A program made the translations under genes and the position numbers. The notes beneath the pieces were generated by a model. That model was not told where the DNA came from. It did not search any database and saw nothing but the letters and a program-made list of their open reading frames with translations. 43,561 nucleotides of DNA, taken from positions 1 to 43,561 of the forward strand of contig PUMQ01000014.1 in assembly GCA_003551435.1 (NCBI GenBank), given 5' to 3'. The stretch comes from Candidatus Nealsoniibacteriota bacterium. Its GTDB lineage: Bacteria; Patescibacteriota; Minisyncoccia; Minisyncoccales; PWPS01. This document shows, one piece after another, positions 1-43,561 of the stretch. Position 1 is the stretch's first letter, and every line of letters starts with the position of its first letter.

Positions 1-925
<925 letters not shown>

Positions 926-1029
926 GAGAGTACAGGTAAAACCTGTAAATCCCGCAAATTAAAGTTCGAAGCAACTTTAAGAAACTGGCTTATTTCTCAA
1001 AAGATAAATTTTGTAATGTGCTGAAAATC

Positions 1030-1057
1030 ATTTTACATATTCTGTCGATCTTGTCAA
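1030..1057 (-). promoter_or_regulatory. Probable rRNA promoter: -35 TTGACA (1052-1057), 16-nt spacer, -10 TAAAAT (1030-1035)
   Basis: Minus-strand text TTGACA-agatcgacagaatatg-TAAAAT about 100 nt upstream of the 16S 5' end, between 16S and tRNA-Thr. Confidence 0.7.
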
Positions 1058-1091
1058 CTGTCGTGTTGCTGTTTAACACTTTCAATAATTG

Positions 1092-1163
1092 AGCCGGCTG
1101 CCGGATTCGAACCGGCGACCTGCTGTTTACAAAACAGCTGCTCTGCCGCTGAGCTAAACCGGC
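1092..1163 (-). tRNA. tRNA-Thr (anticodon UGU), no encoded CCA
   Basis: GCCGGTT/AGCCGGC acceptor stem, anticodon arm GCTGT-TTTGTAA-ACAGC, T-arm CCGGTTCGAATCCGG. Genomic 3' flank is TCAA rather than CCA. Confidence 0.95.
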
Positions 1164-1250
1164 ACTTCTAACAGGGCGAGTAAAACTGTTACTCCCTGCC
1201 CTGTGCCAGCGAACTTTGGTACTGGAGTATTTCTGACCTACCTCGACAAG

Positions 1251-1544
1251 TTATTCTTCCTTCTTTTTTCTTTTTCTTTTAAGAGTGTAGAGCCACTTGG
1301 TGGTTAACGCCTCAACCTTGATAATTCCCTTTCTTATTACAGACAACACTCTTTGCAAAAAATTTTCAAACTTTTCCTCAACTTCCTTTTTAATCCCCTC
1401 TTCCAGTTTTTCTTTGGCAGACAAGATAAAATCACCTTTGTCGTTTTCTTTTTCAGACAGATCAGCAACTAGAGGCGCCTTCCATGTTAAAAACAAAAAA
1501 AGACCCAAAACACTTAAGCAAAATACTATGAGGCCAAAAACCAT
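1251..1544 (-). CDS. Hypothetical protein, N-terminal TM segment plus charged coiled coil
   Basis: ORF directly downstream of tsf; hydrophobic N-terminus MVFGLIVFCLSVLGLFLFLTW; Lys/Glu-rich tail. Confidence 0.6.
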   Translation of the reverse strand: MVFGLIVFCLSVLGLFLFLTWKAPLVADLSEKENDKGDFILSAKEKLEEGIKKEVEEKFENFLQRVLSVIRKGIIKVEALTTKWLYTLKRKRKKKEE

Positions 1545-1550
1545 ACACTT

Positions 1551-2135
1551 TTATATCTCAAACCGCGAAAAGCGGTTAACAACGATTTTTTCGCCTATCT
1601 TGGCAACTGTTTCGTTAATGAGATCTTCAACAGTTTTTTTCTCTTCCTTAACCCATGGCTGCATCAAAAGAACGGTTTCTTTTTTGAACTTCTTTATCCT
1701 TCCTTCAACAATCTGCTCAATAATTTTTTCCGGCTTTCCGGAGTTTTTGTGTTGTTTGAGCACAATTTCTTTTTCTTCATCCAGTGTTTCTCCGGGAATG
1801 TCTTCTTCTTTAATGTAGGCCGGTTTTGCCGCGGCAATTTGAAGACAAAGCTCATGTGCAAGATTTTTAAAATCATCCGACTTGGCTACAAAATCAGACT
1901 CGCAACGGATATCGAGAAGTACTCCTATTTTGCTTCCCGGATGAATATAGCTGGCAACAGTTCCTTCTCCAGCGGTTCTGCCCGCCCTTTTTCCGGCAAT
2001 CTCTTCTCCTTTTTCCCTTAAAACTTTTTTCGCTTTTTCAATATCTCCTCCTGCCTTTTCAATCGCTTTTTTGCACTCCATCATGGAAACACCCGTTTCC
2101 TCACGAAGTTTTTTGACTTGTTCCAGGTTTGACAT
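1551..2135 (-). CDS. tsf: Elongation factor Ts
   Basis: MSNLEQVKKLREETGVSMMECKKAIEKAGGDIEKAKKVLREKG and CESDFVAKSDDFKNLAHELCLQIAA. Start trimmed from 2159 to the MSNLEQ Met at 2135. Confidence 0.95.
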   Translation of the reverse strand: MSNLEQVKKLREETGVSMMECKKAIEKAGGDIEKAKKVLREKGEEIAGKRAGRTAGEGTVASYIHPGSKIGVLLDIRCESDFVAKSDDFKNLAHELCLQIAAAKPAYIKEEDIPGETLDEEKEIVLKQHKNSGKPEKIIEQIVEGRIKKFKKETVLLMQPWVKEEKKTVEDLINETVAKIGEKIVVNRFSRFEI

Positions 2136-2199
2136 GATATATTGTTTTATGGCCAACAACTTGTGGCTTGCAAATCACAACACTGCCCGTTGTTGTTGG

Positions 2200-2901
2200 T
2201 TATTTTAGTACTTCTTTAACCTTTCCCAGTATGTATTTTACGGAGCTTATTGCATCGTCATTTGCCGGAATAAAGTAATCGGCTTTGGAAGGATCGGTAT
2301 TAGTATCCGCAATGCCAATGACCGTAACATTACGCATTCTTGCTTCTTTTACGGCAAGCTTATCCTTTACCATATCCACCACGAAAACGGCATCGGGAAT
2401 TCTTTCAAGATTTCTTACTCCTTCAAAATTTTTCTCAAGCCCCTCAAGTTCCTTGGCTATCTTGACTCTTTCTTGTTTTGTATATTTCCGCTCCAGCTCA
2501 CCACTTTCTTTTTGCTTTAAAATATCGTTGTAATAATCTATTCTCTGTTTTATTACCTTGAAATTGGTAATCATGCCTCCCAAGAAACGGTTGACAACAT
2601 AGGGCATCCCGCACTCCTTTGCCGTTTCTTTGGCTATGTCCCGTGATTCGGGCTTTGTACAGACAAACATAATTACCTTTCCCTCATCCTTGAGTTTTTT
2701 TATGTGGTCCAAACACTCTTTCATCTTTTCCGCAGTTACGGCAAGGTCAATTATGTGAACGGATCCCTTAACCCCCTCAATGTAGGGGTCCATGTTAGGG
2801 TGTCTCTTTGAAACAGCGTGCCCGAAATGAAGGCCGGCAGCTGCCATCTCTTCTGTTTTTATTACCCCACCGGGCTTTTTGGTACTTGTTTTTACAGCCA
2901 T
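2200..2901 (-). CDS. rpsB: 30S ribosomal protein S2
   Basis: GLHFGHAVSKRHPNMDPYIEGVKGSVHIIDL, NRFLGGMITNF, GIADTNTDPSKADYFIPANDDA; precedes tsf. Confidence 0.97.
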   Translation of the reverse strand: MAVKTSTKKPGGVIKTEEMAAAGLHFGHAVSKRHPNMDPYIEGVKGSVHIIDLAVTAEKMKECLDHIKKLKDEGKVIMFVCTKPESRDIAKETAKECGMPYVVNRFLGGMITNFKVIKQRIDYYNDILKQKESGELERKYTKQERVKIAKELEGLEKNFEGVRNLERIPDAVFVVDMVKDKLAVKEARMRNVTVIGIADTNTDPSKADYFIPANDDAISSVKYILGKVKEVLK

Positions 2902-2923
2902 ATTTTTCTTAATTACGACACGG

Positions 2924-2952
2924 AGTATAGCACTATTTTAAATAAGAATCAA
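2924..2952 (-). promoter_or_regulatory. rpsB promoter: TTGATT (2947-2952), 17-nt spacer, TATACT (2924-2929)
   Basis: Minus-strand TTGATT-cttatttaaaatagtgc-TATACT with extended -10 (TGC). Confidence 0.7.
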
Positions 2953-2970
2953 GAAAAATGTACCAAGTTA

Positions 2971-2999
2971 TTGCTTTTTATTCCGTTTTTTGGTATGAT
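2971..2999 (+). promoter_or_regulatory. rpmE promoter: TTGCTT (2971-2976), 17-nt spacer, TATGAT (2994-2999)
   Basis: TTGCTT-tttattccgttttttgg-TATGAT, 23 nt before the rpmE ATG. Confidence 0.7.
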
Positions 3000-3022
3000 T
3001 TCGCTTGTAACATAACAAAACC

Positions 3023-3232
3023 ATGAAAAAAGACATTCACCCTGAATATCACCAAAATACGAAAGTAGTCTGCTCCTGCGGGGAGTCCTTTGTTGTGGGT
3101 TCCACCAAAGAAAAAATAAACGTGGAGGTTTGCTCCGCTTGTCATCCTTTTTACACGGGAAAAAGAAAAATTCTTGACACTATGGGAAGAGTGGAAAAGT
3201 TTAAGCAAAAAATGGCCAAGAAAAGAAAATAG
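3023..3232 (+). CDS. rpmE: 50S ribosomal protein L31, Cys-containing (C+) type
   Basis: [60 protein letters not shown] with CxC and CxxC. Confidence 0.95.
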
Positions 3233-3245
3233 CTAAAGAAGATAG

Positions 3246-3280
3246 AGCTCTCCCCTTTTTCCGGCGGAGAGTTTTGTTTT
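3246..3280 (+). terminator. Hairpin with T-rich tail between rpmE and prfA (possible attenuator)
   Basis: CTCTCC (3248-3253) / GGAGAG (3266-3271) followed by TTTTGTTTT. Confidence 0.45.
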
Positions 3281-3287
3281 AATTGCC

Positions 3288-4364
3288 ATGTCTATTTTAG
3301 AAAAAATCCAAAAAGAGTATGACGCGCTAATGGAAAAAATGACCCGCCCGGAAAGTATCACGGACTGGGATTCTTTTGCTGAAAGGAAAAAGTTTTTGGA
3401 AGAGATAGTGGGCGAAAAAAGAAAATTGGAGGAGTTGAAAAAAAGGATTGCGGAAAATGAGGAAGTTATCAAAAAAGATAAAGACGAAGAGCTCGTCTCT
3501 ATTGCCAAAGAAGAGATGAATGATCTTCTCTTAGAAAAAGAAAGAGTGATTTCCAATCTTAAACGTTCTATCGCCAGAGAGAAAGACGAAGAAAGTGAGG
3601 GCGTCCGAAAAGGCACTGCCATATTAGAGATAAGAGCTGGAGCGGGCGGAGACGAGGCGTCTCTTTTTGCTGCCAATCTTTTTGAGATGTATTCCCGGTA
3701 CGCCCAATCCAAAAACATGGAAGTTAAAGTACTAGACGAGAATAAAACTCAGCAAAAAGGATATAAAATGGTCACTTTTAAAATAAAAAACAAAGACCCT
3801 TATTCTTTAATGCGTTATGAGGCGGGAGTACACAGAGTGCAAAGAGTTCCGGAAACGGAAAAAGGAGGCAGGGTTCATACTTCCACCGTATCCGTAGCCG
3901 TTCTTCCCGAACCCAAAAAGGGAAAGATAAAAATAAATCCCCAGGATGTGAAATTGGAGACTTGCAAATCATCGGGCCCCGGAGGACAGTATGTTAATAA
4001 AAGAGAAACCGCTGTTCGCCTGGTGCACGAACCGTCGGGAATTGTCGTCACTTCACAAAATGAAAGAAGCCTGCAACAAAACAAAGAAACCGCCTTCTCG
4101 GTGCTAGAGGCAAAGCTTTTGGAAAAAGAACAACGCGAACGCAGAGAAAAGCTGGAGAAGGAAAGAAGGGAACAGATTGGCTCGGCAATGCGCGCGGAAA
4201 AAGTCAGAACTTACAATTTTATGCAAAACAGAGTAACCGATCACCGGATAGACCAGAGCTGGCACAAATTAGAAGAGATACTAAACGGAGACTTAGATGA
4301 AATAATAAACGCTCTCCGTGAAGAAGAAGAGCGTGAAAAATACAAGGATATTGTTGTTGAATAA
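3288..4364 (+). CDS. prfA: Peptide chain release factor 1
   Basis: IRAGAGGDEASLFAANLFEMYSRYA; GGQ motif SSGPGGQYVNKRETAVRLVHEPSGIVV. Confidence 0.96.
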   Translation: MSILEKIQKEYDALMEKMTRPESITDWDSFAERKKFLEEIVGEKRKLEELKKRIAENEEVIKKDKDEELVSIAKEEMNDLLLEKERVISNLKRSIAREKDEESEGVRKGTAILEIRAGAGGDEASLFAANLFEMYSRYAQSKNMEVKVLDENKTQQKGYKMVTFKIKNKDPYSLMRYEAGVHRVQRVPETEKGGRVHTSTVSVAVLPEPKKGKIKINPQDVKLETCKSSGPGGQYVNKRETAVRLVHEPSGIVVTSQNERSLQQNKETAFSVLEAKLLEKEQRERREKLEKERREQIGSAMRAEKVRTYNFMQNRVTDHRIDQSWHKLEEILNGDLDEIINALREEEEREKYKDIVVE

Positions 4365-5708
4365 TTAGTTTCCGAGCATAACCCCTATGTCCCTCTCAAA
4401 CTGATCCGCTCTTGCAAGCACTTGGTCTGCATACCAGTAGAAGCTGGCGTTTGTAGTGCTTCCGGAAAAATATATCATCGCCGCTCTCCACTCCCCTTCT
4501 CTCGTTCTTGCTTTTGCCCCCGAATCGGTAAGAAGCACGCCTGATGCCAAAAAAGAGTCTCTTATGCTCCAAGGATTAGCCGGTCTTCCTAAAATATTGT
4601 GCAGCCTGCTTTTGTAAAGCATCCATGTTGAAGGAATAAACTGGGCCGGTCCCATGGCGCCTCCCCACCCGAAACTCATAGGACAAGAAACGGGAGTTCT
4701 CAGCGGGTCTCTCCCGAGCTCTTTTGTTATAGTAAGAAAAGGAGGAATATCTCTTGTCGGATGTATCCCGTTAGAAAACCTTTGCCCGTTGTGAATATGG
4801 ACGGAAGCCCCCGATGTGGTATCCGCCAGATAGCACTGGCCCACATTTCTTCCGAGAGCCGATTCCTGTTGCAAAACAGCCAAAAGGAAGGCAGGCCTTA
4901 CTCCTGTTATGCTCTCAACCCACTTGGAAATTTCATATGCTTCTTCAAAAGTGGGAGCCTTTACATCGGGAGGAAGCCCCACAAGTTCAAATATCCTCTG
5001 CCTTATTTCCTCCGCTTGCCTTTCAAGCTCTTGTTTTTCGGAAAGCTGTTTTTGATATTCCGCTTCCGTTAATCCGTAAAGCCGTTCTTGCTCTCTTCTG
5101 GCCGCTTCTTCTTCCGCTCTTTGCGCCTCCTGTATTTTGGCAACCCTTTCTGTTTCGGTCATGTCCGCTTCAAGCTCTTCTTTGTATCCTTGCAAAGATC
5201 TTCTTAAAGCCCTTACTTCATCAAGAATTCCTTTTGCTTCTCCGGATAACCACTCCAGAGCATTCAAGTTGCTAAACACGGCAGAAAGGTTGTCTTCGGT
5301 GAGCAAAATTTCCATGACTGAAACCCTCCCCTCCATATGCATTGTCCGAAGCATTTCAGCAAGCTCTTCCCGGGATTGCTCTATTTTTTGGGTAGTTTTA
5401 ATAATAGATCCTTCCGTATCGGCAATTTTTAATCCCAGGTTTTGGATAACAAGCCTGTTGCGATTAATCTGAGCGTTCAAATAGCCTATCTGGTTTTGTA
5501 TCTGATTTATTCGGCTTTGCAGGCTTTGTTTTTCCGCCTCAGTGACCGTTAGGCTTCTTTCCATCCTTGCAATCTCCCTTTCTAGCTCCTCAAGCTCTGC
5601 CTCAAGCTGAGCTTTTTCTTTTTCTTTATCCGTTTGAGCATGGACAAAAAGCCCGCTTCCTGCAAGGAAGATAGAGAGTATAAGGAGAATGATAGCCGTT
5701 TTTCGCAT
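4365..5708 (-). CDS. Secreted coiled-coil / lytic murein transglycosylase
   Basis: Signal peptide, long EnvC-like coiled coil, then FLLAVLQQESALGRNVGQC and GAMGPAQFIPSTW (MltB-type SLT signature). Confidence 0.85.
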   Translation of the reverse strand: MRKTAIILLILSIFLAGSGLFVHAQTDKEKEKAQLEAELEELEREIARMERSLTVTEAEKQSLQSRINQIQNQIGYLNAQINRNRLVIQNLGLKIADTEGSIIKTTQKIEQSREELAEMLRTMHMEGRVSVMEILLTEDNLSAVFSNLNALEWLSGEAKGILDEVRALRRSLQGYKEELEADMTETERVAKIQEAQRAEEEAARREQERLYGLTEAEYQKQLSEKQELERQAEEIRQRIFELVGLPPDVKAPTFEEAYEISKWVESITGVRPAFLLAVLQQESALGRNVGQCYLADTTSGASVHIHNGQRFSNGIHPTRDIPPFLTITKELGRDPLRTPVSCPMSFGWGGAMGPAQFIPSTWMLYKSRLHNILGRPANPWSIRDSFLASGVLLTDSGAKARTREGEWRAAMIYFSGSTTNASFYWYADQVLARADQFERDIGVMLGN

Positions 5709-5713
5709 CTTTT

Positions 5714-6442
5714 TTATTCTTTTTCTTCTGTTTTGTCGCTTTCTTCTTTTTTCTCTTCCTCTTTTTCCTCTTTTTCTTCTTTTTCTTCATCTTCAGCTTC
5801 TTTTTCCTCTTCCTTCCCGACTACCTCGGGCTCTTCTCCTTCTTCAATCGGCTTTTCGAGCTCCGCCTCCACATCTTCAGGAGCGGAGACCATCGCCACC
5901 ACCGTATCGTCAGACCCGATAATTTTCACATCAGAAGGCACTTTTAAATCTTTAAGATAAATTATGTCGTGAAAATCTTCTAGCACACTAACATCAACCT
6001 CCAATTCATGGGGAAGATTTTGCGGCAAGGCTCTCACTACGACCTCATATATGTTTTTCACCAGTGTCCCGTCTTTCTCCTTGACCGCCGGAGACTCTCC
6101 TACAAAAACTACCGGAATTTCCGCCTCAACCTCCTCTTTAAGGTTGGGTTCGAAAAAATCAGCATGGATAATTTCTCCCTTCACCGGGTCTTGCTGAATG
6201 TCGTAAATAAGGACCAAGGGCCTCTCTTTTTTTCCTTCTATCTCCAAAGAAACAAGAGTGCTTTCTCCCGCTTCTTTATAGAGTTTTACAAACTTTTTTT
6301 TGTCAACAAGAAGCGGAGTATTTTTTCTTTTTGCTCCGTACAAGACGGCAGGGATTTTGTCTTTCTCTCTCTCCTCTCTATTTTCCCTCACTCTTGCTGA
6401 TAATTTTTTTTTCGTTGTAGTCATAAAACCGCAAGACAACAA
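5714..6442 (-). CDS. rplY: 50S ribosomal protein L25 (CTC type) with long acidic tail
   Basis: RENREEREKDKIPAVLYGAKRKNTPLLVDKKKFVKLYKEAGESTLVSLEI; IYDIQQDPVKGEIIHADFFE; Glu/Lys-rich C-terminus. Confidence 0.92.
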   Translation of the reverse strand: MLSCGFMTTTKKKLSARVRENREEREKDKIPAVLYGAKRKNTPLLVDKKKFVKLYKEAGESTLVSLEIEGKKERPLVLIYDIQQDPVKGEIIHADFFEPNLKEEVEAEIPVVFVGESPAVKEKDGTLVKNIYEVVVRALPQNLPHELEVDVSVLEDFHDIIYLKDLKVPSDVKIIGSDDTVVAMVSAPEDVEAELEKPIEEGEEPEVVGKEEEKEAEDEEKEEKEEKEEEKKEESDKTEEKE

Positions 6443-6478
6443 ATCAGTTGCCAGTTAATAAAACCGATTAATTACAAA

Positions 6479-6697
6479 TTACGCTTCTTCTATGCGGATG
6501 CACTGCAGCGGACAGCTTTGTGCTGCCTCTTCGTTACAGCCCGTATCCTCAATCTCTCTTTCTACTACCCCTCCTTTTTCTACTCCCTCTTTTAGCCCGG
6601 CACGACCGTCCTCTTTCATTTCCCAAAATGAAGGGCAAATAACCGTGCAAGTTCCGCAACCGATGCACTTTTCTCTTTCAAAAATAATTTTTTTCAT
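6479..6697 (-). CDS. 4Fe-4S ferredoxin
   Basis: EKCIGCGTCTVICPSFWE and SCPLQCIRIEE. Confidence 0.88.
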   Translation of the reverse strand: MKKIIFEREKCIGCGTCTVICPSFWEMKEDGRAGLKEGVEKGGVVEREIEDTGCNEEAAQSCPLQCIRIEEA

Positions 6698-6817
6698 CCC
6701 GTTGGTGATAGAAAGCGCTTTTTAAAAAAGCGTTTCTCTGGTTATCTTTGCAAAAATCAACCTTTTGAAAAACTTATTTATATTTTTTTAAAAAATCCGT
6801 TCCTTTATTGATTTTTA

Positions 6818-7684
6818 TCACCGGCTGCCGGTAGAACGAAAGAGATTGATCTTCTCTGCCACCTTCTCGCAAACAGCCGCGCGCGACGAAGAAAGCAGCT
6901 TATAGGGAACAATTTCTTGCGGGTCGTTTTGCATCTCTTTTGCCAGTGCTTCTTTCCAAGCGTATCTTATCTCCGTATTGATGTTTACTTTTACCACTCC
7001 TTTTGCAATCACCTCTTTTACGTCTTTGTCTTCTAGTCCGGATCCCCCGTGAAGAACAACAAAACAGAAAATATTTTCAAGCAACTGACTGACTCTTTCC
7101 GGATAAATTCGGGGCATCTTTTTGTGTATCCCATGAACACTGCCAATGTCAAGAGCAATACAATCCACCCCGGTTTCCCGTATAAATTTAGCAATTTTAT
7201 CAATAGAAGTCAAGGTAAACTCCCTCACTTCTTCCCGGGAAACAACGGACTTTCCTCCAATTGATCCAACCTCTCCCTCCACTAAAACACCTTTTTTCTT
7301 TGCATAATTTACCACCTGGCGGGTGTTTTCTATGTTTTTTTCAAACGGCAATTGCGAGCCGTCAAAATGAACCATATCGTAGCCAACATCAATCGCCTTT
7401 TTAAGTTGGTCAAAGTCTTTTCCATGGTCAAAGTTCAAGAAAAGAGGCACGCCTTTCTTTTGGCGCAAATTTTTTACCAGCAGAGATGCCTCTTCTACTC
7501 CGAAAAAATCCGCTTCTCCTTGCGAAGTGCCGCAGATAACCGGAAATCTTGCCTTTTCTGAAGCAAGAGCGATTCCGTGGAGCTGTTCTAGTGTAGAAAA
7601 GTTAAACTGCCCGAGAGCCGTTCTTTCTTTGCCGGCCTTTTCCAGGACCTCTTTGAGTGATTTTTTCTTTTTTAAAAAAGTCAT
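6818..7684 (-). CDS. fba: Class II fructose-bisphosphate aldolase family
   Basis: ALGQFNFSTLEQLHGIALAS, LNFDHGKDFDQLKKAIDVGYDMVHFDGSQLP, LHGGSGLEDKDVKEVIAKGVVKVNINTEIR. Confidence 0.9.
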   Translation of the reverse strand: MTFLKKKKSLKEVLEKAGKERTALGQFNFSTLEQLHGIALASEKARFPVICGTSQGEADFFGVEEASLLVKNLRQKKGVPLFLNFDHGKDFDQLKKAIDVGYDMVHFDGSQLPFEKNIENTRQVVNYAKKKGVLVEGEVGSIGGKSVVSREEVREFTLTSIDKIAKFIRETGVDCIALDIGSVHGIHKKMPRIYPERVSQLLENIFCFVVLHGGSGLEDKDVKEVIAKGVVKVNINTEIRYAWKEALAKEMQNDPQEIVPYKLLSSSRAAVCEKVAEKINLFRSTGSR

Positions 7685-7691
7685 TTAAAGA

Positions 7692-8690
7692 TTAATTTAA
7701 AGGTTTAAAATCGCTGCTTTTCAATATATCCGCTTTTTCATAAAAATCATTTTTTTTCAACAACCCGTGTTTTGCTCCTTTCTTTTGAAGACACGCTGTA
7801 GAGTTTGCAATCCCAAGCTGCAAGCTTTTTTCTACATCAGTTTCTTCTATAAACTTGGAGAGAAACCCCGAGCCGAAAGAATCACCTGCTCCCGTTCTAT
7901 CTACCGCTTCGGGAGAAAGCGGCTGCCCGGAATAAAAAACTCCGTCTTTATGAGCAACAGCCCCTTTAACCCCCTGGGTGATAATAACCACATCTCCCGA
8001 AATATCAATCACCTTTTTCATAATCTCTTCCTCTCTGTTGTAGGGAGTATTCGTTAAAATTGATGCTTCCTCCATATTTAAAAGGAGAACGTCTACATCA
8101 CGAAGTACGCTTTTTATTCTCCCGTCCCTGAGCTGATTTTTACTTGGATTAGCCATAACCTTCACCCCTTGTTTTATCGCGTGGTTTAAAATCCTGTAAA
8201 AAACCGGCTCCGCGCAAACGGAAAGTGGAGCAATATAAACCCATCTTGTTTTCAGCCTGTCAAAAGGTATGTCCTCGCTGCCAAGAAGGTCAGAGGCTCC
8301 CTGATAAACAAAAATGGTTCTGTCCTTTTCGGGAATGTCAAGAATAACCGAGTGATTGGTGGGCCTCTCACTTGTCAAAGAAACAAATCTCGTATCAACT
8401 CCGCATTTTTTTAGCTCTTTCAAAATCTGTTCACCTGCACTATCTTTTCCCGCTTTACCGCAATAAGCGACGGCAAGGCCCTGCTTTGCGAAAGTGGCCG
8501 CGGTGTTCGTTCCTCCTCCTCCGGAAGTAAAATATATCTCTTCAGCTCTTATTTTCGACCCCAGGGAAAAACAAATTCCTTTCCCGGTGGGAAAGCTATC
8601 TTTTTCTAAGACAACTCCTTTTTTCGTACTCAAAAAAATATCTTTGGTGGCAGAGCCGAATGTAATAACATCAAACATAAAGCTGATCAA
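7692..8690 (-). CDS. PfkB-family carbohydrate kinase
   Basis: FTSGGGGTNTAATFAKQGLAVAYCGKAGKDSAGE and DRTGAGDSFGSGFLSKFIE (PfkB signatures). Substrate not determinable here. Confidence 0.88.
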   Translation of the reverse strand: MISFMFDVITFGSATKDIFLSTKKGVVLEKDSFPTGKGICFSLGSKIRAEEIYFTSGGGGTNTAATFAKQGLAVAYCGKAGKDSAGEQILKELKKCGVDTRFVSLTSERPTNHSVILDIPEKDRTIFVYQGASDLLGSEDIPFDRLKTRWVYIAPLSVCAEPVFYRILNHAIKQGVKVMANPSKNQLRDGRIKSVLRDVDVLLLNMEEASILTNTPYNREEEIMKKVIDISGDVVIITQGVKGAVAHKDGVFYSGQPLSPEAVDRTGAGDSFGSGFLSKFIEETDVEKSLQLGIANSTACLQKKGAKHGLLKKNDFYEKADILKSSDFKPLN

Positions 8691-8743
8691 TGACCGATGA
8701 CCAGTGACAAATGGCTAATAATAAAGATGTCACAAGTCAAAGA

Positions 8744-11101
8744 TTATCTGCTCTTTTTTTCTGTTTTGTGAATTTTTTTCACCGTTTGTACAAAAGAGTC
8801 CGGATTCACCGAAACATAATCAATTTTGTTGTCAATCAGAAATTCCACAAACCCTTTTATAATAGCAGGCGCCTCTCCGCAAATCCCCACCTTACGCTTA
8901 GTTTTGTGCGCGTCTTTAATAAAGCCGGAGATAACCCTTCTTACCGCTTCATTGTTTTCGTCATACTTTTTAGAAAGCATAGCGTTATCCCGGTCCACTC
9001 CCAAAACAAGTTGTGTCAAATCATTGCTTCCGATAGAAAACCCGTCAAAAGCTTTGCCGAACTCCTTGGCCAGCACCGTATTTGAGGGAACTTCGGTCAT
9101 TACATAAACAGGTACGTCTTTGAGCCCCTCTTTTCTCATTCTTTTTTGCACTTCAACACCTTCTTCAATCTCTCGGCAAAAAGGAATTAGAATAGATATA
9201 TTTTTCAAGCCAAAAACGTCTCGTGCTCGCTTAATCGCCCGGCACTCCATGTAAAACGCATGAGAAAATTCCTCATCAAGATAGCGGCACGCTCCTCTAA
9301 AGCCGAGCATAGGATTAAACTCTTTTCTTTCGTACAACTCTCCCCCGACAAGATTGCGGTACTCGTTAGTTTTAAAATCAGAAAGGCGTACGATGACTTC
9401 TTTCGGATAGAAAGCAGAAGCGATTTGTGCCACTCCTTCCGCCAGCTCCTTTATGAAGTGTTCTTTTTTGTCTTTATGCTCCACCGTTATCCTTTTAATT
9501 CTTTCTTTCAACTTCTTATCTTTCAATTTATTATAATGGTATAGGGCAAGAGGGTGTATCCGTATTTTTTCGGCTAAAATAAATTCTACCCGCGCCAACC
9601 CCACTCCGTCTGCAGGGAGATGTGAAGATTTAAACGCTATTTCCGGAGTTCCGATATTAAGCATTACTCCCGTTTTTGTTTTCGGAAGCTTTTCAAGGTT
9701 ATAACTTTTTACGTCAAAAGAAACATCTCCCTCAAATACCTGCCCGTTTAGCCCTTGTGTACAATCTACCGTAACCTTCATGCCGTCTTTCAAAACTTGC
9801 GTTCCTTTTTCCGTTCCTACAATGGTTGGGATTCCCAATTCCCTGCCTACTATGGCCGCATGAGCCGTTTTGCCCCCCTCATCGGCAACAATAGCCGCCG
9901 CCAAGCGCATAATGCTTACCCAGTCCGGGTCGGTCATTTTAGTCACCAACACGTCCCCCTTTTTAAATCTGTGCATCTCGTTTACGTCTTTGATAATCTT
10001 GACCTTGCCGCTTCCTACCTTTTCTCCAACAGCAATTCCCCGTAAAATAGGTTCTTTTTTCGTTTTTAATTTATACTCTTTGTAAGTATTTGTTTTCTTT
10101 GCGGCGTGTACCGTTTCCGGACGGGACTGGACAATAAAAAGCTCTCCCGTTTTTCCGTCTTTTGCCCACTCTATATCCTGCGGATATTTGTAATGCTTTT
10201 CTATAATAACCGCCCATTTGGCAAGGGTGAGAATCTCTTTGTCGGTAATGGAAAATTTCAAGGCCTTTTTCTCAGAAACTTTCTTTTCTTTCAACCCTCC
10301 TCCTTTTTGATAAACAAACTGCTTTGTTTTTCTTCCCAAGTCCTTGCGGATTATGGCGTGGTGGCCCTTTTGGAGGGTAGGCTTAAAAACATAAAATTCA
10401 TCCGGGGTAATCCCCCCTTGAACAATCATCTCTCCTATTCCGTATATGGAGTTTATGAGCACTACATTGCGAAAGCCGCTTTCCGTATCCAGAGTAAACA
10501 TAATTCCGGAAGAGGCAAGATCGGACCTTACCATTCTTTGTACTCCCACGGAAAGGGCAAACTTTAAATGAGAAATCTTTTTTTCTTCACGATAAGCAAT
10601 CACTCTGTTGTTAAAAGAAGAAGCAAGGCACTTTTTAACGTACTTAAGAACCTCTTCTTCTCCGGAAATATTCAAAAAAGTTTCAAACTGTCCCGCAAAA
10701 GAAGCATCCGGCATATCTTCGCAAACAGCGGAAGACCGAATCGCTACATTGGCCGGAGAGTTTTTGCTCATCTCTCTGTAAGACTTTCTTATCGCCTCTT
10801 CAATATCTTTTGGAAACTCCCCCTTCATTATCAGCTCTCTCGCCTTTTTGCCTGTTTTAATCAGGCTTTTGGTGCTTTCCCTGTTATATTCTTTCAAAAT
10901 TTTACGTAACTCTTTTTCAATTCCGTTTTCTTTAAGAAAAGACCAGTAGCTTTCGGTAGTTACAGCAAATCCGGAAGGAACGTTAACTCCTTTTCTGCTA
11001 AGTGTTTTTATCATCTCTCCCAAGGACGCGTTCTTCCCTCCGACAAGGGAAAGATTTTTATAAGAAATTTTTTCGTAAGGTACCGTATATTTTTTAGCCA
11101 T
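8744..11101 (-). CDS. ppsA: Phosphoenolpyruvate synthase
   Basis: Y-KNLSLVGGKNASLGEMI, NVAIRSSAVCEDMPDASFAGQFETFLN, ADEGGKTAHAAIVGRELGIPTIVGT, SIGSNDLTQLVLGVDRDNA. Confidence 0.95.
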   Translation of the reverse strand: MAKKYTVPYEKISYKNLSLVGGKNASLGEMIKTLSRKGVNVPSGFAVTTESYWSFLKENGIEKELRKILKEYNRESTKSLIKTGKKARELIMKGEFPKDIEEAIRKSYREMSKNSPANVAIRSSAVCEDMPDASFAGQFETFLNISGEEEVLKYVKKCLASSFNNRVIAYREEKKISHLKFALSVGVQRMVRSDLASSGIMFTLDTESGFRNVVLINSIYGIGEMIVQGGITPDEFYVFKPTLQKGHHAIIRKDLGRKTKQFVYQKGGGLKEKKVSEKKALKFSITDKEILTLAKWAVIIEKHYKYPQDIEWAKDGKTGELFIVQSRPETVHAAKKTNTYKEYKLKTKKEPILRGIAVGEKVGSGKVKIIKDVNEMHRFKKGDVLVTKMTDPDWVSIMRLAAAIVADEGGKTAHAAIVGRELGIPTIVGTEKGTQVLKDGMKVTVDCTQGLNGQVFEGDVSFDVKSYNLEKLPKTKTGVMLNIGTPEIAFKSSHLPADGVGLARVEFILAEKIRIHPLALYHYNKLKDKKLKERIKRITVEHKDKKEHFIKELAEGVAQIASAFYPKEVIVRLSDFKTNEYRNLVGGELYERKEFNPMLGFRGACRYLDEEFSHAFYMECRAIKRARDVFGLKNISILIPFCREIEEGVEVQKRMRKEGLKDVPVYVMTEVPSNTVLAKEFGKAFDGFSIGSNDLTQLVLGVDRDNAMLSKKYDENNEAVRRVISGFIKDAHKTKRKVGICGEAPAIIKGFVEFLIDNKIDYVSVNPDSFVQTVKKIHKTEKKSR

Positions 11102-11114
11102 AAAAACGTTAATT

Positions 11115-12053
11115 TTAACCGCCGTAATACTTAGACAGCGGAGGAGCTATCTGTTTTTTCCGCGAAGCGATATTTTCAAGCAAGAAAAAATCGCCCTTAT
11201 CTTCCCCTTTGAAAACCTCCTTTGCTACTTTTTCCTCATTTTCTTCCGCGGGAAAAAAGTAAGCGTTTTGACTGATAATATTTATCGCTCCGAAAAAGAG
11301 AGCATCAATTTGTTTTTCTTTTTTAATTTCTTTTAAAGCGTCTTTGATCGCTTTTTTCTTTTTCTCAAAGTACCCCAGAGAAGTTGCTTCGCAAACCCCT
11401 ATAGCCACTTTTTTTCCTCCAAATTCGTACTCTTTAAAATCACCAAGAACAATTTCTTTTAAACTTTTTCCCGAAAAGTCGGATTTTGCCTCAAACATCT
11501 TTTCTGCAAACTCACTTCCGTTAATTTTTGCAATTTCCTGAAGCTCGTAGTAGAAATCTACATCCTCACACGACGTGGTGGGAGAATTTAGGTTCAACGT
11601 GTCAGATATTATTCCTGCAAGAAGAAAGCCTGCCTCTTTCTCGCTAATTTCCATTCCTCTTTCTTTCATCATTTTATAAACTAAAGTGGAGGTGCTTCCC
11701 ACCGGTTCAATTCTGAAAAAAATAGTTTCATCGGTTTTTACTCCTGACAGGAGATGGTGGTCCAATACTCCACAAATCTTATCCTTCTTTGCAATACTTT
11801 GGGAAAGATCGTTATGGTCTACCAAGAAAAACTCGCCCTTTTTTATCTCATCCTCTTTCACTGTTTCGGGCAGCTTTTCTTTTAAGAAAGAAAAAACGAG
11901 TTCCGTTTCCTTATTAGCATCTCCGGCCACCACCGATCGTGCTTCTTTCCCCTCTTGTTTTAAAAAGTTTGCAAAAACAAGGGCCGAAACAACCGAATCG
12001 GTGTCCGGAGACTTGTGCCCCACAACGATAATTTCTTCCGTATTTTTACTCAT
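11115..12053 (-). CDS. ppaC: Manganese-dependent (family II) inorganic pyrophosphatase
   Basis: VVGHKSPDTDSVVSALVFANFL, FFLVDHNDLSQ, VLDHHLLSG, EPVGSTSTLVYKMM (DHH family). Confidence 0.92.
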   Translation of the reverse strand: MSKNTEEIIVVGHKSPDTDSVVSALVFANFLKQEGKEARSVVAGDANKETELVFSFLKEKLPETVKEDEIKKGEFFLVDHNDLSQSIAKKDKICGVLDHHLLSGVKTDETIFFRIEPVGSTSTLVYKMMKERGMEISEKEAGFLLAGIISDTLNLNSPTTSCEDVDFYYELQEIAKINGSEFAEKMFEAKSDFSGKSLKEIVLGDFKEYEFGGKKVAIGVCEATSLGYFEKKKKAIKDALKEIKKEKQIDALFFGAINIISQNAYFFPAEENEEKVAKEVFKGEDKGDFFLLENIASRKKQIAPPLSKYYGG

Positions 12054-12057
12054 CTTT

Positions 12058-13980
12058 TTATTTTAACGCCTTTTTTAACTCATCAACACTTTCCGGATTG
12101 GCCAGGGTGGAAAGGTCTCCTAACTCTTCACCAGAAAAAAGCTTTTTCATAATTCTTCGCATAATCTTCCCCGACCTTGTTTTGGGAAGATCGGAGACAA
12201 CATATACTTCTTTGGGAAAAGCAATCGGGCCTATTCCTTTCTTAATCTGTTCAACAACGGATTTTTTTAAGTCCTCTTTTTTCTTTTCCGTTAACTTTTT
12301 GGAGGGTACAACAAAAACCACAGGCATTTCTCCTTTTATCTCGTCCGGAATTCCCACCACCGCACACTCGGAAACTAACAATGTTTTGGAAATAAAGTCT
12401 TCCATTTCTCCGGTAGAAAGGCGGTGTCCGGCTACTTTAATCATATCGTCGCTTCTTCCCACTACTCTTATGAGTCCGTTTTTATCTTTATATGCTATAT
12501 CGGAAGTGAAATATGTGTTTTCCCCATACTGGTTCCAGTACGTTTTTTTGTATCTCTTCGGGTTTTTGTAAACTCCCCGCAAAAGACCCGGTGCAAAAGG
12601 AGGTAAAATAACCAAATCCCCTTTTTCTTCCGTAGAACACGGTTTTCCCTTGCTGTTTAAGACATCAAATTTAACTCCCGGGAAAGGAAGACCGGCGAAC
12701 GATGGCTTAAACGGCCCTACTCCGGGAAGAGAGGTAATCAGTATCCCTCCCGTTTCCGTTTGCCACCAAGTGTCAACAATCGGACACTTTTTGTTTCCAA
12801 CTTCTTTGAAGTACCAAAGCCAAGACTCTTTATCAATCGGTTCTCCCACGGATCCCAAAATCTGTAAACTGCTTAAATCATGTTTTTTTACCAAATCTTC
12901 TCCGTACTTTTGGAACATGCGAATAGCGGTAGGAGCGGTATAAAAAGTAGTTACTCCGTATTTTTCAATTATGCTGCACCATCTGTCCGGTTCGGGCCAG
13001 TTGGGAGCGCCTTCAAACATAACAAATGAGGCTCCGTTTAGCAAAGGTGAATAAATAGAATACGTGTGTCCGGTAATCCATCCCACATCGGACATAGACC
13101 AAAAAATATCATCGTCTTTGATATCAAAAATCCACTTTCCCGTAAATTTCGCCTGAACCGTATATCCGCCGCAAGTATGCACCACTCCCTTGGGCTTTCC
13201 GGTAGAACCGCTCGTGTAGAGTACAAACAAAGGGTCTTCGCTATCCATCACTCTGGGCTCACAAAAATCATCCTGCTTGCTCATTAAATCATGCCACCAG
13301 ATGTTATTTCTTTTGTTAAATTTAATGCTGTTGCCCATTCTTTTTACCACCACCATTTTTTTCACCTTGGTTCCTTTTATTCCCTCATCGGCATTTTTCT
13401 TCAGGTCAATAACACTGCCTGCCCTGTAATAGCCGTCAGCGGTTATTAAAAGTTTTTCTTGGGTATCTTGTAATCTCACTTTCAGCGCCTGCGGGCTGTA
13501 GGCGGAAAAAATAACCGAGTGAACGGCCCCGATACGAGTACAGGCAAGCATAGCAATAACAACTTCCGGAATCATCGGCAAATAAATACCAACCTTGTCT
13601 CCTTTTTTAATTCCCAGTTCTTTTAGGGCATTAGCAAAACGGTTAACCTCTCTGTAAAGGTCAAAATAAGTAAAATAACGCGGCCGTTCGTCAACCGGCT
13701 CCGGCTCCCAAATTAAAGCCACCTTGTTCTTAGCCGTTTCTATGTTCCTATCAAGACAGTTTTCAGAAAAATTCAGCTTGCCGTTTAAAAACCATTTAAA
13801 GTAAGGAGGGTCATGCTTAAAAACTTTGCTCCACTTTTTCCGCCAAAAAACATCGCCCGCCAACTTTTCCCAAAACTTAAGCGGACTTTTTTTGGCTTCC
13901 TTGTAAATACTTTTATTTTTTACCAGCGCTTTTTTCTTAAAATCCTCTAAGGGGTAGTATAATCCTTTCTTTTTAATCAT
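12058..13980 (-). CDS. acs: Acetyl-CoA synthetase (AMP-forming)
   Basis: LYTSGSTGKPKGVVHTCGGY, DTWWQTETGGILI, GRSDDMIKVAGHRLSTGEMEDF, PKTRSGKIMRRIMKKL. Confidence 0.95.
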   Translation of the reverse strand: MIKKKGLYYPLEDFKKKALVKNKSIYKEAKKSPLKFWEKLAGDVFWRKKWSKVFKHDPPYFKWFLNGKLNFSENCLDRNIETAKNKVALIWEPEPVDERPRYFTYFDLYREVNRFANALKELGIKKGDKVGIYLPMIPEVVIAMLACTRIGAVHSVIFSAYSPQALKVRLQDTQEKLLITADGYYRAGSVIDLKKNADEGIKGTKVKKMVVVKRMGNSIKFNKRNNIWWHDLMSKQDDFCEPRVMDSEDPLFVLYTSGSTGKPKGVVHTCGGYTVQAKFTGKWIFDIKDDDIFWSMSDVGWITGHTYSIYSPLLNGASFVMFEGAPNWPEPDRWCSIIEKYGVTTFYTAPTAIRMFQKYGEDLVKKHDLSSLQILGSVGEPIDKESWLWYFKEVGNKKCPIVDTWWQTETGGILITSLPGVGPFKPSFAGLPFPGVKFDVLNSKGKPCSTEEKGDLVILPPFAPGLLRGVYKNPKRYKKTYWNQYGENTYFTSDIAYKDKNGLIRVVGRSDDMIKVAGHRLSTGEMEDFISKTLLVSECAVVGIPDEIKGEMPVVFVVPSKKLTEKKKEDLKKSVVEQIKKGIGPIAFPKEVYVVSDLPKTRSGKIMRRIMKKLFSGEELGDLSTLANPESVDELKKALK

Positions 13981-13999
13981 ATGTTCGTTTTATTACAGT

Positions 14000-15016
14000 T
14001 TATAAGCGCCTTGTAATATAATCCGCAAAAGCGGCAAGTTGCGAGGAGTATCCCCACTCGTTATCATACCAAGCCAGCACCTTTACCATATTTTCTTTTA
14101 CCAAAGTCATTTCCGTGTCAACAACACAAGCGTGAGAGCTCCCCACATAGTCGCTCGAGACAAGAGGATCGTCCTCTGCTTTTAAAACGCCTCTCCATCT
14201 TTCCTTTTCCGACTCTTTTTTAAAAAGAAGATTAATCTCTTCTTTGCTGGCTTGCTTTTCAATTACACAGACAAGGTCAATGACAGAAACGGTAACCGAG
14301 GGAACCCTTATTGCTATTCCGTTAATTTTTCCGTCAAGCTCGGGAATAACTTTACCTACCGCTTTTGCCGCTCCGGTAGTAGTCGGTACGATATTTGCCG
14401 CAGCCGCCCGTCCTCTTCTTAGGTCTCGGTGAGCACCGTCAAGAAGATTTTGGTCCATTGTGTAGCTGTGCACGGTGGTCACTGTTCCGGACTTTACGTT
14501 GTAGTTTTCGTGTAAAATCTTTAGCACGGGAGCAAGACAGTTCGTGGTACAAGACCCCATGTCCACAATTTCGTGTTCTTCCGGATTGTAGTTCTCCTCA
14601 TTTACTCCCCGAATAAAAGAAGGGATTTTGTCAGGGTCCTTGGAGGGAGCGGAAATAATCACTTTTTTCGCCCCGGCATCAATATGTTTTCTCGCTCCGT
14701 CATAATGGGTAAAAAGCCCCGTGCACTCAAGCACAACGTCAACCCCCAGATCTCCCCAGGGCAAGCCGGCTGGGTCTTTCTCAGCGTAAAGCTCCACTCT
14801 TTTCCCCTCTTCTCCGACTTCCAAAACACCGTCCCTGCAAACAACTTTTTTGTCGTATCTTCCGTAAGCGGTGTCATATTTTAAAAGATGCTCTAGTGTT
14901 TTCGGCTCCGAGAGATCGTTTATAGCAACTACTTCCAGGTTATTTTCCCCGGAAAGAATCGCCTTAAAAACACTCCTTCCTATTCTCCCGAACCCGTTGA
15001 TAGCAATTTTACCCAT
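14000..15016 (-). CDS. gap: Type I glyceraldehyde-3-phosphate dehydrogenase
   Basis: KIAINGFGRIGRSVFKAIL, VDMGSCTTNCLAPVLKIL, VTTVHSYTMDQNLLDG, WYDNEWGYSSQLA. Confidence 0.97.
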   Translation of the reverse strand: MGKIAINGFGRIGRSVFKAILSGENNLEVVAINDLSEPKTLEHLLKYDTAYGRYDKKVVCRDGVLEVGEEGKRVELYAEKDPAGLPWGDLGVDVVLECTGLFTHYDGARKHIDAGAKKVIISAPSKDPDKIPSFIRGVNEENYNPEEHEIVDMGSCTTNCLAPVLKILHENYNVKSGTVTTVHSYTMDQNLLDGAHRDLRRGRAAAANIVPTTTGAAKAVGKVIPELDGKINGIAIRVPSVTVSVIDLVCVIEKQASKEEINLLFKKESEKERWRGVLKAEDDPLVSSDYVGSSHACVVDTEMTLVKENMVKVLAWYDNEWGYSSQLAAFADYITRRL

Positions 15017-15039
15017 ATTTTAAACAATTATTTTAAAAA

Positions 15040-15279
15040 TTACTTTTCAATACCAAGCGCTTTATTAAGTTTCCCTTTTTCAAAGCCTACAATAAACTCT
15101 CCGTTGACTTCGGTTACCGGCACTCCCATCTGCCCGGTTTTTTCCACCACTCTTTTCCTCTCTTCGTCATTTTCGGAAATATCAACTTCCTCATAATCAA
15201 ACCCTTTCTCGCCAAGGTATTTTTTAAGAACAATGCAGTAAGTGCAAGTAGGGGTGGTGTAAACTTTTATTTTTGGCAT
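15040..15279 (-). CDS. Glutaredoxin-family protein
   Basis: KIKVYTTPTCTYCIVLKKYLGEKGFDYEEVDIS with CTYC and GVPVTEV. Confidence 0.85.
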   Translation of the reverse strand: MPKIKVYTTPTCTYCIVLKKYLGEKGFDYEEVDISENDEERKRVVEKTGQMGVPVTEVNGEFIVGFEKGKLNKALGIEK

Positions 15280-15336
15280 ATTATTTCTCTAAATAATTAT
15301 GGTTAATCTTATTACAGAATTTTCTCTTCCGCAAGC

Positions 15337-16518
15337 TTATTTGTCAAAGACGAATTTGGAAAGAAAAGACCTCTGATCAATCTTTTTAAGAGATCCCTTA
15401 AGGCACTCTTTCTCGGAAAACCAAAGAGTATTGTCTTTTCCCTTTCCCTTTAAAAGAACGGGAATGTCTTCTGTGCAGTGACAAGCCTTAAGAGAGCACG
15501 TAGAGTGGTCGGCGGTTACTATCAACATTTCCGTAAACTCATCTAAAATTTTCAGGCTTTCGTCTATTTTCTCAATAAACTTTTTCTTTCCCTTAAAGTC
15601 CCCGTCTTCGGCCAAAGTGTCGGTTGCTTTTATGTGCAGAAAAACAAAATCGTAGCCGGAAAATATCGCTTCTCTCGCTTTCTCTATTTTCCCTTCCAAA
15701 TTGGTATTTACAAGCCCGGTCGCCCCTTCCGTTTCAAGGACATCCATTCCGAGAAAAACTCCTATTTGTTTATAAAGCGGTTTCCCCGCTATACAAGCAG
15801 CTTTCGCTCCGTGTTTCTCCTTAAAGGAAGGAATATCCACTATCTCCGACGCTCCTCTTGTAATAATGCAGTTCGCGGGAAGATCTCTTTTTTCATTTAA
15901 GGGGTGAGCGCTTAAAATTCGCTGAGTTTCATCAAGAAACTTGTTAAGCACTTCCGCTGTAAACTTTGCTTCCTTCTTTTTAACAAGGGGTTTTATCTCT
16001 TTACGGCCCTTTATTCCCTCAAAATACATAAGGTCGCTGTCCGATATTTCGCTGGAAAGGCCCTTCCCTCTCATTACGATACCTACTCGGTGTTCCTCCG
16101 CGGATCTGACAGTAAAGCACACCCCGTCAATTTCCATTCCGTCAATGGCTTTTATAAGTTGCTCCGGGTTATTTATTCTACCCGCTCTTCTGTCCAAAAG
16201 CTCTCCTTCTTTAACGGTTGCAAAGTTTCCCCGCAAAGCAACATCCCCTTTTTCCATTTTAATTCCGGCTCCCCGAGCGGTAATCACCCCTCTCCCCAGT
16301 TTATACTCTTCTACATTGTATCCGAATAAAGCAAAGTGCCCTTCTTCGGAAGTAGGAAGGGCCCCTTTAAATGCAGGCATAAGAAGGCCTGTGCGCCCTT
16401 CTCCGGCCCACTTGTCAAGCGTAGGGGTATGCGCCGCTTCCAAAGGAGTTTTATTTCCGAACGCGGGAATCTCCTCGTCCCCCAAGCCGTCTATTAAAAT
16501 GAGAATCGCTTTTTTCAT
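15337..16518 (-). CDS. apgM: 2,3-bisphosphoglycerate-independent phosphoglycerate mutase, archaeal (ApgM) type
   Basis: MKKAILILIDGLGDEEIPAFGNKTPLEAAHTPTLDKWAGEGRTGLLMP, LGRGVITARGAGIKM, HIKATDTLAEDGDFKGKKKFIEKID. Confidence 0.9.
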   Translation of the reverse strand: MKKAILILIDGLGDEEIPAFGNKTPLEAAHTPTLDKWAGEGRTGLLMPAFKGALPTSEEGHFALFGYNVEEYKLGRGVITARGAGIKMEKGDVALRGNFATVKEGELLDRRAGRINNPEQLIKAIDGMEIDGVCFTVRSAEEHRVGIVMRGKGLSSEISDSDLMYFEGIKGRKEIKPLVKKKEAKFTAEVLNKFLDETQRILSAHPLNEKRDLPANCIITRGASEIVDIPSFKEKHGAKAACIAGKPLYKQIGVFLGMDVLETEGATGLVNTNLEGKIEKAREAIFSGYDFVFLHIKATDTLAEDGDFKGKKKFIEKIDESLKILDEFTEMLIVTADHSTCSLKACHCTEDIPVLLKGKGKDNTLWFSEKECLKGSLKKIDQRSFLSKFVFDK

Positions 16519-16546
16519 TTCTCAGGGCAATCTTTTTTCCACGCCT

Positions 16547-16942
16547 TTACTCATCTTCCCCTTTCTCTTCAATCATTTCTCCAAGCTCGGTTACCGCCTC
16601 TTGGACACTGACAAGCTTGGTGAAAATTTTTGCAGTATCCACCTCTTCTTCTTGAAAATCTTCTTCCACTTCACTGACTTTCGCCTCTATTTCTTCTATT
16701 TTGCTTTCAATTTCAGCCACCTGCTCGTCTTCCATTGCAAGCACTTTTTCGGTAAGAGCATGAAATGCTTCTTTGATTTCGGCAAAAATATCCCTCATTT
16801 CTTCTGTCTCTTCTTCTGCTACAATTTCTTCCTCAAGAGCTTCCTCGGGAGCGGGAACCTCCTCCTCTCCCTTAAAAATCACTACCAAAACAAGAATGAG
16901 AATAGCTACTCCCAAGGCAATTAAAAGTTTTTTGTTAGGCAT
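16547..16942 (-). CDS. Hypothetical protein, N-terminal TM anchor plus acidic coiled coil
   Basis: KKLLIALGVAILILVLVVIF then Glu-rich helical region. Confidence 0.6.
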   Translation of the reverse strand: MPNKKLLIALGVAILILVLVVIFKGEEEVPAPEEALEEEIVAEEETEEMRDIFAEIKEAFHALTEKVLAMEDEQVAEIESKIEEIEAKVSEVEEDFQEEEVDTAKIFTKLVSVQEAVTELGEMIEEKGEDE

Positions 16943-17017
16943 AATATTAATTAATAATCGGTTTTTAATTTTGACCTTTTTTCACACTTTTTTTACACCC
17001 AAGGGTGTGCGCAAAAA

Positions 17018-18229
17018 CTATGTTTTGCTATTTATCTGTTTTTCAATTTTAAGCAATCTGTTGTATTTGGCCACTCTTTCCCCTCTTGCAGGAGCTCCCG
17101 CTTTAATATACTCTGATCCCGTTCCCACCGCAAGGTCGGCTATAAAGTCGTCGTTTGTTTCTCCCGAACGGTGGGAAACCACCGTCCTCCACCCGAACTC
17201 TTTTGCCTTTTTTGCCGCCCTGATGGCTTCAGAAACGGTTCCTATTTGGTTTATTTTTATAATCATCGCATTGCAGGAGTCGTTCTCTTTCGCCTTTTCC
17301 ATTCTTTGTATATTGGTAGTTAAAAGATCATCGCCTATTATAAGGAGCCCGCTCATTTTTTCTTTCAATTCGTGCCATCCGGAAAAATCATTCTCTTCCA
17401 GGGGGTCTTCAAGGCCTAAAAGGGAAAATTCTCCGGACAGTTTTCTGTACAAAGAAATCATTTCTTCCTTGCTTCTTCTTATTCCCCCGTAAATGTAAGC
17501 ATTTTCCTTGAAAAACTCGCTTGCTGCCACATCAATAATCACCGGGCATCTATCAACGCTCAAAAGCAAAGAAAGAACTTCTTCCGCCGACTGAATCTCG
17601 GGAACAAACCCTCCCTCATCACCAACATTCGCAAAGCTTGCGGGGTACTCCTCTTTTCTTAAAATCGTATTTTTAAGGTGTTGGTAAAAATCGGTTGCAA
17701 AGCGAAGATTTTCGGAAAAAGATTCTTTTTGGGGAACAATCATAAACTCCTGGAAAGCGGTTCCTCCCGCACCGTGCGCACCTCCGTTTATCACATTAAA
17801 GCAAGGAACAGGAATATTTTCTTTAAAAGAAAAGTAAGAAGAAAGATAACGGAAAAGAGGTAAATTTTCTTTAGCCGCCGCCGCTTTAAAAACGGACATC
17901 GATACTCCCAGCATGGCATTGGCTCCCAAGTTTGATTTGTCGTTCGTGCCATCCGCATCAATCATTATTTTATCCGCTTCCTCCGGATTTTCTTCTTTAC
18001 CGATCAAGAGAGGGGCTATTTTTTCATTTACATTTTTCACCGCCGTTAAAACTCCTTTTCCTCCATACCTCTCTCCTCCGTCACGAATTTCTTTTGCCTC
18101 ATGGATTCCCGTTGAGGCACCCGAAGCAACGGAAGACACAAACTCCCCTAACTGGGTAAAAACAGAAACCTCCACTGTCGGATTTCCCCTGGAATCCAAT
18201 ATTTCTCTAGCAGCTAAATCTTTAATCAT
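17018..18229 (-). CDS. eno: Enolase
   Basis: AREILDSRGNPTVEVSVFT, VASGASTGIHEAKEIRDG, LLIIGDDLLTTNIQRM, VSHRSGETNDDFIADLAVG. Confidence 0.97.
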   Translation of the reverse strand: MIKDLAAREILDSRGNPTVEVSVFTQLGEFVSSVASGASTGIHEAKEIRDGGERYGGKGVLTAVKNVNEKIAPLLIGKEENPEEADKIMIDADGTNDKSNLGANAMLGVSMSVFKAAAAKENLPLFRYLSSYFSFKENIPVPCFNVINGGAHGAGGTAFQEFMIVPQKESFSENLRFATDFYQHLKNTILRKEEYPASFANVGDEGGFVPEIQSAEEVLSLLLSVDRCPVIIDVAASEFFKENAYIYGGIRRSKEEMISLYRKLSGEFSLLGLEDPLEENDFSGWHELKEKMSGLLIIGDDLLTTNIQRMEKAKENDSCNAMIIKINQIGTVSEAIRAAKKAKEFGWRTVVSHRSGETNDDFIADLAVGTGSEYIKAGAPARGERVAKYNRLLKIEKQINSKT

Positions 18230-18327
18230 GGTATATAATGCAAGCCCTCAAACCAATTTAGAAAATGGTTATATAGAAATTAATTTTGAAATTTGAAATT
18301 CAAAATTCTTTAGTGTTAAGCGCAAGC

Positions 18328-19107
18328 TTACGTCACTAGCCACCCTCCGTCAATGTTTACAACCGCGCCGGTCATGTATGAAGAAGCATCCGAAGCAAGA
18401 AAAAGAACAGCTGAGGAGATTTCCTCGGGTTTGCCCAATCGCTTAAGAGGAAGTCTTCCTATCATCGCTTTTATCCCCTCTTCGTCCTGCTTTACCGGGT
18501 CTATCATCGGTGTCTCTATCATTCCCGGAGCAATGGTGTTGATACGGATATTGTAAGGAGAAAGGTCAATAGCCAAAGCAGCCGTCATCCCCGCTACTCC
18601 TCCTTTGGACGCCACATAGGGTGCTGTATTCGGAAATCCGATGCCCATCTGACCCATAGCAACCGATCCGATATTCACAATAACTCCTCCTCCCTGCTCT
18701 TTCATTACCCTGGCGGCAGCCTGAGTACACAAGAAATACCCCCTGAGGTTTATATTAATAACTTTGTCCCATTCTTCTTCCTTCATTTCCAGAAAATCGC
18801 GAAATTCAACTATTCCGGCATTGTTGACCAAAACGTCCACTCTTCCGAAGGTCTCTTTTGCTTTCTCTATCATCTTTTCTACCGCCGACTTGTCTGAAAT
18901 ATCACACTCCACTGCCACCGCCTCTCCTCCTTTATCCTTAATTTCTTCAACCACTTTTTGGCAATCTTCTTTTGATATATCGGAAACAACCACCTTTGCT
19001 CCCGCATCGGCAAGTGCAATACAGTGAGTTCTTCCCATTCCCTGCCTGCCGCCGGTGACCACGGCCACCTTTCCCTCCATGTCAAATAACTCTTTAAAGT
19101 TCTTCAT
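18328..19107 (-). CDS. SDR-family oxidoreductase
   Basis: VAVVTGGRQGMGRTHCIALADAGAKVVVSD, LVNNAGIVEF, YVASKGGVAGMTAALAIDLSPYNIRINTIAPG. Confidence 0.92.
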   Translation of the reverse strand: MKNFKELFDMEGKVAVVTGGRQGMGRTHCIALADAGAKVVVSDISKEDCQKVVEEIKDKGGEAVAVECDISDKSAVEKMIEKAKETFGRVDVLVNNAGIVEFRDFLEMKEEEWDKVININLRGYFLCTQAAARVMKEQGGGVIVNIGSVAMGQMGIGFPNTAPYVASKGGVAGMTAALAIDLSPYNIRINTIAPGMIETPMIDPVKQDEEGIKAMIGRLPLKRLGKPEEISSAVLFLASDASSYMTGAVVNIDGGWLVT

Positions 19108-19168
19108 CGTTTAAAGTTTTCCTTATATAATTCAAAAAGCGAATTACTTTCGGACAAACTCCGTTATT

Positions 19169-20080
19169 TTATAAGCTGTTTTGATTGCCTTTATTTATTA
19201 CTTGGCATATTTTCTCAATAACGTCAGTTGCAAGAAGCGACTCTCCTTTCTCTTCTGCCGCCAACTTTCCGGCCAGGGTATTTACAGCCACCGCTACCTT
19301 TCCCGCCTGCAAAGGAGAATGCCCTCTTGCAAGAAGACTCCCCGCAATGCCGGCCAGTACATCTCCCGTTCCTCCTACCGTAAGCTCCGGAACACCCACC
19401 TCGTTTTCCTCACTGTTTTCACCGTCGGATATGTGATCAACTTCTCCCTTAAGGAGTATTGTAGCTCCAATTTCTTTGGCTGCGCTTTTTACGGCAAAAC
19501 CTCTCTCCTCTTTTGAAAAGTTTTTTACGTTTCTCCCGGTAAGCACATAAAATTCGTACATATGGGGAGTTAACAGCACTTTTTTTTCTCCCAAAAAACG
19601 GTCATGCACCAAACTCTCTTCTTTTTCAAAAGCGTACACCGCATCAGCGTCAACTACCACTGGGACGGAAACTTCTTTTACATACTCTCTTACTGTTTTT
19701 TTCGTTTCTTCTTCCCTTCCTATTCCACCGCCCAAAACAACAGCCATCCGCCCCCTCGAAACATCTTCACCTCCTCGCGTCAAGGCTAAAAGGTCAGGCA
19801 AGTGCTCGGGAAGAAGATGGTCTCCTTTCAACGGAAAAGTTATCAAGTCCGGGCTGAAGGATGCGGCCGTGTCGGCGACTCGCGAAGGAGCGATGATGTG
19901 AGACAGATCGGCTCCCGACCTTAAAGCGGCCATTGCCGAGAGCACGGGTGATCCGGTATAGATTTTTGAACCCCCGATAACAATTACCAGCCCGTAATCG
20001 TACTTGCGCGCATCTTTTTTCCTTTCCGGATAGGCTTTTCTTATCTCTTCAATCATTTTTTCTGTTTTATTTTTGTCCAT
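19169..20080 (-). CDS. nnrD: ADP/ATP-dependent (S)-NAD(P)H-hydrate dehydratase
   Basis: YGLVIVIGGSKIYTGSPVLSAMAALRSGADLSHI, VVDADAVYAF, VLLTPHMYEFYVLTG, ELTVGGTGDVLAGIAGSLLARGHSPLQAG. Start trimmed to MDKNK at 20080, which removes the overlap with the next ORF. Confidence 0.9.
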   Translation of the reverse strand: MDKNKTEKMIEEIRKAYPERKKDARKYDYGLVIVIGGSKIYTGSPVLSAMAALRSGADLSHIIAPSRVADTAASFSPDLITFPLKGDHLLPEHLPDLLALTRGGEDVSRGRMAVVLGGGIGREEETKKTVREYVKEVSVPVVVDADAVYAFEKEESLVHDRFLGEKKVLLTPHMYEFYVLTGRNVKNFSKEERGFAVKSAAKEIGATILLKGEVDHISDGENSEENEVGVPELTVGGTGDVLAGIAGSLLARGHSPLQAGKVAVAVNTLAGKLAAEEKGESLLATDVIEKICQVINKGNQNSL

Positions 20081-20090
20081 AAATTTTGGC

Positions 20091-20879
20091 TTACTGCTCT
20101 CCGCAAATAAGAGCTTTTTGGGCCTTGAAATAATCTTCTTTGTCCCGGAGAGACACCCACTCTCCGTCACACTCGTGCCCGTATACGGACTTCCCGGAGG
20201 CAATCATCCGATTTAAAGCATCCTCAACAGTAGTTTTTTCGCCAGAATTTTTCAGATAGTCAAAAATAGCGGAGGTAAGGATGTACCTTCCCGCAAGAAC
20301 AAGTCGGGACTCCTCTTCTCTTTCTGAAGGGTCTTCTACAATCTTTTTAATTTTGTAAATTCTGTTGGCTATCTTTTCTGCTTCCACTACCGGGCTTTTC
20401 AAAGAGTCACTACCCTCAACCCTTCTGAGCGCGGCTACTTGTTTTTGCGAGGTTCTGTAAACAGAAAAGAGCTGCTCAAGAGACGGTCTCTTTCCCTGGA
20501 AAATGGCCCCCGAAAAAGAAAGTCCGAAAACATCTTCTCCTATCTTTTCCTTAGCCCGAAAAAGAGAGTAGCCGCTTCCCGCCCCCTTCTTTCGCGTAAC
20601 AGAATAAAAAGATATCTCCGAGTATTTTTCTTTAAATTCATCATCCTCTCTGGAGGATTTTTCCATGTTTTTAAAGTGATTCAATACTTCTTTTTTTTCC
20701 GAAGGGAGGATGAATAAAACTTCTTCCGCCCGGCAATCAACTCCCTCGTTTACCAGACTGTGAATCAAGGGGTCCTCGCCCAAGGGAAGAAGCTCTTTGG
20801 GAACGGCGCTTGTTAAAGGGAAAAAAGAATCGTCTGAAAAATCCAAAGAGATGACTATTTTTTTTATGCGGGCGGTCAT
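20091..20879 (-). CDS. GalU-like (UTP-glucose-1-phosphate uridylyltransferase family) protein with degenerate active-site motifs
   Basis: VISLDFSDDSFFPLTSAVPKELLPLGEDPLIHSLVNEGV aligns by eye with GalU [36 protein letters not shown]; later LVLAGRYILTSAIFDYL and YFKAQKALI also match. Confidence 0.75.
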   Translation of the reverse strand: MTARIKKIVISLDFSDDSFFPLTSAVPKELLPLGEDPLIHSLVNEGVDCRAEEVLFILPSEKKEVLNHFKNMEKSSREDDEFKEKYSEISFYSVTRKKGAGSGYSLFRAKEKIGEDVFGLSFSGAIFQGKRPSLEQLFSVYRTSQKQVAALRRVEGSDSLKSPVVEAEKIANRIYKIKKIVEDPSEREEESRLVLAGRYILTSAIFDYLKNSGEKTTVEDALNRMIASGKSVYGHECDGEWVSLRDKEDYFKAQKALICGEQ

Positions 20880-20888
20880 GTATTGAGT

Positions 20889-22220
20889 TTATTGAAGTTT
20901 TCTCAAAAAGGAAGGTCTTTCCCATCTCTTTTCCTCTTTTAAAATTCTTTTCTCTTCTTCATTTTGCGGCTCTTTCGGCTTTTCTTCGGGCGAAGATGCT
21001 CTTTTTTTGTTTATCGAAACAACCGTTATTTTCTCCTTCTCTTCTTTTTTGTTTTTTGTTTTTCTTTTCTTTTTTTCTGCTTTCTTCTTTTTTGGTTCTT
21101 TTTTGCTCTTTGCTTTTTTACCGGAATCAGCGAGCGGCGGTTCTTTTTTAACTGTTACCGTTTTCTCATCTTCTCCCAGCTCTTTTTTAAAAAAATCCGT
21201 CCCGCAACCGGTAGCAAGAAGAGATATCTTTATTTTTCCCCTATACTTATTTTTCTGCATTATTCCAATAATGATTTTCGCTTCGTCCTCTATATGTCCG
21301 GCAATAGCTCGTGAAACCGAAGAAACATCCGTTAATCCTATGTCTTTTCCTCCGGTAACGTTAAAAAGTATCCCGCGAGCATTGCTAATAGAGTAAGGGT
21401 AAAGCGGGCTGGAGACAGCTCTCTTAACTACGCTTTGTACACCCTCTTCAATCTTTCCTTCGGCAGTGCTCAGATATGTAAGTTTTCTGTTTCCTTTTCT
21501 ATTTTCAAGAACCGTCTTAACATCGGCAAAGTCGATGTTTATAAGGCCCGTTTCGTAAATTGTTTCCATCAAGCCCTCCAAGCTCTTGGCCAGGTTTTCA
21601 TTAACTACCCGGAGAGCCTCTTTCAGGGCCGTGTTTTTGTCTACCGTTTCAAAGATTCTTTCATTGGGAAGAACCGTAATCGCGTGCAAGTGGGGACCTG
21701 CTTCTTTAATCGCCTCTTTGGCAATGCGCATTTTCTTCTCCCCTTCAAAAGAAAAAGGAAGAGTGACCACTCCGTAAACCAAACTGCCCATTTCCCTGGC
21801 AGCGGAAGCAAAAACAGGAAGTGCTCCGGAGCCGGTTCCTCCTCCCAGAGAAGCCACGAAAATAACAATATCATAATCTTTAAAAAGAGGCTTTATCTCT
21901 TCTATATCCTCTTCTGCTGCCTTTTTCCCCATCTTCCAATCCATTCCGGTACCCAATCCCCCCGTAATTTTCTTCCCAAAAGAAACACTTTTTATCTTCT
22001 TTTTTTTGGTTACCTCCTCAAGAGCGTGAACGTCGGTGTTTACCGCTGCAAAAAAAACTTTCTTTAAATCCGAAGAGATTCCGGAAATAATCGACCCTCC
22101 GCCCCCTCCAAGGCCGACAACGCGCACCCTTATCTCTTTCAAAGAATCTTCCTCCTTCTTTTTCCGCTTCTCTTTAAGAGAGCGGTTAGCCGTTTTCTTT
22201 TTACTGTTATTTTTTTTCAT
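20889..22220 (-). CDS. ftsZ: Cell division protein FtsZ with long Lys-rich linker
   Basis: VRVVGLGGGGGSI, VASLGGGTGSGALPVFASAAREMG, GLINIDFADVKTVL (T7 loop), SNARGILFNVTGG, C-terminal peptide ERPSFLRKLQ. Confidence 0.93.
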   Translation of the reverse strand: MKKNNSKKKTANRSLKEKRKKKEEDSLKEIRVRVVGLGGGGGSIISGISSDLKKVFFAAVNTDVHALEEVTKKKKIKSVSFGKKITGGLGTGMDWKMGKKAAEEDIEEIKPLFKDYDIVIFVASLGGGTGSGALPVFASAAREMGSLVYGVVTLPFSFEGEKKMRIAKEAIKEAGPHLHAITVLPNERIFETVDKNTALKEALRVVNENLAKSLEGLMETIYETGLINIDFADVKTVLENRKGNRKLTYLSTAEGKIEEGVQSVVKRAVSSPLYPYSISNARGILFNVTGGKDIGLTDVSSVSRAIAGHIEDEAKIIIGIMQKNKYRGKIKISLLATGCGTDFFKKELGEDEKTVTVKKEPPLADSGKKAKSKKEPKKKKAEKKKRKTKNKKEEKEKITVVSINKKRASSPEEKPKEPQNEEEKRILKEEKRWERPSFLRKLQ

Positions 22221-22301
22221 TTTAATTAACCCGTCCGCAAAGAAGGACTTTTAAAATAATAACTGCGTCTAATATAGCACAATATAAAATTTTTAAAATA
22301 C

Positions 22302-22330
22302 TTGGCTGTTTTTAAAAATAATGTTATCCT
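22302..22330 (+). promoter_or_regulatory. Promoter: TTGGCT (22302-22307), 17-nt spacer, TATCCT (22325-22330)
   Basis: TTGGCT-gtttttaaaaataatgt-TATCCT, 18 nt before the ATG at 22349. Confidence 0.6.
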
Positions 22331-22348
22331 AAAGAAAGATTTATTGAT

Positions 22349-22945
22349 ATGAAAAGGATACTTATCGCCATTGACAGCAGTTTTATTGCTGACTCCCTTC
22401 AGGAAAATTTTCTTCGGGAGGGGTTTGAAGTAGCCACCGCCAAAGACGGGAAAAAGGCACTGGATATTATAGCCCAGGCTCCCCCGGACATAGTAATTGC
22501 CGACGCTAACCTTCCGGAAATAGATGCCTTCGGTCTTCTAGAAGCCATTAAAGAAGAAGAGGCAACAAGAAGAACTCCTCTTATTGTTTACTCAAGGACA
22601 GGGTCCAACCAGCACCGAGAAAAAGCAATGGACTTTGAGGCAAAAGATTTTATCGTCGGACTTTCGGAATCTTTTAAAGATATAGTGCTTAAAGTAAAAA
22701 GCCACCTGGGTGAACAAAGAGCATATATATTTGATATCTCTCCGAACTCAGAAGACAGCGGGCAGATAATAAGAGATCTCGGGCACAAGGACGGCACCAG
22801 CTGCCCCTTTTGCGGTTCAGCACTTTCCTTACATCTTTTGCGGAACCTTTCCTGGGGAGAGAACGCTTTTAAGGCCTCTGTTATCTGCTCCCGGTGCCAC
22901 TTCCGCTACGGAAAATCTCCAAAAGAAGAAGAGGAAGAAGGTTAG
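22349..22945 (+). CDS. Atypical response-regulator receiver domain plus C-terminal zinc ribbon
   Basis: KRILIAIDSSFIADSLQENFLREGFEVATAKDGKKALDIIAQAPPDIVIADANLPEID; C-terminal CPFCGSAL...VICSRCHFRYGK (CxxC...CxxC). Confidence 0.8.
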   Translation: MKRILIAIDSSFIADSLQENFLREGFEVATAKDGKKALDIIAQAPPDIVIADANLPEIDAFGLLEAIKEEEATRRTPLIVYSRTGSNQHREKAMDFEAKDFIVGLSESFKDIVLKVKSHLGEQRAYIFDISPNSEDSGQIIRDLGHKDGTSCPFCGSALSLHLLRNLSWGENAFKASVICSRCHFRYGKSPKEEEEEG

Positions 22946-23916
22946 AGAGAAGCTTTTTTCTCGGAAATCATTTTATTTAACGCTTCTTTGAGCGGTTTCA
23001 AACTGTCTTCTTCCAAGATAGAAACAGAAAAGACTTCCCTTCCCCTCCCTTTAAACTCTTTCTCCAGTTGGAGAATTTTTTCTTGTAAAACATTATCTCT
23101 TTTGCTTAAAACAATGTACTCGGGTTTTTCAAGAAGAAGCTTATTGTACTTTCCCAGTTCCCTCCGAACCGCTCCGTAATCTTCCAAAGGGTTTTCCGAG
23201 TCCGAGGAAATAAAATGAAATAAAACTCTCGTTCTTTCAATGTGTCTTAAAAATTTAATGCCAAGGCCCTTCCCCAGCGAAGCTCCCTTGATAAGCCCCG
23301 GGATATCGGCGATTATAAGCTCATAGTAGGCGCCAAGGTTGGGTTCCAGAGTGGTAAAGGGATAGTTAGCCACCTTGCTTTTCGCCCGGGTTATTTCGTT
23401 TAGCAAACTTGATTTTCCTACGTTCGGGAGCCCCACAAATCCCACGTCCGCAATAAGTTTTAACTCAAGACGAATTTCAAAAGAATCTCCCTCTTTTCCA
23501 TGCTCAAATTCCTCGGGAGAAGTATTTCTTGAAGAACGGAAACGGAAATTTCCCCTTCCCCCTTCTCCTCCTTTGGCAAGAAGAACTCTTTTGCCTATTT
23601 TTTCAACTTCAGAAACGCTTCCCTTTTCCAGATTATGGATTACCGTTCCTACGGGGACAGTTAAAATCAAATCATCTCCGTCTGCTCCGTCGCGAATTTG
23701 AGAAAGACCGTTTTTTCCGTCTGCCGCTTTAAATTTTTTTTGAAAACGAAACTTTTTAAGAGCTCCAATGTCGGAAATCCCTTCCGCGCAAACATTCCCG
23801 CCCTTTCCTCCGCTTCCGCCCGTAGGACCAAGCTCCATCATATTTTTATTAAACGCAACCACCCCGTCTCCTCCTTTTCCGGCAGTAATGTGAATTGTAA
23901 TATCGTCAACCAGCAT
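22942..23916 (-). CDS. obgE: GTPase Obg/CgtA
   Basis: DDITIHITAGKGGDGVVAFNKN, GPTGGSGGKGGNVCAEG, VGFVGLPNVGKSSLLNEITRAKSKVANYPFTTLEPNLG, IADIPGLIKGASLGKGLGIKFLRHIERT. Confidence 0.96.
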   Translation of the reverse strand: MLVDDITIHITAGKGGDGVVAFNKNMMELGPTGGSGGKGGNVCAEGISDIGALKKFRFQKKFKAADGKNGLSQIRDGADGDDLILTVPVGTVIHNLEKGSVSEVEKIGKRVLLAKGGEGGRGNFRFRSSRNTSPEEFEHGKEGDSFEIRLELKLIADVGFVGLPNVGKSSLLNEITRAKSKVANYPFTTLEPNLGAYYELIIADIPGLIKGASLGKGLGIKFLRHIERTRVLFHFISSDSENPLEDYGAVRRELGKYNKLLLEKPEYIVLSKRDNVLQEKILQLEKEFKGRGREVFSVSILEEDSLKPLKEALNKMISEKKASL

Positions 23917-24358
23917 AAGTTTGTCTTCTCATTTTTTCTTTTAAAGTTTTTCTTACCTTTAAAAAGGAAACCAAGAGGAATATAAGGATCAGTTGAAGAG
24001 AGATCCAAAAAAAGGGATGAAGGAAAATCCATCCTAAAAATAAATTGGCAATGGTAAGAAAGATAAATAGATTAATAACCGCTCCGGCGATTTTTACTTC
24101 CCCCGAGTAGTCCCTCATTTTTTTGCTTTCCACCGCTTTTCCGATCTCTTCTTTAAAAGCGTTCTGGTTTTCCAGTGATTCAGCTACCTGCTTTAAAGAA
24201 ACTTCTAATCCAATCTCATCGTTGTAAAAAACTTTTTTCGAACCGGACCAGTAAAAGCCCTTTTCCTCTAGAAAGGTAACTGCTTTATCAATCTTGTCGT
24301 CCGAATACCAAAAAAAGAGAGAGTTTGCTTTTTTCAGCTGATTCGGCGTAGGCTTCAT
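23906..24358 (-). CDS. Hypothetical membrane protein, two predicted TM segments
   Basis: AGAVINLFIFLTIANLFLGWIFLHPFFWISLQLILIFLLVSFLKV; overlaps the obg start by 11 bp. Confidence 0.65.
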   Translation of the reverse strand: MKPTPNQLKKANSLFFWYSDDKIDKAVTFLEEKGFYWSGSKKVFYNDEIGLEVSLKQVAESLENQNAFKEEIGKAVESKKMRDYSGEVKIAGAVINLFIFLTIANLFLGWIFLHPFFWISLQLILIFLLVSFLKVRKTLKEKMRRQTYAG

Positions 24359-24384
24359 TTTTGTTTAAGAAAATACTCCACAAA

Positions 24385-24894
24385 TTATCGCCAGTACTTT
24401 TTCCAGAAAATCTCCGCTTTCTTTGTTGGCATTTTTTCTTCCTCGGCGCTAAACCAAGCTTCTATCTCCGGTAATCCATCTTCCTCTTCTCCGAAATAGT
24501 AAACCATTGTGTAATCCCCTCCGTACGGATCATATCCCTTACTGCGTGGCGGACCGAGAACTTTCTCTATCTCTTCAAAGGTCATTCCTACTTTTATCCC
24601 CAACACCTTTCCTCCCGAAAATACTTCAAGGTTGTTTACCACCCCTTGATCTCCGGCAAAAATAAAAGAGGTCCTTATCTCCTCGTAAAAAACAAAGCTC
24701 CCTCCAGGGCCGCCGATAGTTCCTTCAAAGTCCGGTTCTCCGTAAACCTCGATAAGAGTTTCTCTTTTCGCCCCTAGGTACTCTAAAACCGAATCTTCGT
24801 AAATCTTCTCTGGTGCAGGATAAAGCTCAAAAATAATCAGCAGAAGGCCGAGAAAAAGTAAAATATTTAACCAGATTAAAGCTTTGTTGCTCAT
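24385..24894 (-). CDS. Hypothetical exported protein
   Basis: N-terminal hydrophobic ALIWLNILLFLGLLLIIFELY; GVVNNLEVFSGGKVLGIKVGMTFEEIEKVLGPPRSKGYD. Confidence 0.65.
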   Translation of the reverse strand: MSNKALIWLNILLFLGLLLIIFELYPAPEKIYEDSVLEYLGAKRETLIEVYGEPDFEGTIGGPGGSFVFYEEIRTSFIFAGDQGVVNNLEVFSGGKVLGIKVGMTFEEIEKVLGPPRSKGYDPYGGDYTMVYYFGEEEDGLPEIEAWFSAEEEKMPTKKAEIFWKKYWR

Positions 24895-24979
24895 AACTTG
24901 ATTCTAGCAAAAAAAAGAAGAAATTAAAAGCCGGTAACTTCCTAATATGACCCCACTTAAGCCTATTTTCACGCCCTTT

Positions 24980-26038
24980 TTACTTTTCTGCTTTGAAAAA
25001 AAGAATGTCTCCGTCTCTTAGAATATAATCTTTTCCTCCATCTTTTATCTTTCCTTCTTCTTTTGCTTTAGACCAACTCCCAAGCTCTGTAAAATCTTTC
25101 CAATATACAACTTCCGCCCTGATAAAATGCTCCCTAAAATCGGTATGCACCTTGCCGGCGGCAATAAGGGCGGTTGATCCTTTTTCAACCGTCCACGCTC
25201 TCGCCTCTTTACTGTTAAAAGTAAAAAAGGAAATAAGATTGAGCACTTGGTAGCTTTTTTTTATCATTTTTTCCAATCCGCTTTCTTTCATCCCGAAAGA
25301 CTCCAGATACTTTTGAGCATCTTTTTCTGAAAGTTCAGCGATGTCTGCCTCAAGCTTGGCATTTATTTTAAGAGTGCCCTCTCCTTCAGCCTCTTCTTTT
25401 GTGTTTTCTTTATCCGTGTTTTTAAGGTAAATAACAGGCTTAATTGTCAGAAAATTAAACTCCTTGATTGCCTCTCTTTCCTCCTCTCTCAATTCCACGC
25501 TTCTTAGCGGTGTCTCGCTTTCCAAAAAACCTTTCACCTTTTTTAAGGTTTCCAATTTTAATTGTTTCTCCTTATCTTCCAGGCGAGCGGTCTTTTTTAA
25601 TCCTTCAAGAACTTTTTCAGCCACCTGAAAATCGGCAGCCACAAGCTCTTTTTCAAGCGTCTTTTTATCCTCTTCCGGATCTATTTTTCCTTCCGTGTGC
25701 ACAACATTTTCATCTTCAAACTCTCTCAAAACCTCCACTACGGCATCTACTTCCCTTATGTGCGCCAAAAACTTATTCCCCAGTCCCTTTCCCTGGTGAG
25801 CGTCTTTAACCAGTCCGGCAATATCGACAAATTCTATGGTAGTATGAACTTTTTTTCGGGATCCGGAAATGCGCACCACCTCTTCAAGCCTTCTGTCTGC
25901 AACCTCCACTGTTCCCACATTAGGATCAATGGTGCAGAAAGGATAATTTTCCGCCGCCACTTGCTTTTTTGTTATAGCGCGAAAAAGAGTTGACTTGCCA
26001 ACATTGGGAAGCCCGACAATGCCAATCTTAAAAGACAT
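24980..26038 (-). CDS. ychF: Redox-regulated ATPase/GTPase YchF
   Basis: FKIGIVGLPNVGKSTLFRAITKKQVAAENYPFCTIDPNVGTVEV, DIAGLVKDAHQGKGLGNKFLAHIREVDAVVEVLREF, C-terminal TGS-like region. Confidence 0.96.
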   Translation of the reverse strand: MSFKIGIVGLPNVGKSTLFRAITKKQVAAENYPFCTIDPNVGTVEVADRRLEEVVRISGSRKKVHTTIEFVDIAGLVKDAHQGKGLGNKFLAHIREVDAVVEVLREFEDENVVHTEGKIDPEEDKKTLEKELVAADFQVAEKVLEGLKKTARLEDKEKQLKLETLKKVKGFLESETPLRSVELREEEREAIKEFNFLTIKPVIYLKNTDKENTKEEAEGEGTLKINAKLEADIAELSEKDAQKYLESFGMKESGLEKMIKKSYQVLNLISFFTFNSKEARAWTVEKGSTALIAAGKVHTDFREHFIRAEVVYWKDFTELGSWSKAKEEGKIKDGGKDYILRDGDILFFKAEK

Positions 26039-26044
26039 ATAAAG

Positions 26045-27307
26045 TTAAAGGTTTCTGACACACCTCACAAAAAATCCGTTCCCTTTTCCGCTTAAGTCCC
26101 GGTGAACTCCGGAATTGTCAAGAGCGAGAAGCCTTCTCCAGGCGGATTCATCGGAAGAAGAGGACGTCCAGAGAAAAGAGTGTGTCTCAAGATATCGGTA
26201 AGCTCCGGCGGGACTGCGGCTTCCCCCCAGAGAAAGATTAAGTTTCGAATCGCCGCAAAAAGCTTCTCCTCTTTGTGAACAGCTCCTCGCTTCCTTTATC
26301 TTGTCTCCCACATTTTCTATTGCACCTCTCCACCCCGTGTCGTGGGACTCCATACGGCTTATTCCAAGGTTCCTTTCCATCACCTTAAAATCTTCATCCG
26401 AGGGAATGTGCCACCCTTCAGGACAAAGGCCTCCCGCCCCCTCCTCAAGACTTCCCGCCATTGCTGTTTCCCAGTTGTAGAGCCTTCCGTCCTTTTCACA
26501 ATTTTCTTCCCTGTCTGCGTAACACCAGCTGCCTTCTACTGTTTCGTAATTTAAGTTTTCCGCAAACCAACACTGGTCTGCTATCTTTACCGTTTGGTAC
26601 AAATAATCATCATAACGGACAGGGTTGCCGCAAATCCACTCCCTGGTAGTTGCACGGATTTCGCTGTGCTCTGTTTCCCTGCCGTCTATTATCTGGGTTA
26701 CCCGGTAAAAATATACTTTGTTAGTTTCAAGGTCCGGGTCAAGATATCTTTCCCTGGAGGTAGTGGCAATTTCCGCAAAGGGTCTGTCCAGGCTATCGGT
26801 ACGGTAGATAACATAACCTTCGCTCTCTTGAAATCCGTCCCACCCGAGTTCTATAAAGTTGTGGCCTACTTCTCTTTCGTGCAAGTTTTCCACCGCCCCT
26901 ACTCTTCCTGTAGTAGCATGCACCTCCCTACTGTAATGGCTTTCCTTTTCTCTTGAAACGGCGGTCACCTTGTAATAATAAGTGGTTTCTGGCTGCAGGC
27001 TTGTGTCAAGGTAGTGTTGGTTGCGGGTAGACCCTATTTTTTCGTAATCGGTTTCCAGTTCCTGTGAGCGGTAAATATTATAGCTGTTGTTTCTCTGCCT
27101 ATCGACCCATGTTAAGTTCACTCTGTCGTAAGACCTTACTTCTGCCCGAAGGTCTTCCGGGGGCGAGGGAGGCCTTAAAGAAATAACGAGAATAATTACC
27201 GCTAAAAGAAAGACGGCTATCCCGGCAATAATGTAAAGAGAAAGCTTCCGCTTAGTGTTGTAAAAGTTTTTGAGAAAATATCCGGCGTTTCTTATTTTTT
27301 CACGCAT
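26045..27307 (-). CDS. Membrane-anchored protein with fibronectin type III repeats and a FISUMP (Fib_succ_major) domain
   Basis: PPSPPEDLRAEVRSYDRVNLTWVDRQRNNSYNIYRS (FN3, two copies); YQTVKIADQCWFAENLNY ... GGLCPEGWHIPSDEDFKVME ... FFVRCVRN. Confidence 0.85.
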   Translation of the reverse strand: MREKIRNAGYFLKNFYNTKRKLSLYIIAGIAVFLLAVIILVISLRPPSPPEDLRAEVRSYDRVNLTWVDRQRNNSYNIYRSQELETDYEKIGSTRNQHYLDTSLQPETTYYYKVTAVSREKESHYSREVHATTGRVGAVENLHEREVGHNFIELGWDGFQESEGYVIYRTDSLDRPFAEIATTSRERYLDPDLETNKVYFYRVTQIIDGRETEHSEIRATTREWICGNPVRYDDYLYQTVKIADQCWFAENLNYETVEGSWCYADREENCEKDGRLYNWETAMAGSLEEGAGGLCPEGWHIPSDEDFKVMERNLGISRMESHDTGWRGAIENVGDKIKEARSCSQRGEAFCGDSKLNLSLGGSRSPAGAYRYLETHSFLWTSSSSDESAWRRLLALDNSGVHRDLSGKGNGFFVRCVRNL

Positions 27308-27346
27308 ATTTTTAAATTATAATTTTTACTTCATTATTTATAGCAT

Positions 27347-27385
27347 AAAAAAAAGTAAAAAAAAGCGGGAACATGAAAGTTCCCG
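27347..27385 (-). terminator. Rho-independent terminator after the small ORF at 27407-27517
   Basis: CGGGAAC (27366-27372) / GTTCCCG (27379-27385) with an A-run upstream on the plus strand (T-run in the minus-strand transcript). Confidence 0.75.
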
Positions 27386-27406
27386 AATTACTCCGGCATA
27401 CCTACT

Positions 27407-27517
27407 CTATTGGCCAAAAAGAGCGATATAACCTGTAATGGTGATATACCAACTGCCAGCAATGATACAAAGAACAATACAAATGGCTCTTTTCCTTTTT
27501 TCTTCGCGACTGAGCAA
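27407..27517 (-). CDS. Small single-TM peptide (36 aa), TTG start, not in supplied ORF track
   Basis: AGGAGG (27526-27531), 8-nt spacer, TTG (27515-27517). Translation M(L)LSREEKRKRAICIVLCIIAGSWYITITGYIALFGQ-stop, followed by a terminator hairpin. Confidence 0.6.
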   Translation of the reverse strand: MLSREEKRKRAICIVLCIIAGSWYITITGYIALFGQ

Positions 27518-27577
27518 TTTCTCCACCTCCTAGCGGTTTTTAGGGGAGTAGGATTCGAGCCCCAATTAATTTAGCGG

Positions 27578-27667
27578 AGACAATTTTATTCATCTGCAAG
27601 GCGTGAGTGGTAAAAGGTATTTACCAATACCTTGTCCGCGAACAACACAGCAGATGGATAAAATTGT
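27578..27667. repeat. Long inverted repeat / structured RNA element
   Basis: 19-nt arms gacaattttattcatctgc (27578-27596) and gcagatggataaaattgtc (27649-27667), one mismatch, enclosing a second hairpin AAGGTAT (27613-27619)/ATACCTT (27626-27632). Confidence 0.75.
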
Positions 27668-27779
27668 CCCGCCCTTCGGGAAGCTTAAAAATGAGCGCTT
27701 TCTTTGTTACTCCTTCTTGAAGTAGCCTTCGGCTACTCCTTCGTCGGAGCGTCACGAAATCATTTCATTTTTAAAGTTT

Positions 27780-28706
27780 CTAAATTGACTTTGGTTCGGA
27801 TCCTGCTCCCCTTAGATAATCGTACGCAGAAAGAGTCGCCTTTTCCCCTTCCGCACAAGCAACAATAATTTGCTTGTCACGGACATCGGTAACGTCGCCC
27901 GCGGCAAAAAGCCCTTTTGTTTTCGTTTCCGTGGTAACGGGATCTATTTTTATCTCCCCTCTTTCGTTAAACTCCACCAGGTCTCCAACAAACTCAGTGG
28001 CCGGCACAGAGCCCACCTCCACAAAAACGCCATCCACTCTTAACTCCTTGGCCTCTCCCTCCTTTTCGTAAGTTAAAAACTCTACTGCCTCTTCTCCTTT
28101 AATCTCCTTTAGGCGTGCACCGGTAATAATTTCCGCGTTTTCTACTTCCTCCAGTCTTTTTTGGTATATCTCGTCCGCCCCTACCTTGTTTCCCATCTCC
28201 AAAACATACACTTTTTTACAGTAATCTTTAAGCTCCAAAGCAGCCATGAAACCCGAATTTCCTCCTCCAACAACAGCTACTTCTTTTTCTTTAAAAAAGG
28301 CTCCGTCACAAGTAACGCAATACGAAATTCCTTTTCCCGAAAACTTCTCTTCCCCGGGAACCTTAAGGGGGCGCGGATTCCTCCCGCTGGCAATAATAAC
28401 CGCCTTTCCCTCAAACTCTTTTTCGCCGGTAACAACCTTAAACCCTTCTTTTTTCTTGGTTACGCTTTTTATTATCGTGTTCTCTTCTATCTTCGGATTA
28501 AAGTGTTTTAAGTGCTCTTCAAACTTTTGCATTAGTTCCGCTCCGGAAATACTTTTTTCTCCCGGCCAGTTTTCAACCAGCACTGCTCCTCCCGCCTGGC
28601 CTAAAAAATCTTTGGTAATAACTAAAGTCCGGAGCCCTTTTCTAACTCCGTATATACCGGCGGTAACTCCCGCCGGACCGCCTCCGATTATTATCAGATC
28701 ATACAT
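27780..28706 (-). CDS. trxB: Thioredoxin-disulfide reductase
   Basis: DLIIIGGGPAGVTAGIYGVRKGL, GISYCVTCDGAFFKEKEVAVVGGGNSGFMAALEL, GLFAAGDVTDVRDKQIIVACAEGEKATLSAYDYL. Confidence 0.95.
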   Translation of the reverse strand: MYDLIIIGGGPAGVTAGIYGVRKGLRTLVITKDFLGQAGGAVLVENWPGEKSISGAELMQKFEEHLKHFNPKIEENTIIKSVTKKKEGFKVVTGEKEFEGKAVIIASGRNPRPLKVPGEEKFSGKGISYCVTCDGAFFKEKEVAVVGGGNSGFMAALELKDYCKKVYVLEMGNKVGADEIYQKRLEEVENAEIITGARLKEIKGEEAVEFLTYEKEGEAKELRVDGVFVEVGSVPATEFVGDLVEFNERGEIKIDPVTTETKTKGLFAAGDVTDVRDKQIIVACAEGEKATLSAYDYLRGAGSEPKSI

Positions 28707-28730
28707 AATAATATTTTGTCACAAAAGTTT

Positions 28731-29132
28731 TTAAAGCTCACACCCTGTTTCTTTTGCAAGGTTTTCGGGGCTTCCCCACTCCTTAAAAACCTCTCCCTTT
28801 ATCTGCACCTCGGGAACAAAATCCGTTTCCATTTCTTCTCTGCACCTTGCAACCTCCTCTCGTTCCCCGAAGGTTGAACAGTCAAGGTAGATCGGTTTTA
28901 TCACCTCGTATCCTCCGTACTCTTCTTCCAACATTTTGCAAGCCGGACAGGTACTGCTTCCGAAAATAATCACTCCTTCTTCTTTCAAGCACTCTACAAA
29001 CTCTTCCATCCGGCCATTATTTTTGTTTTCCTCTTCGGGCAGAGAAAAATCATGAGTTAAGAGAAAAGCTCCGGCAATTAAAACAATTCCCGCTAGACTG
29101 GCAAGCAAAGTTCTCTTTTTTAAAAAATTCAT
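28731..29132 (-). CDS. Membrane-anchored thioredoxin-like protein resembling the Trx domain found fused to VKOR
   Basis: N-terminal TM, then VECLKEEGVIIFGSSTCPACKMLEEEYGGYEVIKPIYLDCSTFGE...EVARCREEME...FVPEVQIKGEVFKEWGSPENLAKETGC. Confidence 0.8.
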   Translation of the reverse strand: MNFLKKRTLLASLAGIVLIAGAFLLTHDFSLPEEENKNNGRMEEFVECLKEEGVIIFGSSTCPACKMLEEEYGGYEVIKPIYLDCSTFGEREEVARCREEMETDFVPEVQIKGEVFKEWGSPENLAKETGCEL

Positions 29133-29211
29133 AACAACCGTTTTTTATTAACAGCGCTATTATACCACAAAAACTCCTGTTAAAAAGTCCGGGCGAGAAG
29201 TCCCGTTATTT

Positions 29212-31380
29212 TCAAAGAGGAAGTTTCACGTAGAAAATAGAGCCCTTCCCCTCTCCCTCGGATTCCGCCCATGTTTTCCCTCCGTGCATTTCTACAAACT
29301 GGCGGGCGATGTAAAGGCCGAGTCCCGCTCCCTGTATCCAGTGTTTCTTTCCCGCTCCTCCTCTGGAAAAGGTTTCAAAAAGCTTCTCCAGCTCTTCTTT
29401 TACAAGGCCCTCTCCTGTGTCTTTAACTTCTATTAATATCCCGTCTTCCTCTTTTCTAAGAGACACTTCTACCGACCCCTCGCTCGTATACTTAATGGAG
29501 TTGTCAATAAGATTTAAAAGGACATTTTCAATCTTAGAAATGTCTACCTCTGTTTGAGGAATATCTTCTTCCGGTTCATTGAAAAGAAGACTGATGCCCT
29601 TTTCTTCCGCTGACTGTTTGGTTCTTTCTACGGCTGCCCGGACCACTTCTTTTAAATCCGTTTTCTCCTTTTTGATTTCCACTCTCCCCGACTGAATGCG
29701 AGAGATATTGAGCACGTCGTTAACAAGGGCAATAAGCCGTTCATTAGCCTCATAAACGTTTTCCAGCACTTTTCTTTCCTTTTCTTTGTCTTTTTCATAT
29801 ATCCCCTCTTTAACCATGGAAAGCTGGCCTTTAATAATACTAAGCGGGGTTCTAAGCTGGTGAGAGACAATGGACATAAATTCCGTTTTCGTCTTGTCTA
29901 TCTTTTGAAGACGTCTGTAAGCCTTTTTTAGTTCCCTTACCTGCTCTTCTACTTTGGCCTCCAGGTTGCGGGAAAGATCTTGCACTTCGGAATAAAGACG
30001 GGCGTTGTAAAGGGCAATAGAAGCCTGATTTGAGAGGTTGGTTAGAAGATTGATGTCTTGTTCGAAATAAGGGTCGCCGGAGACCTTGTTTCCCAGCACA
30101 ATCATTCCTGAAAGTTTGTTTTCCGTTAAAAGCGGCAGACAAAGCTCCGCCTCTATTTTTTTCATATTCTCCCGGAGCTTGGCAATTCTCTCTTTTTCTT
30201 TTTTGCTTTGGGCATCTTTTTGCATTAAAGAAAGCTCTTCATAAACCAAAGGCCTTTGCCTGCTTTCCAAGTACTCCGTTAAAAAGTCATCCCTCACCAA
30301 AGAAATTCCGTTCTCTTCCTTAAAACCGACATTTTTTTGGATAACATACCTCCCGTTTTTTTCTTTTTTGACTAAAACCACCGCCCTATCAAGCTTCATG
30401 GTGTTGATAAGAGTATCGGTAATAAGAGAAGAGAGCTCGTCAAGGTCTAAAATTTTGGTAAGCTTCTTTCCTAAATCGCCGAGAACTTTTTGATAATCGT
30501 AAAAAGTGTATCGAAAATATTTGGAAATTAAATTTTGGAAAAAAGAAAAAATCGGCTGGAATAATAAAGCGACAACAACCACTCCTGCAACAACGGCAAA
30601 ATTAAATGGAACAGCTTCCGGAAACCTTTTCCCAAGAGAGATAATAAGAAGTCCCGGACCAACAACCGCCACCAAAGAAATTAGATAAACCAGCCCCCTT
30701 CCCAGGGCAATCCGGATGTCCAAAAATCTATATTTGACAATGGTGTAAAAAATAAGCGCTAAATAGACGCTTGCCGTCCAGTTCCCAACAGGCGGAATAG
30801 AAATGTCATACCACAAGAAATAATTTGTTGCCCCCCCTACATATCCTATAATCGTAGCAACAAAAATATATTTAAGCTGAATTCCTTTCGTGCCTGAAGA
30901 CCACTTAATTTCTTTTCCCAAAAAATAGACAGAATATAAAATACAGAAAACCCAAACCAAAAGGAAGGGATGATACAATATCCCAGGATTCGGCCAAAAA
31001 GGAAAAGTGAGTTTCGGAGAGACACTCTCAACAAAAAAAGGAGTGTAAACAAAAAGGAGAAATAAAGTAAAAACCAAATACCCTACACTTATAAACTTTT
31101 TCTTTTCTTCTATTTTACCGGTTAGAGCAAAAAGAAAATGCAAATAAGTAATCGGAATAAAAATTGCTCCAATCATTAAAGTCCGAGAAAAGAAAAGAGC
31201 TTCGTCATAATTATCAGAAATTTGCCAAAGGAAATAAGCAACGCTCCATAAAAAAAGAGTTAAGCAAAAAAGTGAAAACGTCCTATGAATTAGCGATTTT
31301 CTATTCTTTAAGAATATAAAGAGCCCCAGAATAAAACTGACAATTATATTTGACAATGCAAAAATGACGTAAAAATCCAT
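29212..31380 (-). CDS. Multi-TM sensor histidine kinase with GAF domain
   Basis: N-terminal multi-TM region; GAF-like middle (LCLPLLTENKLSGMIVLGNKVSGDPYFEQDINLLTNLSNQASIALYNARLY); H-box SIVSHQLRTPLSIIKGQ; NLIDNSIKYTSEG; GAGLGLYIARQFVEMHGG. Confidence 0.93.
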   Translation of the reverse strand: MDFYVIFALSNIIVSFILGLFIFLKNRKSLIHRTFSLFCLTLFLWSVAYFLWQISDNYDEALFFSRTLMIGAIFIPITYLHFLFALTGKIEEKKKFISVGYLVFTLFLLFVYTPFFVESVSPKLTFPFWPNPGILYHPFLLVWVFCILYSVYFLGKEIKWSSGTKGIQLKYIFVATIIGYVGGATNYFLWYDISIPPVGNWTASVYLALIFYTIVKYRFLDIRIALGRGLVYLISLVAVVGPGLLIISLGKRFPEAVPFNFAVVAGVVVVALLFQPIFSFFQNLISKYFRYTFYDYQKVLGDLGKKLTKILDLDELSSLITDTLINTMKLDRAVVLVKKEKNGRYVIQKNVGFKEENGISLVRDDFLTEYLESRQRPLVYEELSLMQKDAQSKKEKERIAKLRENMKKIEAELCLPLLTENKLSGMIVLGNKVSGDPYFEQDINLLTNLSNQASIALYNARLYSEVQDLSRNLEAKVEEQVRELKKAYRRLQKIDKTKTEFMSIVSHQLRTPLSIIKGQLSMVKEGIYEKDKEKERKVLENVYEANERLIALVNDVLNISRIQSGRVEIKKEKTDLKEVVRAAVERTKQSAEEKGISLLFNEPEEDIPQTEVDISKIENVLLNLIDNSIKYTSEGSVEVSLRKEEDGILIEVKDTGEGLVKEELEKLFETFSRGGAGKKHWIQGAGLGLYIARQFVEMHGGKTWAESEGEGKGSIFYVKLPL

Positions 31381-31415
31381 GCGACTATCTTACCATAATT
31401 TTTTAAAAAAAAGAA

Positions 31416-31439
31416 TCCCACACGAATACCCGTGTGGGA
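31416..31439 (-). terminator. Rho-independent terminator downstream of the methyltransferase
   Basis: TCCCACACG-aatacc-CGTGTGGGA followed in the minus-strand direction by a T-run. Confidence 0.85.
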
Positions 31440-31441
31440 AG

Positions 31442-32335
31442 CTACTTTTGCACGATCCAAAACGTATATAGACCGCACTTACTAATCCACATATTACTGA
31501 TGTCAGTAAAGCCTGCCATGTTCAAGAATCTTTGTATTCTTACTTTTCCACGATAGTACATTTGCGGCCAGCAGGCCACACCATGAGCATAAATTGCCTC
31601 TTCCTCGCTAGAGATATTAGCTCCTATAAAGAAGCCCCCTTTTTTAAGAGCTTTGTAAATATCCTCCAGATACCGTGAGAACCGATCGTTATTAAAGTAA
31701 TCTGTAAGTCCCACCATTTCAAATAAATCAGTGGATTCGGGTTTTTTTTCTCGTAAAAACCTTCCTACGCTAATTTCTCGAGTGTCAATTAGATCTTCTA
31801 TATTTAGCTTCCGAGCATTTATTCGACCCATTTCCAAAGCACGAAAATCGTTGTCTACAAGAGTCAAATAAATATTGTCGCTGCTAAAATTATTATCTGC
31901 AATTCCCTGAAGCATCTGACTTCCCGAACCGCTTCCTAGGCTTACTACATCAATCTTTGCTACTTCATTTTTACTAGCTGCCCTAAGTAAAATTTTTATT
32001 GCCTCTCTGGTAAAAATACCGCGAGCGCGGACTGATCGGCAATTATAAGACATTTGCCAGAAGTGATCTCCAATTCCCCAGATCAATCTCCACGGCCTGA
32101 ATTTGTAATCATATAGAACCTGAATCGCAGCATCGGTGCGCTTCCTTAAAGCCCTGGTTGCAACTTTTATCGTGTCAATCCCTGTCAGAAGAAAAATAAC
32201 TACCCCTAATTTAAGCGGAATTTTTCCTATAAAGTTATACAATCGAATCATATAGTCGGGAGGCTTAACTCCTTCTGTTGCTTCTTTAAGCAAGTTATCA
32301 AATTCTACTGACATTTCTTTAATATTTTTCCTCAT
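31442..32335 (-). CDS. Class I SAM-dependent methyltransferase-like protein
   Basis: KIDVVSLGSGSGSQMLQGIADNNFSSDNIYLTLVDND and YKALKKGGFFIGANISSEEE. Confidence 0.7.
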   Translation of the reverse strand: MRKNIKEMSVEFDNLLKEATEGVKPPDYMIRLYNFIGKIPLKLGVVIFLLTGIDTIKVATRALRKRTDAAIQVLYDYKFRPWRLIWGIGDHFWQMSYNCRSVRARGIFTREAIKILLRAASKNEVAKIDVVSLGSGSGSQMLQGIADNNFSSDNIYLTLVDNDFRALEMGRINARKLNIEDLIDTREISVGRFLREKKPESTDLFEMVGLTDYFNNDRFSRYLEDIYKALKKGGFFIGANISSEEEAIYAHGVACWPQMYYRGKVRIQRFLNMAGFTDISNMWISKCGLYTFWIVQK

Positions 32336-32436
32336 TTCTTTTTCCTCCTCTCATTTTCTGATTAAAACAGTATATGTGAACACGCGGATTGCGTGATTAA
32401 AAAAAGAACAGAAAGAATAAAATCCCTCATGTTTCC

Positions 32437-32464
32437 ATTATAATACAAATCCCTGTTTTGTCAA
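32437..32464 (-). promoter_or_regulatory. Consensus sigma70-type promoter: TTGACA (32459-32464), 16-nt spacer, TATAAT (32437-32442)
   Basis: Exact -35 and -10 consensus upstream of the methyltransferase, with a ~95 nt leader and an AGGAGG SD. Confidence 0.85.
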
Positions 32465-32570
32465 TCTTTTTGGCACATCTTGCCCTAAAAAAAGCCCGGG
32501 GGCGCAACTCCCTGCAGGTTCAACTCAAGCGTATCACATGTATCTGAACCTAAACATTTTTGCTCGGTGG

Positions 32571-32620
32571 AACTTGCGAAGGTCGAAGTTGCGAAGGTCG
32601 GACCTTCGCAAGTTTTTTGG
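32571..32620. repeat. Tandem 15-bp repeat plus inverted copy forming alternative hairpins
   Basis: aacttgcgaaggtcg (32571-32585), aagttgcgaaggtcg (32586-32600), gaccttcgcaagtt (32601-32614), then tttttt. Confidence 0.85.
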
Positions 32621-32634
32621 AAATGAAAGTGAAT

Positions 32635-32663
32635 TTGAATTTAAGGTGCTTTTGTAATAGACT
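32635..32663 (+). promoter_or_regulatory. Promoter abutting the amrS ATG: TTGAAT (32635-32640), 17-nt spacer, TAGACT (32658-32663)
   Basis: -10 ends 6 nt before the ATG at 32670; predicted leaderless transcript. Confidence 0.6.
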
Positions 32664-32669
32664 GAAAGA

Positions 32670-33686
32670 ATGAAAGAACCTCACCTTTATAAATCACTTC
32701 CCAAAAAAAAGACGCAGTGCCAGACTTGCGCCCATTTTTGCGTTTTATCTCCCGAAGAAACGGGAAAGTGCGGTGTAAGAAAAAACATTAAGGGAAAGCT
32801 TTACTCTTTGAATTATAAAAAAGCGGCTGCTTTAAATCTTGACCCTATTGAAAAAAAACCGCTCTTCCACTTTCTTCCGGGAAGCGTTTCTTTATCTCTG
32901 GGCGCCGCGGGGTGTTCTCTTTCCTGTAAAAACTGCCAAAACTGGGACTTGTCCCAAGGCCCTAAAATAACAGGAAGGGTGGAAGGAAAAGAAATTTCTC
33001 CCGAAGAAATAGTCAAAGTAGCCAAAGAACAGAAAATTCCCAGCATTTCCTACACCTACACCGACCCGGCCGCTTTTTTAGAGTATGCACTAGACACGAT
33101 GAAAATAGCCAAAAAAGAAGGTATAAAGAACTGTTTTGTCACCCACGGCTTTTTTTCAGAAGAGGCATTAAAGGAAGTACTCCCCCTTCTTGATGCCGCT
33201 AATATAGATATTAAAAGTTTCTCGGACGACTTTTACAAAGAAAACTGCTCCGCCCGGCTTGAACCCGTTTTAAAAACAGCTAAAGAAATGAAAAAAGCCG
33301 GCGTTTGGGTGGAGATTACCACCCTTGTTATTCCCACTCTTTCGGACTCTAAAAAAACGTTTGAAGACATCGCCAAGTTTATTCATGATAAGCTCGGTCC
33401 GGAAACCCCTTGGCACGTAAGCCGCTTTTCGGGACATATTTCCTACAAGCTCCAACACCTTCCTGAAACTCCCGAGTATACGTTAGAAACAGCTTATAAA
33501 ATAGGAAAAAAGAAAAAGCTAAAATACGTTTATACGGGAAATCTTTACGGGCACCCTATGGAAAACACTTACTGTCCCAAATGTAAAACTCTCTGCATTG
33601 ATCGGACGGGTTATGTAACCACAAGGTATGATATAAAAGGAAAGTGTCCCAAGTGCAAAGAAAACCTAAACTTAATTTTAAAATAA
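32670..33686 (+). CDS. amrS: AmmeMemoRadiSam system radical SAM enzyme
   Basis: CQTCAHFCVLSPEETGKCGVRKN, GAAGCSLSCKNCQNWDLSQGPK (CxxxCxxC), C-terminal CPKCKTLCIDRTGY and KCPKCKENL. Confidence 0.94.
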   Translation: MKEPHLYKSLPKKKTQCQTCAHFCVLSPEETGKCGVRKNIKGKLYSLNYKKAAALNLDPIEKKPLFHFLPGSVSLSLGAAGCSLSCKNCQNWDLSQGPKITGRVEGKEISPEEIVKVAKEQKIPSISYTYTDPAAFLEYALDTMKIAKKEGIKNCFVTHGFFSEEALKEVLPLLDAANIDIKSFSDDFYKENCSARLEPVLKTAKEMKKAGVWVEITTLVIPTLSDSKKTFEDIAKFIHDKLGPETPWHVSRFSGHISYKLQHLPETPEYTLETAYKIGKKKKLKYVYTGNLYGHPMENTYCPKCKTLCIDRTGYVTTRYDIKGKCPKCKENLNLILK

Positions 33687-33688
33687 GT

Positions 33689-34303
33689 ATGCCTATAATA
33701 TTTTCCGCTATTGCTCCCCACCCTCCGATAATTCTTCCTTCCGTCGGCTCTCCGGAAGACAGGGAAAAGGTTGGAAAAACAATTAAGTTTTTGCAAAAGC
33801 TGGGAGAAGAAGTAAAAGAGAAAAACCCCGACCGGATTATTATTTCTTCTCCTCATCCCGATTGGGGTTTTGATGTTCCCCTCTTTTTTCTCGCTCCGGA
33901 CACAAGTACGAAAACGGAAAAAATTCTGATCGGTGGAAAATCTCCCGACTTTTATTTGAAGCAAGGAGAACAATTTTACTTCTCAAAAATTAACCCTGAA
34001 GAAAAAAATGTTTTAATTGCAAGCGGAGATCTTTCGCACCGCCTAAAAGAAGAGGGTCCGTACGACTTTCATCCAGACGGTGAGAAATTTGATAAAGAGC
34101 TTCTCTCTGGGTTAAAAAACAAAGACATCGAAAAGATTACAAACCTAGATACCCTTTACCCGGAAGCCGGAGAGTGCGGCTTGCGTTCAATCTGTTTTAT
34201 CTTGGGAATTCTGGAAGCTTCAAAAATAAACTACCGGCCGGAGGTCTTGTCTTACGAGGCTCCTTTCGGTGTAGGATATCTGGTGGCTAACTTTAAAATA
34301 TGA
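33689..34303 (+). CDS. amrB: AmmeMemoRadiSam system protein B / class III extradiol dioxygenase-like (Memo superfamily)
   Basis: FSAIAPHPPIILPSVG, IIISSPHPDWGF, VLIASGDLSHRLKEEGPYDFHPDG. Start trimmed to ATG 33689. Confidence 0.88.
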   Translation: MPIIFSAIAPHPPIILPSVGSPEDREKVGKTIKFLQKLGEEVKEKNPDRIIISSPHPDWGFDVPLFFLAPDTSTKTEKILIGGKSPDFYLKQGEQFYFSKINPEEKNVLIASGDLSHRLKEEGPYDFHPDGEKFDKELLSGLKNKDIEKITNLDTLYPEAGECGLRSICFILGILEASKINYRPEVLSYEAPFGVGYLVANFKI

Positions 34304-34818
34304 ATATTTACACAAAACTTGCCAAAAGCGCTGTAGAAAAATTCGTTAAAGAAAAAGATATCATTCAGCCCCCCGAAAATCTTCCGAAGGATTTTTTTAC
34401 AAAAAAAGCAGGAGTATTTGTCACTATCAAAAAAGATAAAAATCTTAGAGCGTGTATCGGGACTCCTTCTCCCGCAAAAAGCAGTATTTGCGAGGAGATA
34501 ATCCATAACGCAGTGGCAGCAGCAAGCAAGGACTACCGCTTCGGGCCCGTAAAAGAAGAAGAGCTGCCTTTCCTTTCCTACGAAGTTTATATACTAAACA
34601 AGCCCGAACCGGTAAAAAGTCTTGAAGAGCTCAATCCTTTAGAGTACGGAATAATAGTAAGAGGAGAAAAATATAAAACGGGGCTTCTTCTTCCCGGGCT
34701 GGAAGGAATAAATACTCCTGAAGAGCAGGTTTCCGTTGCCTGCAAAAAAGCAGGTATTGATACCTCCACGGAAGAAATTTCTCTTTACCGCTTTAGAGCA
34801 AAAAAATATAAGGGGTAA
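34300..34818 (+). CDS. amrA: AmmeMemoRadiSam system protein A (AMMECR1 domain)
   Basis: GVFVTIKKDKNLRACIGTPSPAKSSICEEIIHNAVAAASKDYRFGPVKEEELPFLSYEVYIL; GLLLPGLEGINTPEEQVSVACKKAGI. ATGA overlap with amrB. Confidence 0.94.
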   Translation: MNIYTKLAKSAVEKFVKEKDIIQPPENLPKDFFTKKAGVFVTIKKDKNLRACIGTPSPAKSSICEEIIHNAVAAASKDYRFGPVKEEELPFLSYEVYILNKPEPVKSLEELNPLEYGIIVRGEKYKTGLLLPGLEGINTPEEQVSVACKKAGIDTSTEEISLYRFRAKKYKG

Positions 34819-34857
34819 GATTAGGAGGTAGTCTCTTGCAGCTAATAAAAAAGAAAA

Positions 34858-34876
34858 CCCCGTATTATCTACGGGG
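34858..34876 (-). terminator. Terminator hairpin whose loop contains the stop codon of the 34865-35257 ORF
   Basis: CCCCGTA (34858-34864)-ttatc-TACGGGG (34870-34876), A-rich plus-strand flank gives T-rich minus-strand tail. Confidence 0.7.
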
Positions 34877-35257
34877 CGAGGGAGAGCTATTACAGTAAAT
34901 GTACAAAATTCCGGATGAAAGCAGGAAGGCCAAGTCTTTCTTTTTCATAACGTGTTCTGTTCTGGCATGATTGGAATTATACTCTTCTTCTCTGGTTACC
35001 AGGGTTTCTCTAATATAATCCCAGCATTTCATGCAATAAATCCTTTTCACTCTTTTTCTCAATGTTAAGCAACAAATTTTGTCAGAGATATAGTGCAATA
35101 TCATCCGGCAGCGCATTTTGCCCTTATTGTCTCCGGTTAACGCGTGGCAGTATGCTCTTTTCAGACACTCTTTTTTTTCTTCTTGAGAAAGAGATTCATC
35201 GGAAAACGCTTTTTTAATGTCCTCTTGTGCATTACTGCACATATACATCTGCATCAC
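34865..35257 (-). CDS. Small Cys-rich hypothetical protein
   Basis: ORF of 130 aa with about ten Cys (CSNAQ, CLKRAYC, CRMILHYISDKICC, YCMKCWDY); no family recognised. Confidence 0.45.
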   Translation of the reverse strand: MMQMYMCSNAQEDIKKAFSDESLSQEEKKECLKRAYCHALTGDNKGKMRCRMILHYISDKICCLTLRKRVKRIYCMKCWDYIRETLVTREEEYNSNHARTEHVMKKKDLAFLLSSGILYIYCNSSPSPRR

Positions 35258-35329
35258 TCTCCCTTTGGGTAAATTGCTTCATTATATGGCAGACTATTTT
35301 TTTGTCAAAGGTGATTTTTGTTATTTTCA

Positions 35330-35357
35330 TTGAAATAGATCGGATATTGTTTATAAT
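35330..35357 (+). promoter_or_regulatory. Promoter abutting the pilin/C39 gene ATG: TTGAAA (35330-35335), 16-nt spacer, TATAAT (35352-35357)
   Basis: -10 ends 6 nt before the ATG at 35364; predicted leaderless transcript. Confidence 0.7.
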
Positions 35358-35363
35358 GAGCTA

Positions 35364-38300
35364 ATGAAAAAAACCGTTCTCATATCTGGGTTGATTTTTT
35401 GTTTTCTCTTGCTTCCCTTGCTTGCCTTTGCCCAAACGGAAGTTATCTACCCTTCAATTCCCGGAACCTTTTCTCTTCAGGAAATCACCGAATCGGCAGA
35501 AACCGGAGCGGATGCTCTTCCTCTTTTTGCCGCCTACCTCTTTCGGCTTCTTCTTGTTGTCTCTATTTCCGTTGTTCTTCTTGTTATTATTTACGGAGGG
35601 CTTCTTTACATCTTTTCAGGAGACGATATAGAAAAAAAGAAAAAAGCAAGAGGATGGATAACAAGCGCCATACATGGAACCGTTATTCTCCTTATCTCTC
35701 ACTCTATTCTTTACGCCATTAGTCCGAGGCTTCTTACTTTCCAATTAACCGACCTGGAAGAGAGAAGGCGGATATCGCAAATTGACCTTGAGTGGAGAAT
35801 AAAAGATGCCTACTTTCAAGTACCTCTTGGCCGGCTGATAGAAAACGCCGCTTTAAACGTAAATGCAAGAGATAAAGTTTATGACGTTCTCGATGCGGTA
35901 GACGAAGCAGAAAGAGAAGCGGATGCCGTTGTTGAGGGCGGACACCAGCTTCTGGAAATTATAGAAGAGTGCCCCGAGGGAAGGGAGTGTGATTGTGACG
36001 AGCCTTACTTTTATCCTCATCCGATACCTTTTTCTCCCCACCTGCCACACGCAAGACCCCCCAACGCTCTCATAATGCCCGAGGATATCTCGCGAAATTT
36101 TATAGCTTTTAGCCAAGCGCCCCACGGACTGCGCAAAACACTGATAAACAATGCTGTCGGTAAAGCGAAAGTAGAGATTGAAACGTTGAGGGAAAGTGAT
36201 TTTAAAGACGAGCTTGAAAAAATCGTTGAAAAACTGGAAACCCTAATGGACAAGGGACCGACAACCGAAAGTTTAAGGGAGATAAGGGGCGAAATGGATC
36301 GTTTTCTAAAAAAATACGAACAAGAAATAGGGGTTCTCAGCGGGGAAATGAAAGATGCTCTGGAAAATTTGGTAAATGTTCTTCCCAAGGCAAGAACCGG
36401 ATTTAATGACAGCACTTATTATGCCCAGTTTGAAGACCCGTGGGGACCTATGCCTTTTGGAAGAACCACCACCTTTGCCTCGGCTGGATGCTACGTCACT
36501 TCGGTAGCCATGGTGGTAGATTCTCTTCTTGAGCAAAAAGTAACCCCCATTGATGTCCGAAGTTACTCTCTCGCCTACATCGGAAACGGAACCACTTACA
36601 ATGTGGTCCATAACGCGGCCAACCAGTATCCGGAACTGGAGGCGAAAAAACTGCCCACTATGGAAGCGATTCTGGGAGCGCTTGACCAGGGACATATGGT
36701 TATTATGGGAGGCGGAGGAACACCTCACAGCTCTACCCGCACAGGACTTCACGCTTACGTCTTAACGGGCATTGATAGGGAAAAAGGCGTTGTATACCGC
36801 AGTGATCCGTCAGTCCCCTACTGGCAAACTCTGCCAATCCACGAACTTAAAAGAAACAATCCCAATATCGCAGATACCATTTACAGAAGAAGCGGAGCGG
36901 AAAACGAAAACAGTCTTTTTTACGCCTTTCTAAATAACATGAAGATATTCCCTTTTTCGGCCTTAGAAAGCGGAATAAACCTTCTCTCTTCTTTTTTTGC
37001 AGAAATGTTAAAAACAGAAGAAGCCCGCGCATCTTGCTGTGACCCATGTCCTGAAATTTCTCCGTCCGTCCGAATGAAAATTGCAGAAATTAGGTACTAT
37101 ATGGAAAAGTTCAAATACCACCTCATAAGATTAGTTGACGCCAAAGCGCCGCTGGAAGAAGATATTTTCCAGCTTCACAAAGCAAGTATGATAAAAACTT
37201 TGGGCGCAAAACACATTGTTCCTTACACCTCCTTTCTTCTAGACCGTCGGTATCGCGAAAAAGAGGAAGTGGAAGTCGTATCCTACCAAGAAACAAAAGA
37301 ACTGCCTTCTTACTACCGTACCACCTTGTATTATTGGGACTGGGAAAAGTGGATTGAAAACATTATCTACAAAACGAGGGTCGGTGGAGAAATAGTTGAA
37401 GAAAACGATCCTACCACTTTTTATCTCAAAAAACCGAAAGATGATGAGATTATAAGAGACGCCGAGAGGTTAGCAAGGGAGGAAAACTGGCAAACAAGAA
37501 GAGCGATCCCTCCTTATGTTTGGTGGTATCTTGAAAAAGCACCAGTGTTTCCGCCAATACTGCCCGTCAATCCTCGCCGGGACAAAAGTGAAATTCCCCC
37601 CTTCCTCTGGTGGCACATTGTAGAAAAACCCTTATCAGTCGGACCGGACGAAGGAAGATACCCTCCCTGTCCGTGCCCTCAAAGTCCTCCCTGCCCTACC
37701 TTCCCGATAAGAAGTCAATCAGTTAATAAAGAAAATCCTCTTTATGTTTTAAGACAAGACATAGAAGAGACAATAAAAAATCTTCCCCAAAAAATAGCTG
37801 TAGATTACGCGACAGCCGTAGAGAACATTCCACAAGATATTGCTCCTGATGAATTTAAGGAAATGTTTGATTCCCCGGCCGAATACTTAACCTGCGGAAT
37901 GGAAATTCCGGTCGGAGAACCAATAGACATTATTTGGAATCATTACACCAGTCTTCTAAATACAATAGATGATTACCTTGTAGAGGGAGCGTGTTTTCTG
38001 GAACTCCAAGAGATAATGAACCGGCTTGCGGAACCCTGTTCTTGCCCGTGTACTTCTTGTAGCGGCTGTGATGAGGATCCGCCTTATTGCGGGGAGTGCG
38101 ATTTAACCTGTGATAAAGAAGCGATATACGCGGCACACAATGATGTATTAGAGTCAAGAGAAAGATTAAGGGATATCAGAAACCGTATCGCTCTCCTTAC
38201 AGCAGGATATTTCAACGCTCCTACGGAAAATGTCTGCCACCGGTTGAATGAGGATATAAGGAGTACGGAAGAAAGAGCGATTTGCGCGGCAGGAGGCAGT

Positions 38301-38561
38301 AAGTCCATTACCAAACACGAATTAATTACAAGAAAGCTGAATTATTCAAGAGCCGAGCTTGACGCCTGTATAACAAGACCTGAACACTTCGAAGACACCC
38401 TTGAGGGAAAAAGAACGGGAAAAATTCCGTTGTTCGGACCGGTTGTTGAAGAAGAGGATTTACCTCGTTATACAAAAACAAGAAAAGACGGTTTCGTAGT
38501 TAACACGCATAATCTCAACTGGTTTTGCTGTTCTTACACCCCGCTTAAAGAAGGCCAATAG
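35364..38561 (+). CDS. Giant exported protein: signal peptide + VirB2/TrbC-like two-TM pilin module + C39-like cysteine peptidase domain + Cys-rich/helical C-terminal region
   Basis: MKKTVLISGLIFCFLLLPLLAFAQ; two-TM segment FRLLLVVSISVVLLVIIYGGLLYIFSGDDIEKKKKARGWITSAIHGTVILLISHSILYAISP; AQFEDPWG...FASAGCYVTSVAMVVDSLLEQKVTP...LHAYVLTGID...YRSDP; CPCPQSPPCP and CSCPCTSCSGC clusters. Confidence 0.8.
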   Translation: MKKTVLISGLIFCFLLLPLLAFAQTEVIYPSIPGTFSLQEITESAETGADALPLFAAYLFRLLLVVSISVVLLVIIYGGLLYIFSGDDIEKKKKARGWITSAIHGTVILLISHSILYAISPRLLTFQLTDLEERRRISQIDLEWRIKDAYFQVPLGRLIENAALNVNARDKVYDVLDAVDEAEREADAVVEGGHQLLEIIEECPEGRECDCDEPYFYPHPIPFSPHLPHARPPNALIMPEDISRNFIAFSQAPHGLRKTLINNAVGKAKVEIETLRESDFKDELEKIVEKLETLMDKGPTTESLREIRGEMDRFLKKYEQEIGVLSGEMKDALENLVNVLPKARTGFNDSTYYAQFEDPWGPMPFGRTTTFASAGCYVTSVAMVVDSLLEQKVTPIDVRSYSLAYIGNGTTYNVVHNAANQYPELEAKKLPTMEAILGALDQGHMVIMGGGGTPHSSTRTGLHAYVLTGIDREKGVVYRSDPSVPYWQTLPIHELKRNNPNIADTIYRRSGAENENSLFYAFLNNMKIFPFSALESGINLLSSFFAEMLKTEEARASCCDPCPEISPSVRMKIAEIRYYMEKFKYHLIRLVDAKAPLEEDIFQLHKASMIKTLGAKHIVPYTSFLLDRRYREKEEVEVVSYQETKELPSYYRTTLYYWDWEKWIENIIYKTRVGGEIVEENDPTTFYLKKPKDDEIIRDAERLAREENWQTRRAIPPYVWWYLEKAPVFPPILPVNPRRDKSEIPPFLWWHIVEKPLSVGPDEGRYPPCPCPQSPPCPTFPIRSQSVNKENPLYVLRQDIEETIKNLPQKIAVDYATAVENIPQDIAPDEFKEMFDSPAEYLTCGMEIPVGEPIDIIWNHYTSLLNTIDDYLVEGACFLELQEIMNRLAEPCSCPCTSCSGCDEDPPYCGECDLTCDKEAIYAAHNDVLESRERLRDIRNRIALLTAGYFNAPTENVCHRLNEDIRSTEERAICAAGGSKSITKHELITRKLNYSRAELDACITRPEHFEDTLEGKRTGKIPLFGPVVEEEDLPRYTKTRKDGFVVNTHNLNWFCCSYTPLKEGQ

Positions 38562-38565
38562 TCTC

Positions 38566-39636
38566 ATGCGGAAAATATACATTTTTGTCTTTCTTTTTTC
38601 TTTAGCACTTGTCTGTTCTGCAGGTTTTGCAAGTGGAGAAGAAATAGGCCTTGGGGCTGCCCACTCGGATATGGAAAGAGTACGCTTTACCGCCCTTGAA
38701 ACGGGTTCTCTCCCCCTCTACATCCTGTATGTCATTTATTTTCTAATGGCGGTAGGAACAGTTGTTTCCGCTATTGCTCTCATTGGAGGGGGGCTGATGT
38801 GGCTAACATCCGCAGGAGACCCTATAAAAACAAAAGAAGGAAAAGAACGCCTCCTTTCCGCTCTCGTAGGCCTCTTTATTATTCTCTCTTCTTTCCTTTT
38901 TCTTTCAGCCCTTAATCCGGAGTTGGTAGAAGTGGAAGAACCGGAAATTACAGAGCAAGTAGAGTTTTTCCCGCCAGGAATTTATCTTTCAAAAAAAGAA
39001 ACAATTCCGGATGATATAGAGGAAAGTAATCTGGAAGAACTCGAAAAAAATATCCACCGAATAACCTTCTCCACAAGAAACCTAGAAGAGAAAGGTATCG
39101 GTATCAAAACCGTCCGCATTGCCAACCATCTTGATGAAAAAGGAAATATTCTTGATTACTATTACGGCGTCGTTTTACACGAAAAAACTGCTTTCCAAGG
39201 GCGGTGCGAATTCTTTTTAAACGATTCTTCCAAACCCATGGATTTTCCCGTAAGCGGAGAGAATATCTCTTCTGTTACAGTTATGCGGGTAAATAAAAAA
39301 CCTCCGGAAGAGGGTTTCATAAAAGTACATGAAAAGCCCGATTTTAATGAGGATTATTCTTTCGAATATCTTGACCTCCTTACGCCTGAATTTCTTCCCC
39401 TTTCTGTTTCCGGAGTTTGGTCAATGGACATTCAGGGAAATTACGGAGTAATTCTTTCTTCAGGAAAAACATGGGAAAAGGCCGATAACGGATGCGGAGT
39501 ATTTTTGGACTTTAGGCCTATCCCCGACCTCAAAGGCCACCATATGAACACGTGCCGCGTGTGGACCGGACCTCCCTGGTTTTCCTCTTACAAGTCCTGT
39601 GCCACACACTACGCTGTTTTCCCTCTTCTTAGGTAA
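38566..39636 (+). CDS. Exported protein: signal peptide + paralogous two-TM pilin-like module + beta-rich domain (possible beta/gamma-crystallin-like)
   Basis: MRKIYIFVFLFSLALVCSAGFASG; LPLYILYVIYFLMAVGTVVSAIALIGGGLMWLTSAGDPIKTKEGKERLLSALVGLFIILSSFLFLSALNPEL; YYGVVLHEKTAFQGRCEFFLND...ISSVTVMRV. Confidence 0.75.
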   Translation: MRKIYIFVFLFSLALVCSAGFASGEEIGLGAAHSDMERVRFTALETGSLPLYILYVIYFLMAVGTVVSAIALIGGGLMWLTSAGDPIKTKEGKERLLSALVGLFIILSSFLFLSALNPELVEVEEPEITEQVEFFPPGIYLSKKETIPDDIEESNLEELEKNIHRITFSTRNLEEKGIGIKTVRIANHLDEKGNILDYYYGVVLHEKTAFQGRCEFFLNDSSKPMDFPVSGENISSVTVMRVNKKPPEEGFIKVHEKPDFNEDYSFEYLDLLTPEFLPLSVSGVWSMDIQGNYGVILSSGKTWEKADNGCGVFLDFRPIPDLKGHHMNTCRVWTGPPWFSSYKSCATHYAVFPLLR

Positions 39637-39641
39637 GAGAA

Positions 39642-40499
39642 TTATTCAAGCGTAATCTCCCATTTATTGCCCGTAATTACCTCCAAAAAAGCCGTATCGC
39701 TTGGAATAGAAACTGTTCCCTCGTAGGCATCGCTTGTCCGTACAAGAGACCTTTGGTAGTCATTATAGGCATTGACTTCAAAGTTTTCGGGCGTGTGTCT
39801 CGCTTCCAAGTTCCCGACAATAGTAGCTCTTTGGGGTGTTCCTTCAATTCGTAAAACCTCTCCTCCCTCCCCTTTTAATTCTCCGGGCACTTCAATTTCT
39901 CTCGCAGAGTTTACCGACCGCACCTCCACTTTCCAAGGGCCTTCCGCTTTAACCTCCAGAACCCTTGTTCTTCCTCCCGGGTCCAGCAGAACTCCTTCAT
40001 AAGGAGAAAAAGTGTTTACAAACATGCGCGTAGAAACGCCTCCGCCGTAAAAGGTGTGAGTTTCCGTATACCCCGTAACTACAAAATGTTCTCTCTCTTT
40101 GTTTCCTTGAATATAGAAAAGGACGTGGTCCTCTTCTGACTCTTCTATTCTCATTTCTTGAACACCCGTGCCGGAATAAACAATAACATCATGCTCCTCT
40201 CCTGTCCTCGGATCAACCTTTTTCTTTTTTTCTCCTCTTATCATTTCATCAAGAATATCGTTTTCCATTTCATATTCAGTGTCAACCTCATCCCTATCGT
40301 TTTCTTCTTTATCCTCCGTCTCACTAATATCGGTAATTCTGTCTTCCCTGTCACGCAAGCGAGGATCTTCCTCTACACCAGATCGAAAAAGAAAAATCAG
40401 CAAAATCACTGCCAAAAAAGCCGCTCCCGCAATAACGTACTTTCTCTTATCCCAAGCAATTAATCTGTCTATTAAATTGGAAGGATTTTCGTTTTCCAT
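39642..40499 (-). CDS. Hypothetical single-TM protein with acidic linker and beta-rich extracytoplasmic region
   Basis: RKYVIAGAAFLAVILLIFLFR then D/E-rich linker and PWKVEVR / KWEITLE motifs. Confidence 0.65.
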   Translation of the reverse strand: MENENPSNLIDRLIAWDKRKYVIAGAAFLAVILLIFLFRSGVEEDPRLRDREDRITDISETEDKEENDRDEVDTEYEMENDILDEMIRGEKKKKVDPRTGEEHDVIVYSGTGVQEMRIEESEEDHVLFYIQGNKEREHFVVTGYTETHTFYGGGVSTRMFVNTFSPYEGVLLDPGGRTRVLEVKAEGPWKVEVRSVNSAREIEVPGELKGEGGEVLRIEGTPQRATIVGNLEARHTPENFEVNAYNDYQRSLVRTSDAYEGTVSIPSDTAFLEVITGNKWEITLE

Positions 40500-40624
40500 A
40501 ATACTTTTTTAAGTACGCCTTAAATTAACTATAACACAAAAAAAAACCGAGACAATACTCGCGCCTTAATTACTTATTTTTGATTTAGAACTAAAAGAGA
40601 TTAATTTCCCAGTATAAACATAAA

Positions 40625-40646
40625 AGCGCTTTTAAAATAAAGCGCT
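40625..40646 (-). terminator. Terminator after the sigma/membrane/secreted gene set
   Basis: AGCGCTTT (40625-40632)-taaaat-AAAGCGCT (40639-40646). Confidence 0.6.
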
Positions 40647-40670
40647 CTTATTGATAAAAAAGATTACCTG

Positions 40671-41000
40671 TTATTTTGAGAACCTTCCCTTTCTTATCTG
40701 CATTCTTTCTAGCATTTCATCTTCTGTAATACATCCTCTTTCAACAGCCGCCATTAATCTTTCCTCTCTTTCTTCTAATCTGCTTTGTCTATGTTGGTCC
40801 CTGGTCTCGTTCCTGTAAACGTGAAAATCTTCTTTCGAAATGTCCATTTCTTGGGCAGAGAAGCTGTCCTCTCCTCTAAATCTCGTCATAGACTCATACG
40901 GCTTTGTTTCTTCCTCAGAAGCAAAAACAAATCCTGTTGAGAAGAAAACAATCCCTCCTAAGAACATCATTCCAACAATTAATTTTTTTGCCATTAGCAC
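40671..41000 (-). CDS. Small secreted helical protein
   Basis: Signal peptide KKLIVGMMFLGGIVFFSTGFVFASEE; helical ERLMAAVERGCITEDEMLERMQIRKGRF. Confidence 0.6.
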   Translation of the reverse strand: MLMAKKLIVGMMFLGGIVFFSTGFVFASEEETKPYESMTRFRGEDSFSAQEMDISKEDFHVYRNETRDQHRQSRLEEREERLMAAVERGCITEDEMLERMQIRKGRFSK

Positions 41001-41062
41001 AAGCTTTACGTTTTAATAAACTCTTACCGACCTTTCTGTATATTAATACAAAAAAGTCGCAC

Positions 41063-41803
41063 TTATCTTTCATTTAATCTTTGGTTGTTGTATCTAAAAC
41101 GTCTTTCAATGGTTTTGAAACTAATTACATCTATCACTCCCTCATCCATCTCACCAATCACAAGAACTTTTTCTCCTTCTTCTATTTGTAGGTATAAGCG
41201 CCTTCCTCTTGTTTTTTCGGTTATTTTCAAATCAACTTTTTCTCCACTATCAAGTTCCATCGCCCAATAATCATTTCTTCTTTCTAAGATTACTCCGAAA
41301 TAAGCATCCTCAATATCAAGATTACCTAAATTTCTATACATTCTTCCGGCCAGTGGCAATCTTTCCTGCTCTGCCAATCTGAAAAAAGAATAATGCAGAG
41401 AAGATTTCTCTATCAAAAAACTACTAATAACGACTATTGTCAATATTGCAAACAGAGAAACAATAAACGGCTTTCGGTAAACAAATTGAAATTTTCTGCC
41501 AATTGCACTAATCAGCAAAATCAGGGCAAAAATTAAGAAAACAAGGTACCAGGGGAACGATAAAAGAATGTTTCTTATAGCGTAAAATCCAATTCCATGA
41601 AAAAGGAAAATATCATTTATCCTTAAAACAAAAACTATTAAACTCCCGAAATACAGAAGAAGTGAGAAAAACAAAGCTAACGAACCGATTACTAAAAATG
41701 ACTTAGCAATAAAATAAGCCTTGGGTTTCATTTTTAACTCCCCTTTTTCAATCTTGGAAACAACTTTCTCAGTTATTGAGTTTTTACTATTTCCTTTTTT
41801 CAT
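41063..41803 (-). CDS. Membrane protein overlapping the sigma factor gene (candidate anti-sigma factor)
   Basis: Three or more TM segments; start overlaps the sigma ORF by 17 bp; C-terminal beta-rich domain. Confidence 0.6.
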   Translation of the reverse strand: MKKGNSKNSITEKVVSKIEKGELKMKPKAYFIAKSFLVIGSLALFFSLLLYFGSLIVFVLRINDIFLFHGIGFYAIRNILLSFPWYLVFLIFALILLISAIGRKFQFVYRKPFIVSLFAILTIVVISSFLIEKSSLHYSFFRLAEQERLPLAGRMYRNLGNLDIEDAYFGVILERRNDYWAMELDSGEKVDLKITEKTRGRRLYLQIEEGEKVLVIGEMDEGVIDVISFKTIERRFRYNNQRLNER

Positions 41804-42347
41804 GTAATAACTTTTTAATTTCGCTACGGCCTCTTTTTAGCCTTGTCCCGACAGTAGAAATCGGGATCTTTAAAATATCAGAAATTTCTTGATAATCTTT
41901 CTCTTCAAAATAGTAAAGCACTATCGGTTCTCGATACTTTTCTTTTAATTTATGTGAATATTTTTCTATCTCTTCTTTCTCTTCTCTTGTCTCGATGTCT
42001 TTTAAGAAATTTTCTTTTCCGGCAAAAGAAAAAATGACATCGGTCTCAAGAAAAAGAAACGGTTCTTTTTTTTCTTTTTTAATAAGATTTATAAACTCAT
42101 TGTGAGCTATCCTATAAATCCAAGGTGAAAACTTTCTTGAAGGATCAAAGCTCTTGATATTTACATACGCCTTGATAAGAACGTTCTGCACCACGTCTTC
42201 AATATTTTCATAATTATATAAGAATCTTTTTCCGTATCTTAATAACTTTTTCTCATAACGTCCGGCGAGAACATCAAAAGCTTCAGTTTTATTTTTCAAA
42301 ACCAACCGAACCAATTCTTCATCGGTTTTATCATCTATTTGTTCCAT
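41787..42347 (-). CDS. ECF-type RNA polymerase sigma factor
   Basis: VVQNVLIKAYVNIKSFDPSRKFSPWIYRIAHNEFINLIKK (region 2) and YREPIVLYYFEEKDYQEISDILKIPISTVGTRLKRGRSEIKKLL (region 4). Confidence 0.93.
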   Translation of the reverse strand: MEQIDDKTDEELVRLVLKNKTEAFDVLAGRYEKKLLRYGKRFLYNYENIEDVVQNVLIKAYVNIKSFDPSRKFSPWIYRIAHNEFINLIKKEKKEPFLFLETDVIFSFAGKENFLKDIETREEKEEIEKYSHKLKEKYREPIVLYYFEEKDYQEISDILKIPISTVGTRLKRGRSEIKKLLHEKRK

Positions 42348-42409
42348 CTAAATTAATTTTAGCTCTACTGTAATTATACACTATTTAACAATATTTATTT
42401 CACTTTTAC

Positions 42410-42450
42410 AAAACAAAAAACCGAGCCAATGCTCGGTTTTACCCGTCTCG
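42410..42450. repeat. 41-bp direct repeat copy 1 containing terminator hairpin CCGAGC-caat-GCTCGG
   Basis: aaaacaaaaaaccgagccaatgctcggttttacccgtctcg, identical to 42777-42817. Confidence 0.9.
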
Positions 42451-42522
42451 ATCGGAGATATTTTTAATCTAAAATTCAAAAAGCCGTACTCGGGCAAAAA
42501 GCCGGCACAGTAATGAAGTAAT

Positions 42523-42726
42523 CTATTTTTTGAAATAAACCCTGTACGCCGGCCTTATCGCCAAAACCACGGCAAGCGCAAGAACATAGTAAATATTGAT
42601 ATCCAGCAAGGCAGGAAAAAGCATCACGAGCAGAACTCCGAAAGCTATACAACTCCATTTAACCATTCCCACATCCAGCCAGTCCATCTTCTTCACTTTT
42701 GAATCCATAAAAGACTTAAAGCCCAT
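42523..42726 (-). CDS. Small hypothetical membrane protein
   Basis: 67 aa ORF between the two 41-bp repeats; WSCIAFGVLLVMLFPALLDINIYYVLALAVVLAIRPAYRVYF; TATAAT upstream. Confidence 0.55.
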   Translation of the reverse strand: MGFKSFMDSKVKKMDWLDVGMVKWSCIAFGVLLVMLFPALLDINIYYVLALAVVLAIRPAYRVYFKK

Positions 42727-42776
42727 ATTTTTGTTTTGTTATTTTTAAGCTGTTCGACCTGTCTCATTATATCACA

Positions 42777-42817
42777 AAAACAAAAAACCGAGCCAATGCT
42801 CGGTTTTACCCGTCTCG
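42777..42817. repeat. 41-bp direct repeat copy 2 containing the same terminator hairpin
   Basis: Identical to 42410-42450; hairpin 42788-42803 lies just after the GIY-YIG gene (minus strand). Confidence 0.9.
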
Positions 42818-42834
42818 GTTACTAGCATTATCTT

Positions 42835-43089
42835 TTAAGAGAGGTGGTTTTGGAGCTGTTTTTTAAGATATTTTCTGCCAGAACCACTTTTTAAGAATTT
42901 TTCTCTTCCAAGAGCGTCAAGTTTATTTAAATACCCTTCAAAGTATATTAACTCCCAATCTTTTTTTAATCTTGTTGTCCTACCTCCACTTCCAGATTGA
43001 TGATCTTTTATTCTCTGTTTTAAATTAGAAGTACTTCCGATATACGAACTTTTATCGTTCTTGTTCTCGAGTAGATATACGTAGTACAT
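42835..43089 (-). CDS. GIY-YIG single-domain endonuclease-like protein
   Basis: MYYVYLLENKNDKSSYIGSTSNLKQRIKDHQSGSGGRTTRLKKDWELIYFEGYLNKLDALGREKFLKSGSGRKYLKKQL. Start trimmed to 43089; the upstream extension encodes a palindrome. Confidence 0.9.
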   Translation of the reverse strand: MYYVYLLENKNDKSSYIGSTSNLKQRIKDHQSGSGGRTTRLKKDWELIYFEGYLNKLDALGREKFLKSGSGRKYLKKQLQNHLS

Positions 43090-43097
43090 ATTTTTGG

Positions 43098-43146
43098 GTC
43101 CCGTAAAGAACGTAAAATTGCCTTCGGCAATCACGTCCCACGGGAC
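43098..43146. repeat. Nested three-stem palindrome upstream of the GIY-YIG gene
   Basis: GTCCCGT (43098-43104)...ACGT (43110-43113)...ATTGCC-ttc-GGCAAT (43117-43131)...ACGT (43133-43136)...ACGGGAC (43140-43146). Confidence 0.8.
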
Positions 43147-43561
43147 TCGCTTCAATCGGCTCCGCCGCGTGGCGGCGAAGCCGCTTTACGCGGCTCTAAG
43201 ATTAAACAATCTCAAACTTTCTCTATCATCTTACCAAATCTTATCCATAATCTCAAAACAAGAGACCTAAAAAACTGAAAACCTTGCCCCCGACTATATA
43301 CTACTTTCGTGTTTCTTTTTCATTGTTATTTTGCCCGTTTCTCTTTCCGTTGGTCGGTCGCAGATTGGCTCGGTCGACCCTCGTCCCAGGCTTCGCCTGC
43401 TCCTCGCTCGCCAACCTGCTCCCTCTTTCTTAAATCCAGGCAATAGCGGTCTTTTTAAGCTAAAACAGGCATAAAGTCCCTCTTAACATCGGGCTCGTTC
43501 GCTCGCTTTCACTCGCTCTCTCGCCCTTGTTCCAATACTCAAAAACGGGCTGGGGAGGCAG

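Follow-up and report, generated by a model that had tools for sequence, protein, structure and literature searches.

The question raised by this locus is how tiny, probably host-dependent bacteria of this order breach a cell wall when their T4SS seemed to lack its usual wall-cutting component; the fusion proteins described here suggest how this might be done. The Patescibacterial T4SS is of the monoderm type, with VirB2-like pilins common and VirB1 mostly not found, and a survey of these systems inferred that pilus biogenesis is independent of VirB1 (PMC12102498). Epibiotic growth required the T4SS in the single species in which this was examined, and the peptidase and lysozyme genes immediately downstream of virB4 in Ca. 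S. epibionticum are likewise essential (PMC12102498). At stake is which enzyme takes this machine across the wall and why its pilin genes are so numerous, and the genes analysed here offer a testable answer to the problem of wall passage.

The window, by which we mean the whole stretch of 43,561 nucleotides that was analysed, is one complete contig of a genome assembled in 21 contigs, and its source is a Nealsonbacteria-like Patescibacterium, in keeping with the CPR organism supposed in a preliminary description of the same DNA. Two neighbouring genes, here termed A and B, are separated by a gap of 4 nt (TCTC) and are genuine genes (Table 1). As the −10 element of the candidate promoter ends only 6 nt upstream of the ATG of A, the A–B message may be leaderless, judging from the sequence alone.

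Table 1. Positions of genes A and B and of their predicted features within the window
Feature	Position	Strand	Details
Sigma-70-like promoter candidate TTGAAA-16-TATAAT	35330-35357	+	11/12 consensus bases; consensus match only, promoter-like sites in region not above chance
Gene A	35364-38561	+	1065 aa, ATG; signal peptide, pilin-type TM hairpin, helical/Cys segment, C39_2 peptidase, helical segments, Cys-rich 'EIPxGE' module
Predicted signal peptide of A	35364-35432	+	Residues 1-23; A-F-A, then mature QTEVIYP; cleavage site inferred from sequence
Two-TM T4SS_pilin-type hairpin of A	35514-35720	+	Residues 51-119; PF18895; AlphaFold helices 51-84, 89-119
First 'xIPxG' helical Cys module of A	35793-35996	+	~Residues 144-211; motif QVPLGRLIE + Cys cluster
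Peptidase_C39_2 domain of A	36414-36809	+	Residues 351-482; PF13529 27.1 bits vs cut-off 24
Candidate catalytic residues of A	Gln355 36426-36428; Cys376 36489-36491; His463 36750-36752; Asp481 36804-36806	+	Profile alignment
C-terminal Cys-rich 'EIPxGE' module of A	37875-38552	+	Residues 838-1063
Gene B	38566-39636	+	356 aa, ATG; signal peptide, pilin-type hairpin, tandem beta/gamma-crystallin
Two-TM T4SS_pilin-type hairpin of B	38716-38910	+	Residues 51-115; PF18895; AlphaFold helices 51-80, 86-115
Tandem beta/gamma-crystallin ectodomain of B	38971-39633	+	Residues 136-356; AlphaFold pLDDT mostly >80; Foldseek

Each of the two proteins begins with a hydrophobic N-terminal signal peptide followed by two TM helices, and a YP motif is common to most of their relatives. 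By sequence comparison these signal-peptide and two-TM blocks are homologous, with a Smith–Waterman score of 117, where 1000 shuffles averaged 32.4 (sd 5.8) and reached at most 65, and an E-value of 2.4e-8 for B versus A (phmmer). Both matched the T4SS_pilin profile PF18895 slightly below its 26.6-bit cut-off (A 22.3 bits, B 22.7 bits, E 1e-4); when the whole genome was searched A scored above this cut-off (27.6 bits) and B below it (26.1 bits), and many relatives lie well above it. The hairpin retains the pilin loop signature GG-x-x-Y-x-T/S-x-G-x-P-x-K together with class-specific YP and INPxL motifs, and AlphaFold placed the hairpin helices of A at a pLDDT of ~64–74. A link of the hairpin to a solved VirB2 pilus was also sought and was dropped, there being no sequence match. 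T4SS_pilin/VirB2 proteins are small mature subunits of ~70–150 aa, whilst A has 1065 and B 356 aa; the same genome encodes four ordinary short pilins as well (contigs C15 and C19). The preliminary description had proposed related, VirB2/T4SS-pilin-like two-TM blocks, to be given up should they resemble neither T4SS pilins nor each other, and the Smith–Waterman and phmmer results reveal the second of these similarities, whilst the PF18895 scores, close to the cut-off, support the first.

Within the C39_2 domain of protein A, sequence and profile alignment point to a Cys–His–Asp triad. Across seven hairpin-fused C39 domains the Gln, Cys and His are invariant, and the Asp is present in all but one, which has Asn; furthermore, a profile match to the C39 protease 6mpz (E 8.9e-5) aligned the Cys, His and Asp columns. 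The C39-like domain with named Cys, His and Asp that had been predicted for A is thus supported by the PF13529 score and the profile alignment. In the AlphaFold model of full-length A, built from an alignment with few C39 sequences, the C39 region (residues 343–432) had a pLDDT of <50 and gave no significant Foldseek match. Amongst relatives of A, the Cys-module profile also matches directly after the hairpin (iterated profile). The C-terminal Cys-rich module is in other families a free-standing gene between A and B, and its being fused in A but free-standing elsewhere constitutes a gene-fusion link. Beyond the genus, the majority of A relatives show no peptidase that can be recognised, so hydrolysis cannot be the sole job of the A position.

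On the evidence of its AlphaFold model, the tail of B is a tandem beta/gamma-crystallin: Foldseek against the PDB returned lens crystallins, with an E-value of 7.8e-6 and TM values reaching 0.65 when normalised by target length, and the top matches were all crystallins (23 with E ≤ 0.001). The crystallin-like domain suspected earlier in B was therefore recovered, but the description of A and B as a 'peptidase pair' has to be withdrawn, B being no peptidase. The tail is kept in relatives across the order according to an iterated profile; such profiles, for the crystallin tail as for the Cys module, may inflate E-values, and first-pass matches are safer. PF00030 did not match B itself and matched three of 64 B-like relatives, and NCBIfam returned nothing above cut-off. 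The calcium motif [ND][ND]xx[ST]S is absent from B and its genus, and occurs in four of 31 relatives versus 1.07 expected by shuffling. Two B-like proteins weakly matched Inhibitor_I36, a crystallin-fold metallopeptidase inhibitor.

No VirB4, VirB6 or VirD4 gene is found in the window, as had been observed before, but VirB4, VirB6 and PrgI are encoded on another contig of the genome. There (C15), a T4SS operon comprises KsgA, two VirB6-like genes, PrgI/VirB3, a TrsD-like gene and VirB4, immediately followed by an A paralogue that joins the hairpin to a Peptidase_M23 domain (77.6 bits). A second M23-type A–B pair adjoins jag–yidC, near dnaA, on contig C19. The window pair itself is unlinked to T4SS genes, as is its orthologue in G007, and is best read as a dispersed paralogous cassette in which C39 replaces M23. 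With regard to two marks of a VirB1-like protein, the paralogues are encoded with T4SS genes and the window copy is not, and a peptidoglycan-hydrolase domain is represented by M23 in the paralogues, whilst the window copy has C39_2, a candidate for this activity.

To establish how widespread this arrangement is, we surveyed those 47 genomes of the order whose locus had been retrieved, counting fused-hairpin proteins of at least 250 aa. These were present in 46 of the 47 genomes, in 40 of which the gene adjoins a T4SS gene within the sequence examined, and a crystallin-type B was found in 23, about half of the genomes examined; the gene-neighbourhood survey proposed in the preliminary description accordingly finds the pair co-conserved. 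Distance matrices of A and B agreed moderately (Mantel r 0.47, p 0.026), in what is a weak test with eight pairs. C39-type A genes adjoin Jag/YidC in G003 (L077), lie between KsgA and VirB6 in G004 (L084), follow VirB4 in G042 and G049, and are near VirB6 in G033; elsewhere in the phylum, C39_2 genes adjoin VirB4 (G158, G133). Peptidases of families known for cutting peptidoglycan recur in these proteins, with M23 and C39_2 located behind the hairpin. M15 was considered as a third domain for this slot and dropped, as it lies in separate giant proteins of the family with the hairpin at the C-terminus. Hairpin–peptidase fusions are mainly a feature of the order, and a phylum-wide occurrence was rejected: among the listed long C39 and M23 frames sampled from 116 genomes across the phylum, G142 was the only genome outside the order with such a fusion. 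A viral origin was likewise discarded, with no relative in viral contigs and no PHROGs family. Many genomes also encode a stand-alone M23 protein near the T4SS, which could supply wall cutting without a hairpin and in that respect counts against A as the wall cutter.

Starting from the observed domain content, homology, operon linkage of the paralogues and co-conservation, we consider it reasonably probable that A and B belong to the Patescibacterial T4SS as subunits, with A a VirB1-like wall hydrolase on a VirB2-like hairpin and B its crystallin-fold partner. Each protein would be exported by Sec and anchored in the membrane by the T4SS-pilin-type hairpin, leaving its C-terminal part outside, where it could dock to the T4SS. 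The C39_2 cysteine peptidase of A would cut peptide bonds in peptidoglycan, be it of the own wall, the host wall or both, as would the M23 domain of the paralogues beside VirB4 and at the jag–yidC end, and the opening would give passage to the T4SS or its pilus. Positioned next to A, the crystallin domain of B might restrain or position the peptidase, or touch the host surface, and the exchange of M23 for C39 could provide the machine with a second cutting specificity. The preliminary description had envisaged a surface or pilus-anchored peptidase pair, possibly for 'host-cell attachment, processing or export'; its wording on function was too open, and the T4SS-operon paralogues point to peptidoglycan opening. 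We also entertain, as a doubtful extension, that the fused hairpins enter the T4SS pilus or its tip, forming a drilling pilus that displays crystallin contact domains and whose peptidase heads (M23, C39) can be exchanged, and that the epibiont opens the host wall with it.

The hairpin might instead be a mere membrane anchor, with A and B a surface peptidase and an adhesin that act independently of the T4SS. The unlinked position of the window pair and of the orthologue in G007 would fit this, as would a protein length far beyond that of any pilin and the giants with a C-terminal hairpin, which resemble anchored surface proteins; nevertheless, such genes stand beside T4SS genes in 40 of 46 genomes and keep the pilin loop signature, YP and INPxL, more than a bare anchor needs, and we regard this reading as rather unlikely. 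The paralogues within the T4SS operon, some with M23 in the same protein, and the M15 giants argue for peptidoglycan opening by a T4SS subunit and not by a stand-alone surface peptidase.

That the C39 domain of A processes secreted proteins or pilins and not peptidoglycan, with B an inhibitor or specificity factor, we hold to be improbable. C39 proper cuts double-glycine leaders, the profile match is to the protease domain of a PCAT (6mpz), and the weak Inhibitor_I36 matches of two B-like proteins would suit an inhibitor; yet in ABC exporters the leader-cutting C39 domain works on the cytoplasmic side, whereas that of A is predicted to lie outside, and in sister proteins M23 forms part of one chain with the hairpin, which also occurs in M15 proteins. 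Very improbable, in our view, is that the T4SS delivers A and B into or onto the host cell as effectors or fired tips, the peptidase then acting on host surface proteins: although the highly variable middle slot, the fast divergence of paralogues and the dispersed extra copy could be understood in this manner, Sec signal peptides and TM hairpins are unlike classical T4SS effectors, and the conservation of B as a single copy at the locus across the order suggests a machine part.

Returning to A and B as T4SS subunits, we offer the hairpin–peptidase fusions as an alternative to VirB1-free pilus biogenesis in the order studied. Many proteins of this order that could be counted as VirB2 by a pilin profile are large fusions, some with wall peptidases, and pilin counts made with PF18895 lump pilins with multidomain subunits. 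Relative to known systems, the C39 domain of A shares with Peptidase_C39_2 (PF13529) and the C39 domain of PCAT exporters (6mpz) the order and spacing of the catalytic Gln, Cys, His and Asp, but is not fused to an ABC exporter, is predicted to be extracytoplasmic and has Cys-rich modules at its flanks. Protein B resembles the beta/gamma-crystallins (of the lens, and bacterial single-domain forms) in its tandem Greek-key fold, as judged from the model and its Foldseek matches, and in the F..xxYxGxC motif of its relatives, and departs from them in being joined to a T4SS hairpin and, within its genus, in missing the canonical calcium motif. VirB1-type hydrolases of Gram-positive bacteria, such as PrgK of pCF10 and TraG of pIP501, are membrane-anchored proteins encoded with the T4SS that bear external peptidoglycan-active domains, LytM/M23 or papain-like CHAP (PMC12857230); by comparison, no SLT or muramidase domain was found, the window copy has C39_2 in place of CHAP, and a pilin-type hairpin serves as the anchor. 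Finally, the signal peptide, two TM helices, pilin loop signature and tandem genes near VirB4 are common to A/B-type proteins and the T4SS_pilin (PF18895)/VirB2-like pilins of Patescibacteria (PMC12102498), whereas the A/B type shows conservation of YP and INPxL at the hairpin ends and adds, to what in known pilins is a protein of ~70–150 aa, 240–950 residues with enzymatic or crystallin domains.

The window, which carries genes A and B, is a complete contig (C16), one of the 21 in a 599-kb genome. The preliminary description had them as plus-strand genes 4 nt apart whose related two-TM blocks resemble T4SS pilins, and each point was borne out, with T4SS_pilin matches in both proteins that fall just short of the curated cut-off; its C39-like domain in A was likewise recovered (see table). 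The two hairpin blocks align with a score of 117, compared with 32.4 +/- 5.8 for shuffles (phmmer E 2.4e-8), and are clearly homologous. The loop signature GG..Y.TS.G.P.K...AK is common to fused and short pilins, and the fused class additionally carries YP close to the mature N-terminus and INPxL behind the second helix; such conservation exceeds the needs of a generic anchor but does not demonstrate polymerisation. No sequence link was found between the hairpin and a solved VirB2 pilus. A single protein of genome G021 contains two tandem pilin-type hairpins (L101:99-2045; PF18895 54.6 bits).

Coordinates of the gene pair, its domains and the M15 proteins with a C-terminal hairpin
Feature	Position	Strand	Remarks
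Gene A	35364-38561	+	1065 aa
Gene B	38566-39636	+	356 aa
T4SS_pilin (PF18895) in A	residues 59-118		Pfam, slightly below curated cut-off
T4SS_pilin (PF18895) in B	residues 57-114		Pfam, slightly below curated cut-off
Peptidase_C39_2 (PF13529) in A	residues 351-482		Pfam, above its cut-off
Giant M15 proteins	L089:2370-8828, L094:2-3814, L095:3536-7468, L096:5014-9459		hairpin C-terminal, not N-terminal; beside T4SS

Around the pair, a 285-aa single-TM protein (39642-40499, minus strand) is convergent with B and is retained next to the pair in G007 (L074); it has weak 197-aa paralogues close to jag-yidC in L072, L078 and L082. A perfect sigma-70 consensus (TTGACA-16-TATAAT; 35281-35308, minus strand) diverges from the promoter of A, and the 130-aa minus-strand ORF behind it is without relatives in the loci read. 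Also present are consecutive genes for a radical SAM protein, a LigB/Memo-like protein and AMMECR1 (32670-34818, plus strand; the AmmeMemoRadiSam set), and an ECF-type sigma factor gene (Sigma70_r2, r4_2) overlapping that of a 246-aa multi-TM protein in a sigma/anti-sigma-like layout (41063-42347, minus strand).

Good-scoring PF18895 matches lie at nine loci of the same genome. Two are the window genes, four are ordinary short pilins (one on contig C15, a three-gene array on C19) and three are further fused proteins. On C15, KsgA is followed in order by proteins of 224 aa and 273 aa, the latter with a hairpin, and by 9-TM and 8-TM VirB6-like proteins; next come PrgI/VirB3 (PF12666), a 207-aa TrsD-like protein, VirB4 (PF19044, E 6e-28) and an A paralogue (hairpin plus Peptidase_M23, 77.6 bits) truncated by the contig end; the VirB6 and TrsD labels are based on topology and gene order and not on a Pfam match. 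C19 starts with another A paralogue (1083 aa, M23 89.9 bits), a B (355 aa, 47 % identical to that of the window), Jag and YidC; the gene for a DnaA-like protein lies ∼2.5 kb beyond. A VirD4-like protein is encoded on C9 (32.7 bits). As these components lie on other contigs, the lack of VirB4 in the window, correctly noted earlier, means only that the pair is a dispersed copy.

Using profiles built in this analysis, we mapped the loci retrieved for 47 genomes of the order; as loci were selected for A or B matches, the counts describe where such genes lie rather than their phylum-wide frequency. An N-terminal pilin-type hairpin in a protein of 250 aa or more occurred in 46 of the 47 genomes (two or more such proteins in 33), and in 40 genomes proteins of this kind lay on the same retrieved stretch as genes for VirB4, VirB6, PrgI or TrsD. 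The most frequent order was KsgA, VirB6, PrgI, TrsD, VirB4, small membrane protein, A, X (a Cys-rich gene), B, Jag, YidC; a second order placed A, X and B ahead of VirB6. Relatives were matched at E ≤ 0.001 for A in 48 of 60 cases and for B in 56 of 60. A 71 %-identical B was found in isolate CSSed10_186, and the named genomes with B relatives were Candidatus Nealsonbacteria assemblies (Patescibacteria); no A relative was found among viral contigs.

The final 225 residues of A form a Cys-rich module starting C-x-EIPVGE, which in other families is a separate exported Cys-rich protein whose gene lies between those of A and B (first-pass E 4e-7, 1e-6 and 2e-4 in G042, G028 and G035). X is thus fused here and separate elsewhere, a pattern of fusion and fission that supports joint action of A, X and B. 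Iterated profiles also placed X immediately after the hairpin in many A proteins.

Within the genus, the hairpin of A is followed by M23 in six proteins plus the C15 copy, and by C39_2 in the window, G007, G003 and G004; elsewhere in the order, fused C39_2 occurs in G033, G042 and G049 and fused M23 in G035. No enzyme was recognised in the other A proteins, two of which carry a lamin-tail domain at the peptidase position of the window copy (L106:4422-7004, L109:10731-13214). In G008 and G015, giant proteins close to T4SS genes combine an M15 peptidase domain with a C-terminal hairpin. In an alignment of the seven fused C39 domains, the predicted catalytic residues Gln355, Cys376 and His463 of A are conserved throughout, whereas Asp481 is kept in six domains and is Asn in the seventh. 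Their profile matched 6mpz, a C39 protease domain (E 8.9e-5), the Cys, His and Asp columns aligning; in an AlphaFold model of full-length A (seven sequences, mean pLDDT 51) the hairpin was visible and the C39 fold was not. In G142, from a different part of the phylum, adjacent hairpin proteins of 869 and 688 aa (L152:2781-7458) include a C39 domain in the first, apparently a separate occurrence outside the order.

For B, the AlphaFold model (eight sequences) reached pLDDT of about 80 or more along most of residues 136-356. Foldseek ranked beta- and gamma-crystallins of vertebrates highest among its PDB matches, 23 of them reaching E ≤ 0.001 and the TM score, normalised to target length, rising to 0.65, in agreement with the crystallin-like domain originally proposed. 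A B-tail profile recovered this domain in 23 genomes, each time in the final hairpin protein; several relatives carry the textbook crystallin motif F..xxYxGxC, and the calcium motif is present in 4 of 31 and absent from the genus of the window.

Domain composition, homology, linkage and co-conservation were observed directly, the catalytic residues were identified by alignment, and the standing of A and B as a multidomain addition to a known machine is well supported. Given the signal peptide and two helices, both ectodomains would lie outside. It is plausible from these comparisons that A cuts peptidoglycan on behalf of the T4SS, because three unrelated peptidase families recur with the hairpin, because genes of the A type are linked to VirB4, and because VirB1 proteins of Gram-positive T4SSs are membrane-anchored (PMC12857230). 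The weakest step is peptidoglycan as the C39_2 substrate. Since known C39 enzymes cut protein leaders, processing of pilins or effectors by this domain remains a rival to wall cutting. Elsewhere in the phylum, G158 and G133 also have C39_2 genes beside VirB4, there lacking a hairpin. The crystallin domain of B could hold the peptidase in check or else attach to a surface.

Patescibacterial T4SSs have been surveyed with PF18895 (i-E < 0.001, profile coverage > 50 %, no length limit stated in the survey text; PMC12102498). That text reports VirB2 arrays, T4SS loci near the origin with KsgA, RnpA and DnaA, and few VirB1 homologues, noting some with M23 and LysM domains and more frequent VirB4 linkage in Paceibacteria. 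Because the open-access main text covered here describes neither hairpin-peptidase nor hairpin-crystallin fusions, we regard the fusions as a variant of the known T4SS machine and not a new system.
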